Below, one piece after another: positions 1 through 64,000 of a DNA stretch of 64,000 nt (position 1 is the first letter of the stretch; each line of letters begins with the position of its first letter). A program made the translations under genes and the position numbers. Source of the stretch: a virus. The notes beneath the pieces are model-generated. The model was not told where the DNA came from and made no database searches. It saw only the letters and a list, made by a program, of their open reading frames with translations. The DNA is taken from positions 62,001 to 126,000 of the IMG/VR virus record IMGVR_UViG_3300026320_000001; one strand, given 5' to 3'.

Positions 1-95
1 CAAATAAAAGAAACATAATTGGTTATTGTAATTTTAAAAAAATTCAATATGAAATTCGTGACCATGATGATTTTCCTACTCTTGTCCTGAAATAA
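1..95 (+). CDS. C-terminal end of an upstream gene, cut by the window edge
   Basis: An open frame enters from the left edge, with codons starting at position 3, and runs 30 codons to a TAA at 93-95. It ends in the charged sequence RDHDDFPTLVLK. The other two + frames are closed early in this stretch. Too little remains to name the product. The stop lies just before the promoter at 102-130, so this gene ends the preceding transcription unit. Confidence 0.5.
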   Translation, partial: NKRNIIGYCNFKKIQYEIRDHDDFPTLVLK

Positions 96-101
96 TGGGT
101 A

Positions 102-130
102 TTGACAAAACAACTGGTTTATAGTATAAT
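102..130 (+). promoter_or_regulatory. Sigma70-type promoter of the first + strand unit
   Basis: A perfect -35 box TTGACA (102-107) and a perfect -10 box TATAAT (125-130) are separated by exactly 17 bp. The first start codon follows at 152 behind a GGAG ribosome binding site. It is positioned to drive the unit from 152 to the terminator at 6854. Confidence 0.85.
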
Positions 131-151
131 GAACAGATTAGGAGAAAACAT

Positions 152-358
152 ATGGAAATATTTAGTCTATTTATTGGTGGTTTCATAGGTTTGGTAATTG
201 CATGTTTGATTGTTGCCATTCTATCAACTATTGATTACATTCTTTGGAAAGAATATTATAATTTATATAAATCTATTTATGGATTATATTCTATTTTAAC
301 TGTTTTTCCATTTGGATTTTATATGTATATCAGATTGAAAATTAATAAGGATATATAA
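152..358 (+). CDS. Small membrane protein, function unknown
   Basis: This 68-residue protein has a long hydrophobic stretch at about residues 8-31 and a second at about 44-58, with a basic tail (RLKINKDI). A two-span membrane protein is likely. An AGGAG site lies a suitable distance before the ATG. It is the first gene after the promoter at 102-130 and is followed at once by the PARP gene, whose ATG comes 2 bp after this stop, so the two are probably translated together. No family was recognised. A link to the PARP is a guess from position only. Confidence 0.6.
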   Translation: MEIFSLFIGGFIGLVIACLIVAILSTIDYILWKEYYNLYKSIYGLYSILTVFPFGFYMYIRLKINKDI

Positions 359-360
359 AT

Positions 361-1557
361 ATGCAACCATTATATCTGTTGAAAATTGAAGTAGATGGAA
401 ATGCAAATAAATATTATCGTATGATTCCCAATGGAGATTTATTTACTGCCGAATGGGGCAGAGTGGGTTCTAATTCTCAAACTATGGATTATTCAATTAA
501 TGATTGGGATAAAAAGTTACACGAGAAATTAAGAAAAGGATATGTTGACCAAACTCATCTAGTATCTGAAATCACATCTAATTCTAAATCAAGAGAATAT
601 TCTGATATAAAAAACAAATCAATTGCAACTATTGTTCAAAGATTACAATCTATGGCAAAAATAGCCATTGAAGAAAATTATACAATTTCATCCAGTAATG
701 TTACTCAAAAAATGATTGATGAAGCACAAGCATTAATTAATAATCGTTTTTCTTTGGATTCCAATGTTGATTATTTTAATGAACAATTGATTCAATTATT
801 TAGAATTATCCCAAGAAAAATGAAAAAAGTTTCTGATAATATTTCTCAATCTAAAAAAGATTTTGGAATTATTATTCAAAGAGAACAAGATTTGCTTGAC
901 ACAATGAAGGGTCAGGTAATTCAACAATCTGTTTTGAATGCCGATGATAATATTGATAATGACAAGCAAACAATTCTTGATGTATTAGATTTACAATTTT
1001 CCGAAATAAATAAGACAGAAGAAAAACAAATTAAATCACATCTTGGTTCTATTGATAATAAATTTTATCAAGCTTGGAAGGTTGTCAATAATAAAACTCA
1101 AAATATATTTGACAAATTTATAAAACAAAATAATATCAATGAAAAAAAATTACTTTTTCATGGTTCAAAAAATGAGAATTATTGGAGTATCATAAATAGC
1201 GGATTGATTTTACGACCAAATGCAGTTATTACCGGAAAGATGTGGGGTTTGGGAATATATTTTGCGTCTGCGGCAGTAAAAAGTTTAAATTATAGTTCTT
1301 TGAAAGGAAGTTATTGGACTGGTGGAACATCTAATTCTGGATTTTTATCTATATTTGATGTTGCATATGGAAATCCATATAATGTTTATAATTTTGATAG
1401 TAAATATTATGAATTAGATTATAATAAATTACAAAAATTTTCACCAAATGCAAATTGTATACATGCAAGAGCAGATAGGGGAATGTTGAAAGCCGATGAA
1501 ATTGTGATATATAAAGAAGAACAATGTACTATAAAATATTTAGTGGAATTGAGATGA
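361..1557 (+). CDS. WGR-PARP ADP-ribosyltransferase
   Basis: This 398-residue protein resembles poly(ADP-ribose) polymerases, which transfer ADP-ribose from NAD+ to protein or nucleic acid. Visible parts: an N-terminal WGR domain (W32-G33-R34); a helical stretch at about 85-190 resembling the PARP regulatory helical domain; and a C-terminal catalytic domain. The H-Y-E triad is complete: His267 in LLFHGS, Tyr311 in SLNYSS after GLGIYFA, and Glu380 in DEIVIY followed by KYLVEL, matching PARP1 NEYIVY and KYLLKL. WGR is known in other PARPs as a DNA-end or nucleic-acid sensing domain, so activation by broken or phage DNA is a plausible inference. No zinc finger, BRCT or macrodomain is present. 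It is the second gene of the first unit, so early expression and attack on, or protection from, a host pathway is likely but unproven. Confidence 0.9.
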   Translation: MQPLYLLKIEVDGNANKYYRMIPNGDLFTAEWGRVGSNSQTMDYSINDWDKKLHEKLRKGYVDQTHLVSEITSNSKSREYSDIKNKSIATIVQRLQSMAKIAIEENYTISSSNVTQKMIDEAQALINNRFSLDSNVDYFNEQLIQLFRIIPRKMKKVSDNISQSKKDFGIIIQREQDLLDTMKGQVIQQSVLNADDNIDNDKQTILDVLDLQFSEINKTEEKQIKSHLGSIDNKFYQAWKVVNNKTQNIFDKFIKQNNINEKKLLFHGSKNENYWSIINSGLILRPNAVITGKMWGLGIYFASAAVKSLNYSSLKGSYWTGGTSNSGFLSIFDVAYGNPYNVYNFDSKYYELDYNKLQKFSPNANCIHARADRGMLKADEIVIYKEEQCTIKYLVELR

Positions 1558-1562
1558 TATAA

Positions 1563-2249
1563 ATGCCAGTTAAAGAAAATGAAAAATATACAAAATTGAC
1601 TGTGATTGAACTAGTTGGAAAAAATAAACATGGTCATAGAATGTGGAAATGTTTATGTGATTGTGGAAATATAGTGAATGTTTCTACCGGAAGTTTAACG
1701 AGTAAGAATACTCAATCTTGTGGATGTTTATTAAAAGAATCAAAAAGAAAATCTGGTGAAAAGTTAAGAATTTTAAATAAATATGAATTCTTTGATAATT
1801 ATGGAATTGGATATACAAAGAAAAAAGAGCCATTTTATTTTGATTTAGAAGATTATGAAAAAATTAAAATATACACTTGGAGATATAATCCAGATGGATA
1901 TATAATTTCAATATCATTTGGAAAGATTATTAGAATGCATATGTTGATTATGAATTCTGATGGTTCAAAAGATGCTGACCATATAAATCATATGATTCAT
2001 GACAATAGAAAATCAAATCTTAGAATTTGTGAACATTTTGAAAACATTATTCACAGTAAGATTTATTCAAATAATACATCTGGTGTAAAGGGTGTTTATT
2101 GGGATAAAAATAGAAATAAATGGATGGCATTGATAACAGTAAATAAAAAAGATATTCATTTGGGTAGATATGATGAATTTGATGATGCTGTAAAAGCAAG
2201 AAAAGATGCCGAAGAAAAATATCATAAAGAATTTATATATAAAAATTAA
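1563..2249 (+). CDS. HNH homing endonuclease with AP2 DNA-binding domain
   Basis: This 228-residue protein has three visible parts: an N-terminal Cys-rich knuckle (CLCDCG at about 30, CGC at about 56), an HNH core near residues 137-155 (DADHINH, then NRKSNLRIC), and a C-terminal AP2/ERF-like domain at about 170-222 (SGVKGVYWDKNRNKW, IHLGRYDEFDDAVKA). This is the usual layout of free-standing phage homing endonucleases, which nick a cognate site and spread by gene conversion. It begins 3 bp after the PARP stop with no good ribosome binding site. No intron is visible around it. Confidence 0.9.
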   Translation: MPVKENEKYTKLTVIELVGKNKHGHRMWKCLCDCGNIVNVSTGSLTSKNTQSCGCLLKESKRKSGEKLRILNKYEFFDNYGIGYTKKKEPFYFDLEDYEKIKIYTWRYNPDGYIISISFGKIIRMHMLIMNSDGSKDADHINHMIHDNRKSNLRICEHFENIIHSKIYSNNTSGVKGVYWDKNRNKWMALITVNKKDIHLGRYDEFDDAVKARKDAEEKYHKEFIYKN

Positions 2250-2267
2250 AAACAAGGAGATAATAAA

Positions 2268-2573
2268 ATGAAAGACATGAACAAAACAACTATCATATAT
2301 CATCCCGTATATCAAAAATTTACAGAATATGATGGTCAAGGTCAAATTATACAAGAAGGTTCTTTTAAGATAGATGGAAGGCAAGAAACTATTTTTGAAA
2401 ATGATAGAGCAACAGTTATGTTTCTTGGTGACAATTCAAAAGGTGTGGCAAAAATTCATCCAGACGATATTCCCAATCTTAAAATGGGAAGAAGTATTGC
2501 TTATCTTCGGGCAAGAATTTCATCTTATAAAAAGTTGTTGAGAAATAAAATAAAAGAAACACATGGCAAATGA
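2268..2573 (+). CDS. Hypothetical protein, 101 aa
   Basis: The ATG sits behind a clear AAGGAGAT site. The protein starts with a beta-rich half (TIIYHPVYQKF, GQIIQEGSFKIDG) and ends in a basic, probably helical tail (ARISSYKKLLRNKIKETHGK). No family was recognised. Its stop overlaps the next start by 4 bp, typical of coupled genes here. Confidence 0.65.
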   Translation: MKDMNKTTIIYHPVYQKFTEYDGQGQIIQEGSFKIDGRQETIFENDRATVMFLGDNSKGVAKIHPDDIPNLKMGRSIAYLRARISSYKKLLRNKIKETHGK

Positions 2574-2815
2574 ATAATTATGATATAGAACATTTATCAT
2601 TAAAAAAACTTTATGAATTAGTTGAACATCATGCTGGTTTAGATGATAGACTTTGTGATGGTGATTGCGATGAAGAATTTCCATATATAAAATGTGATAT
2701 TTGTGAATCTAGACATTTTATAAATGAATTTGCAGAAGATATTAGAAATCATTTTCGCAATATGAATAATAATGATTTAAAAAAATATAGACATCCATCA
2801 TTGATAAAATCTTAG
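2570..2815 (+). CDS. Small acidic Cys-containing protein
   Basis: This 81-residue protein begins at an ATGA overlap with the gene before it. It carries four cysteines in CDGDCDEEF and CDICESRHF, a spacing that could bind zinc. The rest is acidic and helical. No family was recognised. Confidence 0.6.
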   Translation: MNNYDIEHLSLKKLYELVEHHAGLDDRLCDGDCDEEFPYIKCDICESRHFINEFAEDIRNHFRNMNNNDLKKYRHPSLIKS

Positions 2816-2841
2816 TTTCATAAATAAAAGGAAAAATTAAA

Positions 2842-3099
2842 ATGTATATTTGGAATGTTATCGTTGAAGAAAAATGGAATTATCATGCTATAGATGATGA
2901 TGGTGAGACAGATTTGGAATATTATGTTGTTGCCGCAGAAGATTTTAATGAAGCATTTAATAAGGTTGTAAAAATCGCTCTTGATAATTCAAGATGGTGG
3001 AAAGATGAACATGATGAAGGCAATGGAAAAGGATTTATAAATAAACCTATTTCATTGGAATTGGTATCCATTGAAAGAGGTGATTGGTTAGATGGATAA
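2842..3099 (+). CDS. Hypothetical acidic protein, 85 aa
   Basis: The ATG lies behind AAAGGAAAA. The sequence reads as a short alpha/beta domain: an N-terminal strand (MYIWNVIVEEKW), a helix with DFNEAFNKVVKIA, then a strand near the end (SLELVSIERGDWLDG). Very acidic. No family was recognised. It overlaps the next gene by 8 bp. Confidence 0.6.
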   Translation: MYIWNVIVEEKWNYHAIDDDGETDLEYYVVAAEDFNEAFNKVVKIALDNSRWWKDEHDEGNGKGFINKPISLELVSIERGDWLDG

Positions 3100-3307
3100 T
3101 ATAACCCAAAAACAATTAGATGAAATTTTCAGAGACAATGATAAAATAATTACAGATGGTCTTGAAATTTTCGATTCAATGATGAAAAAACTTATCGTAG
3201 ATGTTTTTACGGGTGGAAATGAAGAACATCAAAAAAGATTAAAAATTATATTAGATAATTTTTTGGTTGATATAAATAACCGAATGGATAGAATGAGGTT
3301 TTCATAA
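3092..3307 (+). CDS. Small helical protein, 71 aa
   Basis: The start codon lies inside the end of the gene before it. The product is charged and almost wholly helical (LEIFDSMMKKLIVDVF, HQKRLKIILDNFLVDINNRMD). Its stop TAA is directly followed by the next ATG. Function unknown. Confidence 0.55.
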   Translation: MDNITQKQLDEIFRDNDKIITDGLEIFDSMMKKLIVDVFTGGNEEHQKRLKIILDNFLVDINNRMDRMRFS

Positions 3308-3853
3308 ATGAGAATTGATATAGAAGATATAAATAAAATCACGCATATTAGAAAGTTATACAATCAAATTCCATTAGAAAAAATTATATTTTATAAGAAT
3401 GAAAAACCTATGGAAATTGATTCTCGTATAATTGAAGAATTTAAATTCACTGGATTAAATAATATTGACTTTATTACAACTGGTTATTATTTAAGAAAAT
3501 ATGGTGAAAACGAATCAAGTGAAGAAATTGATACCGGATTAGAAGAATTAAAAATTCAACATATTAGTTTTCCAACAACTGGTCTTATTTTAGAATTAAA
3601 TGAATATCAAGCTAAAAATTTATTGGCTTTATTACAACTAATTGGAACAGGGTTAATTATGGAAAAATCTGAACAATATAATTCAAATGTTATTAGTGCA
3701 AATAATGGTGATTGGATTGGTGAAATTCGTTGGCAACTTGAAGATTATATAAAAGAAGATGGTCAAACAAACTTTGGTAAAGAACTTCCTGATTGGGCGG
3801 CGCAAAGAGGCCAATGGATTACCAAAAAACAATGGAAAGAAAAATATGGATAA
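3308..3853 (+). CDS. Hypothetical protein, 181 aa
   Basis: This protein begins at the base after the stop of the gene before it. It mixes strands and helices, with a hydrophobic helix at about 95-115 (YQAKNLLALLQLIGTGLIM) and a basic, Trp-rich end (PDWAAQRGQWITKKQWKEKYG). No catalytic motif or family was recognised. Confidence 0.6.
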   Translation: MRIDIEDINKITHIRKLYNQIPLEKIIFYKNEKPMEIDSRIIEEFKFTGLNNIDFITTGYYLRKYGENESSEEIDTGLEELKIQHISFPTTGLILELNEYQAKNLLALLQLIGTGLIMEKSEQYNSNVISANNGDWIGEIRWQLEDYIKEDGQTNFGKELPDWAAQRGQWITKKQWKEKYG

Positions 3854-4136
3854 TTTATCATATTATTCAATACCAACAATCAGAATAGAATCTGATGATG
3901 AAAATGAATTTTTTGGTCTACCAAGAAAATTAATTTGGAAAAATAAAAAATGGTTATATCATGTTCATTGTGATGGTTCTGTATTTCATGTTGTTTCTTA
4001 TTATTTAATTTGGGATGGAGTTAATAAAAAAGTTGCAATGCCTTGTTCTGAAAAAAATTGCATTATGAATGCTCCAGTAAATATTCAAATTGAAGCATGG
4101 AAACTTTGTCGTGACAATGGAACGTTGATAAAATAG
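3846..4136 (+). CDS. Hypothetical protein, 96 aa
   Basis: The frame is open further upstream, but the ATG at 3846 overlaps the stop of the gene before it by 8 bp as its neighbours do, so this start was preferred over 3759. The protein is aromatic-rich (KLIWKNKKWLYHVHCDG, VVSYYLIWDGV) with a CSEKNC pair near the end. Function unknown. Confidence 0.55.
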   Translation: MDNLSYYSIPTIRIESDDENEFFGLPRKLIWKNKKWLYHVHCDGSVFHVVSYYLIWDGVNKKVAMPCSEKNCIMNAPVNIQIEAWKLCRDNGTLIK

Positions 4137-4154
4137 AATTTTTATGGAGAAAAA

Positions 4155-4367
4155 ATGGAAGATAAAACGAAAGTGATTGAAGGAATTTCTAAAGAAGAAG
4201 CAGAAAAGATATTGAAAGAATTTGACAACACTGTTTTAATGGATTTGGCAAATAAAGAAAATGTTGTCATTTATAATGGATTAAAATTTGAAATTAAATT
4301 TTTCAATCCTAGAAATGGTGAAATCAGAATGAGATTAATTAAAGAAAATCAAGTAAAGATTGGATAA
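4155..4367 (+). CDS. Hypothetical protein, 70 aa
   Basis: A GGAG site precedes the ATG. The product is charged: helix (SKEEAEKILKEFDNTVLMDLA), then strands (VVIYNGLKFEIKFFNP, GEIRMRLIKENQ). No family was recognised. Confidence 0.55.
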   Translation: MEDKTKVIEGISKEEAEKILKEFDNTVLMDLANKENVVIYNGLKFEIKFFNPRNGEIRMRLIKENQVKIG

Positions 4368-4370
4368 TAA

Positions 4371-4754
4371 ATGATTATTGAATTTTATGGCGACCAAAAT
4401 TTAAAAGAACTTCATAAAAATGTTGTTTTTGTATTTAAAAGATTGACAGAAAATAGAAGATGTCCAAAAGATAAATGTTCGCTATGCGATAAATTCAATA
4501 AAATTAATTTTTCAAAATGGCATCCAGAACAATCTGGAAAATATAATGACACTTGGAATATTATCGAATTGATGGAACATTATGGCTATCATTCATATGA
4601 ATATGATACCGTTTTATATACATCTAAATTTATATATCAAGAAACAGTTGGTAAACCAGATGTTATTATAACTGGAGATGGGTTGAGTTTTAATCAAGCT
4701 GTTTGCAATATGTTTGTCAAATATGGAAGATATTTAAAGGTTTTGCCAGCATGA
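4371..4754 (+). CDS. Hypothetical protein with a Cys cluster, 127 aa
   Basis: It starts 3 bp after the gene before it. Residues about 29-40 hold three cysteines (CPKDKCSLC), which with other side chains could bind metal. The second half looks alpha/beta (YETVGKPDVIITGDGLSF, NQAVCNMFVKYG). No family was recognised. It ends in an ATGA overlap with the next gene. Confidence 0.55.
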   Translation: MIIEFYGDQNLKELHKNVVFVFKRLTENRRCPKDKCSLCDKFNKINFSKWHPEQSGKYNDTWNIIELMEHYGYHSYEYDTVLYTSKFIYQETVGKPDVIITGDGLSFNQAVCNMFVKYGRYLKVLPA

Positions 4755-5125
4755 ATAAAATTAGATTAAATTGGCATGGAGATACAAAAATAGAAATTGA
4801 TTGTCACTTCTTTTCTTTTGAACCCGGTCAAAATGATGAAGTAATTAAAGATAATATAAGGGTGAGATACTTTGGAGATGATGATGATTTTCAACATTTT
4901 TCTCCAACACTTAAGGATATTTCAATTATAATGCATACGATGGTAGGTCATGGTGTTACTTGGCAATTAGCTAATGAGCTATCTAAAAGATTTAAATTAA
5001 ATCCATATGAAGTTTCTGAAAATCTTAGTGAAATTTTTGAAGAATATTATAATATTTCCGAAGATGAATCAGACCAAAGATGGGAAAGCAAAGAAAATCC
5101 ATCATTATATGCACCAATGACTTAA
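4751..5125 (+). CDS. Hypothetical acidic protein, 124 aa
   Basis: The ATG at 4751 overlaps the stop of the gene before it (ATGA) and was preferred over the upstream in-frame ATG at 4703. The protein is acidic, with a beta-rich first half (IRLNWHGDTKIEIDCHFF) and a helical second half (ANELSKRFKLNPYEVSENL). No family was recognised. Confidence 0.55.
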   Translation: MNKIRLNWHGDTKIEIDCHFFSFEPGQNDEVIKDNIRVRYFGDDDDFQHFSPTLKDISIIMHTMVGHGVTWQLANELSKRFKLNPYEVSENLSEIFEEYYNISEDESDQRWESKENPSLYAPMT

Positions 5126-5167
5126 GGAAACGTACATTTTATTTAAAAAATAAGAAAGAGAAATAAT

Positions 5168-5341
5168 ATGAATGGAAAGATAAAGTTAAAAAAAGGAGAT
5201 ACTATATTAGTATATGGTTCTTCTGTTGCAGTTGAATTAGAAGTTGATACAATTATATTGGTAACAGAGGATACCTTCTTATCATTTATAAAAAACTTAC
5301 CTAAAGACGCTGATTATAGAATTACATTACAATCTGATTAA
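5168..5341 (+). CDS. Hypothetical protein, 57 aa
   Basis: ATG at 5168 to TAA at 5339-5341, behind AGAAAGAGAAA. The product is beta-rich (DTILVYGSSVAVELEVDTII) and ends KDADYRITLQSD. It fills what would otherwise be a 240-bp gap, and base use and spacing match its neighbours. Function unknown. Confidence 0.6.
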   Translation: MNGKIKLKKGDTILVYGSSVAVELEVDTIILVTEDTFLSFIKNLPKDADYRITLQSD

Positions 5342-5369
5342 TAAAATAAGTGTTTTATGGAGAAAATAA

Positions 5370-5903
5370 ATGAGTGTTGTTGCAGTTAAAATTATTAATA
5401 ATGAAAAAAATATTGGATTTGAAATATCTAGTGATTCTATTATGACCAGAAATGCAACTCAATCTAAAAATAACACATCTGATTTTGTAAAACTTTATGA
5501 AATAAATGATATTGTTGTTGGAACTGCTGGATATGCAGAAGATTCTTCTTTAATGAAATTATTTATTGAAACAACAAAACCATCTAGTTCTACTGAAACA
5601 GGTTTACTCGAATTTATATCCAGATTTCAAGATTGGAAAAAAAAGAAAACTGATAATGGAAGCATAAATAGCACTTTTTTTATTGGGTATGAATATAAAA
5701 TTTTTTATATAAGTGGATGGCATATCCAACAAATAACAAAATATGATGCAATTGGTGCAGGACAAGATTTTGCATTGGCATCATTATATCTTGGACACAA
5801 TACTAAAGAAGCCGTAAAAACTGCAATTGAACTTTCTGTTTATTGTGAAGAACCCATAATAACAATAGAAAAATATATAACATTAGGAAAACAATATGTT
5901 TGA
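5370..5903 (+). CDS. HslV/proteasome-like N-terminal nucleophile protein
   Basis: This 177-residue protein resembles bacterial HslV, the peptidase subunit that forms rings with the HslU unfoldase. After removal of Met, residue 1 is Ser, the possible nucleophile; Bacillus HslV (CodW) also uses Ser where most use Thr. The block FVKLYEINDIVVGTAGYAED matches HslV KVRRLYNDKVxAGFAG. The later block GAGQDFALASLYLGHNTKEA matches the HslV G-SGGNFALAAA region with the following helix, and length fits the family (about 175). A counterpart of Asp17 may be Asp21 (Met counted as residue 0 is uncertain by one); Lys33 is not obvious, so activity is uncertain. No hslU-like ATPase was seen, so it may act alone, use the host partner or poison host HslV. 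GGAG ribosome binding site. Confidence 0.7.
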   Translation: MSVVAVKIINNEKNIGFEISSDSIMTRNATQSKNNTSDFVKLYEINDIVVGTAGYAEDSSLMKLFIETTKPSSSTETGLLEFISRFQDWKKKKTDNGSINSTFFIGYEYKIFYISGWHIQQITKYDAIGAGQDFALASLYLGHNTKEAVKTAIELSVYCEEPIITIEKYITLGKQYV

Positions 5904-6186
5904 AAATAATGAAAGAAAACAATTAACAGAAGAACATATGGAAAATCCAAAAGTAGGGGATAGGTTTTCTGAAATGTTGGCTTTTTGGGTTTATGTTTTA
6001 CATGTCAATAATGATTTAAAAACAATTATTACTTTATCTGCACACGCTCCTGCCGAACTTCCAAAAGACGGAAAAATTGAATATCAAACTTTTGATGAAT
6101 TTCGCACAAGATTTCATTATAGCGGAGGAGAAGATTATTGGGTATCTTATATAGATGGAAATAATGATGTTGAAGGTTGGTATTAA
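5896..6186 (+). CDS. Hypothetical protein, 96 aa
   Basis: It overlaps the end of the HslV-like gene by 8 bp. The product looks like a small alpha/beta domain: FSEMLAFWVYVLHV and KTIITLSAHAPAELP in the first half, then FDEFRTRFHYSGGEDYWVSY. No family was recognised. Confidence 0.55.
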   Translation: MFENNERKQLTEEHMENPKVGDRFSEMLAFWVYVLHVNNDLKTIITLSAHAPAELPKDGKIEYQTFDEFRTRFHYSGGEDYWVSYIDGNNDVEGWY

Positions 6187-6190
6187 TATT

Positions 6191-6421
6191 ATGAACAATA
6201 TGTGGACAGCAAAATATTGGAATAAAAATCAATGGATAGATATTGAACTTATAAATATAAAATCTGGAATGACTATATATGTAGTTGAACCGGATGGAAA
6301 TGTTGTTTGGAATAATGTTTTTAATTCATCACGATTAAAAGTTACTAAAGATGCTTGTTATAATGAAGATGGAAATATAGAAATAGAATTTATTAAAGGA
6401 GAAGTTGAATTAAATGACTGA
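6191..6421 (+). CDS. Hypothetical protein, 76 aa
   Basis: The ATG at 6191 follows the stop of the gene before it by 4 bp and was chosen over an in-frame ATG at 6155 deep inside that gene. The product is short and beta-rich (WTAKYWNKNQWIDIELINIK, MTIYVVEPDGNVVW). It overlaps the dUTPase start by 8 bp. Function unknown. Confidence 0.5.
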   Translation: MNNMWTAKYWNKNQWIDIELINIKSGMTIYVVEPDGNVVWNNVFNSSRLKVTKDACYNEDGNIEIEFIKGEVELND

Positions 6422-6851
6422 AAATATTTCGATAGTATATCATGATAAAGATATGCCTCATATTGAATATGTAGATGGAAAATCTGATTGGTTAGATTTA
6501 AGGTCTGTTGAACGATACCATTTATTAAGAGGAGAATATAAACATATTTCTTTGGGAGTTTCCATTAAATTACCAGATAATTATGAAGCTTATATCATTC
6601 CAAGAAGTTCACTTTTTAAAAATTATGGGTTAATGCAAGCTAATTCATTTGGTCTTATTGATAATAGTTATTGTGGAAATGAAGATATATGGAAATTCAC
6701 AGCCTATGCAACTATGGAAACTATTATTAATAAATATGATAGAATTTGCCAATTTAGAATAATGATAAAACAACCCGATATTAATTTTGTTGTGGTTGAT
6801 AAATTGGATGGTGATACTCGTGGTGGATTCGGCAGTACCGGAAAAAAATAA
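6414..6851 (+). CDS. dut: dUTP diphosphatase (trimeric type)
   Basis: This 145-residue protein matches trimeric dUTPases, which hydrolyse dUTP to dUMP and pyrophosphate, keeping uracil out of DNA and feeding dTMP synthesis. The conserved motifs appear in order: DLRS (28-31), PRSS (63-66), LIDNSYCGNE with the catalytic Asp (81-90), RICQF (110-114) and the flexible C-terminal RGGFGSTG (136-143) that closes over the substrate. Motif 1 is the most divergent. Length fits the family. It is the last gene before the terminator at 6854 and belongs with the deaminase and reductase genes downstream. Confidence 0.93.
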   Translation: MTENISIVYHDKDMPHIEYVDGKSDWLDLRSVERYHLLRGEYKHISLGVSIKLPDNYEAYIIPRSSLFKNYGLMQANSFGLIDNSYCGNEDIWKFTAYATMETIINKYDRICQFRIMIKQPDINFVVVDKLDGDTRGGFGSTGKK

Positions 6852-6853
6852 TC

Positions 6854-6890
6854 ATAAGGAAAGGTCATATATGACTTTTCCTTATTTATT
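6854..6890 (+). terminator. Rho-independent terminator after dut
   Basis: A 15-bp inverted repeat (6854-6868 against 6871-6885, one G-U pair) with a 2-nt centre is followed by TTATTTT. It ends the unit that starts at 102. Confidence 0.8.
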
Positions 6891-6896
6891 TTAACC

Positions 6897-6925
6897 TTGA
6901 CAATTTGTGTAAAATATGATAGAAT
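6897..6925 (+). promoter_or_regulatory. Sigma70-type promoter of the second + strand unit
   Basis: TTGACA (6897-6902), 17 bp, TAGAAT (6920-6925). It lies directly after the dut terminator and 29 bp before the next start codon, and should drive 6954-13480. Confidence 0.85.
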
Positions 6926-6953
6926 CAAATATATTAAAAACAGGAGAATTATT

Positions 6954-7154
6954 ATGGCAACCCTACAGATTGACCTTGAAATATCTATTGAATGTGAAAA
7001 ATGCGGGAATAAATCTAAACCAAAATTTAATGAATCTTCTGCGCGTATATGGGCAATTACAAATGGTTGGCATATAAATTATATTAACGATACTGCCATT
7101 TGTTCTTCATGTCGAACAAAAAATCTTTTAGGAATAAAAAATGGAAAAAACTAA
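6954..7154 (+). CDS. Small zinc-ribbon protein, 66 aa
   Basis: The ATG at 6954 lies behind CAGGAGAA; an upstream in-frame start would lie inside the promoter. Two CxxC knuckles (CEKC near residue 13, CSSC near 51) frame a short region with SSARIWAITNGWHI, a zinc-ribbon pattern often found in small phage proteins. Function unknown. It overlaps the next gene by 14 bp. Confidence 0.65.
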   Translation: MATLQIDLEISIECEKCGNKSKPKFNESSARIWAITNGWHINYINDTAICSSCRTKNLLGIKNGKN

Positions 7155-7365
7155 TTTTATAAATTTTTGTGGAATAGCTAATTTTGATGAGATAATTACA
7201 TCGCAATTTTTATTATATGTTTATTATAATAAATTAGAAAATAAAAATGAAATTGAATTATCTGAGTTTATTAAAAAAGAAAGAACTATTACTGAATGGC
7301 AATTTATTTGTGATGGATTTTTAGAATCTCTAACTATTGTTAAAAACGCTTGGGATATAAAATAA
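7141..7365 (+). CDS. Hypothetical protein, 74 aa
   Basis: It begins inside the end of the zinc-ribbon gene. Sequence is mixed helical and aromatic (ITSQFLLYVYYNKLENKNEIE, split around a charged turn). No family was recognised. Confidence 0.5.
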   Translation: MEKTNFINFCGIANFDEIITSQFLLYVYYNKLENKNEIELSEFIKKERTITEWQFICDGFLESLTIVKNAWDIK

Positions 7366-7398
7366 TAAATAAAATGTGCATTTCATAATTGAGGAATA

Positions 7399-7563
7399 AT
7401 GGCAAAAAGAATTAATATTGATGGAAAATTTTATCGTAATCGCAGAGGGAAACTTGTTCAAATTCCTGATGAATGGCTTGGTAAAACTACTGACCGTCAA
7501 ACAATAAAAAAAAGAAATTCTATTTCTAGACGGACAAGAAAGAATAAAAATAAATCAACATAG
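7399..7563 (+). CDS. Small highly basic protein, 54 aa
   Basis: ATG at 7399 behind TTGAGGAA, TAG at 7561-7563. About a third of the residues are Lys or Arg, with an Arg/Lys-only style tail (RRTRKNKNKST). Nucleic-acid binding is likely from composition alone. No family was recognised. Confidence 0.6.
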   Translation: MAKRINIDGKFYRNRRGKLVQIPDEWLGKTTDRQTIKKRNSISRRTRKNKNKST

Positions 7564-7572
7564 GAAACAATA

Positions 7573-7815
7573 ATGATAGGTATAGGTAAAGTAATTAAAT
7601 CTGTTGCTGGTGGATATGCATATTTTGAAGTTGAAAAAGATTATATAGAATATATAGATACTAAAAAAATAAAATTTCTAGTTCGTAAAATTGAAAGAAA
7701 AAATGAACATGATTTTGATATAGAAATGTTTCCGTATAAGTATGATAAGCCTGATTATCAAAACCCCGAATTTTTAACCCTATATTGTGATATAGCAATC
7801 ATAAGATATAAATAA
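7573..7815 (+). CDS. Hypothetical protein, 80 aa
   Basis: Starts 9 bp after the gene before it, near AGGAAAC. Beta-rich opening (MIGIGKVIKSVAGGYAYFEV) and many Lys, Glu and Tyr. No family was recognised. Confidence 0.55.
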   Translation: MIGIGKVIKSVAGGYAYFEVEKDYIEYIDTKKIKFLVRKIERKNEHDFDIEMFPYKYDKPDYQNPEFLTLYCDIAIIRYK

Positions 7816-7842
7816 AATACAGATTTTATCAAGGAAAATAAA

Positions 7843-8058
7843 ATGACAATATTAAATCAAACTTACACTGGAATGCCTTGCCCACTTTCTATTCACTATC
7901 TTAAGGATACGATTAAAAACAGAGGTAACTCATCAATGATGATGCAAATATCTGTTTCAGCTTGGGAATTAGCAATAGTTTTGGACAGACTAGATTATCT
8001 TGAAAGATATGAAAAATATGTTCAAACAGCAATTGAAAAAGGTGTTCCTTATAAATGA
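7843..8058 (+). CDS. Hypothetical protein, 71 aa
   Basis: AAGGAAA precedes the ATG. The helical core MQISVSAWELAIVLDRLDYL is followed by a charged helix (ERYEKYVQTAIEKG). No family was recognised. Ends in an ATGA overlap with the next gene. Confidence 0.55.
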   Translation: MTILNQTYTGMPCPLSIHYLKDTIKNRGNSSMMMQISVSAWELAIVLDRLDYLERYEKYVQTAIEKGVPYK

Positions 8059-8225
8059 AAATTAATATGATTAATAGCATAAATAAATATAATCAAGAGT
8101 TAAAAAATTTAAATTATCAAATAATTATTGCAACAAATGAAACTCAAATTTTTATAAATCTTATATCTGCTTATATTTATAAATCTTGGTGGCAACGAAT
8201 TCAATATTGGTTGAGATTAAAATGA
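8055..8225 (+). CDS. Hypothetical protein, 56 aa
   Basis: The ATG overlaps the preceding TGA and the frame runs to TGA at 8223-8225. Asn- and Ile-rich, ending in the basic aromatic sequence YKSWWQRIQYWLRLK, which could sit on a membrane or nucleic acid. No family was recognised. Confidence 0.5.
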   Translation: MKINMINSINKYNQELKNLNYQIIIATNETQIFINLISAYIYKSWWQRIQYWLRLK

Positions 8226-8241
8226 AAGAAACCGTGTCATT

Positions 8242-8406
8242 ATGAATGATTCACAAAAGTTATTATTAGATATTTCAAAAGACCCTGAAAAATCAGAAAG
8301 ATTTTTTAAGATTGTTGCGGCTGATAAATTAATTCGCAAAGGAAAATTATTGTTGATTGTTTGTTTATGTTTGTTTATTGGATTTATGTTTGGGAAAATA
8401 TTATGA
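8242..8406 (+). CDS. Small tail-anchored membrane protein, 54 aa
   Basis: ATG at 8242 to TGA at 8404-8406. A soluble charged half (LLDISKDPEKSERFFKIVAA) is followed by basic residues and a C-terminal hydrophobic span (LLLIVCLCLFIGFMFG), so a single membrane anchor is likely. Its end overlaps the next ATG by 4 bp. Function unknown. Confidence 0.55.
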   Translation: MNDSQKLLLDISKDPEKSERFFKIVAADKLIRKGKLLLIVCLCLFIGFMFGKIL

Positions 8407-8588
8407 AAATACAATATCATAATTGTGAAGAATTAAAAAAAGAAATTCATGGTTTGAAATATCTTGATGCATTACATGCAATAACAATATGGCATCATGA
8501 TGTTCAAAAATTTTGGATAATGTCTTTATATCAACACGCAGATATAATTATTAATTATTGTCCATTTTGTGGAGTTAAATTAAAATGA
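8403..8588 (+). CDS. Small protein with C-terminal CxxC, 61 aa
   Basis: The ATG at 8403 overlaps the preceding TGA and was preferred over 8361. The product has a helix (NCEELKKEIHGLKYL) and ends NYCPFCGVKLK, half a zinc ribbon; Cys10 and the histidines might supply the other ligands. Many phages carry similar short proteins of unknown role. Confidence 0.55.
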   Translation: MKIQYHNCEELKKEIHGLKYLDALHAITIWHHDVQKFWIMSLYQHADIIINYCPFCGVKLK

Positions 8589-8791
8589 ATTGTGATTATT
8601 GTAATAGTAGAATTATTGAAGAAGATGAAAATTGTTCTCATTGTGGTGCGCCAATAAAAGACTATTATTCTACAAAAGAATGGATTTCTAAATTAAATAT
8701 TTATAATAATCTAAAAGATTTTAAACTTGGAAATGAAATACATATATCTTCTCTTTCAAATTCAATAGAATATTTTGAAAAACATTCATAA
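8585..8791 (+). CDS. Small zinc-ribbon protein, 68 aa
   Basis: Begins with an ATGA overlap. The N-terminus holds a compact zinc ribbon (CDYC then CSHCGAPI, 15 residues apart), followed by a charged helical part without clear motifs. Function unknown; perhaps a protein-protein or nucleic-acid adapter. Confidence 0.6.
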   Translation: MNCDYCNSRIIEEDENCSHCGAPIKDYYSTKEWISKLNIYNNLKDFKLGNEIHISSLSNSIEYFEKHS

Positions 8792-8815
8792 AATGAAAGA
8801 TTCATAAAGGAAAAC

Positions 8816-9361
8816 ATGATTATAGAGAAAAGAAAAAATCCATCATATCAAGTTGGAGATATAAGATTAAAAAGAGGATTTATTTTTTTAAAAACAATAA
8901 ACAATATAACAAAATTTTTATCTAATGAAATTTGGACTGAAAAATTATTAGATAAAAATATATGGGAATCCTTACAATGGGGATGGAGTATGTCGAATAT
9001 AGGTGAAAGAGTTTTTATAAACAATATTCAATTAATGCATACTAGAGGTTTGGGATTCAAAGAAGGTAAAAAAAATTTTATAGAAAATATTTTGATATAT
9101 GGAAGTGAAAATAGAATAAAATATGAAATTATAAATTATTTCTTTGAAAATACATATCCAAATAAAGAATATACAATTGAATCAAGAGAAGATAGAGCAG
9201 TTTTAGTGAAATTCACAAATAATCCATATGTTCAATCAATTATCTATGATACATATAATAATTTTTTAGAAGGTATTGGAATTGATAAAAAAATTATTAA
9301 TAAATATAAGTTAAAAAATTACAATGTTTTTCATAGCAAAGGAAAAAATGAAACCACTTAA
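8816..9361 (+). CDS. Hypothetical protein, 181 aa
   Basis: AAAGGAAA precedes the ATG. The protein is Lys-, Ile- and Asn-rich with mixed predicted structure (GDIRLKRGFIFLKTINNITK, FINNIQLMHTRGLGFKEG). No catalytic motif or family was recognised. It is one of the larger unknowns of this unit. Confidence 0.6.
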   Translation: MIIEKRKNPSYQVGDIRLKRGFIFLKTINNITKFLSNEIWTEKLLDKNIWESLQWGWSMSNIGERVFINNIQLMHTRGLGFKEGKKNFIENILIYGSENRIKYEIINYFFENTYPNKEYTIESREDRAVLVKFTNNPYVQSIIYDTYNNFLEGIGIDKKIINKYKLKNYNVFHSKGKNETT

Positions 9362-9515
9362 ATACATAAAAGAATTATCCAAAAAAACAATTGAATGGTA
9401 TAATATTTTAAAGATTTCTGAAACAGGAACAATTCCACCTAAAGAAGAATGGGCTAAACATTTCAATGTTTCCATTGGACTTTATGAACATGTTCAATTA
9501 GAAATGAATAAATGA
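9348..9515 (+). CDS. Small helical protein, 55 aa
   Basis: The ATG at 9348 behind AAAGGAAAAA was preferred over an in-frame ATG at 9324. All-helical and charged, with PPKEEWAKHFNVSIGLYEHV reminiscent of a helix-turn-helix fragment, though too short to be sure. Overlaps the next gene by 4 bp. Confidence 0.5.
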   Translation: MKPLKYIKELSKKTIEWYNILKISETGTIPPKEEWAKHFNVSIGLYEHVQLEMNK

Positions 9516-9748
9516 AAAATCCTAAAACGGTTTATTTTTGGTGGAGTGTTGGTCATGTCTATCAAGCAGAATTTGTTCGATGGGTTATTAAGAGAATGCA
9601 TAATGGCAGAGATGATACCAATAAATTAGGAGTTGCTGTTTTACTTGAATCTGATTGGTTATTTAATAATGTCAAAATATCTTATGGTTGCAAAAGAGGG
9701 CAATATATTCTTAGACCGACCATATACAGATTTATATCGTTCGTATAA
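9512..9748 (+). CDS. Hypothetical protein, 78 aa, possibly frame-disrupted
   Basis: Begins at an ATGA overlap. The first half is typical coding sequence (VYFWWSVGHVYQAEFVRWVI), but the last 25 residues (KISYGCKRGQYILRPTIYRF) read less naturally, and a second open frame (9669-9815) overlaps it by 80 bp and carries a charged, protein-like sequence. Either two overlapping genes or one gene broken by a frameshift. No family was recognised. Confidence 0.45.
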   Translation: MKNPKTVYFWWSVGHVYQAEFVRWVIKRMHNGRDDTNKLGVAVLLESDWLFNNVKISYGCKRGQYILRPTIYRFISFV

Positions 9749-9815
9749 TAAAGCTTATAGTGGAATTGATAAAATAAGAAGACCAACTGTTGAACAAATA
9801 CGATTAATAAAATAA
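9669..9815 (+). CDS. Hypothetical protein, 48 aa, overlapping the gene before it
   Basis: Frame open from 9633; the ATG at 9669 is a better start than 9633 in length terms, though neither has a good ribosome binding site. The product (KEGNIFLDRPYTDLYRSYNK, then DKIRRPTVEQIRLIK) looks like real protein, and may be the displaced C-terminus of the gene at 9512. Confidence 0.4.
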   Translation: MSKYLMVAKEGNIFLDRPYTDLYRSYNKAYSGIDKIRRPTVEQIRLIK

Positions 9816-9837
9816 ATCTTTTATAAAGGAATCTAGT

Positions 9838-10317
9838 ATGTCGTACAAAAATTTTAATAAAGATTTGCCAGCATCTATAAGAAATGAAAATGATATTTCA
9901 AATAAATTTTTAGAATTTTATGGATGGAAAACTTTAGGACGCGGTGGAAAAAGTAATAAATTTGATTTATTAATTCAAACAAATAAGCGTCAAATAAAAG
10001 TAGAAGCAAAACAAGATTTCACCTGTAAAAAAACTGGCAATGTTGGATTAGAATATCATTGCAGAGGAAAGCCAAGCGGAATCAATGTTACGGAATCTGA
10101 TTATTATGTTTATACAATTCACAGAAAAAATGAGATTGTTTTTAGAATTGCAAAAACCGAAGTATTGAAATACATGGTTGAGAATAACCTGTATCATCGT
10201 TGGGTTAATGGTGGAGATAAAGGTAGTGATAGTTTGAATTATTTATTTACATATAATGTATTCTGCACAGGTTCTAGCAGAATATTTTTTGAGAAGGGAA
10301 CACCAAAAATTGAGTAA
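9838..10317 (+). CDS. PD-(D/E)XK-like nuclease candidate
   Basis: This 159-residue protein carries the pattern NKFDLLIQ followed 8 residues later by IKVEAKQDF, which fits the Asp...Glu-X-Lys core of PD-(D/E)XK nucleases, with an upstream helix (ENDISNKFLEFYGWKTLGRGG) where such folds keep a conserved Glu. It could be a Holliday-junction or repair nuclease. It directly precedes the polymerase gene and overlaps it by 8 bp, so a replication or repair job is reasonable. The assignment rests on motif spacing only. Confidence 0.5.
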   Translation: MSYKNFNKDLPASIRNENDISNKFLEFYGWKTLGRGGKSNKFDLLIQTNKRQIKVEAKQDFTCKKTGNVGLEYHCRGKPSGINVTESDYYVYTIHRKNEIVFRIAKTEVLKYMVENNLYHRWVNGGDKGSDSLNYLFTYNVFCTGSSRIFFEKGTPKIE

Positions 10318-13300
10318 CTATATAAATTACCATAGTCATTCGCACTATAGCAATGTGATTGTTCCAGATTCGACAATTTCAAATAAAGATAGGGCGAATA
10401 GGGTTTTAGAATTAGAACAAAATGTTTTGAGTTCTGTAGAACACGGCTATGTTGGTCGTCCAATAGAAATTATTGAATTATCAAAACAATATAATTTAAA
10501 GCCTTTATTGGGTGTTGAAACATATTATGTTCGAGATAGAAAAGAAAAAGATAAAACAAATGCACATTTAATTCTTTTGGCAAAAAATGAAGAAGGTAGA
10601 AAAGAAATAAATTGGGCATTATCTGAAGGAAATGTTTCTGGATATTATTATCGTGCCAGAATTGATGATGAACTTTTATTTAATATAAATCCAAATAATG
10701 TTTGGGTTACTTCTGCATGTCTTGGTGGAATTTGGAAATACGAAGATGCAGATGATATTGTTTTAAAAATGAAATCATATTTTGGTTTGAATTTTTTCTT
10801 AGAAGTTCAGGCACATAATGTTGAACCACAAAAAGAATTGAATCAAAGAATTGTAAATCTATCTAAGAAACACAACATTAAAATTATAGCTGGTGCAGAT
10901 AGTCATATGATTTTTCCAAATCAGGCAAAAGACCGTGATGACTATTTATTATCAAGAGGAATTGAATATCCAGAAGAACAAGGTTGGTTTTTAGATTTTC
11001 CTTCATATGATGAATTTAAGAATCGATTTGAAATTCAGGGAATTTTAAATAAAAACCAAATTGTAGAAGCATTGGACAATACTAATATATTTCAAAATGT
11101 TGAAGAATATAGTTCAATAATTTTTGATAATACAAAAATTAAACTTCCAACAATTTATCCAACTAAAAATCAAGAAGAAAAAGATAACATATTTAAAAAT
11201 ATGGTTTGGAATTTATGGAGTCTTGAAAAAGATAATGTGCCAGAAGAAAAATGGAATCATTATGAAGAAGAAATTCAAAAAGAAATGGATATTATTCTTG
11301 AAACCGGAATGTCTGATTATTTTCTATTAAATTATGAGGTTGTAAAAAAGGGAAAAGAATTAGGTGGTTCAATTACCTTAACTGGTAGAGGTTCAGCACC
11401 ATCATTCTATATTACAAAATTACTTGGACTAACAACTATTGATAGAATTTCTGCATCTGTAAAAATGTTTCCAGAAAGATTTATTTCCAAAGAAAGATTG
11501 TTGGAAACAAAGTCACTTCCAGATTTTGATTTCAATCTTGGTACTCCAGAAATTTTTGCACAAGCACAGGTAGAGATAGTGGGTGAGGGTAGAAGTTATC
11601 CCATGATTGCATTTGGAACAACTAAAAATTTAAGTGCTTGGAAATTATATGCCAGAAGTGCTGGAATTGATTTTGATACTTCAAATCATGTATCAGAACA
11701 ATTAACACAATTTGAATTAGATTATAAGCACGCAGAAGAAGATGATAAAGAAAATTTAAATGTTCTTGATTATATTGACAAAGAATTACATCAAACATTT
11801 TTAGAAAGTAGAAAATATATCGGACTCGTAAATTCTTTGACTATTCATCCATGCGGTTATCTTCTTGCAGATTTTGATTTACGAAAAGAATTTGGTCTTA
11901 TAAAAATAAAAACAGGAAATGTAGAACATATCTGTGTTGCTTGTGATGGACTATTTGCAGAACAATATAAATTACTTAAAAATGATTTATTGAAAGTTGC
12001 CGTTGTTGATTTAATTTATAGAACTTATAAAAGAATTGGAATTAAACCACATCCATTACCAGAACTTTTAAAAATTTGTGAAAACAATGAAAAAGTTTGG
12101 AATATTTATAAAAGTGCTTGTGGTATGGGAATTAATCAAATTGAACAACCCGGAACTGTTGGCAGAGTTGCAAAATATGCGCCAACAAATATATCAGAAC
12201 TATCTGCTTTTGTTGCGGCTATCAGGCCGGGTTTTAAATCAAATTATAAACAATTTGAGGCACGTGAAAAATTTGAATATGGGATTCCAACTCTAGACAA
12301 ATTGATTCAAACTGATGAATTTCCACAGAGTTATATGCTTTATCAAGAAAATGCAATGAGTGTTATGGCATATGCAAAAATTCCTATGTATGAAACATAT
12401 GAGATAATAAAAAATATTGCCAAAAAGAGATATGCAAAAGTTATAAAATATAAAGAACAATTTACTGGAGGAATGAAAGAAAAACTTATTGAGGAAAAAG
12501 TTTCAATGAGAGATTCCGAAGAAACAGCCAGTATGACTTGGCAAATTATTGAAGATAGTTCAAGATATAGTTTCAATTGTAGTCATTCTTACAGTGTTGC
12601 TGGTGATAGTTTATATGGAGCATGGCTTAAAGCGAATTATCCATATGAATTTTATGAAGTATTTCTTCAAATGCTTGAAGATGATGCAGACAAAGAAAGA
12701 CTTGCAAAAACAAAGATTGAAGCTGAAAAACATTTTGGAATTAAATTTCCTCCATATCGTTTTGGTCAAGATAATAGGGGAATCATTGCCGATAAAAAGA
12801 ATAAAACAATTTCATCAAGTTTGAAAAGCATAAAAAGTTTCAACCATCAAATCAGTGAAGATTTATATGAATTAGGAAAAAACAAATATAATACATTTAT
12901 TGATTTTTTAATTGATGCCGAAGAAAATGGATATATATCTTCTAAATTTGAAAAACTTATTAAAATAAAATATTTTCAATCATTTGGAAACAATAAAAAA
13001 CTTTTGACAATTTGGGAAGAATTCAAAAAGGGTAAAAATAGATATGCTAAAAAACTTTCCGATAAATCAAAAGAAAAAAGAATTCCATTGTTGTTAGAAA
13101 TAGAAAAAAATACACCAAATGATAATTTGACTTTTAGAGAACAAATATTGGCAGAACAAGAAATTCTTGAACATGTACAAGCTGTATATCCAAATGTAGA
13201 TAAAAAATATATTTATGTTATGGGATTGAACGATAAATATGCTCCAAGAGTTCAAGCATATTCTATCAATGGTGGAACACAATCAACCCTAAAAATATAT

Positions 13301-13480
13301 AAGGCACAATTTGCAGAAAAACCATTTGGATTTGGTGATATTCTTTATTGTAAATCTTTTGAGAAAAAATTTGCTGTAAAATATGTTGATGGAGAATATC
13401 TTGAAAATAAAGAACAAATTGTCTGGTGGCTAACAGATTATAATGTTATTCAGGATGTTGATAAAATAATTGGGGGTTGA
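10310..13480 (+). CDS. dnaE: DNA polymerase III alpha subunit (DnaE-type replicase)
   Basis: A family C replicative polymerase. The start TTG at 10310 sits 9 bp after GAAGGGAA and gives 1056 residues; the in-frame ATG at 10256 has no such site. An N-terminal PHP domain keeps HSH (8-10), EHG and ADSH, so it may still bind metals and act as a proofreading or phosphatase centre. Palm motifs follow: TGRGSAPSFY, then PDFDFN near residue 404 (DnaE has PDIDIDF, so both catalytic Asp remain and the next acidic position is Asn), HPCGY, AIRPG, LYQENAMSVMAYA, NCSHSYSVAG and WLKANYPYEF. About 100 residues shorter than E. coli DnaE, chiefly at the C-terminus. Probably replicates the phage genome, with the nearby exonuclease at 63291 a possible partner. 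Confidence 0.93.
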   Translation: MSNYINYHSHSHYSNVIVPDSTISNKDRANRVLELEQNVLSSVEHGYVGRPIEIIELSKQYNLKPLLGVETYYVRDRKEKDKTNAHLILLAKNEEGRKEINWALSEGNVSGYYYRARIDDELLFNINPNNVWVTSACLGGIWKYEDADDIVLKMKSYFGLNFFLEVQAHNVEPQKELNQRIVNLSKKHNIKIIAGADSHMIFPNQAKDRDDYLLSRGIEYPEEQGWFLDFPSYDEFKNRFEIQGILNKNQIVEALDNTNIFQNVEEYSSIIFDNTKIKLPTIYPTKNQEEKDNIFKNMVWNLWSLEKDNVPEEKWNHYEEEIQKEMDIILETGMSDYFLLNYEVVKKGKELGGSITLTGRGSAPSFYITKLLGLTTIDRISASVKMFPERFISKERLLETKSLPDFDFNLGTPEIFAQAQVEIVGEGRSYPMIAFGTTKNLSAWKLYARSAGIDFDTSNHVSEQLTQFELDYKHAEEDDKENLNVLDYIDKELHQTFLESRKYIGLVNSLTIHPCGYLLADFDLRKEFGLIKIKTGNVEHICVACDGLFAEQYKLLKNDLLKVAVVDLIYRTYKRIGIKPHPLPELLKICENNEKVWNIYKSACGMGINQIEQPGTVGRVAKYAPTNISELSAFVAAIRPGFKSNYKQFEAREKFEYGIPTLDKLIQTDEFPQSYMLYQENAMSVMAYAKIPMYETYEIIKNIAKKRYAKVIKYKEQFTGGMKEKLIEEKVSMRDSEETASMTWQIIEDSSRYSFNCSHSYSVAGDSLYGAWLKANYPYEFYEVFLQMLEDDADKERLAKTKIEAEKHFGIKFPPYRFGQDNRGIIADKKNKTISSSLKSIKSFNHQISEDLYELGKNKYNTFIDFLIDAEENGYISSKFEKLIKIKYFQSFGNNKKLLTIWEEFKKGKNRYAKKLSDKSKEKRIPLLLEIEKNTPNDNLTFREQILAEQEILEHVQAVYPNVDKKYIYVMGLNDKYAPRVQAYSINGGTQSTLKIYKAQFAEKPFGFGDILYCKSFEKKFAVKYVDGEYLENKEQIVWWLTDYNVIQDVDKIIGG

Positions 13481-13505
13481 CAAAACAATCTTAATATGGT
13501 AGAAT
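13477..13505 (+). promoter_or_regulatory. Promoter overlapping the dnaE stop codon and terminator
   Basis: TTGACA (13477-13482), 17 bp, TAGAAT (13500-13505). The -35 box includes the dnaE stop codon (13478-13480), and the spacer and -10 lie in the left arm and loop of the terminator hairpin. It should drive the unit beginning with the deaminase at 13577. Confidence 0.85.
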
Positions 13506-13526
13506 CATATTAAGATTGTTTTTTTA
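13482..13526 (+). terminator. Rho-independent terminator after dnaE
   Basis: A 16-bp perfect inverted repeat (13482-13497 against 13507-13522) with a 9-nt loop runs into an unbroken T tract. It ends dnaE transcription two bases after the stop codon while containing the next promoter. Confidence 0.85.
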
Positions 13527-13576
13527 TGGGGAAAAATTGATAAAATAGTTCTTTTATTAATAGAAGGAAAAAATTA

Positions 13577-14050
13577 ATGTACAATTATTTAATTGATAGA
13601 TATGGAAAAATTTGTTTGGAATTGGCAAAACAATGTAAATCTGATGTGGGATTTGGTTCTGTGCTTGTAAAAAATAATAAGATATTAGGACAAGGTAGAA
13701 ATAGACTTTCAACAGCAGAAGAACGGAAATTGTTATCACATGTTGATTATGCTATTCATGCAGAACAAGCGGCAATCCTTGATGCAATAAAAAATGGATA
13801 CAATATTTCTAATGCAAAAGTATATGTTTTAGGGTTGGCATTGCGTGGAAAAAATAAAGGAAATTTAACAATAAGAACAGAACGTGTTTTTATTTGTCAC
13901 AAATGCCCTCATGCTTTTATAAAACATAATGTATCAGTTAATATACCTCATGTAAATGGATGGATGAATATCTCAAAAGAAGAATCATTGATAATTGGAA
14001 AACAATTATCTCAAAAAGGATATTGGAAAGATTTTGTAAATAAAAATTGA
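13577..14050 (+). CDS. Cytidine/deoxycytidylate deaminase-family protein
   Basis: This 157-residue protein has the zinc deaminase signature: HAE (61-63), with Glu as proton shuttle, and CHKC (Cys107, Cys110) completing the zinc site. The family includes dCMP deaminase, which supplies dUMP, the same product the dUTPase makes. The usual PC in PCxxC is IC here, and the substrate-binding part is not diagnostic, so tRNA or other nucleotide substrates remain possible. AGAAGGAAA precedes the ATG. First gene after the promoter at 13477. Confidence 0.8.
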   Translation: MYNYLIDRYGKICLELAKQCKSDVGFGSVLVKNNKILGQGRNRLSTAEERKLLSHVDYAIHAEQAAILDAIKNGYNISNAKVYVLGLALRGKNKGNLTIRTERVFICHKCPHAFIKHNVSVNIPHVNGWMNISKEESLIIGKQLSQKGYWKDFVNKN

Positions 14051-14062
14051 CACAGGAGAATG

Positions 14063-15709
14063 ATGATTAAGTTTTTGGCAAGTATTTTATTTGTAATTAG
14101 ATTTTTTAAAAAGAATAAAAAAGTATCACAATATTTAATAACAACACTTGTATTATTTTCTATATTTTATTTTTTCAATTCAGATATGGCTATCACAATG
14201 ATTTCCTTAATTCTGAGATTGGGATTTTCTGCATTATTATTAATATCTCAGTTTGCATTTTTATTTATGTTTATGGCTCGTTCAAAAACAATTACAATTA
14301 TTCCGGGAGATAAAAATCAATTAACATTGAATGATTATAAAGGCCAAGATATTCTTGTCGAAAATATGAGACAATGGATAAAAACGCTTCGAGGAGACAA
14401 AAAATTTCAAGAAATGGGCGGTGAACCACCAAGAGGATTATTGCTCGTTGGAAGAGCGGGAACTGGCAAGACTCAGTTGTTAAAGTGTTTAAGTGGTGAA
14501 GCAGGGATTGCAATGCACGCAATTGAAGGAAGTGGATTTAAGGCAATGTTTTGGGGAATTGATATTTTAAAGATGAATCAATTTGTTAACAAAGCAAGAA
14601 ATCTTGCATTAGAATATGGTAGTGCAATCTGTTATATTGATGAAATTGATGCTGTAGCTTCTTCTAGAGGGGGAGTTATGGGAGGACAAAATCAACCAGC
14701 CGGAATGATGGGCATAGGTGGAGGTTCTCTATCAACATTATTAACTCAAATGGATGGTCTTTCAGAAGAACGCGAATTTATTAAATGCCAAAATATTATT
14801 AGAAAATTGTTTGGTATGAAATCAATAAATGAAGGATATGTAATGTTTGTTGGTGCAACAAATAGACCTGATGTTCTTGACCCTGCAATTGTCAGAGCCG
14901 GAAGATTAGATAAAACAATTACTGTTGAACCACCAGACGCAAAAGGAAGAAAAGAAATATTTGAATATTACTTGAATAAAATCAAACATGATGATATAAA
15001 TGTTGATAGTGTTGTTGCATTTTCTCATGGAATAACTCCGGCAGAAATTGCAATGTCTGTTCAAAGAGACAGCGTTAGAAATGCAAGATTTGCAAATAGA
15101 AATTCTGTAACACAAGAAGATTTAGAGTGGGCATTAGTAGAAGAACGTGCTGGATTTTCAAATCCAATTGATAACATGCCAATAGAACAACAAAAACAAG
15201 TATGTATTCATGAAAGTGGACATGCTGTTGCATTATATCATCTTAGAAAAGATAGATTAATTAGTTTTGTTTCTACCGTTAGAAGAGGTTCAGCTTTGGG
15301 AATGGTTATTCCTGTTGATACAGAAACTAATTATGCAATTCCTTTAAAAAGCTTTATTGCAGATATTAGAATTTCTATGGCTGGAGATAAGGCAACAGAA
15401 GTTCTTCTCGGAGAACGTTGGACTGGTGCTAGGGGAGATATTGAACATATTAAAAATTATGTTTCTTACTTGGTTCATCATGGAGTTTTTGGTCAAATAC
15501 CATTTGGAAATAGTGAAAGTATTATGAATAATGAACAAGTACAAAAATGGATAATCTCACAATGGGAAGCAACACAAGAATTCTGTGAAAATCATATTGA
15601 TGAAATTAGAGTTTTATCAGACGTTCTAATGGAAAAGAAAGAACTTCCCGGTAGAGAAGCAATTAAAATTATTGAAAGTGTTATAGGAGAAAGAAAAAAT
15701 GAATCGTGA
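14063..15709 (+). CDS. ftsH: FtsH-like membrane AAA+ zinc protease
   Basis: This 548-residue protein matches FtsH, the membrane-bound hexameric ATPase that unfolds and degrades membrane and regulatory proteins. Two N-terminal hydrophobic spans (about 18-36 and 43-72) leave almost no extracytoplasmic domain, unlike host FtsH. Walker A VGRAGTGKT (about 128), Walker B CYIDEID, second region of homology GATNRPDVLDPAIVRAGRLD, zinc site HESGH (about 383) and the likely third ligand in GARGDIE are all present, so it should be active. A Gly/Met-rich insertion (about 205-222) lies in the AAA module. ATGs at 14060 and 14063 both occur; the second is better spaced from GGAG. Phage FtsH could clear host defence or phage regulatory proteins (inference). 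Confidence 0.92.
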   Translation: MIKFLASILFVIRFFKKNKKVSQYLITTLVLFSIFYFFNSDMAITMISLILRLGFSALLLISQFAFLFMFMARSKTITIIPGDKNQLTLNDYKGQDILVENMRQWIKTLRGDKKFQEMGGEPPRGLLLVGRAGTGKTQLLKCLSGEAGIAMHAIEGSGFKAMFWGIDILKMNQFVNKARNLALEYGSAICYIDEIDAVASSRGGVMGGQNQPAGMMGIGGGSLSTLLTQMDGLSEEREFIKCQNIIRKLFGMKSINEGYVMFVGATNRPDVLDPAIVRAGRLDKTITVEPPDAKGRKEIFEYYLNKIKHDDINVDSVVAFSHGITPAEIAMSVQRDSVRNARFANRNSVTQEDLEWALVEERAGFSNPIDNMPIEQQKQVCIHESGHAVALYHLRKDRLISFVSTVRRGSALGMVIPVDTETNYAIPLKSFIADIRISMAGDKATEVLLGERWTGARGDIEHIKNYVSYLVHHGVFGQIPFGNSESIMNNEQVQKWIISQWEATQEFCENHIDEIRVLSDVLMEKKELPGREAIKIIESVIGERKNES

Positions 15710-16340
15710 CAATATTATAAAATATGAAACTTATTTATTGATTATTTCAGTTATTATTGGGTTTTCACATTTACCTCCAATTAAAAAATTAATTGATAAT
15801 AAAAGACAGGAAATAAAACAATCTTATGTGGAAAATAGAATCATAGATTGCTTTAATCAAAAACAAACTAAAACATATAACTATTCAATTGGTGTAAAAT
15901 ATGATGAAAAATTATCTTATACATATATTTATATTGTCGTAAATCATGATGAAGTTAAAAGAGAAGTATTAAGAAATTATTCTATTGCTTTAGCTTGTGT
16001 TGTAAAATATACGGACAATGTAAAAACAATTGCTGTTATTGACCATTATTTTTTTCCTTTCTATAATATTGAAACAAATCAAGTAAGTTATGAATTACGT
16101 GTATTTGGAATATTGAAAGTTGATAACATTCAATCTGCGAATAATTTTATAGATGCATTTGCAAAAAAGGATGTTGTATTAAAAGATGACCCAAATATTG
16201 CATTTTTAAATTTTTATACTTTTGAAAATTATTTTGGAATTCAATTGGCTGACCTTAGATTTATTAATCATTCTCTTATAATGAATGCTTTGAAAAAAGT
16301 TATTTCACAATATGGTGCAAATAGCGCAAGAGGATTATAA
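15699..16340 (+). CDS. Membrane-anchored protein, 213 aa, unknown
   Basis: Starts inside the last codons of the FtsH-like gene, so it is probably made together with it. A hydrophobic N-terminal segment (YLLIISVIIGFSHLPP) would anchor it, leaving a soluble mixed alpha/beta domain of about 180 residues. It may be a partner or adapter of the protease (inference from overlap). No family was recognised. Confidence 0.6.
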   Translation: MNRDNIIKYETYLLIISVIIGFSHLPPIKKLIDNKRQEIKQSYVENRIIDCFNQKQTKTYNYSIGVKYDEKLSYTYIYIVVNHDEVKREVLRNYSIALACVVKYTDNVKTIAVIDHYFFPFYNIETNQVSYELRVFGILKVDNIQSANNFIDAFAKKDVVLKDDPNIAFLNFYTFENYFGIQLADLRFINHSLIMNALKKVISQYGANSARGL

Positions 16341-16492
16341 TGAATATTATAAAAATTATTATTTGTTTATTATTTCATTGGATGCCCAAAGAAGGATATT
16401 ATATTAAAGATGGATATGGATATAATTATCCACAATATCATTGGGGTTGTAAATTTTGTGATAGAACATGGACAACTGAAAATTTTAGATAA
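16340..16492 (+). CDS. Small protein with hydrophobic start and CxxC, 50 aa
   Basis: The ATG shares a base with the preceding stop, and the frame ends at TAA 16490-16492. A short hydrophobic start (IIKIIICLLFHW) is followed by a Tyr/Gly-rich middle and CKFCDRTW near the end. Function unknown. Confidence 0.5.
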   Translation: MNIIKIIICLLFHWMPKEGYYIKDGYGYNYPQYHWGCKFCDRTWTTENFR

Positions 16493-16508
16493 TTTATAAA
16501 AAAGGATA

Positions 16509-16775
16509 ATGAAATATTTAAAAATACTTGGAAGAGATTTAATAATTTTATTTACTTTCTTTTTGAAATTGATTTCATATGGTGGAATACTTTTTTTTGG
16601 ATTTTTCTTGATTATGGATATTCCAATTAAATTTGCAATGGAAAATCCAAATGAATTTTTTACTATTGTATTCTATATTGAAAATGTCATTCTTATTTCT
16701 TTACTTTTATTTTTTCCTGTATTGACTATAAAATTATATATTGAAGATGTAAAAGAAAGAGCAAACGAAGAATAA
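16509..16775 (+). CDS. Membrane protein, 88 aa
   Basis: AAAAAGGATA precedes the ATG. Two long hydrophobic spans (about 10-35 and 48-72) with a short loop, then a charged C-terminus (KLYIEDVKERANEE). Probably a two-span inner-membrane protein. Function unknown. Confidence 0.6.
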   Translation: MKYLKILGRDLIILFTFFLKLISYGGILFFGFFLIMDIPIKFAMENPNEFFTIVFYIENVILISLLLFFPVLTIKLYIEDVKERANEE

Positions 16776-16802
16776 TTGTTTTGCACAATACAAAAGGATA
16801 TA

Positions 16803-17435
16803 ATGATAACAACAGATAATTATAAAACACTTGATGATGCTTATTCATATTTTAATAAAAAATTATTTGATGATAAATTACCAGATTGTATTATAACATT
16901 TCAAAGACAATCTAGAACATTGGGATATTATCATCATGAAAAATTTGAAGAACGTGATGCCAAAAATAAAATCAGTGAAATAGCATTAAATCCAGACCAT
17001 TTTAAAGAACAAACTGATATGGATATATTAGATACTCTAGTTCACGAAATGGTTCATTTACTTCAATGGTATTTTGGAGAACCATCAAGAAAAGGTTATC
17101 ATAATAAAGAATGGGGGACTATGATGAAATCTATTGGCTTATATCCTTCATCAACTGGTGAACCCGGCGGAAAAGAAACTGGTCAAACTGTAAGTGATTA
17201 TGTTATTTCAGGTGGAAAATTTGAAATTGTTTGTGGTGCTTTTCTATTGAAAAATAGTTTGAAATGGAATAGTTTACCCGTTGTTAAAGTTTTGAAAGAT
17301 GAAGTTAAAAATAAAACGAGAGAAAAATATTGCTGTCCTAAATGCTTTTTAAATGTTTGGGGTAAGAAAAATATAAAAATAATTTGTGGAGAGTGTAAAA
17401 TAAAAATGGAAATAGAAAAAGAAAATGATTGGTGA
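16803..17435 (+). CDS. SprT-like zinc metalloprotease
   Basis: This 210-residue protein has the SprT/Spartan layout: an N-terminal helix region (DDAYSYFNKKLFDDKLPD), the zinc motif HEMVH at residues 81-85, a downstream His in GYHNKEWGTMM, and a C-terminal zinc ribbon (CCPKC, CGEC). Spartan relatives cut DNA-bound proteins and DNA-protein crosslinks; the bacterial SprT role is poorly defined. ATG at 16803 behind AAAAGGATA was chosen over a TTG at 16776. It overlaps the following endonuclease by 11 bp. Confidence 0.8.
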   Translation: MITTDNYKTLDDAYSYFNKKLFDDKLPDCIITFQRQSRTLGYYHHEKFEERDAKNKISEIALNPDHFKEQTDMDILDTLVHEMVHLLQWYFGEPSRKGYHNKEWGTMMKSIGLYPSSTGEPGGKETGQTVSDYVISGGKFEIVCGAFLLKNSLKWNSLPVVKVLKDEVKNKTREKYCCPKCFLNVWGKKNIKIICGECKIKMEIEKENDW

Positions 17436-18114
17436 ACTTAGCAGAAATTCTGGAATATACTGTTTTGAAAATATAATTAATGGAAAAAAATATATAGGAA
17501 AATCAATAAATATTAAACAAAGAGTAAATTTTCACATTAGAGAGTTAAATAAAAATTCTGACTCATGTTCCTATCTTCAAAATGCATGGAACAAATATGA
17601 CGAAAATAGTTTTTTAATATATGTAATAAAACTATGTAAAGAAGAAGATTTAATAAAAAAAGAAATTTTTTATATTAAAAAATTCAATACCAAAAGACCT
17701 AATGGATATAATTTAACAGATGGAGGAGAAGGTGTTGCAGGATTAGTTTTTAGCGAAGAAAGAAAAAAATTAATGTCTGGAAAAAATCATCCTAAATATG
17801 GAACACACCATTCCGAAGAAACAAAACTGAAAATAGGAAAAGCCCAATCAAGATTTAAAAGTTATATTTTTGGTAAAAAGAGAAAAAATAGTAAATCAAA
17901 ATATTTTGGTGTAAGATACTCAAAAGTTAACGGAATAATTTATTGGCGAGCGCAAATTAGAGAAAATAAAAAAACAATTGGTATTGGAAATTTTAAAAAA
18001 CAAATTCATGCCGCACGAGCATATGACAAATATGTGGTTGATAATAATTTACCAAGACCTCTGAATTTTCCAAAAGATTATAAAAATTTCATAATTGAAA
18101 AGGATGATGAATAA
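17425..18114 (+). CDS. GIY-YIG homing endonuclease with AP2 domain
   Basis: Residues 10-12 (GIY) and 23-25 (YIG) start a GIY-YIG nuclease domain extending to about 100 (LQNAWNKYDENSF, GYNLTDGGEG). A NUMOD-like linker (SEERKKLMSGKNHPKYGTHH) and a C-terminal AP2-like DNA-binding domain (SKYFGVRYSKVNGIIYWRAQ, AARAYDKYVV) follow. It overlaps both neighbours by a few bases, so it is inserted neatly between genes. Close relatives lie at 28528 and 38376. Confidence 0.9.
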   Translation: MIGELSRNSGIYCFENIINGKKYIGKSINIKQRVNFHIRELNKNSDSCSYLQNAWNKYDENSFLIYVIKLCKEEDLIKKEIFYIKKFNTKRPNGYNLTDGGEGVAGLVFSEERKKLMSGKNHPKYGTHHSEETKLKIGKAQSRFKSYIFGKKRKNSKSKYFGVRYSKVNGIIYWRAQIRENKKTIGIGNFKKQIHAARAYDKYVVDNNLPRPLNFPKDYKNFIIEKDDE

Positions 18115-18485
18115 TGAATAAATGCATACTTTGTACATTTTTTAAAATGATTTGGCAAGGTTTGAGAGATAATACCTGCCCAAGCATTGATAAGAAAAAA
18201 GAAGAAAAGAAAACACCAACCTTAAAGATTGTTAGAGAATATTTTTTCGCTATTGTTTTCGGTATTATTTTAACTTTTTTGCTTTGGGGTGTCGGATATT
18301 TGATTTTATGGGTCATAGCATTATTATTAAATGTAACAATTGGCACTATATTGTCTTGGTTAGGGATTTTTATTTTTCTTCCAGTCGGTTTAATTGTGTT
18401 GGTGATTCTCATAGTAGAATTTGCTAAAATTAGAATTGCTTGCATCAAGGCATATTGGCGAAAAGCCAAAGAAGAATGTGAATAA
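18114..18485 (+). CDS. Membrane protein, 123 aa
   Basis: A basic cytoplasmic start with Cys pairs (CILCTF), a charged Lys/Glu stretch, then two adjacent hydrophobic spans (about 43-70 and 76-102), ending in a short charged tail with RIACIKAYWRKAKEE. Function unknown. No holin-like dual start was seen. Confidence 0.55.
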   Translation: MNKCILCTFFKMIWQGLRDNTCPSIDKKKEEKKTPTLKIVREYFFAIVFGIILTFLLWGVGYLILWVIALLLNVTIGTILSWLGIFIFLPVGLIVLVILIVEFAKIRIACIKAYWRKAKEECE

Positions 18486-18486
18486 A

Positions 18487-18717
18487 ATGTATCTTGATTG
18501 GATTCTAAGTATATTAACAATTGCAATGAATATAATGTTGGGAAAGAAAATTAAATGGGGGTGGATTATCATGTTTATTTTAAGTTTATTGTGGATATAT
18601 TATGCATTATCTTTAAATCCTCCACAATATGGTTTACTTCCAGCAATCATTGCAAACCTAATTATTTCTGTTCCTAGTGCAATCAAATGGTTTAAGGAAG
18701 ATAAAGCGAATCAATAA
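18487..18717 (+). CDS. Membrane protein, 76 aa
   Basis: The ATG at 18487 follows the stop of the gene before it directly; the in-frame ATG at 18421 lies deep in that gene. Three short hydrophobic segments (WILSILTIAMNIML, WGWIIMFILSLLWIYYAL, LPAIIANLIISVPS) suggest a small polytopic membrane protein. Function unknown. Confidence 0.5.
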   Translation: MYLDWILSILTIAMNIMLGKKIKWGWIIMFILSLLWIYYALSLNPPQYGLLPAIIANLIISVPSAIKWFKEDKANQ

Positions 18718-18747
18718 AATTTCACTTTTATCAATATAGAGGCAATA

Positions 18748-18996
18748 ATGTTTACTAAAAGAAAATCAGAATTAGAATTTGGAATTAGTGCTGGAAAAAA
18801 TGTTTATAATGCAGAATTAAAAAGTAACGGTGTTAAAAAAATAATATTACAATGGATTGAGGGAAGAGAATCTATTTATATTAAATTTGCTGATATTTTT
18901 GGTTATAAAGAAATGTGGGGAGTGTTTGGTATTGATGAGTTTATTGTAATGGCAGAAGAATTAAAAAAATTAAAAGAAGAAAATAAAGGAAAATAA
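18748..18996 (+). CDS. Hypothetical protein, 82 aa
   Basis: AGAGGCAA precedes the ATG. Beta-rich first half (LEFGISAGKNVYNAELK, ESIYIKFADIFGYKE) and a Lys/Glu helical tail. No family was recognised. Confidence 0.55.
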   Translation: MFTKRKSELEFGISAGKNVYNAELKSNGVKKIILQWIEGRESIYIKFADIFGYKEMWGVFGIDEFIVMAEELKKLKEENKGK

Positions 18997-18998
18997 TT

Positions 18999-19076
18999 AT
19001 GGATGAATTTATTGCTGGAATAATTGTCGGATTACTTGTTGCATATCTTATTTGCATTGTCATAGTGTGGAGTTAA
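18999..19076 (+). CDS. Membrane microprotein, 25 aa
   Basis: ATG at 18999 behind AAAGGAAAA, TAA at 19074-19076. After MDEF the remaining 21 residues form a single hydrophobic span (GIIVGLLVAYLICIVIVW). The ribosome binding site, the fit between two genes and the clean helix argue that it is real. Phages use such peptides to bind membrane complexes; its own target is unknown. Confidence 0.5.
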   Translation: MDEFIAGIIVGLLVAYLICIVIVWS

Positions 19077-19078
19077 TT

Positions 19079-19270
19079 ATGAATAACGAAGATGATTTAA
19101 TAGTATCAAATAATGAAAACAAAGAAAATAAGATAAGAGTATTTCCACAAATTAAAAAAATGATTCGTAGAGAATTATTGAATGAATTGATAGTTGTATT
19201 TTCAGATATAAATACTGATTGGTCAACCAATGACTTGATTAATTTCTTAACTTCTTATGATGAGAAATAA
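19079..19270 (+). CDS. Small charged protein, 63 aa
   Basis: The ATG at 19079 follows the microprotein stop by 2 bp and was preferred over 19052. Acidic start, then helices (FPQIKKMIRRELLNELIVVF). No family was recognised. Confidence 0.5.
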   Translation: MNNEDDLIVSNNENKENKIRVFPQIKKMIRRELLNELIVVFSDINTDWSTNDLINFLTSYDEK

Positions 19271-19272
19271 AA

Positions 19273-19479
19273 ATGTACATAGAAAATGTAATTGAAGAAT
19301 TGAGAGTTGGCGGGAAAATAAGAAGAACCATGTGGTTAGAAGATGCCCATATAAAAATTATTATTTTGAATGGTGATTTTTCTTCTGACATATTGATGTA
19401 TCATAAACGTGATGAATCTTTTTATGATTTTTCTACAGAAGATTTATTAGCAAATGATTGGGAAATTTATCGTAAATAA
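19273..19479 (+). CDS. DUF2829/Tad2-like small protein (putative)
   Basis: This 68-residue protein has the outline of DUF2829: a short helix then G-KIRRxxW (GGKIRRTMW), strands (HIKIIILNGDF), and an end with DLLANDWEIY matching the family's D-LAxDWE. DUF2829 includes Tad2, which binds the Thoeris signal and blocks that host defence. It is about 20 residues shorter than Tad2, lacking part of the middle loop that holds ligand-contacting residues, so fold membership is likelier than function. Confidence 0.5.
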   Translation: MYIENVIEELRVGGKIRRTMWLEDAHIKIIILNGDFSSDILMYHKRDESFYDFSTEDLLANDWEIYRK

Positions 19480-19492
19480 AAGGAGTAAAATT

Positions 19493-19753
19493 ATGTTTAA
19501 TAAAAATAAAAAAGAACAAAAACCAGTAGAAAAAAAGTTATCGGATTTTGATGAAAAAACTTTGAATGATATGAGAGATAAAACGACAAAGCAAGTAGAA
19601 GAATTGACAAAAATTGATGACATCATTAAGCCAGTATGTAAACAATGCGGTGGATTATTGCATGAATTAAATCCCAAAATAAAAATGGAAGATTTGATTT
19701 TGAATGAATGTTCTAGCTGTGGAGAAAGAGAATATTTAAAGGTGTTGAATTAA
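19493..19753 (+). CDS. Zinc-ribbon protein, 86 aa
   Basis: The ATG at 19493 sits behind AAAGGAGTAA; the upstream start at 19454 is inside the previous gene. A Lys-rich helical half is followed by a zinc ribbon (CKQCGGLLH, then CSSCGERE). The last base of the stop is the first of the next ATG. Function unknown. Confidence 0.6.
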   Translation: MFNKNKKEQKPVEKKLSDFDEKTLNDMRDKTTKQVEELTKIDDIIKPVCKQCGGLLHELNPKIKMEDLILNECSSCGEREYLKVLN

Positions 19754-20088
19754 TGAAAAAGGTTACAATTTATTCAAATGAAGATAATTTATATATTTCC
19801 AGATATAAATATGATGAACTTTATTATACTGTTCTTGTGAAAGATTATGATTTGGCAACAGATTTTAAAAATTATGGACTTTTAAAATATTGGTTTATTT
19901 GGAGATTTAATAAAAAATATAATTTAAAATTTAGAATAAGAAATTTTGAATTTTTATCATGGCACATAGAAGATAATTTGCAATGGAATATGAATAATTG
20001 GTGGAAAAATATTATATTAATTTGGAATGAAATCAAACATGAATTCAAAAAAGAAATGAAAAGGATTAAGAATGAACAAACCAATTAA
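19753..20088 (+). CDS. Hypothetical protein, 111 aa
   Basis: Starts on the preceding stop codon. Rich in Tyr, Trp, Lys and Asn, with WYSxx-free basic aromatic patches (KYWFIWRFNKKYNLKFRI). Basic overall. No family was recognised. It overlaps the next gene by 17 bp. Confidence 0.5.
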   Translation: MKKVTIYSNEDNLYISRYKYDELYYTVLVKDYDLATDFKNYGLLKYWFIWRFNKKYNLKFRIRNFEFLSWHIEDNLQWNMNNWWKNIILIWNEIKHEFKKEMKRIKNEQTN

Positions 20089-20335
20089 AGTTTGGCATTT
20101 TATGAAAGAATTTGCGGAAGCACTAGAAGAACAATTGAGAAGTGATGATTTAAGATGGGGAGATACTTGGTTAGATAGAACAATAACTGGACAAACAGAA
20201 AGAACAGAAATTGAATTCATGAAATATTTTGACCAATATAAACATGTTGGTAAAGATGTTAATTGGCTTGCTGTTGCCGGAAATGCAATGATTTGTTGGA
20301 TAAGAACAAAGCACCCTGAAATGTTTAAACCATAA
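20072..20335 (+). CDS. Conserved-looking phage protein, 87 aa
   Basis: Begins in the end of the previous gene behind AAAGGATTAAG. The block LRSDDLRWGDTWLDR followed by WLAVAGNAMICWIRTKHPE looks like a compact helical domain that recurs in other phages in my recollection, always without a known function. Not assigned further. Confidence 0.6.
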   Translation: MNKPIKVWHFMKEFAEALEEQLRSDDLRWGDTWLDRTITGQTERTEIEFMKYFDQYKHVGKDVNWLAVAGNAMICWIRTKHPEMFKP

Positions 20336-20338
20336 CCT

Positions 20339-21022
20339 ATGATTTCATATTATGGGTCTAAAAGCAAAGTAATTAAATATTATCCAAAACCAATACATGA
20401 TTTGATAATTGAACCATTTGCAGGAAGTGCCAGATATGCATTAGAATATTTTGAAAAAGATGTAATACTTATTGAAAAATATGAGACACTTTATAAAATA
20501 TGGAAATATCTTCAACAATGTTCACCTAAAGATATTCTTGGTCTTCCTAAAATGAAATCTGGTGAAACAACAGATGATTATAATTTTGATTGTATTGAAG
20601 CAAAATGGCTTATGGGATTCATGGTTCAACAGGGAGTTAATGCACCTCGAAAGACTGTTTCAAAAGTTGGTAATTTTGGCAAATGTATAGAGCGTGATAA
20701 AATGCGAATTTCATCAAGTCTTTATAAAATCAAGCATTGGGATATAAGACTCGGTGATTATAGAGATTTGAAAAATAAAAAGGCCACATGGTTTATTGAC
20801 CCTCCTTATCAATATGGGGGAGAATATTATCATTCAAGTGTTAATAATTCTCATTTAGATTTCAAAGAATTGTCAAAATGGTGCAAAAAAAGAAGGGGGC
20901 AAACGATAGTCTGTGAGAATACAAAAGCTAATTGGATGAATTTTAAACCATTAAAAGAAATGCATGGAAGTAAAAATACAACCACTGAAGCAATATGGTA
21001 TAAGGAAAATAATGGAATTTAA
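20339..21022 (+). CDS. Dam-type adenine-N6 DNA methyltransferase
   Basis: This 227-residue protein matches the D12-class (Dam-like) enzymes that transfer methyl from S-adenosylmethionine to adenine N6. Motif I is EPFAGSA (25-31), and the catalytic DPPY is at about 154-157 (FIDPPYQYGGEYY). N-terminal ISYYGSKSK fits the family's start (YxGxK). It is a little shorter than Dam (278), so its target-recognition part is reduced. It probably marks phage DNA against restriction. No partner restriction enzyme is nearby. Confidence 0.88.
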   Translation: MISYYGSKSKVIKYYPKPIHDLIIEPFAGSARYALEYFEKDVILIEKYETLYKIWKYLQQCSPKDILGLPKMKSGETTDDYNFDCIEAKWLMGFMVQQGVNAPRKTVSKVGNFGKCIERDKMRISSSLYKIKHWDIRLGDYRDLKNKKATWFIDPPYQYGGEYYHSSVNNSHLDFKELSKWCKKRRGQTIVCENTKANWMNFKPLKEMHGSKNTTTEAIWYKENNGI

Positions 21023-21203
21023 AGAATTTAAATTATTTGATGAAACTTATTATTTATGTAATGGATTGATATATTCCAAGAATGGAAGCAATGTGAATGA
21101 TACTTATCATGTTGTTGACAGTCAAAAACTTGCTTTTATAATAATAAAAATATATGGAATTATGACTGGAGAAAGTCTACATATTCCTCCAGCTAATCCA
21201 TAA
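21012..21203 (+). CDS. Hypothetical protein, 63 aa
   Basis: The ATG at 21012 behind AAGGAAAAT overlaps the methyltransferase by 11 bp and was preferred over 20964. Mixed short strands (FKLFDETYYLCNGLIYSK) and a helix. No family was recognised. Last gene before the promoter at 21216. Confidence 0.5.
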   Translation: MEFKEFKLFDETYYLCNGLIYSKNGSNVNDTYHVVDSQKLAFIIIKIYGIMTGESLHIPPANP

Positions 21204-21215
21204 TATTTTTGGGTC

Positions 21216-21244
21216 TTGACAAAATCCAAATAATGTGATACAAT
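21216..21244 (+). promoter_or_regulatory. Sigma70-type promoter before the MT-A70 gene
   Basis: TTGACA (21216-21221), 17 bp, TACAAT (21239-21244), 26 bp before the next start. No terminator lies upstream, so it adds transcription to the unit that begins at 13477. Confidence 0.8.
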
Positions 21245-21269
21245 TCTATCTTACTTAAAAAGGATAAAT

Positions 21270-21869
21270 ATGCCAGCAAAAACAAAAAAATATAAGATTA
21301 TATTGGCAGACCCGGCTTGGACTTTCAAAACCTACTCTCTTAAAGGTAAAGAAAAAAAATCAGCAGAAAATCATTATGATTGTATGACTATTGAAGATAT
21401 TTATAATCTTCCAGTACAAAATATATCTGATGATGATTGTGTTTTATTTTTATGGGTGACTTCACCTATGTTACGAGAAGGTTTAGAAACAATGAAACAA
21501 TGGAGTTTTACCTATAAAACAATTGGTTTTAATTGGGTTAAGAGAAATAAAATTGCAGATAGTTGGTTTTGGGGATTAGGATATTGGACTCGTCAAAATT
21601 CAGAATTATGTTTGATTGGAACAAAAGGAAAGCCAACAAGAATTTCTAAAGGTGTTCAACAACCTTTTGATACCGATAATCCCTTTGTTTTTTATGATAC
21701 AGAAACAATCACAGATAGAATCGCCCGTCATAGTCAAAAACCAGCAATTGTAAGAGATAGAATTGTTGATTTAATGGGGGATATTTCTAGAATAGAATTA
21801 TTCGCTAGAGATAAAACTAAAGGTTGGGATGTTTGGGGAAATGAAGTAAAATCTGATATTAAATTATAG
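21270..21869 (+). CDS. MT-A70 family adenine methyltransferase
   Basis: This 199-residue protein carries the MT-A70 catalytic motif as DPAW (14-17, family DPPW), then NHYDCMT, LFLWVTSPMLREGL and NWVKRN, all in family order, and ends with the RHSQKP-type block. MT-A70 proteins methylate adenine N6 in DNA or RNA; phage versions modify DNA. Together with the Dam-type enzyme the phage would carry two adenine methylation specificities, presumably against restriction. AAAAAGGATA ribosome binding site. Confidence 0.9.
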   Translation: MPAKTKKYKIILADPAWTFKTYSLKGKEKKSAENHYDCMTIEDIYNLPVQNISDDDCVLFLWVTSPMLREGLETMKQWSFTYKTIGFNWVKRNKIADSWFWGLGYWTRQNSELCLIGTKGKPTRISKGVQQPFDTDNPFVFYDTETITDRIARHSQKPAIVRDRIVDLMGDISRIELFARDKTKGWDVWGNEVKSDIKL

Positions 21870-21878
21870 GAAAATAAT

Positions 21879-22109
21879 ATGGATACAACACTCATTGATA
21901 AGATATTTCCAAATGGCGTAAAAGAAGATGATACAAAAGTTATTGCTGATGTTATTATATTTGCCATAAAAAATAGAGATTCAAGCGCATGGGAAAAAGC
22001 TGGTTTGATGCTTATTGATAAACAAATAATTGATTGGGGAAAACATTGTATCAACATTGCCCATAGATTAGATAAGCAAAAGGAAAAAATTAAAAATGCC
22101 ACTGTATGA
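21879..22109 (+). CDS. Hypothetical helical protein, 76 aa
   Basis: TAGGAAAAT precedes the ATG. All-helical and charged (VKEDDTKVIADVIIFAIKN, QIIDWGKHCINIAHRLDKQK). No family was recognised. Overlaps the next gene by 14 bp. Confidence 0.55.
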   Translation: MDTTLIDKIFPNGVKEDDTKVIADVIIFAIKNRDSSAWEKAGLMLIDKQIIDWGKHCINIAHRLDKQKEKIKNATV

Positions 22110-22296
22110 TTATTTTTGCGATTCATGTGAAAATGAATTTGAAGAAAAAATTTCATATGAAGAAATAGACAATAAAAAAATTAAATGTCCAAAATGTAAA
22201 AGTCAAAAAACAAAGAGAATTATTAATGCGAAACCATTTGTTCGTTATATTGGAGATGGTTGGACACAAGGAATTGATAGGTTGACTGATGAATAA
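22096..22296 (+). CDS. FmdB-type zinc-ribbon protein
   Basis: MPLYDYFCDSC...FEE then CPKCKSQKTKRI is the standard FmdB/CxxC-CxxC zinc ribbon, a small domain found in bacteria and phages and thought to regulate or bind nucleic acid. 66 residues. Overlaps the next gene by 8 bp. Confidence 0.8.
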   Translation: MPLYDYFCDSCENEFEEKISYEEIDNKKIKCPKCKSQKTKRIINAKPFVRYIGDGWTQGIDRLTDE

Positions 22297-22852
22297 TCAA
22301 AAAATATTTGCTAGTGATATTGATGATGTCTTATTGAAATTAATACCTCATTGTTTAGATAAATATAATTTAAATTGGAATGATAATTTAAAAGAAGAAG
22401 ATATTACAGATTGGGCAATTTCTAGTTTTGTTAAACCTGAATGTGGAGAAAAATTTTTTAATTATTTTTCACCAGAAATTTATGATGATATTGATGTAGT
22501 TGAAAATTCATTGTGGGGAATTAATTGTTTAAGAACTCTCGGATATAGGGTTGTCTTTCTAACATCCAATGCTTTTTCTATCGGAAATATAAAGTTAAAT
22601 GCTCTAAATATTAGAGGATTTAATATTGATGAAAAAGATTATTTTGAAACTAGTGATAAATCCATTGATGGTTCACCAATAAAATATGATTGGTTATTAG
22701 ATGATAATATGGATAATATTTTATCAGCACAGGAAAAAGGAATATTATTCACAAGAGCATGGAATAAAAAATATGATTATCAACCTCGTGTTAATGAATG
22801 GATAGAATTAATTGAAAATTTAGAAAATATAACAAATAGGATTCTTGTATGA
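22289..22852 (+). CDS. HAD-family 5'(3')-deoxyribonucleotidase-like phosphatase
   Basis: The N-terminus has the HAD nucleophile motif ASDIDDVLL (Asp10, Asp12). Motif II is VVFLTSNA, and the acidic motif IV is WLLDDNMDNI. This pattern fits the NT5C/deoxynucleotidase branch, which dephosphorylates dNMPs. In the cluster of diphosphohydrolase and reductase genes it probably adjusts nucleotide pools. 187 residues; coupled to its neighbours by short overlaps. Confidence 0.75.
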   Translation: MNNQKIFASDIDDVLLKLIPHCLDKYNLNWNDNLKEEDITDWAISSFVKPECGEKFFNYFSPEIYDDIDVVENSLWGINCLRTLGYRVVFLTSNAFSIGNIKLNALNIRGFNIDEKDYFETSDKSIDGSPIKYDWLLDDNMDNILSAQEKGILFTRAWNKKYDYQPRVNEWIELIENLENITNRILV

Positions 22853-23235
22853 CAAAAGATATAAAATTAAAAGATTCTGGAGAAAGAAGTTCATATAGTT
22901 CTGGTGCGGTTAGAGATAATTCTGAAGGAAAAGGAAGATTTGATTTAATACCGTATCAGGGAATGATTAGATTGGCTAGGCATTATGAAGCTGGTGCAAA
23001 GAAATATTCTGATAGAAATTGGGAAAAGGGAATGAATATTTCAAGATATGTTGATGCCGCATTAAGACATCTTTTTAAATATGTCGCCGGTTGGAATGAT
23101 GAAGACCATTTGGCCGCTGTAGCATGGAATGTGTTTAGTATAATGCATCACGAGCATTCATTACCAGAATTCCAAGATTTACCAATTTGGAAAGATAGAA
23201 AATCAAATTGGATTGTTGATGAAACAATTGAATAA
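22849..23235 (+). CDS. dATP/dGTP diphosphohydrolase-type protein
   Basis: This 128-residue protein matches the small phage domain family named dATP/dGTP diphosphohydrolase N-terminal domain (DUF5664): GKGRFDLIP, YEAGAKKYSDRNWEKG, DAALRHLFKYVAGWNDEDHLA, AVAWN. The helical layout with Glu/Asp and His pairs resembles all-alpha NTP pyrophosphatases. Related enzymes in 2-aminoadenine phages remove dATP or dGTP, but the required PurZ is not in the window. Starts in an ATGA overlap with the phosphatase, and ends just before a strong terminator. Confidence 0.75.
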   Translation: MTKDIKLKDSGERSSYSSGAVRDNSEGKGRFDLIPYQGMIRLARHYEAGAKKYSDRNWEKGMNISRYVDAALRHLFKYVAGWNDEDHLAAVAWNVFSIMHHEHSLPEFQDLPIWKDRKSNWIVDETIE

Positions 23236-23240
23236 ATATA

Positions 23241-23277
23241 AATAATAATCCGAAGAAATTTGGATTATTATTTTTTC
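23241..23277 (+). terminator. Rho-independent terminator
   Basis: An 11-bp perfect stem (23241-23251 against 23262-23272) with a 10-nt loop runs into TTTT. It ends the unit that begins at 13477. No convincing promoter was seen between it and the reductase gene at 23334. Confidence 0.85.
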
Positions 23278-23333
23278 TTAAATTTCAATAGAAGGGAGAT
23301 TGTTTGTAAAAAATAAAAATTTATGGAGGCTAT

Positions 23334-24953
23334 ATGGGATTTGCAGATGATATAATGAAATTGAGATATTCTTGGGATAAAAAAGATGGAACAAAAGAAG
23401 AATGGCCTGATATAGCCAAAAGAGTAGTTAAAAATGTTTTCTCTTCAGTTGAATTTGAAAATAAAAAAGAAATTTCTGATAGAATTATACAATTAATTTC
23501 TGAAAGAAAATTTATTCCGGGTGGCAGATTTCTTGCACAATCAGGAAGAGATTATCATCAGGTGAATAATTGTTTTTTATTAAAAGTTGAAGATACAAGA
23601 GAATCTTGGGGTGATTTGGCAAATAAAGCTACAATAATGTTAATGTCCGGCGGTGGATTAGGTGTGGATTATTCTGAACTTAGACCTAAAGATACTCCAT
23701 TAAAAAGAAGTGGGGGTGTCTCTTCAGGAGTTATTCCTTTGATGAAAATGATAAATGAAATTGGCAGAGGAGTTATGTCTGGTGGAAAACGAAGAAGTGC
23801 AATTTGGGCTGGACTTAGATGGAATCATGGAGATATATTTGATTTCGTAAATATTAAAAATTGGTCTGAAGATATTAAAAAATTGAAACAAAAAGATTTT
23901 GATTTTCCAGCACCTATGGATATGACTAATATATCTGTTATATTAGATAAAGATTTTTTTGATGCTTATGAAAATAAAGAAAACGAAAAACATAAACATG
24001 CACAAAATGTTTATTGGCAAGTAATAGAAAATATGACTAAATCTGGAGAACCCGGCTTTAGTATTGATTATGAAAATAAAAAAGAATCTTTAAGAAATGC
24101 ATGCACTGAAATTGTATCGGAAGAAGATTCGGATGTATGTTGTTTAGGTTCTATAAATTTATCTCAAATAAAAGATATAAATGAATTAAAAGAAGTTACT
24201 GAGTTGGGACAATTATTTTTGATTGTTGGAACTGAATATTCTGATGTTCCACATCCAAAAGTAAAAGAAATACAAAAAAGATTAAGAAGAACTGGATTAG
24301 GATTGATGGGGTTTCATGAATGGTTAATTCGTAGAAATTATAAATACGAACCAAATGAAGAATTGGGAGAATGGTTATCTGTTTGGGAAAAAGAATCTAA
24401 TAAATCAGCTAAAAAATGGTCAAAAATATTAGGTTTTAATGAACCGATTAAAAAACGTGCCATTGCACCAAATGGAACTATTTCAATTGCCGGAGGACAA
24501 ACAACATCTGGCATAGAGCCTATTTTTAGCGTAGCATATCAAAGAAGATATTTGACCCCTGATGGATGGAAAAAACAATATGTCGTTGATTTTGTAGCAG
24601 AAAAATTACATGAAGAAGGATATGATGTCTCACAAATTGAAGATGCATATTCATTAAGTTTAAATGTTGAAAAAAGAATATCATTTCAAGCATTTGTTCA
24701 AAAATATGTTGATAATTCAATTTCATCCACGATAAATATGCCAGCTTATGAAACATTGGGAAATAATGATTATAAAAAATTTGGTAAAATATTAATGAAA
24801 TATTTGCCTCAACTAAGAGGGATAACCGTATATCCCGATGGAAGTAGGGGCGGGCAACCATTAACTCCTGTTTCATTTGATTTTGCTATATCAAAAAAGA
24901 ACGTTGTTTTTGAAGGAAGTGAAGAATGTGCAGATGGTATTTGTGGTGTATAA
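23334..24953 (+). CDS. nrdJ: Class II (B12-dependent) ribonucleotide reductase
   Basis: Reduces ribonucleotides to deoxyribonucleotides using adenosylcobalamin, anaerobically or aerobically. At 539 residues it is a compact NrdJ. Cys80 (VNNCF) and Cys269/270 (CCLGSINLS) fit the redox pair, NACTE (255-259) holds the thiyl Cys257 and acid Glu259, SGGGLG and RTGLGLMG mark the barrel, APNGTISI and SGIEPIF the substrate loop, and ECADGIC at the C-terminus the re-reducing pair. TATGGAGG gives the ribosome binding site. It sits alone between two terminators with no obvious promoter. Confidence 0.93.
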   Translation: MGFADDIMKLRYSWDKKDGTKEEWPDIAKRVVKNVFSSVEFENKKEISDRIIQLISERKFIPGGRFLAQSGRDYHQVNNCFLLKVEDTRESWGDLANKATIMLMSGGGLGVDYSELRPKDTPLKRSGGVSSGVIPLMKMINEIGRGVMSGGKRRSAIWAGLRWNHGDIFDFVNIKNWSEDIKKLKQKDFDFPAPMDMTNISVILDKDFFDAYENKENEKHKHAQNVYWQVIENMTKSGEPGFSIDYENKKESLRNACTEIVSEEDSDVCCLGSINLSQIKDINELKEVTELGQLFLIVGTEYSDVPHPKVKEIQKRLRRTGLGLMGFHEWLIRRNYKYEPNEELGEWLSVWEKESNKSAKKWSKILGFNEPIKKRAIAPNGTISIAGGQTTSGIEPIFSVAYQRRYLTPDGWKKQYVVDFVAEKLHEEGYDVSQIEDAYSLSLNVEKRISFQAFVQKYVDNSISSTINMPAYETLGNNDYKKFGKILMKYLPQLRGITVYPDGSRGGQPLTPVSFDFAISKKNVVFEGSEECADGICGV

Positions 24954-24990
24954 TATAATTGATAGAATCAAAATTTTATAAATAGTAAAA

Positions 24991-25020
24991 AAAATACCCT
25001 AGAATTTTCTAGGGTATTTT
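24991..25020. terminator. Bidirectional terminator between the two arms
   Basis: A 14-bp perfect stem (24991-25004 against 25007-25020) flanked by A-rich sequence on the left and T-rich on the right works on both strands. It ends nrdJ on + and the tail-fibre gene at 25024 on -. Confidence 0.92.
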
Positions 25021-25023
25021 TAT

Positions 25024-25845
25024 TTAAAACATTATGAAAAATGATGATGCAAGTAACGTAGGAGCAACAAAAGTACCATTTGAAGTAAATGAATGAATAG
25101 TTTTTCCTCCAGAATGTGTAATTGTTCCTCCGGTTCCATCAACTACACCAGCAGAAGTATAGGATAAAACGCAAATTCCTGAGCCACCATTACCTCCATT
25201 ACTTGCGCCAGCACCACCACCACCGCCGCCGCCAGTATTTGCTGTTCCATTACTTCCTGCTCCTGATGATGCTCCATTTCCGCCTCCACCGGTTCCTCCT
25301 GTTCCACCAGTTCCACCATTTATTCCTCCGCCACCACCGCCAGCATATGTAACCGATGCTCCTGTTATTGATGATGCAAGCCCGGCTCCACCGTTACCTC
25401 CCACACTTGTTGTTCCATTATTTCCTACTGCATTTTTTCCACCACCACCACCAGTTCCAAAGTTTGCAGATGTAACGCCAGTACCACCACTTGAACCTTG
25501 TCCACCTGTACCTGCACCAGCGGTTCCACTAAATCCAGCACCACCGCCAGAACCTCCAGTACGTCCCGGATATTTACTTGTATCAGCACCAGACGCAGTT
25601 CCACCACCACCACCTTTTGTTGATGTATGGCTATTCCATGTCGAGTCATTTCCATCTGTTCCTTGTGTTGCCGTTCCTCCAGTTGCACCAGCACCTCCAC
25701 CTCCAACAACAACGGGTAGAGATGCTGAAGTAGCAACGGCATCTGTTCCGGTAATCATTCCACCGGCACCACCGCCACCTCCAATAATATTTGCTCCACC
25801 ACCTCCACCAGCCACAAGTAAATAATCTATATTTATGTTTGCCAT
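25024..25845 (-). CDS. Glycine-rich tail fibre or adhesin protein
   Basis: This 273-residue protein is close to half Gly, with runs such as GGGGGAGG between short hydrophobic ends (INIDYLLVAGGGGG at the start, KTIHSFTSNGTF at the end). The pattern matches glycine-rich tail-tip domains of siphoviruses, which fold as polyglycine-II bundles and bind receptors. As last gene of the tail module it is a receptor-binding candidate. The Gly-rich DNA is GC-richer than its neighbours, as codon choice requires. Confidence 0.75.
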   Translation of the reverse strand: MANINIDYLLVAGGGGGANIIGGGGGAGGMITGTDAVATSASLPVVVGGGGAGATGGTATQGTDGNDSTWNSHTSTKGGGGGTASGADTSKYPGRTGGSGGGAGFSGTAGAGTGGQGSSGGTGVTSANFGTGGGGGKNAVGNNGTTSVGGNGGAGLASSITGASVTYAGGGGGGINGGTGGTGGTGGGGNGASSGAGSNGTANTGGGGGGGAGASNGGNGGSGICVLSYTSAGVVDGTGGTITHSGGKTIHSFTSNGTFVAPTLLASSFFIMF

Positions 25846-27597
25846 TTAAGCCTCTTGTGCCGATGCAACCAAGTCCCACTTTGTATCTGTTGAATTATAG
25901 ATAAATCCAAGATATAAAGTTTTACTTATTACAGTTGTTGTTGGCAATGCCGTTCCCATAGCCCTATAGATTGCATTAAAAGCTAAGGCTCTAGCTGTAG
26001 CATTATCTTTTATACGAATAGTTAATTTATATCCTTGTTTTGGACTTCCTCCGGGAATACCAAAAGTAGGTGCGGTAGCAAGAGCGGTAACAGTAAATAA
26101 TAAATTATTAATTGCCGCTGTTGGAGTCGGGGTTGAACTTGAAGTAATTGTTTCTGTAGGAATATCTATACTTGGTAATCCACCACTGTAATATAAATTT
26201 GTTCCATCAGAAATAAATTCCAATACAGTTACAGAACTGGCAACTAAATTAACTTGAGGAACATTGATAAATACAGCGTTCCATGTTGGATTTCTTCCTC
26301 CAGTTCCATCCTGTGTTAAAACAAGCGTGTATATGCCACCAACTTTCAAATTTGTTGGAGCGGCAAATGTTCTGCTTCCACCAAATGTAACTGTAGCATA
26401 ACTTCCACTATTTGTATCCCAAGATATTGTTGCACCATCGGTAAGTGCAAACGATGTTTGAGCAGGATTTGTAAGTGTTTTATTTGTTAAAATATCGGTC
26501 GTTGCTTTTCCAACTAAAGTATCAGTTGCATCTGGCAATGTCAATGTTCTATCATTTGTATGAGATGAAAGTATTGTCATTGTTTTTCCGGTAGTTGCAC
26601 CACCTAGAGATGTTTTTAATGCTTTTGTTACATCAGAAACATTTCCAAAATAAGATGTTGAATCTGACAATATTTTATTTGTTAAAGTATCTGTTGTTGT
26701 TTTTCCAATTAAAGTATCTGTTATATCTGGCAATGTCAAGCTTCTATCGTTTGTATGAGAAGAAACAATAGTCATTGTTTTTGCTGTTGTTGAACCGCCT
26801 AAAGATGTTTTTAATATTTTTGTAGCATCAGAAACATTAACAAAATATGATGTTGAATCAGAAAATAATTTATTTGTTAAAGTAGATGCTACCGCATCAT
26901 AATAAGTTTTTATGGTTGCTTTTAAATTTGCCCATGTTAATTTTTTAAGGACATTTGATGCCGCACTATCCACCAATGGAATTTCATCAGCATCTACGGG
27001 AGTTGCTTTTGTTGTTGCGGCATGAGTGGTATCTGCAAGCATTCCTGCTTGTGTGGTTGTTCCTAATAATGTATTATCAGAATTGACCGTAACAAGATTT
27101 CCTGAAGTACCAACTATATTTATTTGGTCTGCACTATTTGCTGACACCCATAACCATCTAGTCCCATCAAATATAAATAAATATTCTCTTCCAATTGTTA
27201 AATCTGAACCAGTTAAATTTATAGCAGTGCCAGAACTATTATTTTTCATTACGGATTTAATTCCCAATGAATTTATATTTAAAGTTACAGTTCCACTAGA
27301 TGTAGTATCTAAAGTTAATATTATTGTCATACCAGTTACATAAGATGTTATCGCTGTTATACCTGTAACGGCATAAAAATTTGCAGATTGAAACAATGCT
27401 GTTACTGGAATAGAACCCCTTGTAGATTGCAAGCTTGTAATTTGTGCGGCTTGGACACCATATGCAGTATCTATTTTATAAAAATTGCTTGTTGATGATG
27501 GGCCATCAATAACAGCCCTCCAAGTTGCAAAAGTTGCCGCTTGGTCGCCAGTTGAATCATATAAGACTAATCCTAAATTCGGAGTTGTAGTAGTCAT
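25846..27597 (-). CDS. Tail fibre protein with 65-residue repeats
   Basis: This 583-residue protein has an N-terminal part typical of phage fibres (NLGLVLYDSTGDQAATFATW), two full 65-residue repeats from about residue 239 to 369 (each starting LTNKxxSDSTSYF and containing SSHTNDRxLTLPD) and a beta-rich C-terminus. Low charge and many Thr/Ser/Gly/Ala fit a trimeric beta fibre. It adjoins the Gly-rich protein with no gap, so the two probably form one fibre. Confidence 0.8.
   Translation of the reverse strand: MTTTTPNLGLVLYDSTGDQAATFATWRAVIDGPSSTSNFYKIDTAYGVQAAQITSLQSTRGSIPVTALFQSANFYAVTGITAITSYVTGMTIILTLDTTSSGTVTLNINSLGIKSVMKNNSSGTAINLTGSDLTIGREYLFIFDGTRWLWVSANSADQINIVGTSGNLVTVNSDNTLLGTTTQAGMLADTTHAATTKATPVDADEIPLVDSAASNVLKKLTWANLKATIKTYYDAVASTLTNKLFSDSTSYFVNVSDATKILKTSLGGSTTAKTMTIVSSHTNDRSLTLPDITDTLIGKTTTDTLTNKILSDSTSYFGNVSDVTKALKTSLGGATTGKTMTILSSHTNDRTLTLPDATDTLVGKATTDILTNKTLTNPAQTSFALTDGATISWDTNSGSYATVTFGGSRTFAAPTNLKVGGIYTLVLTQDGTGGRNPTWNAVFINVPQVNLVASSVTVLEFISDGTNLYYSGGLPSIDIPTETITSSSTPTPTAAINNLLFTVTALATAPTFGIPGGSPKQGYKLTIRIKDNATARALAFNAIYRAMGTALPTTTVISKTLYLGFIYNSTDTKWDLVASAQEA
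26481..26870 (-). repeat. Two tandem 195-bp repeats in the tail fibre gene
   Basis: The marker TATTTGTTAA recurs at 26481, 26676 and 26871, an exact 195-bp period (65 codons), with copies clearly alike but not identical. Repeat number could change by recombination and set fibre length. Confidence 0.85.
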
Positions 27598-27615
27598 TAT
27601 TTTTTTCCTTTCTGA

Positions 27616-28101
27616 TTACGTTAATGTGTAATCCATAGTTCCTAAAGTTTGTGTATCTAATGTCCCTAATGTTTGAGGGTCAAAATCTCCCAATAAATTA
27701 AAAATAGCATAAATTGCTGTTGCAGTTACATGAATTTTTCCTTCATTTATTATTGTAATTATTTTTTGTTTAGCACGAGAAATAAATATAATATCTATTT
27801 GACTGTTTATAATAACTACAAATTTCATTATTTGTTTCATTGAATAGTTTATTTTAATATATTTAGCATTAATTGTTTGTGTAATTTTTGTTATCAATTT
27901 TACAATTGAAACTAATAATTTAATTTTTTTTACATTTATTGTAGCACTTGCTTTACTTAATATTGTGGCAACAAATAAAATATCTAATTGTTGTATAATT
28001 CTAAAAATAAGTGTTGTAGCAAATTGAAATCCAGATATGAATAAAGAAAAAGTTTTATTTTTTCTATTTATTAATTTAAAAGATTTTTTATTTATATTCA
28101 T
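27616..28101 (-). CDS. Ile/Lys-rich hypothetical protein, 161 aa
   Basis: Asn-, Ile- and Lys-rich, with hydrophobic stretches (LFVATILSKASATINVKK, IKLLVSIVKLITKITQT) but no clean membrane spans, and a repeated C-terminus (PQTLGTLDTQTLGTMDYTLT). It lies between tail-fibre genes. No family was recognised. Beta-solenoid or fibre-tip association is possible but unsupported. Confidence 0.45.
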   Translation of the reverse strand: MNINKKSFKLINRKNKTFSLFISGFQFATTLIFRIIQQLDILFVATILSKASATINVKKIKLLVSIVKLITKITQTINAKYIKINYSMKQIMKFVVIINSQIDIIFISRAKQKIITIINEGKIHVTATAIYAIFNLLGDFDPQTLGTLDTQTLGTMDYTLT

Positions 28102-28118
28102 AACGAATAATTCCTATA

Positions 28119-28526
28119 TTAAGAATTGTTCATTTGAACAGTAATAGCACCAATAGCAAATAAAACTGTTGTTGCAGATGCAACGGCTCTTGATGGTGTC
28201 AATACGTCAAAAAACCAAATATTTCCTGATGTCAATGCATCAGAAATAAATACATAAGTTATAGTTCCCCATGATGCCGTACTTTCTGCAAATGTTACTG
28301 CCGCTGAATTTGTTAAAATTCCATTTGATGCTGTTCCCCAATTTGTTTTATCATTTACCAGTGCAACTCTGGCATAAGAACCACCAGAAGGTTCAGTTGC
28401 TCCCGTACCATCAATAGCAATAGCTGTTGTTGATAATCCAAAATACATTGTTCCGGGTGGAGTATATGCAACCGAACCAAAATTTCTATCTATAATTTTA
28501 TTTGCGCTAAAATATGTAATCGCCAT
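28119..28526 (-). CDS. Conserved phage tail-fibre-associated protein
   Basis: The 135-residue sequence follows a pattern common in phage tail regions: ANKIIDRNFG, YTPPGTMYFGLSTT, GTGATEPSGGSYARV, SWGTITYVFISDA and SGNIWFFDVL. Such proteins form small beta domains of virion tail tips. Exact role unknown. GGAG ribosome binding site. Confidence 0.7.
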   Translation of the reverse strand: MAITYFSANKIIDRNFGSVAYTPPGTMYFGLSTTAIAIDGTGATEPSGGSYARVALVNDKTNWGTASNGILTNSAAVTFAESTASWGTITYVFISDALTSGNIWFFDVLTPSRAVASATTVLFAIGAITVQMNNS

Positions 28527-28527
28527 T

Positions 28528-29451
28528 TTATTTTTTCTCCTTTTTTATTCCATTTGGAAAATTTAATTTTCTTGATAAATCATTCTGAATAACATAATTA
28601 TCATATGATATTGCAGAATCTATTTCATTTTTAAAATATCCCAAACATATTCTTTTATTTTTTATTGTTATTCTAGTTCTCCATAAATTACAACGAGTAT
28701 CAAAAATAACACCAATATAAATACTCGATTGTCTTGAAATATGTTCTTGTTCTAATTTATCAATTATTTTTTGATTTTTTTTAATTTCTTTTTTCGTTAT
28801 TTTATTTAATTTTGATTTATCATATCCATAATATTTTATTAATCCATCATTATATGCTAAAGCCGCAGAAATTTCAGTTTTATGATAGCCGAGAGAATGT
28901 TTTATTTTTAAATACATTATTTCTGCGTGCCATGAATTATTAAATCTATCCCAATAAACACCGACATATTTACTTGATGTATTTGAGTGTTTAGAACCTA
29001 AACTTGAAATAACCCTAGAATCTTTTTCTTTTTGAGATTGTTTTCTTCCCTTCGTATTGGTATTACCCATCATTGCAATGGACATTTTTTTGTTTCTCTC
29101 TTTTGTATGTCTTCTTCCAAGCATCGGAGCTATTCCACCCGGAGAAATATTATATCCATTTGGTTTTTGAGATTTTAATTTTTTTATCAAATGAATCTCT
29201 CTTATGTGTAATTTTTCCACTTTGCAGAATTCTAAAACACCAATTTCAAAATTTTCTTCACCATATTTATTCCAAGAATTTTGTAATATTAGACAATCAT
29301 CATCATTTTTCCTCAATTCTCTGAGATGTCCCATTATTCTATTCCTCAAATCTTTAGCTTGACCAATATATAATTTTTCATTTATTATGTTTTTAAAATA
29401 ATATATTCCAGACTTGCCTTCTAAATCTTCAAATAAATTTATCTTTTTCAT
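28528..29451 (-). CDS. GIY-YIG homing endonuclease with two AP2-like domains
   Basis: N-terminal nuclease domain (SGIYYFKN, LYIGQA, NSWNKYGEENFEIGV, NGYNISPGG), a NUMOD-type linker (MLGRRHTKERNKKMS) and two AP2-like DNA-binding domains (SSKYVGVYWDRFNNSWHAEI; SSIYIGVIFDTRCNLWRTRI), each ending in a GY-type strand and helix. 307 residues, inserted between two tail genes without disrupting either. Confidence 0.9.
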   Translation of the reverse strand: MKKINLFEDLEGKSGIYYFKNIINEKLYIGQAKDLRNRIMGHLRELRKNDDDCLILQNSWNKYGEENFEIGVLEFCKVEKLHIREIHLIKKLKSQKPNGYNISPGGIAPMLGRRHTKERNKKMSIAMMGNTNTKGRKQSQKEKDSRVISSLGSKHSNTSSKYVGVYWDRFNNSWHAEIMYLKIKHSLGYHKTEISAALAYNDGLIKYYGYDKSKLNKITKKEIKKNQKIIDKLEQEHISRQSSIYIGVIFDTRCNLWRTRITIKNKRICLGYFKNEIDSAISYDNYVIQNDLSRKLNFPNGIKKEKK

Positions 29452-29457
29452 TTTGTT

Positions 29458-29814
29458 TTATGTTAATTCTATGCGGGGAAGAATGAGGCAGATTCCCTGT
29501 GCTGGACGATACTCACTTCCACCAAAACTTGTGATGATAGGTTGTTGAATATATTTTCCAAAAAATGTTTCTGTATTTGTAGCCGATAATTCAATTTTAA
29601 ATTTATTAGTAGCCGTTATTGTTCCAACAATATGTAGAACAGTAAAATCTGGTTGTCCATAAGGACATAAAACCCAATCTACTGTTGCTCCACCTAAATC
29701 TAAAGGAGTAACACCATCTTCTTCAAAAACTTCAAATTCAAGAGTATAAGTATTTCCAGCAATAAATGAAAATTCTTCGAGTGAATTTAAGGTTTTAAAA
29801 CTTATAAAAGACAT
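29458..29814 (-). CDS. BppU-like tail/baseplate protein
   Basis: This 118-residue protein has the small Ig-like outline seen in BppU N-terminal domains: FIAGNTYTLEFEVFEEDG, then GGATVDWVLCP and a strand-rich end. BppU-type domains attach receptor-binding proteins to siphovirus tails. The gene at 56589 has the same outline. Similarity is of pattern only. Confidence 0.6.
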   Translation of the reverse strand: MSFISFKTLNSLEEFSFIAGNTYTLEFEVFEEDGVTPLDLGGATVDWVLCPYGQPDFTVLHIVGTITATNKFKIELSATNTETFFGKYIQQPIITSFGGSEYRPAQGICLILPRIELT

Positions 29815-30015
29815 TTAATTTTCCTCCTTTTTTTCTTCAGGTTTATTTTCTTCAATATTTTCAACAACAATCAAATTATCAAATATATTTTTTAATGCAA
29901 CTTTAGATAAAAAAATATGTTCTACTCCATTCCCTTTTACCTCTATTTCTGATAAATTGTTATTTATTTTTATTATTATTTCTTTTATTTCTATCTCGCT
30001 CTTATATTGAAACAT
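29815..30015 (-). CDS. Small acidic protein, 66 aa
   Basis: Starts with MFQYKSEIEIKEIIIKINN and ends in a Glu/Lys-only tail (ENKPEEKKEEN). Adjoins the BppU-like gene. Function unknown. Confidence 0.5.
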   Translation of the reverse strand: MFQYKSEIEIKEIIIKINNNLSEIEVKGNGVEHIFLSKVALKNIFDNLIVVENIEENKPEEKKEEN

Positions 30016-30041
30016 ACTATATTTTCCTTTTAAAAATTTAT

Positions 30042-32738
30042 TTAAGCTGTATATTGAACTAAAATTCCATTATCAAATCTCATAAATCTATTTCCAGCCG
30101 GAGTAGTTACATTGACTGTTTGATTTAAGCCTCTTCCAGAAACAAAACCATCGGGAGAATAAGTATATAATTTTCCTTCAATATTTATATGTGCAGAAGA
30201 TGGAACATTAAATATGATACCAAATTCAGAATGCATATTTATTCCACCACTATCTTGTAACATAAAATTAGCTCCTGAATTTGATGAAATTTCTATTTCT
30301 AATGGAGCCGCTATTGAAATAAAACCAGAAGTACCAGATGTAACACTAACTCCTCCGGGCCATTGTAAAGCAACTCCTGTTGGTGCAACTCCTGTTGATA
30401 TTTTTTGAAATGGTATGTTGGTCAATTGAGAATAATCAACAAGACCTAATAATTTTACTGCCTGAATATTTCCAGTAAAAGTTCCAGATGCTCCAGATAT
30501 ATTTCCACTAAAAGTTCCAGTAGCGGCACTCAATGCGCCTGCAAATGTTCCTGTTGCCGCAGATAAACTCCCTGCAAATGTTCCTGTTGCCGCAGATAGA
30601 GAACCGCTAAAAGTTCCAGTAGCGGCACTTAAAATACCAGCAAAATTTACATTACCAACATTATCAACCCAAAATTTATCAACAAAAGTTCCGCCTTGAT
30701 TTTTTTGAATATTCAAAACTTTGATTGCTGTTGGGTCAATAAATATTTTAGTATTTGTTGAAGTTAAAGTAAATTTAGCATTAGTTAATGTTGCACCTGT
30801 TTGGTCTAATACAAAATTATTTCCACCATTAGAAATTCTTAAAGAATTACCGGCAAGAATATTTCCGACGATAACACCACCAACAACACCATATGCTGTT
30901 CCACCGCCGGGAACAGATACCTCTCCAAGTGCTAATTTTGATGTTAAAAATCCATCATCTGAAAATGCTAAAACATTATTTACAAGCCATGCTTGTTTTA
31001 GACTATAAGTACCACCACTATAATTTCTTGCTCTTAATCCATTTTCATTAATAAGAATTTCTTGATTTGAATTGCTTATTAAATTATTTGTTGTTGTATT
31101 TAAATCAGATGTAATAAAATTTGTTACATCATCTTTATAATTATTACTCCAATTACTCCAATTATAATTATCAAAACTTACAGCAGAACCAGTTTTAACA
31201 ACATTTCCTACTAAGTCAGAATACATAAATCCACTTCCGTCAATTCTAACTCTATTACTAAATAGCATAGAAAAATTAATTGGGTCATTAAAACCAAATG
31301 TAATTTTTAATAACACTGTTTCTATAAAAACATCTGTTTCTATTTCAGCAATTACGGTTGCACCAACTTCTGTTTGAGTCGTAAAAACAGAGAATTCTTC
31401 CAATGCAATATAATTTGCTGAATTCATAGAAATTTCATATCTTGGTTGAGAAACTCTTGCCAATACTGTTATAGCTTGGTCATATAATGCTTGTTCAGCA
31501 TGTTGAATTTCTACTAAGGTCATAGAATCAGTTTGAATTATATTTTCATTTTTATATGTGTTTTCATATATGAAATTATTCAATTCTAATAATTGTGATG
31601 GACTAAAATTTGTTGAAAAACTAACCTGATTATTTATTGTAACTATACTAGTTGTTGTTGAATTTATTTGAGTTTGTTTATTTGTAATTAAAATTTGTTG
31701 TGCTGTTATTTGAGATTGTTTTGCGACCATTAGGGCGACAATATCAGAATAGGGGAGTCCCTGTTGTATTCTTACTTTTTGAACGCCCTCCAATGCTAAC
31801 AATTCAGAATTCAAAGTATCTAAAGTACCATTTAAAACTATTAATTCTGAATTATAAGTTATTAATAAAGTCAATAAATTAGCATAACTCAACTGAAGAG
31901 AATCAATTAAATTATTCCAATTATTAACTGCTGTTACAAGACTGGAACTCATCCAATTAGAATTTGTATAATAAGAAAAATCATATATCTTATCTGTTCC
32001 TAAAGGATTTACTGCACGTATATTTAAAACACCTCCACCATAAACAGATAGACATGTGGTTATTTCATCACTTTTTTCAGAAAATGTTGCATCTTTTATT
32101 ATGTTATCAAAACTTAAAAATATATCAGTTTGTATTGTTGCATTTTCTATTGTTTTTGCTGAAATAGTTTTATTATCAGTATCAAAAAAGAAAACACATT
32201 CAAATGCTTTACACACATCTACCATTAAAAAATTATAAATGTTTGTATCTGAAACATTGAATGTTCTAAATTTAACCATTAATTCTGTATCAATATTTCC
32301 AATAGACCATGTTGGTGCAAGCTTAATCATATCATCAAGAAGTGTTCCAGCAGGACTAACAATGTTATATAAAGCAACTGTTCCACCATAGGCAACCAAT
32401 CTTTTTGAAATTAAATCTGCTTCTAAAGAATTGCATGTTACTTTTTTTATTGGAATTGAACCATTCAAATCTTCTTCAGAATCAATAATTAAAAAATATC
32501 CATATCCTTCAATTCTAACAAGTCTTTTGTTTTGAATATAATCATATGCTTCTATGTTTGTTGTTCCACCATCTATACTTTTAGGAAAATCAAATTTGAA
32601 TTCACTAAGAGAATTAAAATTTAAATTTATTTCTGTATTATATGCAAGACCCAATGAATATAATTCCGATTTATCCGGGTTGCACAGAAGGATAAAAGGT
32701 ATTTCAGGTTGACCAAAGAAATCAAATTGGACATCCAT
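30042..32738 (-). CDS. Tail hub/tail-spike protein (Tal-like)
   Basis: This 898-residue protein follows Dit, the usual place for the siphovirus tail-associated hub. N-terminus (FFGQPEIPFILLCNPDK, EGYGYFLIIDSEED) matches gp27-like hub domains; the middle (about 260-400) is helical and probably coiled coil (LLTLLITYNSELIVLNGTL), and the C-terminal third carries short repeats before a beta tip with RNVTTPAGNRFM-like sequence. No lytic catalytic motif was seen. It likely seals the tail and starts genome release. Confidence 0.8.
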   Translation of the reverse strand: MDVQFDFFGQPEIPFILLCNPDKSELYSLGLAYNTEINLNFNSLSEFKFDFPKSIDGGTTNIEAYDYIQNKRLVRIEGYGYFLIIDSEEDLNGSIPIKKVTCNSLEADLISKRLVAYGGTVALYNIVSPAGTLLDDMIKLAPTWSIGNIDTELMVKFRTFNVSDTNIYNFLMVDVCKAFECVFFFDTDNKTISAKTIENATIQTDIFLSFDNIIKDATFSEKSDEITTCLSVYGGGVLNIRAVNPLGTDKIYDFSYYTNSNWMSSSLVTAVNNWNNLIDSLQLSYANLLTLLITYNSELIVLNGTLDTLNSELLALEGVQKVRIQQGLPYSDIVALMVAKQSQITAQQILITNKQTQINSTTTSIVTINNQVSFSTNFSPSQLLELNNFIYENTYKNENIIQTDSMTLVEIQHAEQALYDQAITVLARVSQPRYEISMNSANYIALEEFSVFTTQTEVGATVIAEIETDVFIETVLLKITFGFNDPINFSMLFSNRVRIDGSGFMYSDLVGNVVKTGSAVSFDNYNWSNWSNNYKDDVTNFITSDLNTTTNNLISNSNQEILINENGLRARNYSGGTYSLKQAWLVNNVLAFSDDGFLTSKLALGEVSVPGGGTAYGVVGGVIVGNILAGNSLRISNGGNNFVLDQTGATLTNAKFTLTSTNTKIFIDPTAIKVLNIQKNQGGTFVDKFWVDNVGNVNFAGILSAATGTFSGSLSAATGTFAGSLSAATGTFAGALSAATGTFSGNISGASGTFTGNIQAVKLLGLVDYSQLTNIPFQKISTGVAPTGVALQWPGGVSVTSGTSGFISIAAPLEIEISSNSGANFMLQDSGGINMHSEFGIIFNVPSSAHINIEGKLYTYSPDGFVSGRGLNQTVNVTTPAGNRFMRFDNGILVQYTA
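30480..30640 (-). repeat. Short tandem repeats in the tail hub gene
   Basis: Four to five copies of a 36-bp unit encode 12-residue repeats of the form LSAATGTFAGS (variants SGS, AGA, SGN). Neighbouring copies differ by few bases. This looks like a collagen-free beta fibre shaft. Confidence 0.8.
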
Positions 32739-32756
32739 ATTATTTAACCTCCTTTT

Positions 32757-33554
32757 TTACCCACCAATTTTTTTGGCGATTGTTTGAGTTGTCATAGAAA
32801 ATTGTGCGATATTTCCTTGTATTCTTAATCTATTAACTCCCGGAACTAATCTCAAAAAATGTTTATTGAATTTTGATAATCTTTTCAATCCAGTTGAAGA
32901 AGATATTGTTTGTAAACTATTATCTATAGTAATTACTTCATTAGCAGAAAGGGCGGTAAAAGTAAACATTCTATTATTATCATCAAGATTTGTTATATTT
33001 ATATTTCCACCAAAAGAATTACAAGTAAGAATATTGGATGGATATAAATAAGAACCTATATCATCTGAAATATTATTAAAAGTAATTGTAGCATCAACAA
33101 CAGGAACAACATAATTATACACAACAGTTTTTGGAAAATTAAAAGCAAATGGAGCATTACAATTAACTGTAAATTTTACTCCTGTTAATAAATTACCAAT
33201 TCTAACAATTTTTGGGTCATTTAATATTGCGTCAAAATAAACTAATTGCATATCATCTTCATCAATTTGAAGACGTTGATATGTTCTACTAGAAAAAAAG
33301 ACTTTTTGAATTAATTGAAAAAAATCAGCATCAATTTCTTCGTTACTAAAAGCTGTCATTTCAAAAGATAAAACTGGAGATGGAGTTGCACCATAAAAAA
33401 ATGGTGTTGCCCGTCTATATAATTTTTGATTTAATATTTCCATTGAACTTGAACCCATTGATTCATTAACTGCTTGTGCATCTATATTGGAAATTCTTAG
33501 TCCATATAATTCCGAAGGAATCCCCCCGTAGAGGAAAGAGCTACCATAAAACAT
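32757..33554 (-). CDS. Distal tail protein (Dit)
   Basis: 265 residues located between tape measure and hub, as in siphoviruses. N-terminus FYGSSFLYGGIPSELYGL and the block DFFQLIQKVFFSSRTYQRLQ fit the Dit N-terminal ring domain, followed by a galectin-like beta domain with a late strand VPGVNRLRIQGNIA, typical of Dit C-termini (PGxNxIxxxG). It caps the tail tube and docks the hub. Confidence 0.85.
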   Translation of the reverse strand: MFYGSSFLYGGIPSELYGLRISNIDAQAVNESMGSSSMEILNQKLYRRATPFFYGATPSPVLSFEMTAFSNEEIDADFFQLIQKVFFSSRTYQRLQIDEDDMQLVYFDAILNDPKIVRIGNLLTGVKFTVNCNAPFAFNFPKTVVYNYVVPVVDATITFNNISDDIGSYLYPSNILTCNSFGGNINITNLDDNNRMFTFTALSANEVITIDNSLQTISSSTGLKRLSKFNKHFLRLVPGVNRLRIQGNIAQFSMTTQTIAKKIGG

Positions 33555-33571
33555 ATTTTCTCCTTTCTATA

Positions 33572-33605
33572 TATAAACCCTTATTTATTATAATAAGGGT
33601 TTATA
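33572..33605. terminator. Hairpin between tape measure and Dit genes
   Basis: A 13-bp perfect stem (33572-33584 against 33593-33605) with an 8-nt loop lies just after the tape measure stop. The - strand side is followed only by TATATAG, so termination may be partial, allowing read-through into dit. Confidence 0.65.
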
Positions 33606-33610
33606 ATTAA

Positions 33611-36600
33611 CTATTCTTGAAATAAATCTGCGCGCCTATTAAAACCACGATTTTGCATTGTTTTATTTAATTCTGAAATAACTTTTTGTGCTATTTTTTC
33701 AATATCTGGAAGAACTGAACGGTCAAGATTTCCAGAAACAGTTATATCCATTAATTTCTCAATATTTATTCCTCCTGAACCAGATGATTGAACCATTGAT
33801 TGAGGTAAAATATTTGACATAAAATTATGCATTTGTTTAGGATTTATAACAAGTTCTCCGTCCATAAGCTTATTAAATTCTTCATTGGATTTTAATTTCG
33901 GTGCGCCTCCAACAAATCCAGATTTTATACCATCATGTCTATGTGGAACAACGGGAGTGATGGTAGAAGATGGTGTAAACGCTCCAGCACCTCCAGCAAC
34001 TCCTCCAAGTCCAGCCAAAGATGTTCTATATTGTTCTACTGCCATTCTTGCAGAATCCCACATTTGAACAATATCTTTATCAATTCCAGTTCCATATTCA
34101 CTATTCCAAGCAATTAAATCTTTATAAACACTTGAATTTTTATCGGCAATCAAGTCTAATGCTTGTTTATTTATATTGCCTTCTTTTGATAAATAATCAT
34201 CAATTAATTGTATTTGGTCTTGTAATGATTTTTCTTTTGCGTTATAAGAATTATCAAGTTCTTCAACTCTTATATCGTATCTTCTTTGAGCCGCTTGTTG
34301 TTCATCATCAATTTCTCTTAAGCGTAAACTATATGATTCTTCATAATTCTTTTTTTCTTGGTCAATTGAATCGGTTTGTAATTGTGAAGTTTCTTGTGCA
34401 ATTTGTTTTTCATGTTCCAATGCTTGATTTTGAAGATTATATTGTCTATCAGCAACATCCTGAGACATTCCCTTTTGTAATTTAGCGGCTTCATCTTCTA
34501 GTTGCAATTTCTTTGCTTGTGCTTCGGCACTATCATCAAGTCCTAAAACAATTATTTGTGCTTCTAAATCTGAAAGTTTTTTTTGATTTTCTTCAGTTTT
34601 ATTATTATAATCGTCTTCTGCTTTTTTAGCTTTTAATAATTCTTCTTGTGCAGATATGATTTTTAGATAAGAATCAAGCTCATCTTTTATTGCTTGTTTT
34701 CTATCATCGGCATTTTGTTGTTCATCTTCTTTTTGTCTTTGTAGACTTGTTTTCTCATCATCATAAATTTGTTTTTGTCTGTCTAATTGGTCTTTGTATT
34801 CTTTTTTTCTTTGTTCAATTACATTTTTATAATCCGAAAGTTCTTGTTTGAGATTATCTTTTTCTTGTTTCTTTATATCCTTTAACATTTCAACAACATT
34901 TTTTGTTAATGCTTTGAATGCATCTTTAGATTCTTTTGTAACCTGAGAAATTGGAGAATCTGACGATGAAGATATTTGACTGGATGCTTGTTTTACAGTA
35001 TTTACAACAGTTGCAAGTTGTTTAGCAATTTCTTGGTCTATTTTATCGCCATTTTTTAAAGTATTTAATAAAACATCTTGTTGTGCTTTATCTAAAGAAT
35101 AATATGAAGTTTTTATTTGATTCATGTATTCTTTTTGCAATAAAGCATCTTCTTTTAACTTCTCTGCCAAGCCTTTTGCGGCATAGGGAGTGATTATAAG
35201 ACTATTTGCCTGTCTTTGAAATTGTTCTATTTCCTGTCTTGTTTTCTTATATGCATTTATGTCGGCTTCATAACTTTTTTTATTTGCTAAAGAAAGTTTT
35301 TCTTTTTCAATATCAATTTCTTCTTTTTTTAAATCTAGAAGTGCTTTTAAATTAACTGTTTCATCAATTATGAAATTGCCTTGTTCATCATAATATCCTG
35401 AAACTGTAGGAAGAATATCTCTCAAATCTGATTGAACTTTAAAAAATCTTTCTTGTTCATCATTTGTTTTACTTGTTTTATTTTTTAATGATTCAAATTC
35501 TTTCCATAAATCTTTGATGGAATCTGATTGTTTATTTAGTTTAGATAAATTAGCGGCACTTTCTTTTGCATTCATAGATAATTGATTTAATTTATCTCTT
35601 GTTTCATCAACAGTATCATTAAAATAATTAAATGCTAAAACAGCCGCACCAATGGCTAGTACAGCAAATCCAAATGGATTTGCTTCCATAATTAAGGTTA
35701 ATGCCGCCCATGCATCAGTTAATGTTGTTATACCAACAGCAGAAACAATAGCCGCTCCATTGAATGCCAATAGGGAAGTGGTTATAACTCCAAAAAGTGC
35801 TGGAAGTCCACCAGCCAAAGATATTATATTTAATAATCCTGAACCAATATCATATAATGCAGGAACTAATCCACTAGATACAGTTCCTTGTATTAATTTT
35901 TCCCATGAAGCAATAAATCTATTTTGTGCGGCTTCTGCGCTTTTCAAATAAATTGAATATCTATCCATTGCAAGACCAGCAGAATTTGATTCTTCTGTTT
36001 GCAATTTCAATGCTTCGTTCATATGTCCCATAAGAACATAGAAAATATTAGCTTGACGTACACCGGCGATACTTTTTGCTATATTGGCTTGCTCTGTATC
36101 ACTTAAGCCATTCCATTTAGCTGAAACATCTTCTAATACATCAGACATATTTCTAAATTGATGTTGACTATCTCTCAATGGAACATCTATTCTTGCCAAA
36201 GCAGATTCAACATTATTTAAACCAAGACCATCTTCATCAATTTTTCCAGCTTTAATATCTTGCATACGAGCAAACATGGTTTTAAATGATTGACCAATTG
36301 TTTCTGCGCTTTGTCTGGTAACAGAACTAACTACACCAATATAACTTATTAGTTTATCAAGACTTACTCCGGCTTGTTGACCTGACGCCGCTGAATATTG
36401 TAATGCTGTTGCCAATTCACCAGCGCTTGTTGCGGCAACATTATCTACAGCTATCAATTTATCAACAACACTTGAAGCATCTTTTGCTTCTAGTTTATAT
36501 GAATTTAATGTTGCTGTTAAATAATTTGTTGCATCTGCTGTTTCAAGATTTCCAAGTTTTGAAAGCATTAAACTTGAACGAAGTAATTCTTGTGTTTCTG

Positions 36601-37339
36601 CAATGCTTTTACCTTGTCTTAACCACTCAACACTTCCTTGTGCGACTTCGATAGTTGTTGCGCCTAATTCTCTTGCAAGTCTATTATAACTTAAAGCCAA
36701 AGCATTTACTTCTTCTGGTGTTTGCGCTCCAGTTACTTGCAAGACTTGAATATTTGTCATTTCTTTATTCAAATCTTTTACATATTGAATACCTTGTTTA
36801 ATTTGATTTAATGCACCATAAACTAATCCAATACTTGTTGCATATTGTAAAGTTCTTGAAATAGCATTTGATAAACCATCAGTCCAAGTTGCAATAGATT
36901 TAGTAGAACCTTGAACTACTTTTGTAGTTTGAACAAATCCAGCATTTTGTTCATCAGTAGCATTTTTTAATTTATAAGTTTCAGTAATTAAAGTATCTTG
37001 TGCATCTCTATATTTTACAATTTGACCAGTGACATCACCAGTATTATTTGTAATATTTGTTGTTTGAACATTTTTTCCTAAATCTTGTAATTCTTTTATT
37101 CTTGTTTGAATTTCATCAAGAGATTTTAATTCCATTTTAGCATCAATAAGTTGAATTTTTGATTTACTCTTATTGATAGAACTATTAACTTTGGCTGTAA
37201 AATCGCTAACATCTTTATCGTTTATATTTAATTTTAAATTTAAACTATATTTTTTTGATAAAGTGTCAACTTCTTCTTGAAGACTTGTTGCATCTATAGA
37301 TGCTTTTAAAATTAAACGATAATCTTTATTGCTTGCCAT
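33611..37339 (-). CDS. Tape measure protein
   Basis: This 1242-residue protein sets tail length. N-terminal helices are followed by the core TP901-like domain (about 190-470: QVTGAQTPEEVNAL, YSAASGQQAGVSLDKLISYI, QSFKTMFARMQDIKAGKIDE), hydrophobic segments near 515-580 (FGVITTSLLAFNGAAIVSAV), and a long Lys/Glu/Gln coiled coil from about 800 to 1080. At 1.5 angstrom per residue it predicts a tail near 185 nm. Start ATG behind AAGGAGGAAA. Next to a recombinase that interrupts the usual chaperone order. Confidence 0.93.
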   Translation of the reverse strand: MASNKDYRLILKASIDATSLQEEVDTLSKKYSLNLKLNINDKDVSDFTAKVNSSINKSKSKIQLIDAKMELKSLDEIQTRIKELQDLGKNVQTTNITNNTGDVTGQIVKYRDAQDTLITETYKLKNATDEQNAGFVQTTKVVQGSTKSIATWTDGLSNAISRTLQYATSIGLVYGALNQIKQGIQYVKDLNKEMTNIQVLQVTGAQTPEEVNALALSYNRLARELGATTIEVAQGSVEWLRQGKSIAETQELLRSSLMLSKLGNLETADATNYLTATLNSYKLEAKDASSVVDKLIAVDNVAATSAGELATALQYSAASGQQAGVSLDKLISYIGVVSSVTRQSAETIGQSFKTMFARMQDIKAGKIDEDGLGLNNVESALARIDVPLRDSQHQFRNMSDVLEDVSAKWNGLSDTEQANIAKSIAGVRQANIFYVLMGHMNEALKLQTEESNSAGLAMDRYSIYLKSAEAAQNRFIASWEKLIQGTVSSGLVPALYDIGSGLLNIISLAGGLPALFGVITTSLLAFNGAAIVSAVGITTLTDAWAALTLIMEANPFGFAVLAIGAAVLAFNYFNDTVDETRDKLNQLSMNAKESAANLSKLNKQSDSIKDLWKEFESLKNKTSKTNDEQERFFKVQSDLRDILPTVSGYYDEQGNFIIDETVNLKALLDLKKEEIDIEKEKLSLANKKSYEADINAYKKTRQEIEQFQRQANSLIITPYAAKGLAEKLKEDALLQKEYMNQIKTSYYSLDKAQQDVLLNTLKNGDKIDQEIAKQLATVVNTVKQASSQISSSSDSPISQVTKESKDAFKALTKNVVEMLKDIKKQEKDNLKQELSDYKNVIEQRKKEYKDQLDRQKQIYDDEKTSLQRQKEDEQQNADDRKQAIKDELDSYLKIISAQEELLKAKKAEDDYNNKTEENQKKLSDLEAQIIVLGLDDSAEAQAKKLQLEDEAAKLQKGMSQDVADRQYNLQNQALEHEKQIAQETSQLQTDSIDQEKKNYEESYSLRLREIDDEQQAAQRRYDIRVEELDNSYNAKEKSLQDQIQLIDDYLSKEGNINKQALDLIADKNSSVYKDLIAWNSEYGTGIDKDIVQMWDSARMAVEQYRTSLAGLGGVAGGAGAFTPSSTITPVVPHRHDGIKSGFVGGAPKLKSNEEFNKLMDGELVINPKQMHNFMSNILPQSMVQSSGSGGINIEKLMDITVSGNLDRSVLPDIEKIAQKVISELNKTMQNRGFNRRADLFQE

Positions 37340-37381
37340 TTTTCCTCCTTCTCCTCACCAAGATAGGGAGGTGGTTATTAT

Positions 37382-38386
37382 TTAAGTAAATGCTTCATCT
37401 GACATATCCTCATCATCACGAATAACATATAATTCACTTGTTTGTGATGATTCATGTCCTAATAATTTTTGAACTACTTTTATATCGCGTCCCTGTTCTA
37501 CTACTAAACTCGTAGCACGTGACTCTCTCAAAATATGTGGGTGAAATCTTCTTCCCAATAATTTTGTAAAAATTGTTGTTCCCCATAAATTTAAAGTTGC
37601 CGGATTCAATTGTTTGACAACATGGTTATGTTTTGATACAAAAACATATGGACAATCATCATTTCCTCTAATTTCCATCCATTTTTTAATTGCCAACATA
37701 GATTCTTCATCAAATTGAAAAATTCTAATCTTACCGGCTTTTCCTTTTCCTTTACATCTAATTTTTCCAGTTAAATAATACGTGGCAGTTTTTATAATTT
37801 CATTTCCATTTTCATCTTTTACTTTTATTTCTTTTTCTTGTTTTTCTGCATTAATAACTTCTTTTAAAAGCTGAATAGATTCTGCTCTTCTACATCCGGT
37901 GCTAAAAGTAAATTTTAAATATGCTAAATGTTGCCACATTTCTAATTTTTCTAATTCTTTACACATTAAAGAATATTCTTCAAGAGTGGGAGGATTTTTT
38001 TCATTTACAAAAGCAGATGTGGGTGCAGATATTTTTTTAGTTATATAAGACCTAAAATTTAATTCTTCATAATATGTTTCAATATATGAGTTTAAAGATG
38101 AAACAGCCGCACGTTTTAATCTAACAGCAGAAGAAGAGAGTCCTCTTCTTGTCAAATAATTTTGATATAAAAGAAAATCTTTACTTTTTATTTTATCAAA
38201 ATCTTTATCTTCACAATTATCTTTAATATAACAAAAATATATACGAAGTGCAGATGTATATTGTGACAAAGTTTGGTCAGATAATTGAATACTTTCTTTT
38301 AAAAATTCTTCCACTATTTTTCTATTTTTTTGATTTATAGATGCCCATTGAACATCTGTAACTTCAGGTATTTTTTCAACTGTCAT
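37382..38386 (-). CDS. Tyrosine recombinase (integrase/Xer type)
   Basis: 334 residues. An N-terminal SAM-like core-binding domain (LSQYTSALRIYF, RRGLSSSAVRLKRAAVSSLN) precedes a catalytic domain with Arg166/167 (STGCRRAES), HILR (His284, Arg287), His311 (LLGHESS) and Tyr320 (SELYV), all in order. It should cut and rejoin DNA at specific sites: integration, dimer resolution or cassette inversion. It sits in the tail module, next to a GIY-YIG gene, away from any repressor, unlike classical integrases. No att sites were recognised. Confidence 0.9.
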   Translation of the reverse strand: MTVEKIPEVTDVQWASINQKNRKIVEEFLKESIQLSDQTLSQYTSALRIYFCYIKDNCEDKDFDKIKSKDFLLYQNYLTRRGLSSSAVRLKRAAVSSLNSYIETYYEELNFRSYITKKISAPTSAFVNEKNPPTLEEYSLMCKELEKLEMWQHLAYLKFTFSTGCRRAESIQLLKEVINAEKQEKEIKVKDENGNEIIKTATYYLTGKIRCKGKGKAGKIRIFQFDEESMLAIKKWMEIRGNDDCPYVFVSKHNHVVKQLNPATLNLWGTTIFTKLLGRRFHPHILRESRATSLVVEQGRDIKVVQKLLGHESSQTSELYVIRDDEDMSDEAFT

Positions 38387-39020
38387 TATTAATTGCTCCT
38401 CTATTTGGATAATCTTCTGGAAAATTTAATGGATGAGGCAAATTATTATTTATTATATATTCATCATATGCTTTTGCCGCATCAATTTCTGTATCATAAA
38501 TTCCAATGTGTATTGATTTATTATTTAATTTTAATGAGGCTCTCCAATATTTTTCATTTTTAAAAGAAACACCCCTATAAATAGATTTATATTTTATATT
38601 TGAACTTCTTTTTTTTGGGACTTTCATTCTTAATTTTCTTTCTTCTGAAAGATTTTTACCAAAAAGTGCCTTACGAATATTTTCTTTTGTTTCTTGGGAT
38701 GGAATCCATCCCAATGAACCTTCTCCTCCGTCAGTTAAATTATAACCATTTGGAGATTTGGTATTGAATTTTTTAATATAATAAATTTCTTTTTTTATTA
38801 GTTCTTCTCTTTCACATTTTTTAATTATATAAAATTTAAAATTATTTTCTCCATATTTATTCCAAGCATTTTGTAAATAATTATTTACATGTTTATTATT
38901 TTTTAAATTAAATTTATGAGAATTCCATCTTCCAATTATATCTAAACCTTTTCCAATATATTTTTTATTATTAATTAAATTTTCAATACAATAAATTCCA
39001 ATTATTTTATTAATTCTCAT
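38376..39020 (-). CDS. GIY-YIG homing endonuclease with AP2 domain
   Basis: Nuclease domain with IGIYCIEN, KKYIGKGL and NAWNKYGENNFKFYI, NGYNLTDGGEGS, a linker (SQETKENIRKALFGKNLSEE), and a C-terminal AP2-like domain (SIYRGVSFKNEKYWRASL, DAAKAYDEYI). 214 residues; overlaps both neighbours by 11 bp. Its C-terminus is very like that of the gene at 17425. Confidence 0.9.
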   Translation of the reverse strand: MRINKIIGIYCIENLINNKKYIGKGLDIIGRWNSHKFNLKNNKHVNNYLQNAWNKYGENNFKFYIIKKCEREELIKKEIYYIKKFNTKSPNGYNLTDGGEGSLGWIPSQETKENIRKALFGKNLSEERKLRMKVPKKRSSNIKYKSIYRGVSFKNEKYWRASLKLNNKSIHIGIYDTEIDAAKAYDEYIINNNLPHPLNFPEDYPNRGAINNDS

Positions 39021-39462
39021 TTTTCATATCCTTAATAATAATTTCAACTCTTGGATTTAATTTATCATATTGGAAGGGATGAAATTTTAATCTTAAATTT
39101 TCTCCATTATCATCTATCAAAACCCCTGCGTCAACAAATCCATCATTAATCAATTTGGGTGTAAGCAGTAAATTATCGAAATCTCTTCTCCTATGGTCTG
39201 GAAAAAAGAAAGTGTATTCAAATTCTGCTTTATTTAATTTTAAATTAGCAACATCATAATAGCTTGCTAACCAAATTGAAAATTCTTTATATTTTTGTTT
39301 CAATGAATTTTGAACCATTCTTTTTATTGATGTAAAATAATTAAAAGAAGGTGGTATCGGTTTTTTTATTGGCATAACTTTTCTCTTTGGATATTTTTCA
39401 AAATAATAAATCATATATTTTTCTAAAATATCATTATTAATTATTATTTTATATTTATTCAT
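39010..39462 (-). CDS. rusA: RusA-type Holliday junction resolvase
   Basis: 150 residues with the RusA pattern: RRRDFDN (91-97), where Asp94/Asp96 are expected metal ligands, then KLINDGFVDAGVLIDDNG with the paired Asp117/118. RusA dimers cut four-way junctions; phages use them to clear branches before packaging. ATG after a hairpin with TTAAGAATATG; weak ribosome binding site. Confidence 0.85.
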   Translation of the reverse strand: MNKYKIIINNDILEKYMIYYFEKYPKRKVMPIKKPIPPSFNYFTSIKRMVQNSLKQKYKEFSIWLASYYDVANLKLNKAEFEYTFFFPDHRRRDFDNLLLTPKLINDGFVDAGVLIDDNGENLRLKFHPFQYDKLNPRVEIIIKDMKNEN

Positions 39463-39473
39463 ATTCTTAATTT

Positions 39474-39505
39474 TATGTAGACTCTCACATAAGAGAGTCT
39501 ACATA
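39474..39505. other. Hairpin at the end of the gene at 39499
   Basis: A 13-bp perfect stem (39474-39486 against 39493-39505) with a 6-nt loop overlaps the stop codon at 39499-39501. On - it is followed by AAAATTAAG rather than T, so it is a weak terminator, or an mRNA end or processing structure. Confidence 0.55.
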
Positions 39506-39975
39506 TTAACTCCTCTTTTTTTAAATTCTGAAGAAAATAATTTTTCTAATTCTCCCTCTTCAAACATTTCATGTATAAAACGATTCCAATAATCCGCACG
39601 CTGTTTGTGTCCAAATACATCATTTACATTAAGTAAATCAGCAAGACGTTTACGCATATCTTTTCCATTTTCAAAATGGCGACCAGAACCTCTATCAACG
39701 GTCATGACTTCCCAATTATAAAATAATTCTCTTGATATATCATTTAATGTTTTACGAGTTTCTTTTAGTCGAAATGCTTCTAGAAATTCATAAGAAGGAA
39801 TTCCAGAATTATCTTCATAATTCTTATTGGGGAAATAGTCCCAATGGTATGTTTCGGCAAGTATATGGTCTTTTAATTTTTCTCTTACTTGAATGCTAAC
39901 AGATTCAATAACTTCTCTTGTTATTTCTTCCATTAGAATTCTTAATTGGTTCTCGTTTTTTATATTCAATATCAT
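39499..39975 (-). CDS. Hypothetical protein, about 158 aa
   Basis: The ATG at 39975 was chosen over a TTG at 39981; the downstream ATG at 39933 is also possible. Charged, mostly helical, with GSGRHFENGKDMRKRLADLL in the middle and HEMFEEGELEKLFSSEFKK near the end. It may be a tail-assembly or DNA-binding protein. No family was recognised. Confidence 0.5.
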   Translation of the reverse strand: MILNIKNENQLRILMEEITREVIESVSIQVREKLKDHILAETYHWDYFPNKNYEDNSGIPSYEFLEAFRLKETRKTLNDISRELFYNWEVMTVDRGSGRHFENGKDMRKRLADLLNVNDVFGHKQRADYWNRFIHEMFEEGELEKLFSSEFKKRGVNM

Positions 39976-40183
39976 CACCAAGAACTTTCTTTTTATTATT
40001 ATCCTGCTTTTTATTTATATGATTATGATTTTCATATTCGCAGGTTGGACAATATATATAATCTTTTTCATCTATAATCTCAACACCTTTAACAAGAACA
40101 GAATTATTTTCAACTCTTAGTTGAAGAATTCCACCACATTCTGGACAACGCTTTTTCAAAGTTCTTTTAAGACGACCCAACAT
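39905..40183 (-). CDS. Zinc-ribbon protein, 92 aa
   Basis: A basic start (LGRLKRTLKKRCPECGG) gives a first CPEC, and CPTCEYENHNH the second pair; the rest is a Lys/Asn/Arg-rich tail. Probably a nucleic-acid-binding zinc ribbon. It overlaps the next gene, which may start later. Confidence 0.55.
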   Translation of the reverse strand: MLGRLKRTLKKRCPECGGILQLRVENNSVLVKGVEIIDEKDYIYCPTCEYENHNHINKKQDNNKKKVLGDDIEYKKREPIKNSNGRNNKRSY

Positions 40184-40184
40184 A

Positions 40185-40724
40185 TTATTTTACCGATTCT
40201 TTCATGATTGCTCCAACAGGAGTATTTTCTAATTCTTTGCTAAAATTTTTTATAATATTATTGATATTATCTAATCCTTCTTGTGAAAAATCGAATTCAG
40301 AAATTTTTTTAAGTAAAGGATTAATTTGCATCAAGAATGACTGAACAACATAAGCAATATTATCTTTTTTATTTTTTTCATATTCTAAAGCATCTTTTAG
40401 TGCCATTTCAAATTGTGGATAATTATCAATATTTCTCTTGATTTTTTCCCAAAGACCACTAGCAATAAATAATTCTATATTGAATTCATTTTCAATATCA
40501 ACATTGGTCATTAAATCTAAAACAGCTATAATATTTCCATATTGAGCAGAAATATAATTTCTTTCTTCATTTTCAAAATATATTTGCATAAATGTATTGA
40601 TTAATATTCTTTGTTTCTCAACATTCATATAACGTTCAACTTCTATTTTTTGACCATCAAATTCAACTGAATCTAATGATTTTTGTGATTCCTTTGATTT
40701 TATCCAAGCAATCTTCTTACTCAT
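40185..40724 (-). CDS. Possible tail assembly protein, 179 aa
   Basis: Helical, acidic protein (VEKQRILINTFMQIYF, NIIAVLDLMTNVDIENEF, FEMALKDALEYEKN) lying between the tail tube and tape measure genes, the usual place of tail assembly chaperones. No slippery frameshift site into the following gene was seen. Function is inferred from position only. Confidence 0.5.
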   Translation of the reverse strand: MSKKIAWIKSKESQKSLDSVEFDGQKIEVERYMNVEKQRILINTFMQIYFENEERNYISAQYGNIIAVLDLMTNVDIENEFNIELFIASGLWEKIKRNIDNYPQFEMALKDALEYEKNKKDNIAYVVQSFLMQINPLLKKISEFDFSQEGLDNINNIIKNFSKELENTPVGAIMKESVK

Positions 40725-40773
40725 GTAATTCTCCTATTTTTTGCATTTTTTAATTATCATCTATTTTTTGTAC

Positions 40774-40804
40774 TTTTTATGACTATATACAATAGTCATA
40801 AAAA
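40774..40804. terminator. Bidirectional terminator-like hairpin
   Basis: A 13-bp perfect stem (40774-40786 against 40792-40804) with a 5-nt loop, T-rich on both outer arms. It lies in the 180-bp gap 40725-40904, which holds no gene. A second small palindrome (40849-40863, GGTCAAATTGACC) is also there. Confidence 0.7.
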
Positions 40805-40904
40805 TAAACAAAAATACTAAAGATAAAAAATCATAAAAGTTATTTCACAGGTCAAATTGACCCGTAAATTCATTGATGAAATGACTGTTTTATCAATAGT
40901 ATTA

Positions 40905-41534
40905 TTATTTAATTAAAGACATAATCCAATCTGTTACTGGTTTGATGGTCATTACAAAATATAATGCTCCACCTCCATAAATTAATATTTTAGGTAGATT
41001 TTGTTTTATAAAAACTACCGAATCTATTTTTCCTTTGTTATCAACATCACTTATTTTTTGATTCATTTGAATAACATCATTTTTGATTGTGGTTATGTCA
41101 CTACTATTATCTTCAACTTTATTTCCAACTTTTTCTGTAAAATTTTTTAGTTCACCGACAGTTTTATCAAATCTTTCAAGTATGTCAGAAAACCTATTGA
41201 TAGTTTCATCAAATCTTTCTGCAAAAAGACCAAACTTAGTAATTGTTGCATTCATATCAACATAACCATCTTCTAACTTTCTAATTTTACTTATGTGTTC
41301 ATTTAATTCAGCCCGATGAGAGCGTATTTGTTCCTGAATACTGGCTTGTCCATTTCCCCTTACCAATATTTTATCATGAATTTTGAAACCATTTTCAAGA
41401 CGTTCAACATTTGGATTTATTGTATTAATTTTTTCTTCTATTGTTCTTAGTCTATTATGGTATTCATCGTTTAATTTTGAAAGTCTTTCGTACTCATTAG
41501 ACAATACAGCTAATCTTTCACTTTCCTCTCCCAC
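40905..41534 (-). CDS. Coiled-coil protein with C-terminal membrane span, 209 aa
   Basis: Heptad-rich coiled coil over about residues 1-165 (LSNEYERLSKLNDEYHNRL, FAERFDETINRFSDILERF, VGNKVEDNSSDITTI), then a hydrophobic span (LPKILIYGGGALYFVMTI) and a short end. The layout resembles XhlA-type haemolysin/holin accessory proteins, with a longer coil. It could help lysis or anchor a complex. Not a certain match. Confidence 0.55.
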   Translation of the reverse strand: MGEESERLAVLSNEYERLSKLNDEYHNRLRTIEEKINTINPNVERLENGFKIHDKILVRGNGQASIQEQIRSHRAELNEHISKIRKLEDGYVDMNATITKFGLFAERFDETINRFSDILERFDKTVGELKNFTEKVGNKVEDNSSDITTIKNDVIQMNQKISDVDNKGKIDSVVFIKQNLPKILIYGGGALYFVMTIKPVTDWIMSLIK

Positions 41535-41557
41535 ATAACACCTCTCTAAATAAAATT

Positions 41558-41767
41558 TTATATATCCAGTTCTATTGCATCACCAGATTTTTTATTTTCA
41601 AAATTTCCAATTATTTTTTCACCATTACCATTATTATCAATAACAATATAGTTTTTACCAACAGCAATAATTTTATATAATTGTTTCATAAATTTCTTTT
41701 TTTCTTTTTTTGATTCTTCTTTATATTCTTTTTCTTCCTTAAAATCATTGAACATAAACACCTCCAA
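41558..41767 (-). CDS. Small Lys/Glu-rich protein, 69 aa
   Basis: An N-terminal charged stretch (FNDFKEEKEYKEESKKEKKK) is followed by a beta-rich end (LYKIIAVGKNYIVIDNNGNG). AGGTGT ahead of the ATG. Function unknown. Confidence 0.5.
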   Translation of the reverse strand: MEVFMFNDFKEEKEYKEESKKEKKKFMKQLYKIIAVGKNYIVIDNNGNGEKIIGNFENKKSGDAIELDI

Positions 41768-41776
41768 TTTAAATAA

Positions 41777-41810
41777 TAAGCGATATAAGAAAAAATTCCT
41801 ATATCGCTTA
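41777..41810 (-). terminator. Terminator after the tail tube gene
   Basis: An 11-bp perfect stem (41777-41787 against 41800-41810) with a 12-nt loop sits just below the stop of the tail tube gene at 41821. No strong T run follows, so it may be partial. Confidence 0.6.
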
Positions 41811-41820
41811 TATCTAATTA

Positions 41821-42855
41821 TTAAGTTGTTGTTACTGTAACATTTGCATCTATCGAAGTTTTAGCTGTTATTGTTGCTGAAATCAAAGCTGAACCACTAG
41901 AAATCCATGTTACTAGTCCACCATGAAGAGACACGGTTGCATCACCCGTAGAACTAGAACCAAATGTCAAATCAGCTAATGGTGCTAAGAAGGCGGCCCC
42001 ACTTGATGGAACTGCCCATACAACCAATTGTTTTGTTCCTGAAGCAAGAGTAAAATCACCACCTTGAATTCCAAGAGCAACGACGGAATCATACCAATTT
42101 GCATTATCTAATATTTCTATTAATTTTGCAAGAACTGGTGTATTCAAGCATGAAGCTGTTGTCAAATCAGTATTTGCTAAAGCACGAATTTTCAATGGAG
42201 TTGTAGAAACACCATCCGATGTCATTGACAAAGAAAATGCACCAGTCAAAGTAGCTGTTGGAACAATAATTTGAACAACACCAATTCTACTAGTTGTTTC
42301 TTGTGAACTAATTAAAAGAGTTTCCATTTCAACTCTAACAATTGATGGTAGAACATCTGCTTCGATTGTTAATGAACGAGCCGCAGAATTTAAATGATAA
42401 TATCTTACACAAACAACATCACCACTTGTACCTGTACTAGATGCAAAAGTTGAACCTGAGAATGTAACTTTATCAACTGTTCCGTCAATTTGAGTTACCC
42501 AACCGTAGATTGTTGTTCCTGTTACGGACAATGGAGTTCCTGTAACTGTTCCGCTTCCAGATGCTCCTAAAGTAATTGTTTCTTCTGTATAAACATTATC
42601 TCCAGTTACAATTGATTTTCCAACCGCAGTTGCAAGAAAATCTAAATTAAATTGTGTATCATTAACAGTTAAATTTAAATCACTTGTATGATAATAAATT
42701 GCTTGTAGTTGACTACCGCGTCCACCTCTAATGTCAGTATTTCCAAGTGTCATTTCAAGACTTGAATCTACTAATGTTTTTCCAATAGCAATTAAACTAT
42801 CGTTTGAAACATCATAAAGTCTAACATCGGCAACCGAAACCATAAATTTTTTCAT
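41821..42855 (-). CDS. Major tail tube protein with C-terminal Ig-like domain
   Basis: 344 residues, beta-rich, no Cys cluster, with N-terminal KFMVSVADVRLYDVSNDSLI and GGRGSQLQAIYYHTSDLNL, as in siphovirus tube proteins. The last 80 residues (from KQLVVWAVPSSGAAFL) form a Big_2-like Ig domain, a known decoration of tail tubes. Placed between connector genes and tape measure. Confidence 0.8.
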   Translation of the reverse strand: MKKFMVSVADVRLYDVSNDSLIAIGKTLVDSSLEMTLGNTDIRGGRGSQLQAIYYHTSDLNLTVNDTQFNLDFLATAVGKSIVTGDNVYTEETITLGASGSGTVTGTPLSVTGTTIYGWVTQIDGTVDKVTFSGSTFASSTGTSGDVVCVRYYHLNSAARSLTIEADVLPSIVRVEMETLLISSQETTSRIGVVQIIVPTATLTGAFSLSMTSDGVSTTPLKIRALANTDLTTASCLNTPVLAKLIEILDNANWYDSVVALGIQGGDFTLASGTKQLVVWAVPSSGAAFLAPLADLTFGSSSTGDATVSLHGGLVTWISSGSALISATITAKTSIDANVTVTTT

Positions 42856-42870
42856 GAATTACCTCCTATA

Positions 42871-43614
42871 TTATTTTTTACCACTTAATTTTTTTTCAAC
42901 TGAATCTGTGGCAATAAGATTTTCGTTTCTATCTGATTCTAAATCAGACATCCAATGTTTTATAAAACTTTTATCTTTAAATTCCACAAGTCCACTTAAT
43001 GAGGCAGATAAATATATTTGATAATGAAGTTTTACGTCAACTCTTTGTAATGTTTTTACAAATTTTCTTATTGTCATATTAAAAATATCATCCATATTCA
43101 TAGATGTAGAAATTAATATGCATATTATTTGGTCTTCAAGAGAACCCATTCTTGTATTAGAAGATTTGTTTTTAAAATTTCTTGCTTCCTTTAATTTATC
43201 TCGAATTTCTTTTTGAATTGTTTCATCTTCCAATTCTATTGAATTTTGTTCACATATAATTTTTCTTATGTTTTCAAAATCATTTCCATTAATAATTTTA
43301 TCATCAATTTTTATTATTGGTTTTTTTTTATTATCAAAACCAAATGATATGTTTTCATTATCAATTTTTGTAGACAATGATAATATTATGTTTAATTTTT
43401 CTAATAAATTATTTTGTTTATTAGATATGGAAAAAAGATATTCGAGATAATTCATAGTAATTATATTAACATCTGGAATGCTATTTTTATCAATTGTTAA
43501 ACAATCAATATAATAATTAAATAATATGTAATCTGACATTAACACTGGATAAAGTAAAATTCCATTTATTGGAACTGGCTTATCAAAGATATAAAAAAAA
43601 TCTCTTGAATTCAT
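42871..43614 (-). CDS. Hypothetical tail-region protein, 247 aa
   Basis: A helical, acidic protein with a hydrophobic N-terminal region (INGILLYPVLMSDYILFNYY) and charged end (FIKHWMSDLESDRNENL). The late block MTIRKFVKTLQRVDVKLHYQIYL-type helix (MTIRKFVKTLQRVD, KLHYQIYLSASLSGL) recalls tail assembly chaperones. It overlaps the next gene by 1 bp. Not assigned. Confidence 0.5.
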   Translation of the reverse strand: MNSRDFFYIFDKPVPINGILLYPVLMSDYILFNYYIDCLTIDKNSIPDVNIITMNYLEYLFSISNKQNNLLEKLNIILSLSTKIDNENISFGFDNKKKPIIKIDDKIINGNDFENIRKIICEQNSIELEDETIQKEIRDKLKEARNFKNKSSNTRMGSLEDQIICILISTSMNMDDIFNMTIRKFVKTLQRVDVKLHYQIYLSASLSGLVEFKDKSFIKHWMSDLESDRNENLIATDSVEKKLSGKK

Positions 43615-44153
43615 TATCCCACCTTTGCAGACATGACTATTCTTTTTCCTTTGAATGGAATTTGACCAGAAGGATATTCTCTATTTTCTTTATTTCCCAT
43701 TACATCAAAAAATAAATTTCCCAATGCTCCAATACCATTCCAACCATTAAATTTTTCTATTATGATTTGACAAATAGTATCAGTTCTTGTTGTATAATTA
43801 CTCAATGTATTGACTCTATAATGTGCATATACGTCAAAATTCATTGATATTGTTCCAACAGTTCTATTTTCAGGAAATATAGAATAAGGCCAAATTCTTA
43901 TAACACAAGCTTCATGTACCCATGCATTGATTTGTCCTTCATCAGAAAATACTCTAAATAGAGTTTCATCCTTTTGACCCCCATATATCAATGATTGTTT
44001 TTGACTCAAAGTTAAATTTGGTTTTTTCCATGCATCTGCATCACTATAGAACATCAATTTCCAAGTCATCTCATCAGTTTCTAACAAATATTTTATACAA
44101 TTATATGAATAATTTGGAAGATTTGAATATTTATTATAGGCAAATGAATCCAT
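43614..44153 (-). CDS. Head-tail or tail completion protein candidate, 179 aa
   Basis: Sequence has mixed helix and strand (YSYNCIKYLLETDEMTWKLM, RVFSDEGQINAWVHEACVIRI, RTVGTISMNFDVYAHYRV). Position between head genes and tail tube suggests a connector or tail terminator. No family was recognised with confidence. Confidence 0.5.
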   Translation of the reverse strand: MDSFAYNKYSNLPNYSYNCIKYLLETDEMTWKLMFYSDADAWKKPNLTLSQKQSLIYGGQKDETLFRVFSDEGQINAWVHEACVIRIWPYSIFPENRTVGTISMNFDVYAHYRVNTLSNYTTRTDTICQIIIEKFNGWNGIGALGNLFFDVMGNKENREYPSGQIPFKGKRIVMSAKVG

Positions 44154-44182
44154 ATTATAAAACTCCTTTAAATTCTAACATA

Positions 44183-45469
44183 TTACCAAGCACCACGAAG
44201 CCAGTATTCAACAATCTCAGTATGAATACCAGATTCTATTTTTATTTTTAATGATGAATTCAAATATCTAGAAATATTTGTAATTGAAAAATGATTTCCA
44301 TCTATAACATTATAGCTAAATTTAGATATTGGTACAGTGTTCGATATATCAACAGTAATAGTAAATGTATCAGATTGTACAACATCATTCAACCATAAAT
44401 AAACAGAATATATTTCTACAGAACCTTCTAAAATAGAATTTGTTGAAGGGTCAAGAATTATTTCATAATTATTTGATGGTGATGATATAACTGAAATTAA
44501 ACATTCATCATAAACAGAAGAATTTCCATCAATTTCACATTTAATTGTTGCCATACCCGGAGAAATAGTTGTTACCAATCCAGATGAATCAACTCTTGCA
44601 ACCAATAAATTATCGCTTGACCATGCTACAGATTTATCAAAAATAATTCCATTTATTTTAACTTCAGCAGATAAAGAAAATGTTTGACCATTTTCTATAC
44701 TTATAGAATTTTTATTTATTTTTATTGTATAAATATCTTCAAATGCATCAGCCACACCATTTACAAAATCATCCGTTGTTGGATTACTTTGTCCAACAGT
44801 CATTGTTAATTTTAATAATCCTGTACTTGAATTATCACTTGTTTTTAAATTATTGTAATTATCTATACCCCCACCCATTATTTTATATCCAACCCAATTA
44901 TCAGTATTTCCAAATAGAAATCTTTGACTTGGCTGAATTTTATTCGTAGTTTCATTGAATTGTGTTACCACTTCTATAAAACCAGATGGTAAAACTAGAG
45001 AAGAACCAGCGGTACTATAATCTCTATTTTGTTTAATATCGTAATTAATTGAACAAGGTGATGTTAGTATTGCTCCAGTTTCAGGGTCAATCCATTTCAA
45101 AACATTATTACATCTTTTGACAACGGATGAAGCGGCAAGATTTTTAATTCCTTCACTATTAATAACTATCCAATAATTATCATCAAAAAGGTACATATAT
45201 CCAACATTGGAAACATGGTCTAAATTTTGAAATAATATTATTTTATAATCATCTCCTAGATGTTGTCCTGTTCTAGTATTAATAGCATGATTCACTCTTA
45301 CATCTATATCTACAAAGTTTTTTGACATTGTAGGAAATTCTTCTTTAATAGTGTACCAATCAGTAGATGTTTTAAATTCCATATCTAAATTTTTTTGAAA
45401 ATCATTTGAAAAAGAATTTTTAGGGGATTTTTGAATTGGCATGGATGCGTTTAAAAAATCATAAGGCAT
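44183..45469 (-). CDS. Virion protein with Ig-like (Big_2) domain
   Basis: ATG at 45469 is preferred over 45508, which would start deep in the preceding gene. 428 residues: an N-terminal connector-like part (NASMPIQKSPKNSFSN, NFVDIDVRVNHAINTRTGQ), then from about residue 247 a Big_2 domain (INKNSISIENGQTFSLSAEV, SPGMATIKCEIDG) and a second beta domain. Possibly a head-closure or neck protein with surface-binding Ig domains. Confidence 0.6.
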   Translation of the reverse strand: MPYDFLNASMPIQKSPKNSFSNDFQKNLDMEFKTSTDWYTIKEEFPTMSKNFVDIDVRVNHAINTRTGQHLGDDYKIILFQNLDHVSNVGYMYLFDDNYWIVINSEGIKNLAASSVVKRCNNVLKWIDPETGAILTSPCSINYDIKQNRDYSTAGSSLVLPSGFIEVVTQFNETTNKIQPSQRFLFGNTDNWVGYKIMGGGIDNYNNLKTSDNSSTGLLKLTMTVGQSNPTTDDFVNGVADAFEDIYTIKINKNSISIENGQTFSLSAEVKINGIIFDKSVAWSSDNLLVARVDSSGLVTTISPGMATIKCEIDGNSSVYDECLISVISSPSNNYEIILDPSTNSILEGSVEIYSVYLWLNDVVQSDTFTITVDISNTVPISKFSYNVIDGNHFSITNISRYLNSSLKIKIESGIHTEIVEYWLRGAW

Positions 45470-45471
45470 AA

Positions 45472-45936
45472 TTACCCCACAAAATTTCCGGCAAACCATG
45501 ATGCCCAATCAAGATTTTTAAATCCATAGTCCACCATTGCCTGAGAACAATCTTCATTTAATTTATCATATGAAGATTTTTTTGCATTTAAATTATTTGC
45601 TTCTGCAAATGTTTTAAAATCATCATCTTGAACATGAAGTCTCATTTGTAAAATGTCATTAACTTCTTTGCCAAGCCATTCTTTTACCATGAATTTTGAT
45701 AATATTATTTTATTTATTTCTGTCATGATGAAATTAAATTCTTTTGAAGAATCATTTCTATCTGATAAATTTTGTGTACAAGGGTCAAATCCTCTTGTTG
45801 CTAAAATTAAAAATCCTGTAAGATATGTTTCAAAATTTGAAATACCAGTTGTTGGTGTATTATATAAATCAATTAATCTATAGTCTGATAATTGTTGCAT
45901 AAAGAGGTCAAAGATTTCTGAAAACGAAGTTCCCAT
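45472..45936 (-). CDS. Head-tail adaptor candidate, 154 aa
   Basis: Helical protein (FSEIFDLFMQQLSDYRLIDLY, FETYLTGFLILATRGFDPC) with many Asp and Phe, located just after capsid genes, the position of adaptor proteins. No exact family was recognised. Confidence 0.5.
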   Translation of the reverse strand: MGTSFSEIFDLFMQQLSDYRLIDLYNTPTTGISNFETYLTGFLILATRGFDPCTQNLSDRNDSSKEFNFIMTEINKIILSKFMVKEWLGKEVNDILQMRLHVQDDDFKTFAEANNLNAKKSSYDKLNEDCSQAMVDYGFKNLDWASWFAGNFVG

Positions 45937-45971
45937 ATTTCCTCCTTATTATATTAAAAATACAATTCCCG

Positions 45972-46568
45972 TTATGTAACAGGAATTGCATCTAATGCTT
46001 TAGCTTCTTCAGCTAATTTTGATAAATCTGTTCCACTTATTTTTGAAATTTGTGAAATGATATTTAAATCTAATTCATTTACTTTCATTTCTTGCACAAG
46101 CATCGAATCTATATTTTCTCTTTGTGCTGGAGTTGCGCTTTGATAAAGTTTTACAGCCAATTTGGAATCACAATTAAGAATTTTTTCAATCATTGATTTA
46201 GAAAGAATATTTGCATACATGTCATTAAGTCCATGTTTTCTGATAATTTTTTCATTTAATATATAAAAATATCCTTTTTCCATGAAACTTCTATAATTTT
46301 CCATAACACTAGCTAAATCATTATATAGAATTCTTTTTACTTCACCAAAATCATTAAAAGAAAAACGCTTTCCTTTTCCTGATGGTTCTGTACTAAGATT
46401 TAATTTTCCGGGATATAAACTCATTACTTCAATATATGAATCTAAACGAAACTCTAAATCTTCTTCTTGATTTCTCAATTTTTCATTTTCCAATTCAATT
46501 CTTGCTAATTTTTCGACCAAAGTTTCTTCAACTTTAGTTGTTGGTTGTACTTTTTTTTCTGTAGCCAT
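45972..46568 (-). CDS. Hypothetical coiled-coil protein, 198 aa
   Basis: Starts with a Lys/Thr linker and a coiled coil (LVEKLARIELENEKLRNQEE), then compact helices. It sits between the capsid and connector genes, after a terminator-like hairpin. Could be a head decoration or completion protein. Not recognised. Confidence 0.5.
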   Translation of the reverse strand: MATEKKVQPTTKVEETLVEKLARIELENEKLRNQEEDLEFRLDSYIEVMSLYPGKLNLSTEPSGKGKRFSFNDFGEVKRILYNDLASVMENYRSFMEKGYFYILNEKIIRKHGLNDMYANILSKSMIEKILNCDSKLAVKLYQSATPAQRENIDSMLVQEMKVNELDLNIISQISKISGTDLSKLAEEAKALDAIPVT

Positions 46569-46602
46569 TTCTCCTCTTTATATTTATAATTTGAATTTTT
46601 TA

Positions 46603-46642
46603 TTTAGGGAATGTTCTATAATTAAATAAAACATTCCCTAAA
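46603..46642 (-). terminator. Terminator after the major capsid gene
   Basis: A 13-bp stem (46603-46615 against 46630-46642) with a 14-nt loop lies 35 bp below the capsid stop; the - side ends AAATAAAAAATTC with T runs nearby. It would raise capsid mRNA over downstream genes. Confidence 0.7.
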
Positions 46643-46676
46643 TTTTATATTATTATTTTTATAGAAATAATAAAAA

Positions 46677-47804
46677 CTATGGTAATGTCATAACACCGGC
46701 AATTGCATTTGTCGCAATACCAGATGCCCAACTCTTCATAAGAGTTGCATTTTGGTTAAGATTTGCATTAGCAAAATTATTATCAACATTTGCCAATGTT
46801 GTTCCTTCGATAACTAATTTTACAAGTTTATTCGCTGATGGAGAAATCACATACAAGCGAGTATCATCTAAAACTAGGCTAAAAGGTGTTGTCCAATCAG
46901 CTACTTGTGGTAATGCCATTACATCATATGTTCCCATAGTGTTAATATAACCAATACGAACATAATCTGATTCCAAAGTATATCTGTAATTTGCATCTGC
47001 CGGTAAAACACTCAATAGAGCGACTGGAGTTCCAACAATAATGGCTTTATTTCCACCATTCCATGCAGAAACCTTTTGAGCCAAAGTGATTAAATCAGAT
47101 TGACTATATCCAGCGTACTTCAATTTTGCATTGCCTGAAGATGTAAGATTTGTCATAGCAGTATTGAACGTAGTATAAACATCTCTTGTCATTTCTGATT
47201 CAAGTGAACGAATAACTTTTGTTACAAAATCTCCCAATGATTCTTTTCCGGCCAAAACCTTGTAAAGAGAAACTTGTGTTGATAATTCACGCATTACAGG
47301 AACAAGTGTAACTTGTCCTTCAAATTGCTTATGAATTTCTCCGGTTCTCATGCCTTTACCAGCTTTTGAAACCACAAATAAATCACGAGGTTTAATATCG
47401 AATGAAGCAGAATCTCCCCAATCAAGTGCTTTTACATCAGTATAAATACCAATACTATCAATTAATGTATCTGGAAGAACCATATCAACAAGAGCGTTGA
47501 TAACAGCAAAAGTAGCCCATTTAACCATAGGGTTACTAATCCATTGTTCTAAAGGAAGTTGTTCAAAATGAGCAACACCTGCATGGCGTAAAATTTCACG
47601 CTTCAAGCTTGCATTCATTTGAGTTTCTTTTTCATCAAACGTAATTGTTGTTCCATCTGGACGATTACGTTGAAAATCATATTGTTTTCCATTGTTCTTG
47701 TTTTGCATTGAACGATAATGGTTGTAATAGTCCAAAAATGATTTATATGGACTTAAAAATGTTTCGCCTCCGGCGAATTGTATAACTTTATTAGTAATTT
47801 TCAT
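46677..47804 (-). CDS. Major capsid protein
   Basis: 375 residues with an HK97-like layout: an N-terminal arm with charged helix, an E-loop region (DWGDSASFDIKPRD), the spine helix area (LGDFVTKVIRSLESEMTRDVY) and a C-terminal beta domain (VMALPQVADWTTPFSLV). Placed just after protease/scaffold and its accessory gene, and before connectors, as in siphoviruses. No cleavage site was assigned. Confidence 0.85.
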   Translation of the reverse strand: MKITNKVIQFAGGETFLSPYKSFLDYYNHYRSMQNKNNGKQYDFQRNRPDGTTITFDEKETQMNASLKREILRHAGVAHFEQLPLEQWISNPMVKWATFAVINALVDMVLPDTLIDSIGIYTDVKALDWGDSASFDIKPRDLFVVSKAGKGMRTGEIHKQFEGQVTLVPVMRELSTQVSLYKVLAGKESLGDFVTKVIRSLESEMTRDVYTTFNTAMTNLTSSGNAKLKYAGYSQSDLITLAQKVSAWNGGNKAIIVGTPVALLSVLPADANYRYTLESDYVRIGYINTMGTYDVMALPQVADWTTPFSLVLDDTRLYVISPSANKLVKLVIEGTTLANVDNNFANANLNQNATLMKSWASGIATNAIAGVMTLP

Positions 47805-47833
47805 TATATTTTTATCCTCCTATATCTATAGTA

Positions 47834-48373
47834 TTACGCAACAGCCACAACTTCAAACAAGTAGGCAGTAACACGTTGTGTATCAATTCCGCCTGTACCA
47901 ATAGAAATATAGTCAGTTGAAATTAATTTTAAAGTTAAACCTGAAACAGCACTAGCCGCCCAAGTTAATTTTTGAGCCGCATTTGTTGCAACAACAAATC
48001 CGTTTGATGATTTTGTTCCAGCAACAGCATCGGCACTCATCAAAATTAAGTCACCCATTACTGGTTGAAACACTGAAAAAATATCCCCAATTTCATTTCT
48101 GAAATTTCTTGGGTCAGGGTCTAATCCCTTATATTTTGAACTTCCAGAAACAGTTACAACAACTTCTGGTTCATAAGCCATCCATAGATTAACTAAATCA
48201 CTAGTAGTAGGTGCAGTAATAACCCAAACTTCACCTTCACCAGTTGTAGTAGATTTTGTTAGAAGATTTCCAACACTACCATTTTCATAAGCACTAGCAC
48301 TTACAGCGGCACGATTATATGAATCAATGTTTAAAGCCGCAACTTTTGTTTGTACGATTACTCCGTATGCCAT
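47834..48373 (-). CDS. Capsid accessory/decoration protein candidate
   Basis: 179 residues, beta-rich and neutral (YGVIVQTKVAALNIDSYNR, GEGEVWVITAPTTSDLVNLW, SGLTLKLISTDYISIG), lying between scaffold and major capsid, where decoration proteins are common. No family was recognised. Confidence 0.6.
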   Translation of the reverse strand: MAYGVIVQTKVAALNIDSYNRAAVSASAYENGSVGNLLTKSTTTGEGEVWVITAPTTSDLVNLWMAYEPEVVVTVSGSSKYKGLDPDPRNFRNEIGDIFSVFQPVMGDLILMSADAVAGTKSSNGFVVATNAAQKLTWAASAVSGLTLKLISTDYISIGTGGIDTQRVTAYLFEVVAVA

Positions 48374-48386
48374 AATTTATCTCCTT

Positions 48387-50525
48387 TTATTCCCATAATT
48401 TTTCTTGCTTTGGTTTTCTTTCAGAAAAAGGAAGTTGCATTCTTATAATGTCATCTTTTTCCTTATCTTTACTTCCAGCATAAACAAATGCCTTTGCTTT
48501 TACCATATTTGTATAAGAATCCATATTTTCTAAACTAAATTCTAAAGACAAATTGCGGCATTTTTCAATTTCTGCATCTGGCATTCCAACTTCCATCGCT
48601 TCATTTAAAACTTTTTCTACTGCAAAACTAAATTTTTCCAATTCTGAATTTTTCTTGTATTGTTTTAATTCTACATTTTCTTTTGACATTTCATTGATTG
48701 TTGCAGAATCTTTTGCAATAGCCAAAGATGCTTCCTTAACAAAATTAATCATTGAATTAGTAATATTTTTTAATTTAGCATCAGAACCTTTTGCAATTTC
48801 AACAGCGCAAGATTCAAGTAAACTATAGAATACACTTTTATTCTTATCTTTTTCAGACATTTGACGATATGTTTTTGTTTCTGATTCTAAAAATGAAAGA
48901 ATTGCTTTTACATCAAGATTTTCATTCAATGACATATTTACATCTTCTTTTTCTTCTGCGTCAGAACCAACTGTTGAATCAGCATAAGATTCTTTTACAT
49001 CACCCTTATCTCCCTCTTTTTTATCTTCTTTTTTTTCTTTTTCAGGAGTTTCTTTTTTTTCTTCTTCAGGTGTTTCTTCTTTAGCAAAAGTTCCATCTTC
49101 TTTTGACATAACTTCTGTGTCTGTCATTTCTTCTTTTGACATAACTTCTGTGTCTGTCATTTCTTCTTTTGCCATTTCTTCTGTCTTATTTTTATCGGCC
49201 ATATTATTTACCTCCATTCCCAAGTAATTATCTTCTTGAAATTCAGAAGACATTTTTTCTTCATTTGGCTTATCTAAGCCCATTTTCTCATAAATCTTTA
49301 GTATTTTTCCAACCACACCAGATTCATTTTGACCTCTTGCTCTTTGTAAAGCGGCAGAAAGACCATAATGATTATAAACAAGAGTATTATTTTTTAACTC
49401 CATAACTGGATATTTCAAATGTTCACTTGGGGCATCTTCCCACCCATTTTCAACAAGCATATAAACATCATTAACTAATGATTTGTAATTGCTTGCATTT
49501 AAAATCTTATTTCTAAGAGATGTTTTATCTACATTTCCCCATGCATCTTCACTCATTGATTCTTTTTTTTTGTCAATTTTTAAAACTTCACCAGAACCTA
49601 AATCTTCTGAAGAAAATTCAGACATTTTTTCTTTCTTTACCCAATGTCCATCTTTTACTTCATGTGTTTTTTTAAAACTACTAATTGCAATTGCCCATCC
49701 ATTTTTATTTTTATCTGTTCCTATAGATTCGGCTTGTTTTGCAATAGCATTGGCTTGGCTTAAAGTAATTGGGGGATTGATTCCTTTTAATGCAGGATTT
49801 GCATCTTTTAAACTAGCGTAAGGCATAGTAATATCACCTTTCTTTTCATAACTTGAAATCTTATCATCAATATCAATTAATTTATTTATCACTTCTTTTA
49901 CTTCATTTTTCAAAATTGAGAAATCAGATTTATATTCAAATTCTTCTTTATAGATTTTTTCATATTCTTCATTCTCTTCTTTTGCAAATGAAATCATTTG
50001 TAAATTTGCACCCGGAGATGCTGGAGTTGTAAAATCTCCCAAAACACAAATAGCAGTATATGTAAAATCTAATAAATTTAATAAACCATCTTCTGTTTCA
50101 TTATAGTCATTGACTTCTAATTCAACTGAAACTGATTTATTTTTCTTTCCAGATTCTTGAAATACTTGCATAAATTTTGGAGCATATTTTTTCCATATTT
50201 TTCCAAATACATTTAAAGAAGTTCTACCGTCTGGTAAAATTTCAAATTCTGCACTATCTGGCATTACAAATCCAGAAATAATAGGAATATCAGAATGTCC
50301 TCCAAAATCTCTCAATCTATTATCATATTCAAAAATTATTGGTTTTTCATATAATGTTGGAGCAGTTCTTTTTAATGTCTCAACATCACAAACTGTATCA
50401 TGAAGACTTTTTCCTGTTGAAAATGCTTTAATTTTTGCTGTTGCAAATTGACTGTCTGGTGATTCATATATAATATCAACACTTTCAATTTCAAAATTTA
50501 ATTTCTTATTTACCAAGTAAATCAC
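48387..50525 (-). CDS. Prohead protease fused to a ChaB-like domain and scaffold
   Basis: 712 residues in three parts. Residues about 1-185 look like a prohead serine protease (GGHSDIPIISGFV with His77, SVSVELE with Ser131/133). About 234-290 is a ChaB-like domain (NPALKGINPPITLSQANA, GWAIAISSFKKTHEVKDGHW). The rest is an acidic Glu/Lys-rich linker and a coiled-coil scaffold tail (VLNEAMEVGMPDAEIEKC). The protease and scaffold are usually separate genes; here they would be cleaved apart or act in cis. Confidence 0.75.
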   Translation of the reverse strand: MIYLVNKKLNFEIESVDIIYESPDSQFATAKIKAFSTGKSLHDTVCDVETLKRTAPTLYEKPIIFEYDNRLRDFGGHSDIPIISGFVMPDSAEFEILPDGRTSLNVFGKIWKKYAPKFMQVFQESGKKNKSVSVELEVNDYNETEDGLLNLLDFTYTAICVLGDFTTPASPGANLQMISFAKEENEEYEKIYKEEFEYKSDFSILKNEVKEVINKLIDIDDKISSYEKKGDITMPYASLKDANPALKGINPPITLSQANAIAKQAESIGTDKNKNGWAIAISSFKKTHEVKDGHWVKKEKMSEFSSEDLGSGEVLKIDKKKESMSEDAWGNVDKTSLRNKILNASNYKSLVNDVYMLVENGWEDAPSEHLKYPVMELKNNTLVYNHYGLSAALQRARGQNESGVVGKILKIYEKMGLDKPNEEKMSSEFQEDNYLGMEVNNMADKNKTEEMAKEEMTDTEVMSKEEMTDTEVMSKEDGTFAKEETPEEEKKETPEKEKKEDKKEGDKGDVKESYADSTVGSDAEEKEDVNMSLNENLDVKAILSFLESETKTYRQMSEKDKNKSVFYSLLESCAVEIAKGSDAKLKNITNSMINFVKEASLAIAKDSATINEMSKENVELKQYKKNSELEKFSFAVEKVLNEAMEVGMPDAEIEKCRNLSLEFSLENMDSYTNMVKAKAFVYAGSKDKEKDDIIRMQLPFSERKPKQEKLWE
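49111..49176 (-). repeat. 33-bp tandem repeat in the protease-scaffold gene
   Basis: Two near-identical 33-bp units (EMTDTEVMSKE in protein) lie in the acidic linker. Slippage would change linker length. Confidence 0.8.
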
Positions 50526-50533
50526 CTCCTATA

Positions 50534-50740
50534 TTAAAAAAGATTTTTTGTTATTTTGTAATAAAATGGAATATTTTCTAAAACTTCCTTTAATAAATCA
50601 GTATTAGCAAAATACCATTCCCCATTTTTACCTCTACCAAAAAGAGGAATATTTTTTGAATTTATAAGCCAATTGGCAATAATACCATTTGTTTTATATA
50701 ATTTATTCTCTTTTATAATGTCAGGGTTAACTACATACAT
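50534..50740 (-). CDS. Small protein, 68 aa, unknown
   Basis: Sequence (VVNPDIIKENKLYKTNGIIA, YFANTDLLKEVLENIPFYYK) looks like a small winged-helix-like domain: helix, helix, hairpin with KNGEWYF. DNA binding is possible. Lies between scaffold and endonuclease. Confidence 0.5.
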   Translation of the reverse strand: MYVVNPDIIKENKLYKTNGIIANWLINSKNIPLFGRGKNGEWYFANTDLLKEVLENIPFYYKITKNLF

Positions 50741-50752
50741 GATAATCTTCCT

Positions 50753-50785
50753 TTAAACAAAAACTCTCTTTATTACAAGAGAGTT
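50753..50785 (-). terminator. Terminator after the EDxHD endonuclease
   Basis: A 9-bp stem (50762-50770 against 50777-50785) with a 6-nt loop is followed on - by TTTTGTTT. It overlaps the end of the endonuclease frame. Confidence 0.75.
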
Positions 50786-51693
50786 GTTTTTAATATATTT
50801 TCTATATTATCAAAATTCCAATACGGAATCCTAATAAGTTTTATATCATTATCTTTACAATATTTTGTTTTTATTTTATCATTTTTCTTTGTTTTTTTAA
50901 ATTCTATTGGTTTATTGAATTTATCTTTATAATGAAGAATTCCATCATATTCTATTAAAATATTTAATTTTGAAATATAAAAATCAAATGAAAGAATGCG
51001 AATATTTTTGCAATTTTTAAAACCTTTATATTGTGTTTCAAATTTTATGTTATTATTTAATAAATATTCTGATATTCTTTTTTCACCTTTTGATGAAGCA
51101 CAATTTGGACAATTTTTTCCAGAAGTTCTATTGGAAATTTTACATATCCATTTATATCCACAATCTTTGCAAATCCAATTTTTATATTTATGTGAACCTA
51201 TTGTAAAATCCTTTGGAATTCCAGTATTTTTATCATAATTCCATTCAGAAGAAATTTCTGGAAATTTTATTTCCAAATTATTATGATTTCCATTTATTCT
51301 CCATAAAGTTTTACATTTACATAAACCTCTTCCTGAACGAATATAATCAAAACATATGTAAAATTCTTTTTTACAATTATTGCATAAAAATTTTAAATTC
51401 TTTTTTTCTGTAGAAATATATTCTCCAGAAATATATGTTATAAGAATATTATTATTTTTTATATATAGTAAAACATTATATAAAGAATAAGGATTATATT
51501 TTGCAAACTCATATAATTTACAATTTCTTTTTATTTGAGTTTTAAAATTGGTAAATGTTGTACTATATTTATATCCATATTTATCTATAATATTTAAATA
51601 ATCTTTTGTTGTATTATATTTTTTATCAATCAAAAAATAATATTTATTTTTTTCTATGATTGATTTTACTTCTTGATATGAAAATTTTCCCAT
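50773..51693 (-). CDS. EDxHD-type homing endonuclease with zinc ribbons
   Basis: 306 residues: two zinc-ribbon modules (CNNCKKEF; CKDCGYKW with CPNCASSKGE) then a Vsr/DUF559-like PD-(D/E)XK domain: Glu in KGEKRISEYLL, Asp in LSFDFYI, IEYDGILHY, and KNDKIKTKYC followed by LIRIPYW. This set resembles the EDxHD homing endonucleases known from phage introns. It has its own promoter and 5' structured leader, and lies downstream of the gene split by the group I intron. Confidence 0.85.
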   Translation of the reverse strand: MGKFSYQEVKSIIEKNKYYFLIDKKYNTTKDYLNIIDKYGYKYSTTFTNFKTQIKRNCKLYEFAKYNPYSLYNVLLYIKNNNILITYISGEYISTEKKNLKFLCNNCKKEFYICFDYIRSGRGLCKCKTLWRINGNHNNLEIKFPEISSEWNYDKNTGIPKDFTIGSHKYKNWICKDCGYKWICKISNRTSGKNCPNCASSKGEKRISEYLLNNNIKFETQYKGFKNCKNIRILSFDFYISKLNILIEYDGILHYKDKFNKPIEFKKTKKNDKIKTKYCKDNDIKLIRIPYWNFDNIENILKTTLL

Positions 51694-51726
51694 ATATCAT
51701 CTCCTATAATGATTCCTAAAAATAAA

Positions 51727-51781
51727 TTGACGGCAGGACATTTAGGAAATGTCTTTTCAGTTCTAGTTACCTAGCCGTCAA
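51727..51781 (-). promoter_or_regulatory. Structured 5' leader before the EDxHD endonuclease
   Basis: An outer 8-bp stem (51727-51734 against 51774-51781), an inner 7-bp hairpin (51737-51743 against 51747-51753) and a 3-bp GUAA-loop hairpin could form a three-way junction. The predicted start of transcription lies at its edge. A U-rich stretch (TTTATTTTT) follows, so it may be an attenuator or terminator. No known riboswitch class was recognised. Confidence 0.5.
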
Positions 51782-51785
51782 AAAT

Positions 51786-51814
51786 ATTATACCACAAAAT
51801 CTTTATTTTGTCAA
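51786..51814 (-). promoter_or_regulatory. Sigma70-type promoter of the EDxHD endonuclease
   Basis: On the - strand TTGACA (51814-51809), 17 bp, TATAAT (51791-51786), both perfect. It lies between the end of the intron-split gene (51821) and the leader at 51781. Confidence 0.88.
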
Positions 51815-51820
51815 TATAAA

Positions 51821-52752
51821 TTATCCAATAGTTAAGAATGTTAATTCAAGAATTTTAGTAGCATCGAATGTTCCTGCAACTGCATAAATTGAACCTTCTA
51901 GGGTTGTTGCCGCTGTCACTGTGCCAGCATCTACAGAACCATTAAAATCTTTTGATAAAACATTATTTGTGTTATCAATAATAGAAGGAAATCCAACTTT
52001 ATTACCAACACCAATCGAAACTGTATCTGTCAATCTGTTACTTAATGACCTTATTACAAGGCGGATAGTATTTTCATGCTATCTCTGCAATTTTATATAT
52101 TGTTGCAGTTCAGACTATATATTCACGCTTAAAATAAGCGGGATGAGTTCAGCATTTATATTACTATAAATGCCCCGTAGTCGTTAGAGGTTCTTTTGTT
52201 TTTTATATAAAAGTCTTCCTACGGTCTTGTCCATTTTTGGATTTTAACCGTTATACTCATCTTCTAATTAATTTTTATTTAATCCATATATTACTATATG
52301 TTCAGGCAAAATTTACCTGCATGTGTTTCGGCGGGAAGGTCTACCGATGTAATTGTTGCGAAAGCTTTTACGCCCAAAACTTCAGTTGCTCCATTCAAAG
52401 CAATTGTGTCAGTAATTGCTGTGCCAGCCATATTTGTTCCATTAACTGTGACGTTTCCAACATTACCAGACGCATTTCCCTTTATTGTTGCAATTCTTGG
52501 AAAGTCTGGATTTGTAAATGTTCCAGTAGCATATCCAACTTGCGCTCCCGATGTCAACGCAATTGCCGCATGAACATAAGTTGCAGTTCCAAGTGCTGGA
52601 GTTGTTGAATATTTAAGTGTATTTACTGGTGAAAGAGTTCCAGCACCAGAAAGGGATGCTCCACCCATTATCAAAGTTCCCAACTGTGCCCTTTGAGATG
52701 CCGCATTCATATTATTTAAATCAGAAATTCTTTTAGCTGTAACAGTAGTCAT
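51821..52752 (-). CDS. Structural protein split by a group I intron
   Basis: Exon 1 is 52752-52315 (146 codons) and exon 2 is 52030-51821 (69 codons and stop), joined in frame between Gly146 and Thr147 to give 215 residues. Without splicing, exon 1 ends after seven intron codons at a UAG. The product (SGAGTLSPVNTLKYSTTP, GNASGNVGNVTVNGTNMAG, then TDTVSIGVGNKVGFPS) looks like a beta-rich virion protein of the head-decoration or tail type. The joint restores AETHAGTDTVSIG, a natural-looking sequence. Confidence 0.85.
52031..52314 (-). ncRNA. Group I self-splicing intron (IA-like), 284 nt
   Basis: On -, P1 pairs exon CAGGU (52319-52315) with internal guide GCCUG (52307-52303), giving the U-G splice pair. 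P7 is GACU (52182-52179, in AACGACU) with AGUC (52116-52113, in AUAGUCUGAACU), close to the R and S elements of T4-like introns. P8 is the hairpin 52126-52140, and a P9-type hairpin spans 52085-52108. The last intron base is G at 52031. It holds no open frame of note. The splice sites follow from P1, the terminal G and reading frame. Confidence 0.9.
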
Positions 52753-52847
52753 ATTTTAAAACCTCCTAATTAAGTCATTATTTTGTCTAAATATTTTTAG
52801 ACGGTAAAGAAATAATATTATTTGACAAAAATAATATTCAAACCATT

Positions 52848-53357
52848 TTATTTCCAATAGCTATCTGCATTCAATTCATAAAATTTTTGAAATGAATAAG
52901 ATTTTTCATCTTTTATTTCTTCACCAAACCAATAAGGAATCATAAATTCATTCATTTCTTTTTCAGAATAAAATTCAACTTCTACAATTATATCTCCATC
53001 TTCAAAATAGTCAATTGTAGCAGTTTGATAAATTCCTCCAGAACCAGTATTAACCGTTGGTAAAGTAATAAAAACTCTCTTTTTTTTAATTGGTATTTTT
53101 CCAATAAAATCAAATATTCTTATATATTGATTTTCTGTAATTTCAGGTTCAATTTCTTCTCTCACTCCATCATTTAAATTGTACTTTGTACAATGAGTAT
53201 AAACAGTATATTCTTCTCCAATCATTTTTCTTATTCTGTTAGAAGGATAAGATTCATCATTAGAGTTTGTATAAACATCTTCAATATCCACATTTCCTGA
53301 AATACATTCAGCAGGAGGTAATTCTTTTAGCTTCCATCTTCTTTCTTTTTCTAACAT
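52848..53357 (-). CDS. CYTH-domain (triphosphate tunnel) protein
   Basis: 169 residues with the CYTH pattern: EKERRWK at the start (E-x-E-x-[KR]), RIRKM, YTHCTKYN, REEIEPEI, KKKRVFI, VEVEFYSEKEMNEFMIPYWFGEE and KSYSFQKFYEL. CYTH enzymes hold triphosphates with a metal in a beta tunnel and include thiamine triphosphatases, RNA triphosphatases and class IV adenylate cyclases. The usual Lys of ExExK is Arg7. It sits in virion genes, where such a protein is unexpected. Substrate cannot be read from sequence. Confidence 0.8.
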   Translation of the reverse strand: MLEKERRWKLKELPPAECISGNVDIEDVYTNSNDESYPSNRIRKMIGEEYTVYTHCTKYNLNDGVREEIEPEITENQYIRIFDFIGKIPIKKKRVFITLPTVNTGSGGIYQTATIDYFEDGDIIVEVEFYSEKEMNEFMIPYWFGEEIKDEKSYSFQKFYELNADSYWK

Positions 53358-53368
53358 AAATCCTCCTT

Positions 53369-54190
53369 TTATAAAACAAATGGGTTTGGATGTTCATTTG
53401 GTTGTAAAATTCTAATTCTCCATTTAGGAAGATAATTTTTATTATTTCCCACAGCAAAAATTGGAATTATTGAATTATTAATATATTGTGGAAATGGGTC
53501 TGATTTATTTTCCCTATATTTACCAGTCCATTGACTTCCAGTTGGATTGCTAGAAGTTGATTCAAATAGATTTCCATTTTTATCAATCCATATTTCAATT
53601 CTTACTGAATTTGATGGTCTATAAAACATATACCAATTATCTATTAAATTATATTGTTTATAATTTCCCAAACAATCAATAGCATCAAATTCCCAACAAT
53701 CTTCTCCAGAAATTCTTTTTTCTCCAGTTATCTTTAATATAGTTCCACCACAAGCAGACGGTTGTAATCTCATATTTTCATTATCTAAATTTTTTTCATT
53801 CACATAATCAGCATTAGTATCACTACCATATCTATTTGTTATAAACCTATCCCCCTTCATTAATGAACTCCAAGAATATTTTGCTTGTTGTTCTGTAATG
53901 CTTGGAGATAATGACCAACATAAATTATGCATCCATAATTGAATATCTTCTGTCATGTCAACATAATCATCAATAATAAATCTGGCAACAGCAGGAAGAC
54001 CCTTAATTCCTCTAGGTGCTTCATTTCTTGTTGGACGACTCACATGAAATCTGAGTTTTGAATTTGTAACAATATAATCAGGCCATTGTTGGTCATAGTC
54101 AAGATTTACAACTCCAAAAATATTATTGTTTTGATTATTTTCTATAATAGAATAATAACTTTCATTTTCATATTCAACTGTTATTTTCAT
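53369..54190 (-). CDS. Virion-region protein, 273 aa, unknown
   Basis: A mixed alpha/beta sequence with many Trp, Tyr, Asn and Asp (YDQQWPDYIVTNSKLRFHVS, GEDCWEFDAIDCLGNY, DNWYMFYRPSNSVRIEIW). It might be a minor structural or receptor-associated protein. No family was recognised. Confidence 0.55.
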   Translation of the reverse strand: MKITVEYENESYYSIIENNQNNNIFGVVNLDYDQQWPDYIVTNSKLRFHVSRPTRNEAPRGIKGLPAVARFIIDDYVDMTEDIQLWMHNLCWSLSPSITEQQAKYSWSSLMKGDRFITNRYGSDTNADYVNEKNLDNENMRLQPSACGGTILKITGEKRISGEDCWEFDAIDCLGNYKQYNLIDNWYMFYRPSNSVRIEIWIDKNGNLFESTSSNPTGSQWTGKYRENKSDPFPQYINNSIIPIFAVGNNKNYLPKWRIRILQPNEHPNPFVL

Positions 54191-54192
54191 GA

Positions 54193-54516
54193 CTATATCT
54201 TTGTAAAATCAGTTCCAACATATATTCCCCCATCGTTTTCAACTGTAACTTTTTTTGGTTTATAAGGGTCACTTGTTGAAACAACAACTTCTTGAACATA
54301 GATAATATTTGTATATCCAAGAAATCTTGGAACATAATAATTATTTGGTAATTTAATAAAATCTATTGTATAATTTATATTATTAATTTTTTCTATATTT
54401 GTAGTTACAACGTCAGAACTAAAAGTATAACCAATTGGCAATTCTGTTTGAGTATTTGTTTCAAACATACTTGCTGTCAATCTTGGTTTTACGGGATTTA
54501 TAATTTTATAATTCAT
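54193..54516 (-). CDS. Small virion-region protein, 107 aa
   Basis: Beta-rich with SNDVVTTNIEKIN, FLGYTNIIYVQEVVVS and TVENDGGIYVGTDF. Lies between lysin and the 273-residue gene. Function unknown. Confidence 0.5.
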   Translation of the reverse strand: MNYKIINPVKPRLTASMFETNTQTELPIGYTFSSDVVTTNIEKINNINYTIDFIKLPNNYYVPRFLGYTNIIYVQEVVVSTSDPYKPKKVTVENDGGIYVGTDFTKI

Positions 54517-54527
54517 ATAGTTCCTTT

Positions 54528-56015
54528 CTATCTTTTAGATATGTTAGTTGTTATATATTTATTATCACTATATTCAACTGTTATTTTTTTTATATTATTA
54601 TTTGGAATTGTTCCAGGAGGAATTGTTGTTTTATTTTTTATTCTAAATCCTAAAATATTTGCAACTCTTCTTAATTTATATCCGGGATAACGAATAACAT
54701 CATCTTCACCAGATGGTTTTCCTATTATTTTCACAATACCATTATCTCGAATTGCCATAGTGGTACTACCACCACCATCATTCATATACGCCATATAACA
54801 ACCTAATTTTAACATTATTTTTGCAACATCTTGAAAATTTAAACCTTCTTTACTATAATAATCTCCACCATCCACAACAAAGAAAAATATTGTTTTTCCA
54901 TCTTCTGAATATCCCCATGCTGTTCTTGCTCTAATATCATCTATTGCTTTATTAATTGGAACAATTATTCCATTAATAACCAACCTGTTAGGATGAGAAA
55001 TTGCATTCCATATTGACGATGGACGAACAAGAGATAATTCATTATTTTTACCTATGTAAACAGGTTCTTCTATTCCAAATTTTCCATATACATTTCCTTC
55101 ACTTGAAGCATATCCTGCAATCGTAGTTGAAATAAATCCATCTCCATTGATTGCAAAATCTATATTAAATGCATCTAAATAATCAGGAACATATTTTCTT
55201 GCTTGAAGTTGAGGACTCACATATAGTTCAATTTTATCAGAATCAACTTTCATAAGATGATATGTTGCTTTTCCATAGGAAGTATAAGTTTCATATTTCT
55301 TATAATTAATTCCATCATAATATTGTTTTTCTTCCAATAATAAATCTTCTGTTGGAATTGGATTTATGTTTATTTGAATATTAAATCTTTTTATCAAAGA
55401 TATTTCATCTCCATTATAATAATTCAAATCAACAGATGAACTTTCAACTCCATATAAACTTCCAATTCCTTTATCTGTATATTGCCAAAATAACCAACCC
55501 TTATCTTTCCAAGTATCGGGAATTGCAGGTTGTGGATTATAAGACGCTATCCATAAAGGATATTGATTAAAATATATATTTTCGCTTGATGGAACATTAT
55601 CTTTCCAATAGTAGAAGTTCGTATAAATTCCAATTTCTTTATTTCCTACTAAAATTTTTAAATGTTCAAGAAAAATTTTCCAATTTTCCCATCCTTTGAA
55701 TTGACCACCATAATCTTTTTCAACATCTATAAACATTGGTAGTTCACCAAAATCACCGTCAAAAACACTCATATATAATTCAGCTTGTGTTTTTGGGTCA
55801 ATTCTATCATCATAAAACCAATAACTTCCACGAGGAAGATTTGCTCTTTTAGACATTGACCAGTTATATAGAAAATCAGGGTCTTTCCATATATTTTGTC
55901 CAGCCCTTACAATTGTAAATTTAGCATTTTGTGACATTATTGAAAAATCTATTTGTCTTACTGTTTCATCATTATCATTATATAAATCAACATCAGTCCC
56001 TATAAGATAAGTCAT
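54528..56015 (-). CDS. GH25 lysozyme fused to a phosphodiester glycosidase
   Basis: 495 residues. N-terminal GH25 muramidase: DVD (8-10), IVRAGQ, GSYWFYD, FIDVE (Asp97, Glu99), IGIYTNFYYW, LWIASYN and WQYT, ending VDLNYYNG. From about 225 a NAGPA-type (DUF2233) domain: INGDGFIST, RTAWGYSEDGKTIFFFVVDGG, LKLGCYMAYMNDGGGSTTM. GH25 cuts peptidoglycan glycan chains; NAGPA relatives cleave sugar phosphodiesters, so teichoic acid or similar is a possible target. Probably an endolysin or virion lysin. Confidence 0.88.
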   Translation of the reverse strand: MTYLIGTDVDLYNDNDETVRQIDFSIMSQNAKFTIVRAGQNIWKDPDFLYNWSMSKRANLPRGSYWFYDDRIDPKTQAELYMSVFDGDFGELPMFIDVEKDYGGQFKGWENWKIFLEHLKILVGNKEIGIYTNFYYWKDNVPSSENIYFNQYPLWIASYNPQPAIPDTWKDKGWLFWQYTDKGIGSLYGVESSSVDLNYYNGDEISLIKRFNIQININPIPTEDLLLEEKQYYDGINYKKYETYTSYGKATYHLMKVDSDKIELYVSPQLQARKYVPDYLDAFNIDFAINGDGFISTTIAGYASSEGNVYGKFGIEEPVYIGKNNELSLVRPSSIWNAISHPNRLVINGIIVPINKAIDDIRARTAWGYSEDGKTIFFFVVDGGDYYSKEGLNFQDVAKIMLKLGCYMAYMNDGGGSTTMAIRDNGIVKIIGKPSGEDDVIRYPGYKLRRVANILGFRIKNKTTIPPGTIPNNNIKKITVEYSDNKYITTNISKR

Positions 56016-56028
56016 AATTCTCCTATCT

Positions 56029-56391
56029 TTATATCAAATATCCAAATACATCAATATCAACTGTACAATCAGATGTTGTTCCAGTAGCTATTGATATTTC
56101 AAAACTATCATTTGAAATTAAATTTTGAAATTTTGTATTATTTGTATCTAATATAATAAAATCTGTTTCTGGAGTTGTCAAAGAAGATAAATCTACAGAT
56201 TGTTTCCAATTTGTAAAATTATATTCAGTTCCACCAGCCATAGAAGCAGAAGGATTTCTAATAATAACATGTGTTATATATCCGGTTTTTCCAGAAGGAA
56301 CAATATATAAACTATTATTTCCGACTGTTTTCATATCAACACCTTCAGATGTTGATAATTTTGTCATTGCTATTGTATTTAAATTTGCCAT
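56029..56391 (-). CDS. Small beta-rich virion protein, 120 aa
   Basis: Sequence AMTKLSTSEGVDMKTVGNNS, YIVPSGKTGYITHVIIRNPS and CTVDIDVFGYLI looks like a jelly-roll or Ig-like surface protein. Adjoins the lysin. Function unknown. Confidence 0.55.
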   Translation of the reverse strand: MANLNTIAMTKLSTSEGVDMKTVGNNSLYIVPSGKTGYITHVIIRNPSASMAGGTEYNFTNWKQSVDLSSLTTPETDFIILDTNNTKFQNLISNDSFEISIATGTTSDCTVDIDVFGYLI

Positions 56392-56401
56392 ATTTATCCT
56401 C

Positions 56402-56587
56402 CTAAAAGTTAAAAACTATTTGTCCATCATAAGTTACGACATCTCCATCATAAATTACAGCGGAGGATAAATTAAAATTAAAATCAAATGGTTGTCCAGA
56501 ACTAATCAAAACATTATATTGATTTTCATTTAAAGTAATAATTACATCTAAATTATCAGTAGGAGTAATAATTGGATTTATTGTCAT
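56402..56587 (-). CDS. Small protein, 61 aa, unknown
   Basis: Beta-rich (LDVIITLNENQYNVLISSG, VIYDGDVVTYDGQIVFNF). Sits between two virion-like small genes. May be a decoration or fibre-attachment piece. Confidence 0.5.
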   Translation of the reverse strand: MTINPIITPTDNLDVIITLNENQYNVLISSGQPFDFNFNLSSAVIYDGDVVTYDGQIVFNF

Positions 56588-56588
56588 A

Positions 56589-56939
56589 TTAAACTCCTAG
56601 AATATTAAAATTTCCAGCCAAAATAGTTCTTGTATAAACTGTTATTGGAGTAATTTCTTGTTTTGGTGTATTCCAAACAAATTCCCATTTATATTTTTCT
56701 GATGCAATAGGAAGAGATTCAATAGAATCTTTTGAAATAAAAAAATGTAATTTACCAATAGATAAATCGGTTTCAGTTATAACAATAGGTATTATTGTCA
56801 AAGCTGTTCCAGAAGGAATAATGTTTGCTGTAAAATCATAATTTGTTAAATCAATACCAAAATCTGCATCAAAAGATAAATCATCTCCTAATTGCATTGT
56901 TAAATCAAGTTTTCCAGAATTTTGTTTTAAGTCAGTCAC
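56589..56939 (-). CDS. BppU-like Ig-fold protein, 116 aa
   Basis: Pattern LDLTMQLGDDLSFDADFGID, then SLPIASEKYKWEFVWNTPKQ and VYTRTILAGNF matches the outline of BppU N-terminal domains, like the gene at 29458. In phages this domain attaches fibres or baseplate proteins. Assignment by pattern. Confidence 0.55.
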   Translation of the reverse strand: MTDLKQNSGKLDLTMQLGDDLSFDADFGIDLTNYDFTANIIPSGTALTIIPIVITETDLSIGKLHFFISKDSIESLPIASEKYKWEFVWNTPKQEITPITVYTRTILAGNFNILGV

Positions 56940-56982
56940 ATTATTTTGCCTCCTTTATTTTATTGATAAAAGACATGTTTCA

Positions 56983-57747
56983 TTAACCTTTTGCTATTCC
57001 ATGAACAAAACCAGTTCCAGCAGTTAAAGCAACCGTACCTTTTATTTGCACTTTATAGTATCTGTAAGGTGCTGGTGAAGCAACATAACTACTTGTTGCT
57101 AATGCAGAAACAGTAATTGGTGAACCAACAATAATAGCATCACTAAAATCAGTATCATTTGCCGCTACAACTTGCCAAGTAATAGAATTTGCAATATCTG
57201 TATTTTGAATAGTATAAGCCATAACAGAATAATTTAATGCATCTATTCCTGAACCAACAACATCAGCATAACTATTTGTTGATAATTGAGCAACAGGAGA
57301 AACTTCTAATGATGCATTGCTAAAACTTCCGCTAACTGAAACTACTTGATTACTAGGTAAAACAACTGGAAAACTTGCGGCGGATGTTTTTTGACCCAAT
57401 GATGTTGGCATTCTTTCAAAAGCCCATTTCACCAAACCTCTTAATTTTCCACTTATTGTACCGCTTGTATCGGTAATAACAGCAGAATCGGCAACCGCCC
57501 CCTGAGTCGCATCTCCTCCGTTTGCAATTTCCACTTGTCCTATTGTTATAGTTCCGGTACTAACAGAAACAGGAAGACCATAAACAGACAGAGTTAAATC
57601 CTCTGCAATTATTCTCCAAGTTCCATCGTCTATCATGAATATTGTTCCACCAATTATACTTGCTCCAACGATTGTGTCATTATCAATATCCGATGTTTCA
57701 GCTATATATGTGGGAACATTATTCTTTGAAATTAATTTTAATGTCAT
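56983..57747 (-). CDS. Virion protein, 254 aa, beta-rich
   Basis: Ser/Thr/Val/Ala-rich strands (GASIIGGTIFMIDDGTWRII, VVLPSNQVVSVSGSFSNASL, YVASPAPYRYYKVQI) typical of surface fibres or decoration proteins. Lies just after the portal gene. Function unknown. Confidence 0.6.
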   Translation of the reverse strand: MTLKLISKNNVPTYIAETSDIDNDTIVGASIIGGTIFMIDDGTWRIIAEDLTLSVYGLPVSVSTGTITIGQVEIANGGDATQGAVADSAVITDTSGTISGKLRGLVKWAFERMPTSLGQKTSAASFPVVLPSNQVVSVSGSFSNASLEVSPVAQLSTNSYADVVGSGIDALNYSVMAYTIQNTDIANSITWQVVAANDTDFSDAIIVGSPITVSALATSSYVASPAPYRYYKVQIKGTVALTAGTGFVHGIAKG

Positions 57748-57760
57748 ATTTTATTGCCTC

Positions 57761-59410
57761 CTATTTTCCAGCGTTTCCGCCATCTTCTCTTGTTTGAGAA
57801 CCGCTATCAGTTAATTTAGATGTTGGTTTTGTTGGACGACCTTTTGTTTTAGTTGTTGAACTATCTCCTCCACTATCGGCTGGCATTTGCGCCCCCATAA
57901 TAATTGGAGTTAATCCATCTACAAAATTATTTATTTTAGTCATCGCCAATTGACGTTCAAAATGATGAGGTAATTGACCCAATGCGGCCGCTATTTTTTG
58001 CATATTTACTATACCATATGACATCATATCTTTTTGCATATTTAATCTTTCTTCTCTATTGGTAAAGAAATTTGTACCTTCAAGAAAAAATTTAAATTTT
58101 GTTTTTGTTTTTTTATTGATTTGATATTCCAAGAAATCAGAAAAATAAGGATAAATATGTTCCATCAAATATTCATCAACGTTTATTGATAATTGAGATT
58201 CAACAGCATTATTTTTATCTAAAGTAAATATTAATCTAGAATTTACACCAGATGAAGCAGTAGTTGTTTTCAAAAATTCTTCATAAAATGGAGTTCCTAA
58301 TGGAAAATCAATTGCTTTCATATCTTCAAGAGGAGCCGCACCTACTTTAATAGCTTCTGATAAGCCCGATTTTAATAAAGCAAGAAACTTTCCTAGCAAA
58401 TCAGGACTAACAGCAACACTATCTTTAACAACTCCACCTTTAACATCTTTATTTAGCATTGGGATTTTTCCTAAAACTAATTTACTTGCACTTGCAATAT
58501 AAGCATTTGTTTGTAGTTTACGAATAACTGGTTGTAAAACTACATCTGAAAACATAGGAGCAAGAAAAGGAATTCTTGTTGCTAATTCAGGATTAAATTT
58601 GAAACACCAAAAACCATCTTTAGGACTTGTTTGAGTCCATAAAACCCATGAACCAGTTCTTCTATCAACTGGATTTGATGGATTATACTTTTTATAAGAT
58701 TCATTTTCTCCATAAACTCTATTATAAAGAGATTTAAAAATTCTAGGAAACATATTTATATCAACACCGGGTTGAATAAAATATAATATATCAAAATCAA
58801 AAAGCAATCCATAATCCCATCTACCAGTAATTAAACAATATTGATGATTTAATTCTTGAAGCGTATATCTATCACCTTCATCTCTCAATACCGAGAAAAA
58901 TGCTTCTTGTCTAAGCATTTGTCTAATTGCTGTTCCAAATTCTTTTTTAATATCAAATTTATCTAAGAAATTGTTTACTATTTTGACATCTTTTTTATAT
59001 TGTTTTAAAAATTTTGCATCTTCAAAATCAACATCATCTCCAATAGGAACATAAGTTAAATCAAAACTTAACATTCCAGAAAGATAATATAAAACTCTTT
59101 TATATACCATTGATGTTAATTCAAAAAATTCAGAATATCCAACTAATTGTTCTTCATGTTCTTTTGGATTTAATAATGCCGCATCTATTTTATCGGCTGT
59201 TGCCATTTGTGGTGACATTGAAACAGCTTGCAATTGTTGATTAACTAATTGAGGGGTATAAACATTTCCATATAAACTTGATGCAAATTGTAAAACATCC
59301 CAAACTTCTTTTTCTGACAATAAAATATCATCATTCTTAACTTTTATAATATCTGTTGATTTTTTTGATGATGATTTTCTAGTTATTTTTTTTGATTTTG
59401 TTCTTGCCAT
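57761..59410 (-). CDS. Portal protein
   Basis: 549 residues following the terminase large subunit gene. N-terminus has a Lys/Ser-rich start, then LVGYSEFFELTSMVYKRVLY, YKKDVKIVNNFLDKFDIKKEF, and a long stem region; C-terminal Pro/Thr-rich tail (GRPTKPTSKLTDSGSQTRED). Portals form a dodecamer at one capsid vertex for packaging and exit. No single motif is diagnostic; position and size decide. Confidence 0.8.
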   Translation of the reverse strand: MARTKSKKITRKSSSKKSTDIIKVKNDDILLSEKEVWDVLQFASSLYGNVYTPQLVNQQLQAVSMSPQMATADKIDAALLNPKEHEEQLVGYSEFFELTSMVYKRVLYYLSGMLSFDLTYVPIGDDVDFEDAKFLKQYKKDVKIVNNFLDKFDIKKEFGTAIRQMLRQEAFFSVLRDEGDRYTLQELNHQYCLITGRWDYGLLFDFDILYFIQPGVDINMFPRIFKSLYNRVYGENESYKKYNPSNPVDRRTGSWVLWTQTSPKDGFWCFKFNPELATRIPFLAPMFSDVVLQPVIRKLQTNAYIASASKLVLGKIPMLNKDVKGGVVKDSVAVSPDLLGKFLALLKSGLSEAIKVGAAPLEDMKAIDFPLGTPFYEEFLKTTTASSGVNSRLIFTLDKNNAVESQLSINVDEYLMEHIYPYFSDFLEYQINKKTKTKFKFFLEGTNFFTNREERLNMQKDMMSYGIVNMQKIAAALGQLPHHFERQLAMTKINNFVDGLTPIIMGAQMPADSGGDSSTTKTKGRPTKPTSKLTDSGSQTREDGGNAGK

Positions 59411-59424
59411 TTTTCTCCTCTCTG

Positions 59425-61233
59425 TTAAACTACCATAATACTATTGAGAAATTCTTCATCAGTATTTCCGGTTTCTTTTAATAAATCGTTATCTAAAAAT
59501 CCAACGAAATAATTTGCATATGAAACACAAGTATAACGGTCTTTTCTTGCTCCATCAGGTTCTTTTAATTTAATGTATCCTGCTTCTAATTTCATAGAAA
59601 GATTGACACACTCATTAATAAACAAACTTGTTTGAATATATGGATGAAGAAAGAATGCTTTTATAGTTATATCATCATTATCTATTATTTTTTTATAAGT
59701 TTTCATTAAATATCCATCTGCAACTGTTTCTTCAACTAAAAATGAAAACATTTTTTTCTTTAATTTATCTCTAAATGCCACAGCAATTTCAGAATTTAAT
59801 TTTGCAGATGCAGAAATTGGAAATATATTTTCTTTAGCATTAATAGCCAAAGTACGTCTTGATAATTCTTCATAAACATCATCAGAAATTCCAATATGTT
59901 TCATAACTGTCATTGCTTCGTATTCAATATTTCTTTCATCATCTTTTGTTATATTGCCTAATTGGTCAAAAATACTTATACCAGCGTTTGCTATATCAAG
60001 CACAATATAATCAGCATTAAAATCAAAATAAATTTGTTTCAATCTCAATGTTTGAAAAACAGTATTTTTTCCAGAATGACTTTCCATATAATATAATTCT
60101 CTGTGATACCCAACACTCGTTGGTAAAAGTCTAATGCAAGAAATAATTGTTAAGTCATTACTTCTTCCCGCACGAGTAGCAACATCACAAGATATTAAAC
60201 GGATTTCTCCTTCAATTCTTTGGATGTCAAATGGATTTTCTTTCTTATTATATTCATCTTTTCTTTGAGGATAAAATGCTTTCTTTATATCTCTATTTTT
60301 TGCAAACATTGACATTTTAAAATAAGCATCTCCAGCTTCACCAGCAGGTATATTAAGATATTCTAATTGAAATGGAATTTCTTCCATTGTTTCTTTATCA
60401 TTTTCAACCTGTTTTACTGTTTTTATTCTGTGATGAATAGCAGTTAAATAATCTGTGACAAAAAAACCAGAATCTTTTCCAGATAACATTTGTTTTATTG
60501 TAATCAATGCTTCTTTATACCACCATCCAGAAACAAAGTGTGCAGATGTAATGTGCATTTCTTTTGCTTCTTCGGGAGGAATAATATGATATTCAATATT
60601 TTGATTATATGGTGTTGGTCTAACATAAGCAAATGGTTTGATGATACTATCTAAAATATCCTTATCTACCAATCTACTTTCTTCTACTATAATAAATGTT
60701 GCTCTGTGACCCCTCGCACTTTCTTTACTTGCCACAACTACAATATTACTTCCATTATGAAATATTACTTCATGTTTATTTTGTCCAGATGTAATACTTA
60801 AAATTTCTCTTGCTATATTTGGATAATTATTATTTAAACTTTGTATTTTTTCGCCTATAATAATACCAGCTTGTGCCATAGTGGAAGAAACAATAACAAC
60901 TGTGCTTCCGGGATATAGTACACAACGAACTATCGCATAAAGTCCAATTAACCAACTTTTTCCAATACTTCTTGATGCAACAGTAAAAAATTTATCTTTT
61001 ATTCCCATTGCCCATATCCAGACAATTTGAAATGGATATAATTTTACACCAAAATAATGTTCTACAAAACGATGAGTATTGAGTCTATAAAAAGTAACCC
61101 AAGATTTTAATCTATCTTTTCTTTCTTGTGTTAATTCTTTTTCTTTTTTCATAACTCTTGGTTTTTGAAATAAGTTTTTACTTCTTGTATTTTTAAAATA
61201 TTCTTGAGAATAATTTTTTATTTTTCCCACCAT
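59425..61233 (-). CDS. terL: Terminase large subunit
   Basis: 602 residues. ATPase domain with a Walker A-like SRSIGKSW (87-94) and Walker B IIVEES (181-186), then the RNase H-like nuclease domain (RLISCDVA with Asp350, DYIVLDIANAGISIFDQL). It powers DNA into the prohead and cuts the concatemer. Follows the putative small subunit by 2 bp. Confidence 0.92.
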   Translation of the reverse strand: MVGKIKNYSQEYFKNTRSKNLFQKPRVMKKEKELTQERKDRLKSWVTFYRLNTHRFVEHYFGVKLYPFQIVWIWAMGIKDKFFTVASRSIGKSWLIGLYAIVRCVLYPGSTVVIVSSTMAQAGIIIGEKIQSLNNNYPNIAREILSITSGQNKHEVIFHNGSNIVVVASKESARGHRATFIIVEESRLVDKDILDSIIKPFAYVRPTPYNQNIEYHIIPPEEAKEMHITSAHFVSGWWYKEALITIKQMLSGKDSGFFVTDYLTAIHHRIKTVKQVENDKETMEEIPFQLEYLNIPAGEAGDAYFKMSMFAKNRDIKKAFYPQRKDEYNKKENPFDIQRIEGEIRLISCDVATRAGRSNDLTIISCIRLLPTSVGYHRELYYMESHSGKNTVFQTLRLKQIYFDFNADYIVLDIANAGISIFDQLGNITKDDERNIEYEAMTVMKHIGISDDVYEELSRRTLAINAKENIFPISASAKLNSEIAVAFRDKLKKKMFSFLVEETVADGYLMKTYKKIIDNDDITIKAFFLHPYIQTSLFINECVNLSMKLEAGYIKLKEPDGARKDRYTCVSYANYFVGFLDNDLLKETGNTDEEFLNSIMVV

Positions 61234-61235
61234 AA

Positions 61236-62189
61236 TTATTTTTCGCTTTCATTTTCAGAATCATTTAATTCAATTTCTGTTTCATTATTTTCGCCTGATT
61301 TTATAACAAAATCTCTTGAACGAGTAATAAAATTTTTTATAGGTCTAACAATAAAATTTTCAAAATATTCATTTATATTGTCAACGTCTTTAAATAATTC
61401 TCTATTTTCATTCCACCATTCGGCTGGTTCTTTTTGTTCAATATCTTTTATCCAAACTCCGAATGCTTCTTGATTTTTTCCAGAAGATGCAACATTTTGT
61501 TTGGCAGGGTCTAATGCCGCTGTTTTCAAAATCTCTTGCAATTGTTTTTGTAATTTAGAAACATCTAAATTTTGAACTCTCTTATTTCTAATTGCTAATT
61601 GGGTAAAACATATCTCCCTAATCATAACAATATCTGAATTTCCACCAATTGAATTATCTTCTTTCCATCTTGCTAATTCTTTTTCTAAATATTCATAATC
61701 TTCAAAACTTAAACCTTCGCCCCAAAAATCATTTAAATATTCTTGAAAATCTTCAGATTCATTAGAAATTTCATCGTTATTAATATTTTTAGTAAATCCA
61801 TTATATTCATATTTTCCTGATAATGAAGGATTTAATTTTAATTGTTTTCCTAAATGTGATTTATATAATGAAAATAAATTTTTACTCAATACTTTATCAC
61901 CCAATGTTTCCATATGTAACTCTAAAGAATCTATAACAGATTCCATATATGCAACATCAACAATTTGACATGTTTTATGGATTGCTTCTTTTAAATCCAT
62001 ATAACTATTTTTTAAACAACCTTCAAATATTTCTGAAATACAAAGTTTACAGATAGACATAAAATTATTTGAATCTATATCTAAATTGACAGCAGAATAA
62101 AATTCTGTTGATTTTTTGATTTTCATACACTTGCGGCAATAGACTCCATCAACTTCAGTTATAAGTCTTTTGCTTTTTAGTCTTGCCAT
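61236..62189 (-). CDS. Putative terminase small subunit with N-terminal zinc ribbon
   Basis: 317 residues directly ahead of terL. An N-terminal zinc ribbon (CRKCMKIK, then CKLCISEI) resembles zinc ribbons in several phage small terminases; the rest is helical and acidic (FEDYEYLEKELARWKEDN, MIREICFTQLAIRN). Position and size suggest DNA recognition for packaging. Family not certain. Confidence 0.6.
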   Translation of the reverse strand: MARLKSKRLITEVDGVYCRKCMKIKKSTEFYSAVNLDIDSNNFMSICKLCISEIFEGCLKNSYMDLKEAIHKTCQIVDVAYMESVIDSLELHMETLGDKVLSKNLFSLYKSHLGKQLKLNPSLSGKYEYNGFTKNINNDEISNESEDFQEYLNDFWGEGLSFEDYEYLEKELARWKEDNSIGGNSDIVMIREICFTQLAIRNKRVQNLDVSKLQKQLQEILKTAALDPAKQNVASSGKNQEAFGVWIKDIEQKEPAEWWNENRELFKDVDNINEYFENFIVRPIKNFITRSRDFVIKSGENNETEIELNDSENESEK

Positions 62190-62226
62190 TTTATATGACC
62201 TCCGAACTATTTCAGTTTAAAACAAA

Positions 62227-62248
62227 AAAGACTCTATAAAGAGTCTTT
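62227..62248 (-). terminator. Terminator after tRNA-Thr
   Basis: A 9-bp stem with ATAA loop (62227-62248) is followed on - by TTTTTTGTTTT. The core actctataaagagt recurs at 63184-63203. Confidence 0.85.
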
Positions 62249-62256
62249 CAATATAG

Positions 62257-62328
62257 AGCTACCAGCAGAAATTGAATCCACAAGACCTAATTACAAGTTA
62301 GGCATTTTACCAGTTAAATTATGGTAGC
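62257..62328 (-). tRNA. tRNA-Thr (anticodon UGU)
   Basis: A 72-nt cloverleaf: acceptor GCTACCA/TGGTAGC, anticodon stem CCTAA/TTAGG with loop CTTGTAA, anticodon TGT, and T arm GTGGA/TCTGC with two G-U pairs. CCA is not encoded. ACA codons are common in the phage genes, which this tRNA would read. It follows the HNH gene by 11 bp. Confidence 0.9.
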
Positions 62329-62339
62329 AAAAGAAAAAA

Positions 62340-62963
62340 TTATTTTTTTCTATTAGTTCTTCCATTTCCTTTATTTTTTGCTTTAAAAGTTGGAAGAAGA
62401 GCATCACAATTATTGCAAACATATCTAAGATTATTTGGAAAATTATTATTATGATTTCCGTCTATATGGTCAACAACAACGGGAATTTCAACATCATTCC
62501 AATTTTCTAATTCGCAAATTGAACATTTTTTATCAATATTTATTTTTCTAAAAAATCTTCTTGCTTCTTCGTCGTTCATTTCTCCAGCATTATATCTAGG
62601 TAAATTTTTTAAAAAACTATCTTTTTGATTTTTTTCAGCTTGACATTTTGTATTACAATATTTTCTATCACTTCTTCCATTTATTTTTTTACCACAATTT
62701 ATACAAAAAGAATCTTTTCTTCTTTGAATATAAATTTTTATGTTTTTATTAGAATAACTTGCTCCACAACTTTGAGAACAATAAGTATTAACTCTTTTTT
62801 CATAATCAATTGGTTTATTGCATTCTAAACATAATTTTGGATTATTTTCGTATTTATTTTTTGCTTTTAATCCATTTTCAATTGTTAAATTTCTTCCAAT
62901 TTTTAATTTATCATTTGCTCTTTTTCTGCTTGCTTTTGATTTATATCTTCCTGAACTTTTCAT
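62340..62963 (-). CDS. HNH endonuclease with zinc fingers
   Basis: 207 residues: a basic start, Cys pairs (CLEC, CSQSC, CINC, CNTKC), then an HNH core with CSIC, DHIDGNHNNNFPNNL and CNNC. It sits between two tRNA genes and could be a homing enzyme of that locus. ATG behind no strong ribosome binding site. Confidence 0.85.
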   Translation of the reverse strand: MKSSGRYKSKASRKRANDKLKIGRNLTIENGLKAKNKYENNPKLCLECNKPIDYEKRVNTYCSQSCGASYSNKNIKIYIQRRKDSFCINCGKKINGRSDRKYCNTKCQAEKNQKDSFLKNLPRYNAGEMNDEEARRFFRKINIDKKCSICELENWNDVEIPVVVDHIDGNHNNNFPNNLRYVCNNCDALLPTFKAKNKGNGRTNRKK

Positions 62964-63006
62964 TTTTTATTTTCCCATAATCCCACAAATATAATTAAAA
63001 AGAAAG

Positions 63007-63024
63007 AAGCCGGGGATTCGGCTT
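63007..63024 (-). terminator. Terminator after tRNA-Met
   Basis: A 6-bp GC-rich stem (AAGCCG/CGGCTT) with a 6-nt loop is followed on - by CTTTCTTTTT. Confidence 0.8.
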
Positions 63025-63063
63025 TTCGATTGGTTCATGACTTCCAATCTATCTATCTTTTAG

Positions 63064-63134
63064 TTGCGCGAGCAAGAATCGAACTTGCGGCAAGAGGTTA
63101 TGGGCCTCCTGTGTTACCACTACACCATCTCGCA
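63064..63134 (-). tRNA. tRNA-Met-like (anticodon CAU)
   Basis: A 71-nt cloverleaf: acceptor TGCGAGA/TCGCGCA with one A-G mismatch at pair 5-68, D arm with GTGGTAA, anticodon stem GGAGG/CCTCT, loop CCCATAA and T arm GCAAG/CTTGC. The base before the anticodon is C, not the usual U33. Elongator Met is likeliest; modification to Ile (AUA) is possible, and AUA codons are frequent here. Confidence 0.88.
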
Positions 63135-63144
63135 TCGTAAAAAC

Positions 63145-63173
63145 ATGTTATCATATAAACATGATTTTGTCAA
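63145..63173 (-). promoter_or_regulatory. Sigma70-type promoter of the tRNA-Met gene
   Basis: On - TTGACA (63173-63168), 17 bp, TAACAT (63150-63145). The tRNA starts 11 bp after the -10 box, so the 5' leader is only a few bases. Confidence 0.82.
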
Positions 63174-63183
63174 GAGGTTAAAA

Positions 63184-63203
63184 AGGACTCTATAAAGAGT
63201 CCT
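63184..63203 (-). terminator. Terminator below the exonuclease gene
   Basis: An 8-bp stem with ATAA loop, followed on - by TTTTAACC. It ends the unit coming from the right edge, before the tRNA promoter. The 87-bp stretch 63204-63290 is AT-rich and holds no gene. Confidence 0.75.
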
Positions 63204-63290
63204 CTCTAACAAATATATTTAATTTCCCCCATATTTATAATAAATAGAAACAATAAAAAATAAATTCTTAATAAATATAGAAAAATTTAT

Positions 63291-64000
63291 TTAATTTTTT
63301 AATAAATTTTCTTTTTTAAATTTAGACAAAATATTTTTTCCATATCTATGTAAAGAACCGCATTTATCACATCTCAAAGATTCATACATTCCTTGACCTG
63401 AAGGATATTTTCCTTCATTTGTAAATTCTGTTCCCAAACAATTAGGACATTGTTTTGTTTCCAAATTATTGTGTCTGGCAAGATTTGGGTGATTTGGAAT
63501 GAATCCCCTAAGTTTGTAATACAAAGTTTCTGTAGCTATAACATCACCCACATTATAAGAAAGCATCGTATTCAGGGACTTGTCATCCCCATTAGAACAG
63601 GCTATCCATAAAGGAAAACCATCATTATCAATTTTATTTCTAATACCTAATTTTTTATTTATTTCAGTTAATTTATTTGAAGTAAATCTGAAATTATTTC
63701 TAGCTACTTGTAAAGTATCTATGGTCAAATATTTTACTGGTTTTGCATACATCAAAAAATAATTATTTAAAGTTTTTCCATCATAATTAAGAAAATTATG
63801 TCCAATTATTATATCACATGAATTAACAAATTCAAATGCAGATAAAGAAATTCTTTCTGGATTTCTATTTATGGCTTCTTCTGATGTCAGAATATCTGAA
63901 TATATTTTATTTGAATTCAAATATTTTCCAGCCCAACTAAGAAGACATAAATCTTCTATCATTTGTTCTCCACCTAGATATTGTTCTCTCATTCCCCATG
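63291..64000 (-). CDS. DnaQ-like 3'-5' exonuclease, N-terminus cut by window edge
   Basis: The frame stays open past the ATG at 63992 to the window end (WGMREQ), matching the middle of RNase H-fold exonucleases (for example WGLYxQ), so the true start with its DxE metal motif lies outside. Visible: IIGHNFLNYDGKTLN, TIDTLQVARNNF, YNVGDVIATETLYYKL (third acidic block), and a C-terminal zinc ribbon (CPNC, CDKC). It may proofread for the DnaE-type polymerase or process nucleic acid (inference). Confidence 0.8.
   Translation of the reverse strand, partial: WGMREQYLGGEQMIEDLCLLSWAGKYLNSNKIYSDILTSEEAINRNPERISLSAFEFVNSCDIIIGHNFLNYDGKTLNNYFLMYAKPVKYLTIDTLQVARNNFRFTSNKLTEINKKLGIRNKIDNDGFPLWIACSNGDDKSLNTMLSYNVGDVIATETLYYKLRGFIPNHPNLARHNNLETKQCPNCLGTEFTNEGKYPSGQGMYESLRCDKCGSLHRYGKNILSKFKKENLLKN

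What the first reader, a model, noticed from the sequence alone, without database searches (positions are those of the whole stretch)
52848..53357. CYTH (triphosphate tunnel) protein in the virion gene block
E-x-E-x-R start, RIR, REEIE, EVEF and Y-FQK blocks fit CYTH. Such enzymes act on triphosphates or make cyclic AMP; among late structural genes one could change a nucleotide signal, for example of a host defence, or act on RNA ends. The K-to-R change in ExExK is unusual.
Basis: partly seen in the sequence, partly recalled or inferred. Interest (0 to 1): 0.68.

Follow-up and report, generated by a model that had tools for sequence, protein, structure and literature searches.

The report
Portal-linked phage triphosphate tunnel enzyme
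A large phage carries, among its head-building genes, an enzyme of the triphosphate-tunnel (CYTH) kind with an intact active site, and in its close relatives this gene is placed directly behind the portal gene; it is a new, position-conserved branch of a known enzyme family whose job in the phage is untested.

Summary
The CYTH call is right. ORF 52848-53357(-), 169 aa, matches no Pfam model, but it matches the tripolyphosphatase NE1496/NeuTTM by sequence (E 2e-4 alone; 1e-8 with a profile of its own clade) and by predicted fold (pLDDT 87, pTM 0.82; Foldseek 7e-8, prob 1.00). All 14 active-site positions examined are invariant in its clade, including both metal-binding Glu pairs and the NeuTTM Tyr/Lys dyad. 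The K-to-R change in ExExK is real: Arg in all 6 clade members, Lys in 29/29 bacterial CYTHs. The class-IV cyclase and thiamine-triphosphatase motifs are absent, so cyclic AMP synthesis is unlikely.

The new point is location. Six distinct, uncultured phages carry this monophyletic CYTH (100/100) between the portal gene and the gene before the capsid genes. In five the CYTH start abuts or overlaps the portal stop (ATGA in three); in the window a seven-gene insert separates them. On the portal tree its carriers are scattered, and most relatives without it have ferritin-like genes in the same slot. I read it as a late, exchangeable accessory triphosphatase, most likely acting on tripolyphosphate or short triphosphates in the cell. 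Virion, RNA-end or counter-defence roles are neither shown nor excluded.

The parts
52848..53357 (-). CYTH/TTM protein, 169 aa, ExExR variant, NeuTTM-type
53357..53372 (-). ribosome-binding site AAAGGAGG just before the CYTH ATG; 11 bases between the CYTH ATG and the stop of the upstream gene
   Evidence: sequence
57761..59410 (-). portal protein; upper border of the CYTH slot
   Evidence: PHROG_2739 portal 2e-52; tblastn to Enterocloster phage PMBT24 portal
59425..61233 (-). large terminase subunit
   Evidence: Pfam Terminase_6N 2.9e-6, PHROG terminases
53369..57747 (-). seven-gene insert between portal and CYTH, including a GH25 + phosphodiester-glycosidase (NAGPA) protein at 54528-56015; absent from the other five CYTH phages
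48387..50525 (-). putative prohead protease/scaffold gene (by position and layout only); lower border of the slot
   Evidence: PHROG_3313, unknown function, 3.8e-23; no Pfam match above chance
50534..50740 (-). small protein (68 aa) whose relatives stand directly before the protease/scaffold gene in many of these phages
46677..47804 (-). major capsid protein
   Evidence: 43% identical to annotated MCP of phage PMBT24

Best explanation
It is a catalytically competent short triphosphate tunnel metalloenzyme of the NeuTTM type. Two acidic pairs (E3/E5 and E126/E128) hold Mg2+ or Mn2+ on one wall of an eight-stranded barrel; basic residues on the facing wall (R7, R41, R43, K58, R66, K92, R94) hold a triphosphate chain; Y29/K58 correspond to the proposed NeuTTM dyad, and water attacks the terminal phosphate. 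The most likely substrates are inorganic tripolyphosphate and other short triphosphates. It is a late protein made from the head-gene transcript, by translation coupled to the portal gene in most of its clade, and it sits in an exchangeable accessory slot between portal and protease/scaffold that other phages of the group fill with ferritin-like proteins. The most likely benefit is clean-up or recycling of triphosphates in the cell during assembly. Shown: family, predicted fold, residues, conserved position, one-clade origin. Inferred: activity, substrate, late timing, benefit.
For: Sequence and fold match to the inorganic triphosphatase NE1496, a highly specific tripolyphosphatase (PMC3440374). 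All catalytic positions are fixed across 40-70% identical clade members and dN is below dS in every pair. The NeuTTM dyad Tyr-28/Lys-52 named in PMC3440374 aligns with Y29 and K58. Cyclase and ThTPase motifs absent (criteria from PMC8233210; sequence). Portal-CYTH ATGA overlap in L047, L051 and L073, and a start directly behind or within 3 bases of the portal stop in L023 and L024. Same slot in six phages, CYTH clade 100/100, carriers scattered on the portal tree.
Against: No activity data. Lys of ExExK is Arg in the whole clade, which could alter substrate or rate. The clade sits on a long branch away from bacterial and other phage CYTHs. The L024 copy is split by a frameshift, so the gene is dispensable there or the assembly is wrong. 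dS is near saturation, so dN/dS is only indicative.
Confidence: 0.62

Rival explanations
1. A virion-associated enzyme: made together with the portal, it joins the procapsid or its portal vertex and either acts during packaging or is carried into the next cell.
For: Coupled directly to the portal in five of six phages and always kept between portal and scaffold/capsid genes.
Against: The slot is exchangeable and holds unrelated ferritin-like or other genes, and most relatives lack CYTH, so it is not needed for assembly. No packaging signal known.
Confidence: 0.15
2. An RNA 5'-triphosphatase acting on phage or host transcripts, as Cet1-type TTM enzymes do.
For: Same fold class as Cet1 (weak Foldseek match to T. 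cruzi Cet1, and to giant-virus capping enzymes).
Against: Closest relatives are small-molecule triphosphatases; no guanylyltransferase or methyltransferase partner was found next to it.
Confidence: 0.1
3. A counter-defence enzyme that destroys a triphosphate-bearing signal or cofactor of a host defence system.
For: Patchy distribution and exchange in an accessory slot fit an arms-race gene; CYTH domains occur among CARF/SAVED-linked proteins at CRISPR arrays (PMC10910872).
Against: Late, portal-coupled expression would be late for blocking a defence. No paper in the library holds both 'CYTH' and 'anti-defense'. No adjoining gene points to defence.
Confidence: 0.1
4. A class-IV adenylyl cyclase that makes cyclic AMP.
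For: Founding members of CYTH include CyaB; one phage homologue is annotated 'similar to bacterial adenylate cyclase'.
Against: HF motif absent, and both RxR arginines kept where cyclases replace the central Arg (PMC8233210); best match is a triphosphatase.
Confidence: 0.02

Closest known systems
NeuTTM / NE1496, inorganic triphosphatase of Nitrosomonas europaea (PDB 2fbl, 3typ)
   Same: Size, fold, ExE pairs, RxR, Tyr/Lys dyad, WFGEE block before the C-terminal helix
   Different: About 25% identity; Lys of ExExK is Arg; loop 101-110 inserted; phage head-module gene
CYTH proteins of Aeromonas T4-like and jumbo phages (Aes012_099, CF8_0187, D3_0178) and Chryseobacterium phage MA9V-2
   Same: Phage-encoded, same catalytic residues, up to about 30% identity to the window protein
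   Different: Several stand beside nucleotide-metabolism genes (thymidine kinase, thymidylate synthase); none of the loci checked shows one of this group's portal genes beside it; separate branches of the tree
PHROG_6660
   Same: Full-length match, 1e-11 to 2e-16 for clade members
   Different: Family carries no function in PHROGs
Enterocloster phage PMBT24 head module (proposed Kielviridae, PMC11035940)
   Same: TerL, portal and MCP homologous; gene order the same
   Different: Has a ferritin-like gene, not CYTH, in the slot; no CYTH found anywhere in its genome

Membership tests
CYTH/TTM superfamily | Eight-stranded beta barrel (tunnel) with C-terminal helix | tested here: met
   AF2 model pLDDT 87, pTM 0.82; Foldseek top matches all TTM proteins, prob 1.00
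CYTH/TTM superfamily | N-terminal ExExK: the two metal-binding Glu | tested here: met
   E3, E5 invariant in the clade and in 12 phage CYTHs
CYTH/TTM superfamily | N-terminal ExExK: the Lys | tested here: not met
   Arg in all six clade members; Lys in 29/29 bacterial homologues. Arg also in 4 other phage CYTHs, so a conservative variant rather than a loss
CYTH/TTM superfamily | Second acidic pair ExE near the C-terminus and basic RxR strand | tested here: met
   E126/E128 and R41/R43 invariant in the clade
CYTH/TTM superfamily | Pfam PF01928 above its gathering score | tested here: not met
   No Pfam match even at E<=10 for it or four clade members; the model also scores several annotated phage CYTHs below cut-off, so this is a limit of the model
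NeuTTM-type inorganic triphosphatase | Tyr-28/Lys-52 dyad | tested here: met
   Y29 and K58 conserved; assignment from PMC3440374
NeuTTM-type inorganic triphosphatase | Specific Mg2+-dependent PPPi hydrolysis | not testable with these tools
   needs purified protein
Class-IV adenylyl cyclase (CyaB) | HFxxxxExExK motif | tested here: not met
   Only two residues precede ExE; no HF; criterion from PMC8233210
Thiamine triphosphatase | W(or Y)xRxR motif | tested here: not met
   Position is Ser in the window protein (SNRIR) and not aromatic in relatives

The most novel reading that the evidence does not exclude
A triphosphate tunnel enzyme has become a portal-coupled, virion-associated enzyme of a group of large siphophages, with an Arg-adapted active site for a substrate other than PPPi, trading places with ferritin-like proteins in a dedicated head-module slot.
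Probability: 0.12. Interest if true: 0.75.

Novelty: new variant of a known kind. Interest (0 to 1): 0.42.

Why it matters
Phage CYTH proteins have been listed since 2006 (PMC1524935) and explained only by guess, for example as clearing unmodified nucleotides (PMC7824862). A branch tied to the portal gene, with a fixed ExExR active site, gives a small, expressible protein with clear tests: what it cleaves, and whether it is in the particle. The same slot offers ferritin-like genes as natural comparators for asking what large phages gain from metabolic genes placed in the head operon.

Tried and rejected
Pfam and NCBIfam gave no usable match for the window protein. A genome-contig scan with the clade profile found no chromosomal copy, and the portal alignment was too diverse to scan with. 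The MAFFT register in A1 put the tunnel Lys at Y59; clade sequences (HTVKY, HCVKY, HTTKY) show it is K58, so an apparent second Lys loss was rejected. I considered that the ~160-aa slot proteins of CYTH-less relatives were diverged CYTHs: rejected, they are ferritin-like. 'The host lacks its own CYTH' was not used as an argument, because the phage contig may be misbinned. The A1 profile hit to NE1496 at 5e-33 is partly circular; the clade-only profile is used instead.

Full report
What is there. The ORF at 52848-53357 on the minus strand (169 aa) starts with ATG behind AAAGGAGG, 11 bases after the stop codon of the gene before it. It lies in a run of minus-strand genes from the large terminase (59425-61233) and portal (57761-59410; PHROG portal 2e-52) to the major capsid protein (46677-47804; 43% identical to the annotated MCP of Enterocloster phage PMBT24). 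The window is part of a 147,646-base contig. The contig's two ends share an 80-base repeat of an 18-base unit that codes TDTPVV, and one reading frame runs through the join, so it is most likely a complete circular phage genome.

Identity. Pfam and NCBIfam miss the protein. PHROG_6660 (no function given) matches it over its length, 9.7e-12. Against the PDB the best match is the Nitrosomonas europaea inorganic triphosphatase NE1496, 2.3e-4 for the single sequence and 1.3e-8 for a profile made only of the window protein and three clade relatives. A predicted structure from 13 aligned relatives is confident (mean pLDDT 87, pTM 0.82), and its Foldseek matches are TTM proteins, NE1496 first (7e-8, probability 1.00), then archaeal TTMs, AtTTM3 and human ThTPase. 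Among viral models the best are annotated phage CYTH proteins. The identity is secure.

Active site. By alignment: E3/E5 and E126/E128 are the acidic metal-binding pairs; R41/R43, K58, R66, K92, R94 the basic wall; E68 and D116 are kept. The Tyr-28/Lys-52 dyad proposed for NeuTTM (PMC3440374) corresponds to Y29 and K58. All 14 positions are invariant in the five full-length clade members, where only 48 of 169 columns are (hypergeometric P 5e-9). The Lys of ExExK is Arg in all six clade members (the sixth from the N-terminal piece of the split L024 copy), Lys in 29 of 29 bacterial homologues, and Arg, Val or Thr in 6 of the other phage proteins examined. By the criteria of PMC8233210 it is neither a class-IV adenylyl cyclase (no HF motif) nor a ThTPase (no W/YxRxR), which leaves the triphosphatase class.

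Relatives and place. In IMG/VR five further phages carry the same clade at 40-47% identity to the window protein: L047 (=L050/L071), L023 (=L053/L091), L024 (=L054), L051 (=L052) and L073. No annotated phage record and no GTDB genome contig searched held one this close. In all five the CYTH gene follows the portal gene directly: in L047, L051 and L073 the portal stop and CYTH start overlap as ATGA; in L023 and L024 the start is directly behind or within three bases of the portal stop. Downstream comes a small conserved protein and/or a ferritin-like protein, then the gene in protease/scaffold position and the capsid genes. In the window seven genes, among them a GH25 + NAGPA protein, stand between portal and CYTH. 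So the position is a conserved feature, not an accident of this genome.

The slot. Using the capsid protein I fetched 37 viral and 5 genome-collection loci. Of about 33 distinct phages with the interval visible (my count after merging near-identical contigs, window included), 6 have CYTH; 13 have one family of ferritin-like proteins (Pfam Ferritin 1.7e-9 to 2e-17 for four tested) and 5 a second, more divergent one, two of these together with CYTH. None has both CYTH and the first ferritin-like family. CYTH is in the slot or not found at all in the 14 records searched whole. The slot CYTHs form one clade with 100/100 support, apart from bacterial and other phage CYTHs, while their carriers are scattered on the portal tree (at least two separate groups by well-supported branches, fewest changes four). 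This fits one acquisition followed by loss and/or exchange within the slot. Portals of L023 and L024 are very divergent, so their place is unsure.

What it most likely does. With intact catalytic residues, dN below dS in every pair (dS near saturation) and NeuTTM as closest studied relative, a Mg2+/Mn2+-dependent triphosphatase is the best reading, acting on PPPi or short triphosphates. Position and coupling argue for late expression with the portal. Whether it works free in the cell (favoured, since the slot is dispensable and exchangeable) or in the particle cannot be told. The R7 change may tune substrate choice; that is open. Anti-defence and RNA-end roles are possible but unsupported; cyclase activity is disfavoured.

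Known or new. Phage CYTHs are known from T4-like and jumbo phages (PMC1524935, PMC7824862) and Chryseobacterium phages (PMC10537231). New here, as far as my searches go, are the distinct ExExR branch, its portal-coupled position in six uncultured phages, and its exchange with ferritin-like genes in the same slot. Hence 'new variant of a known kind', moderate interest.

Noticed in passing
L057 L058 L059 L061 L064 L065 L067 L074 L075 L078 L079 L080 L083; second type in L024, L044, L046, L071, L084: Ferritin-like genes sit between portal and protease/scaffold gene in many relatives of this phage; two families, the first never together with CYTH. Possibly an iron or oxidative-stress gene in the head operon of phages of anaerobes.
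   Followed up: partly
G000:C4 ends (L014 1-94, L022 13553-13646): Contig ends share an 18-base repeat coding (TDTPVV)n and one reading frame crosses the join, so the 147.6-kb contig is probably a complete circular phage genome.
   Followed up: yes
G000 16S locus L019 versus window: The genome bin's 16S reads like Bacteroidota by eye and G+C at that locus is 0.42, while the phage (G+C 0.285) has its nearest named relatives in phages of Clostridia; the contig may be misbinned, so the host is unsure.
   Followed up: partly
window 54528-56015 (-): A GH25 lysozyme domain fused to a phosphodiester glycosidase (NAGPA) domain, encoded inside the head module between portal and CYTH.
   Followed up: no
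window 14060-15709 (+): FtsH-like AAA + M41 metalloprotease encoded by the phage.
   Followed up: no
window 361-1557 (+): WGR + PARP catalytic domain protein in the phage genome.
   Followed up: no
L024 5873-6387: The CYTH gene of this phage is split by a frameshift: N-terminal part 5873-6130, remainder in another frame from 5989. Real decay or assembly error cannot be told.
   Followed up: partly
L006 3182-4696 (Aeromonas phage D3): CYTH domain fused behind a roughly 300-residue N-terminal region in one protein of 504 aa.
   Followed up: no
window 51786-51814 (-): A perfect sigma-70-type promoter match (TTGACA-17-TATAAT with TG) just before the DUF4379 zinc-finger, endonuclease-like gene 50773-51693, which looks like a mobile insert in the head module.
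   Followed up: no
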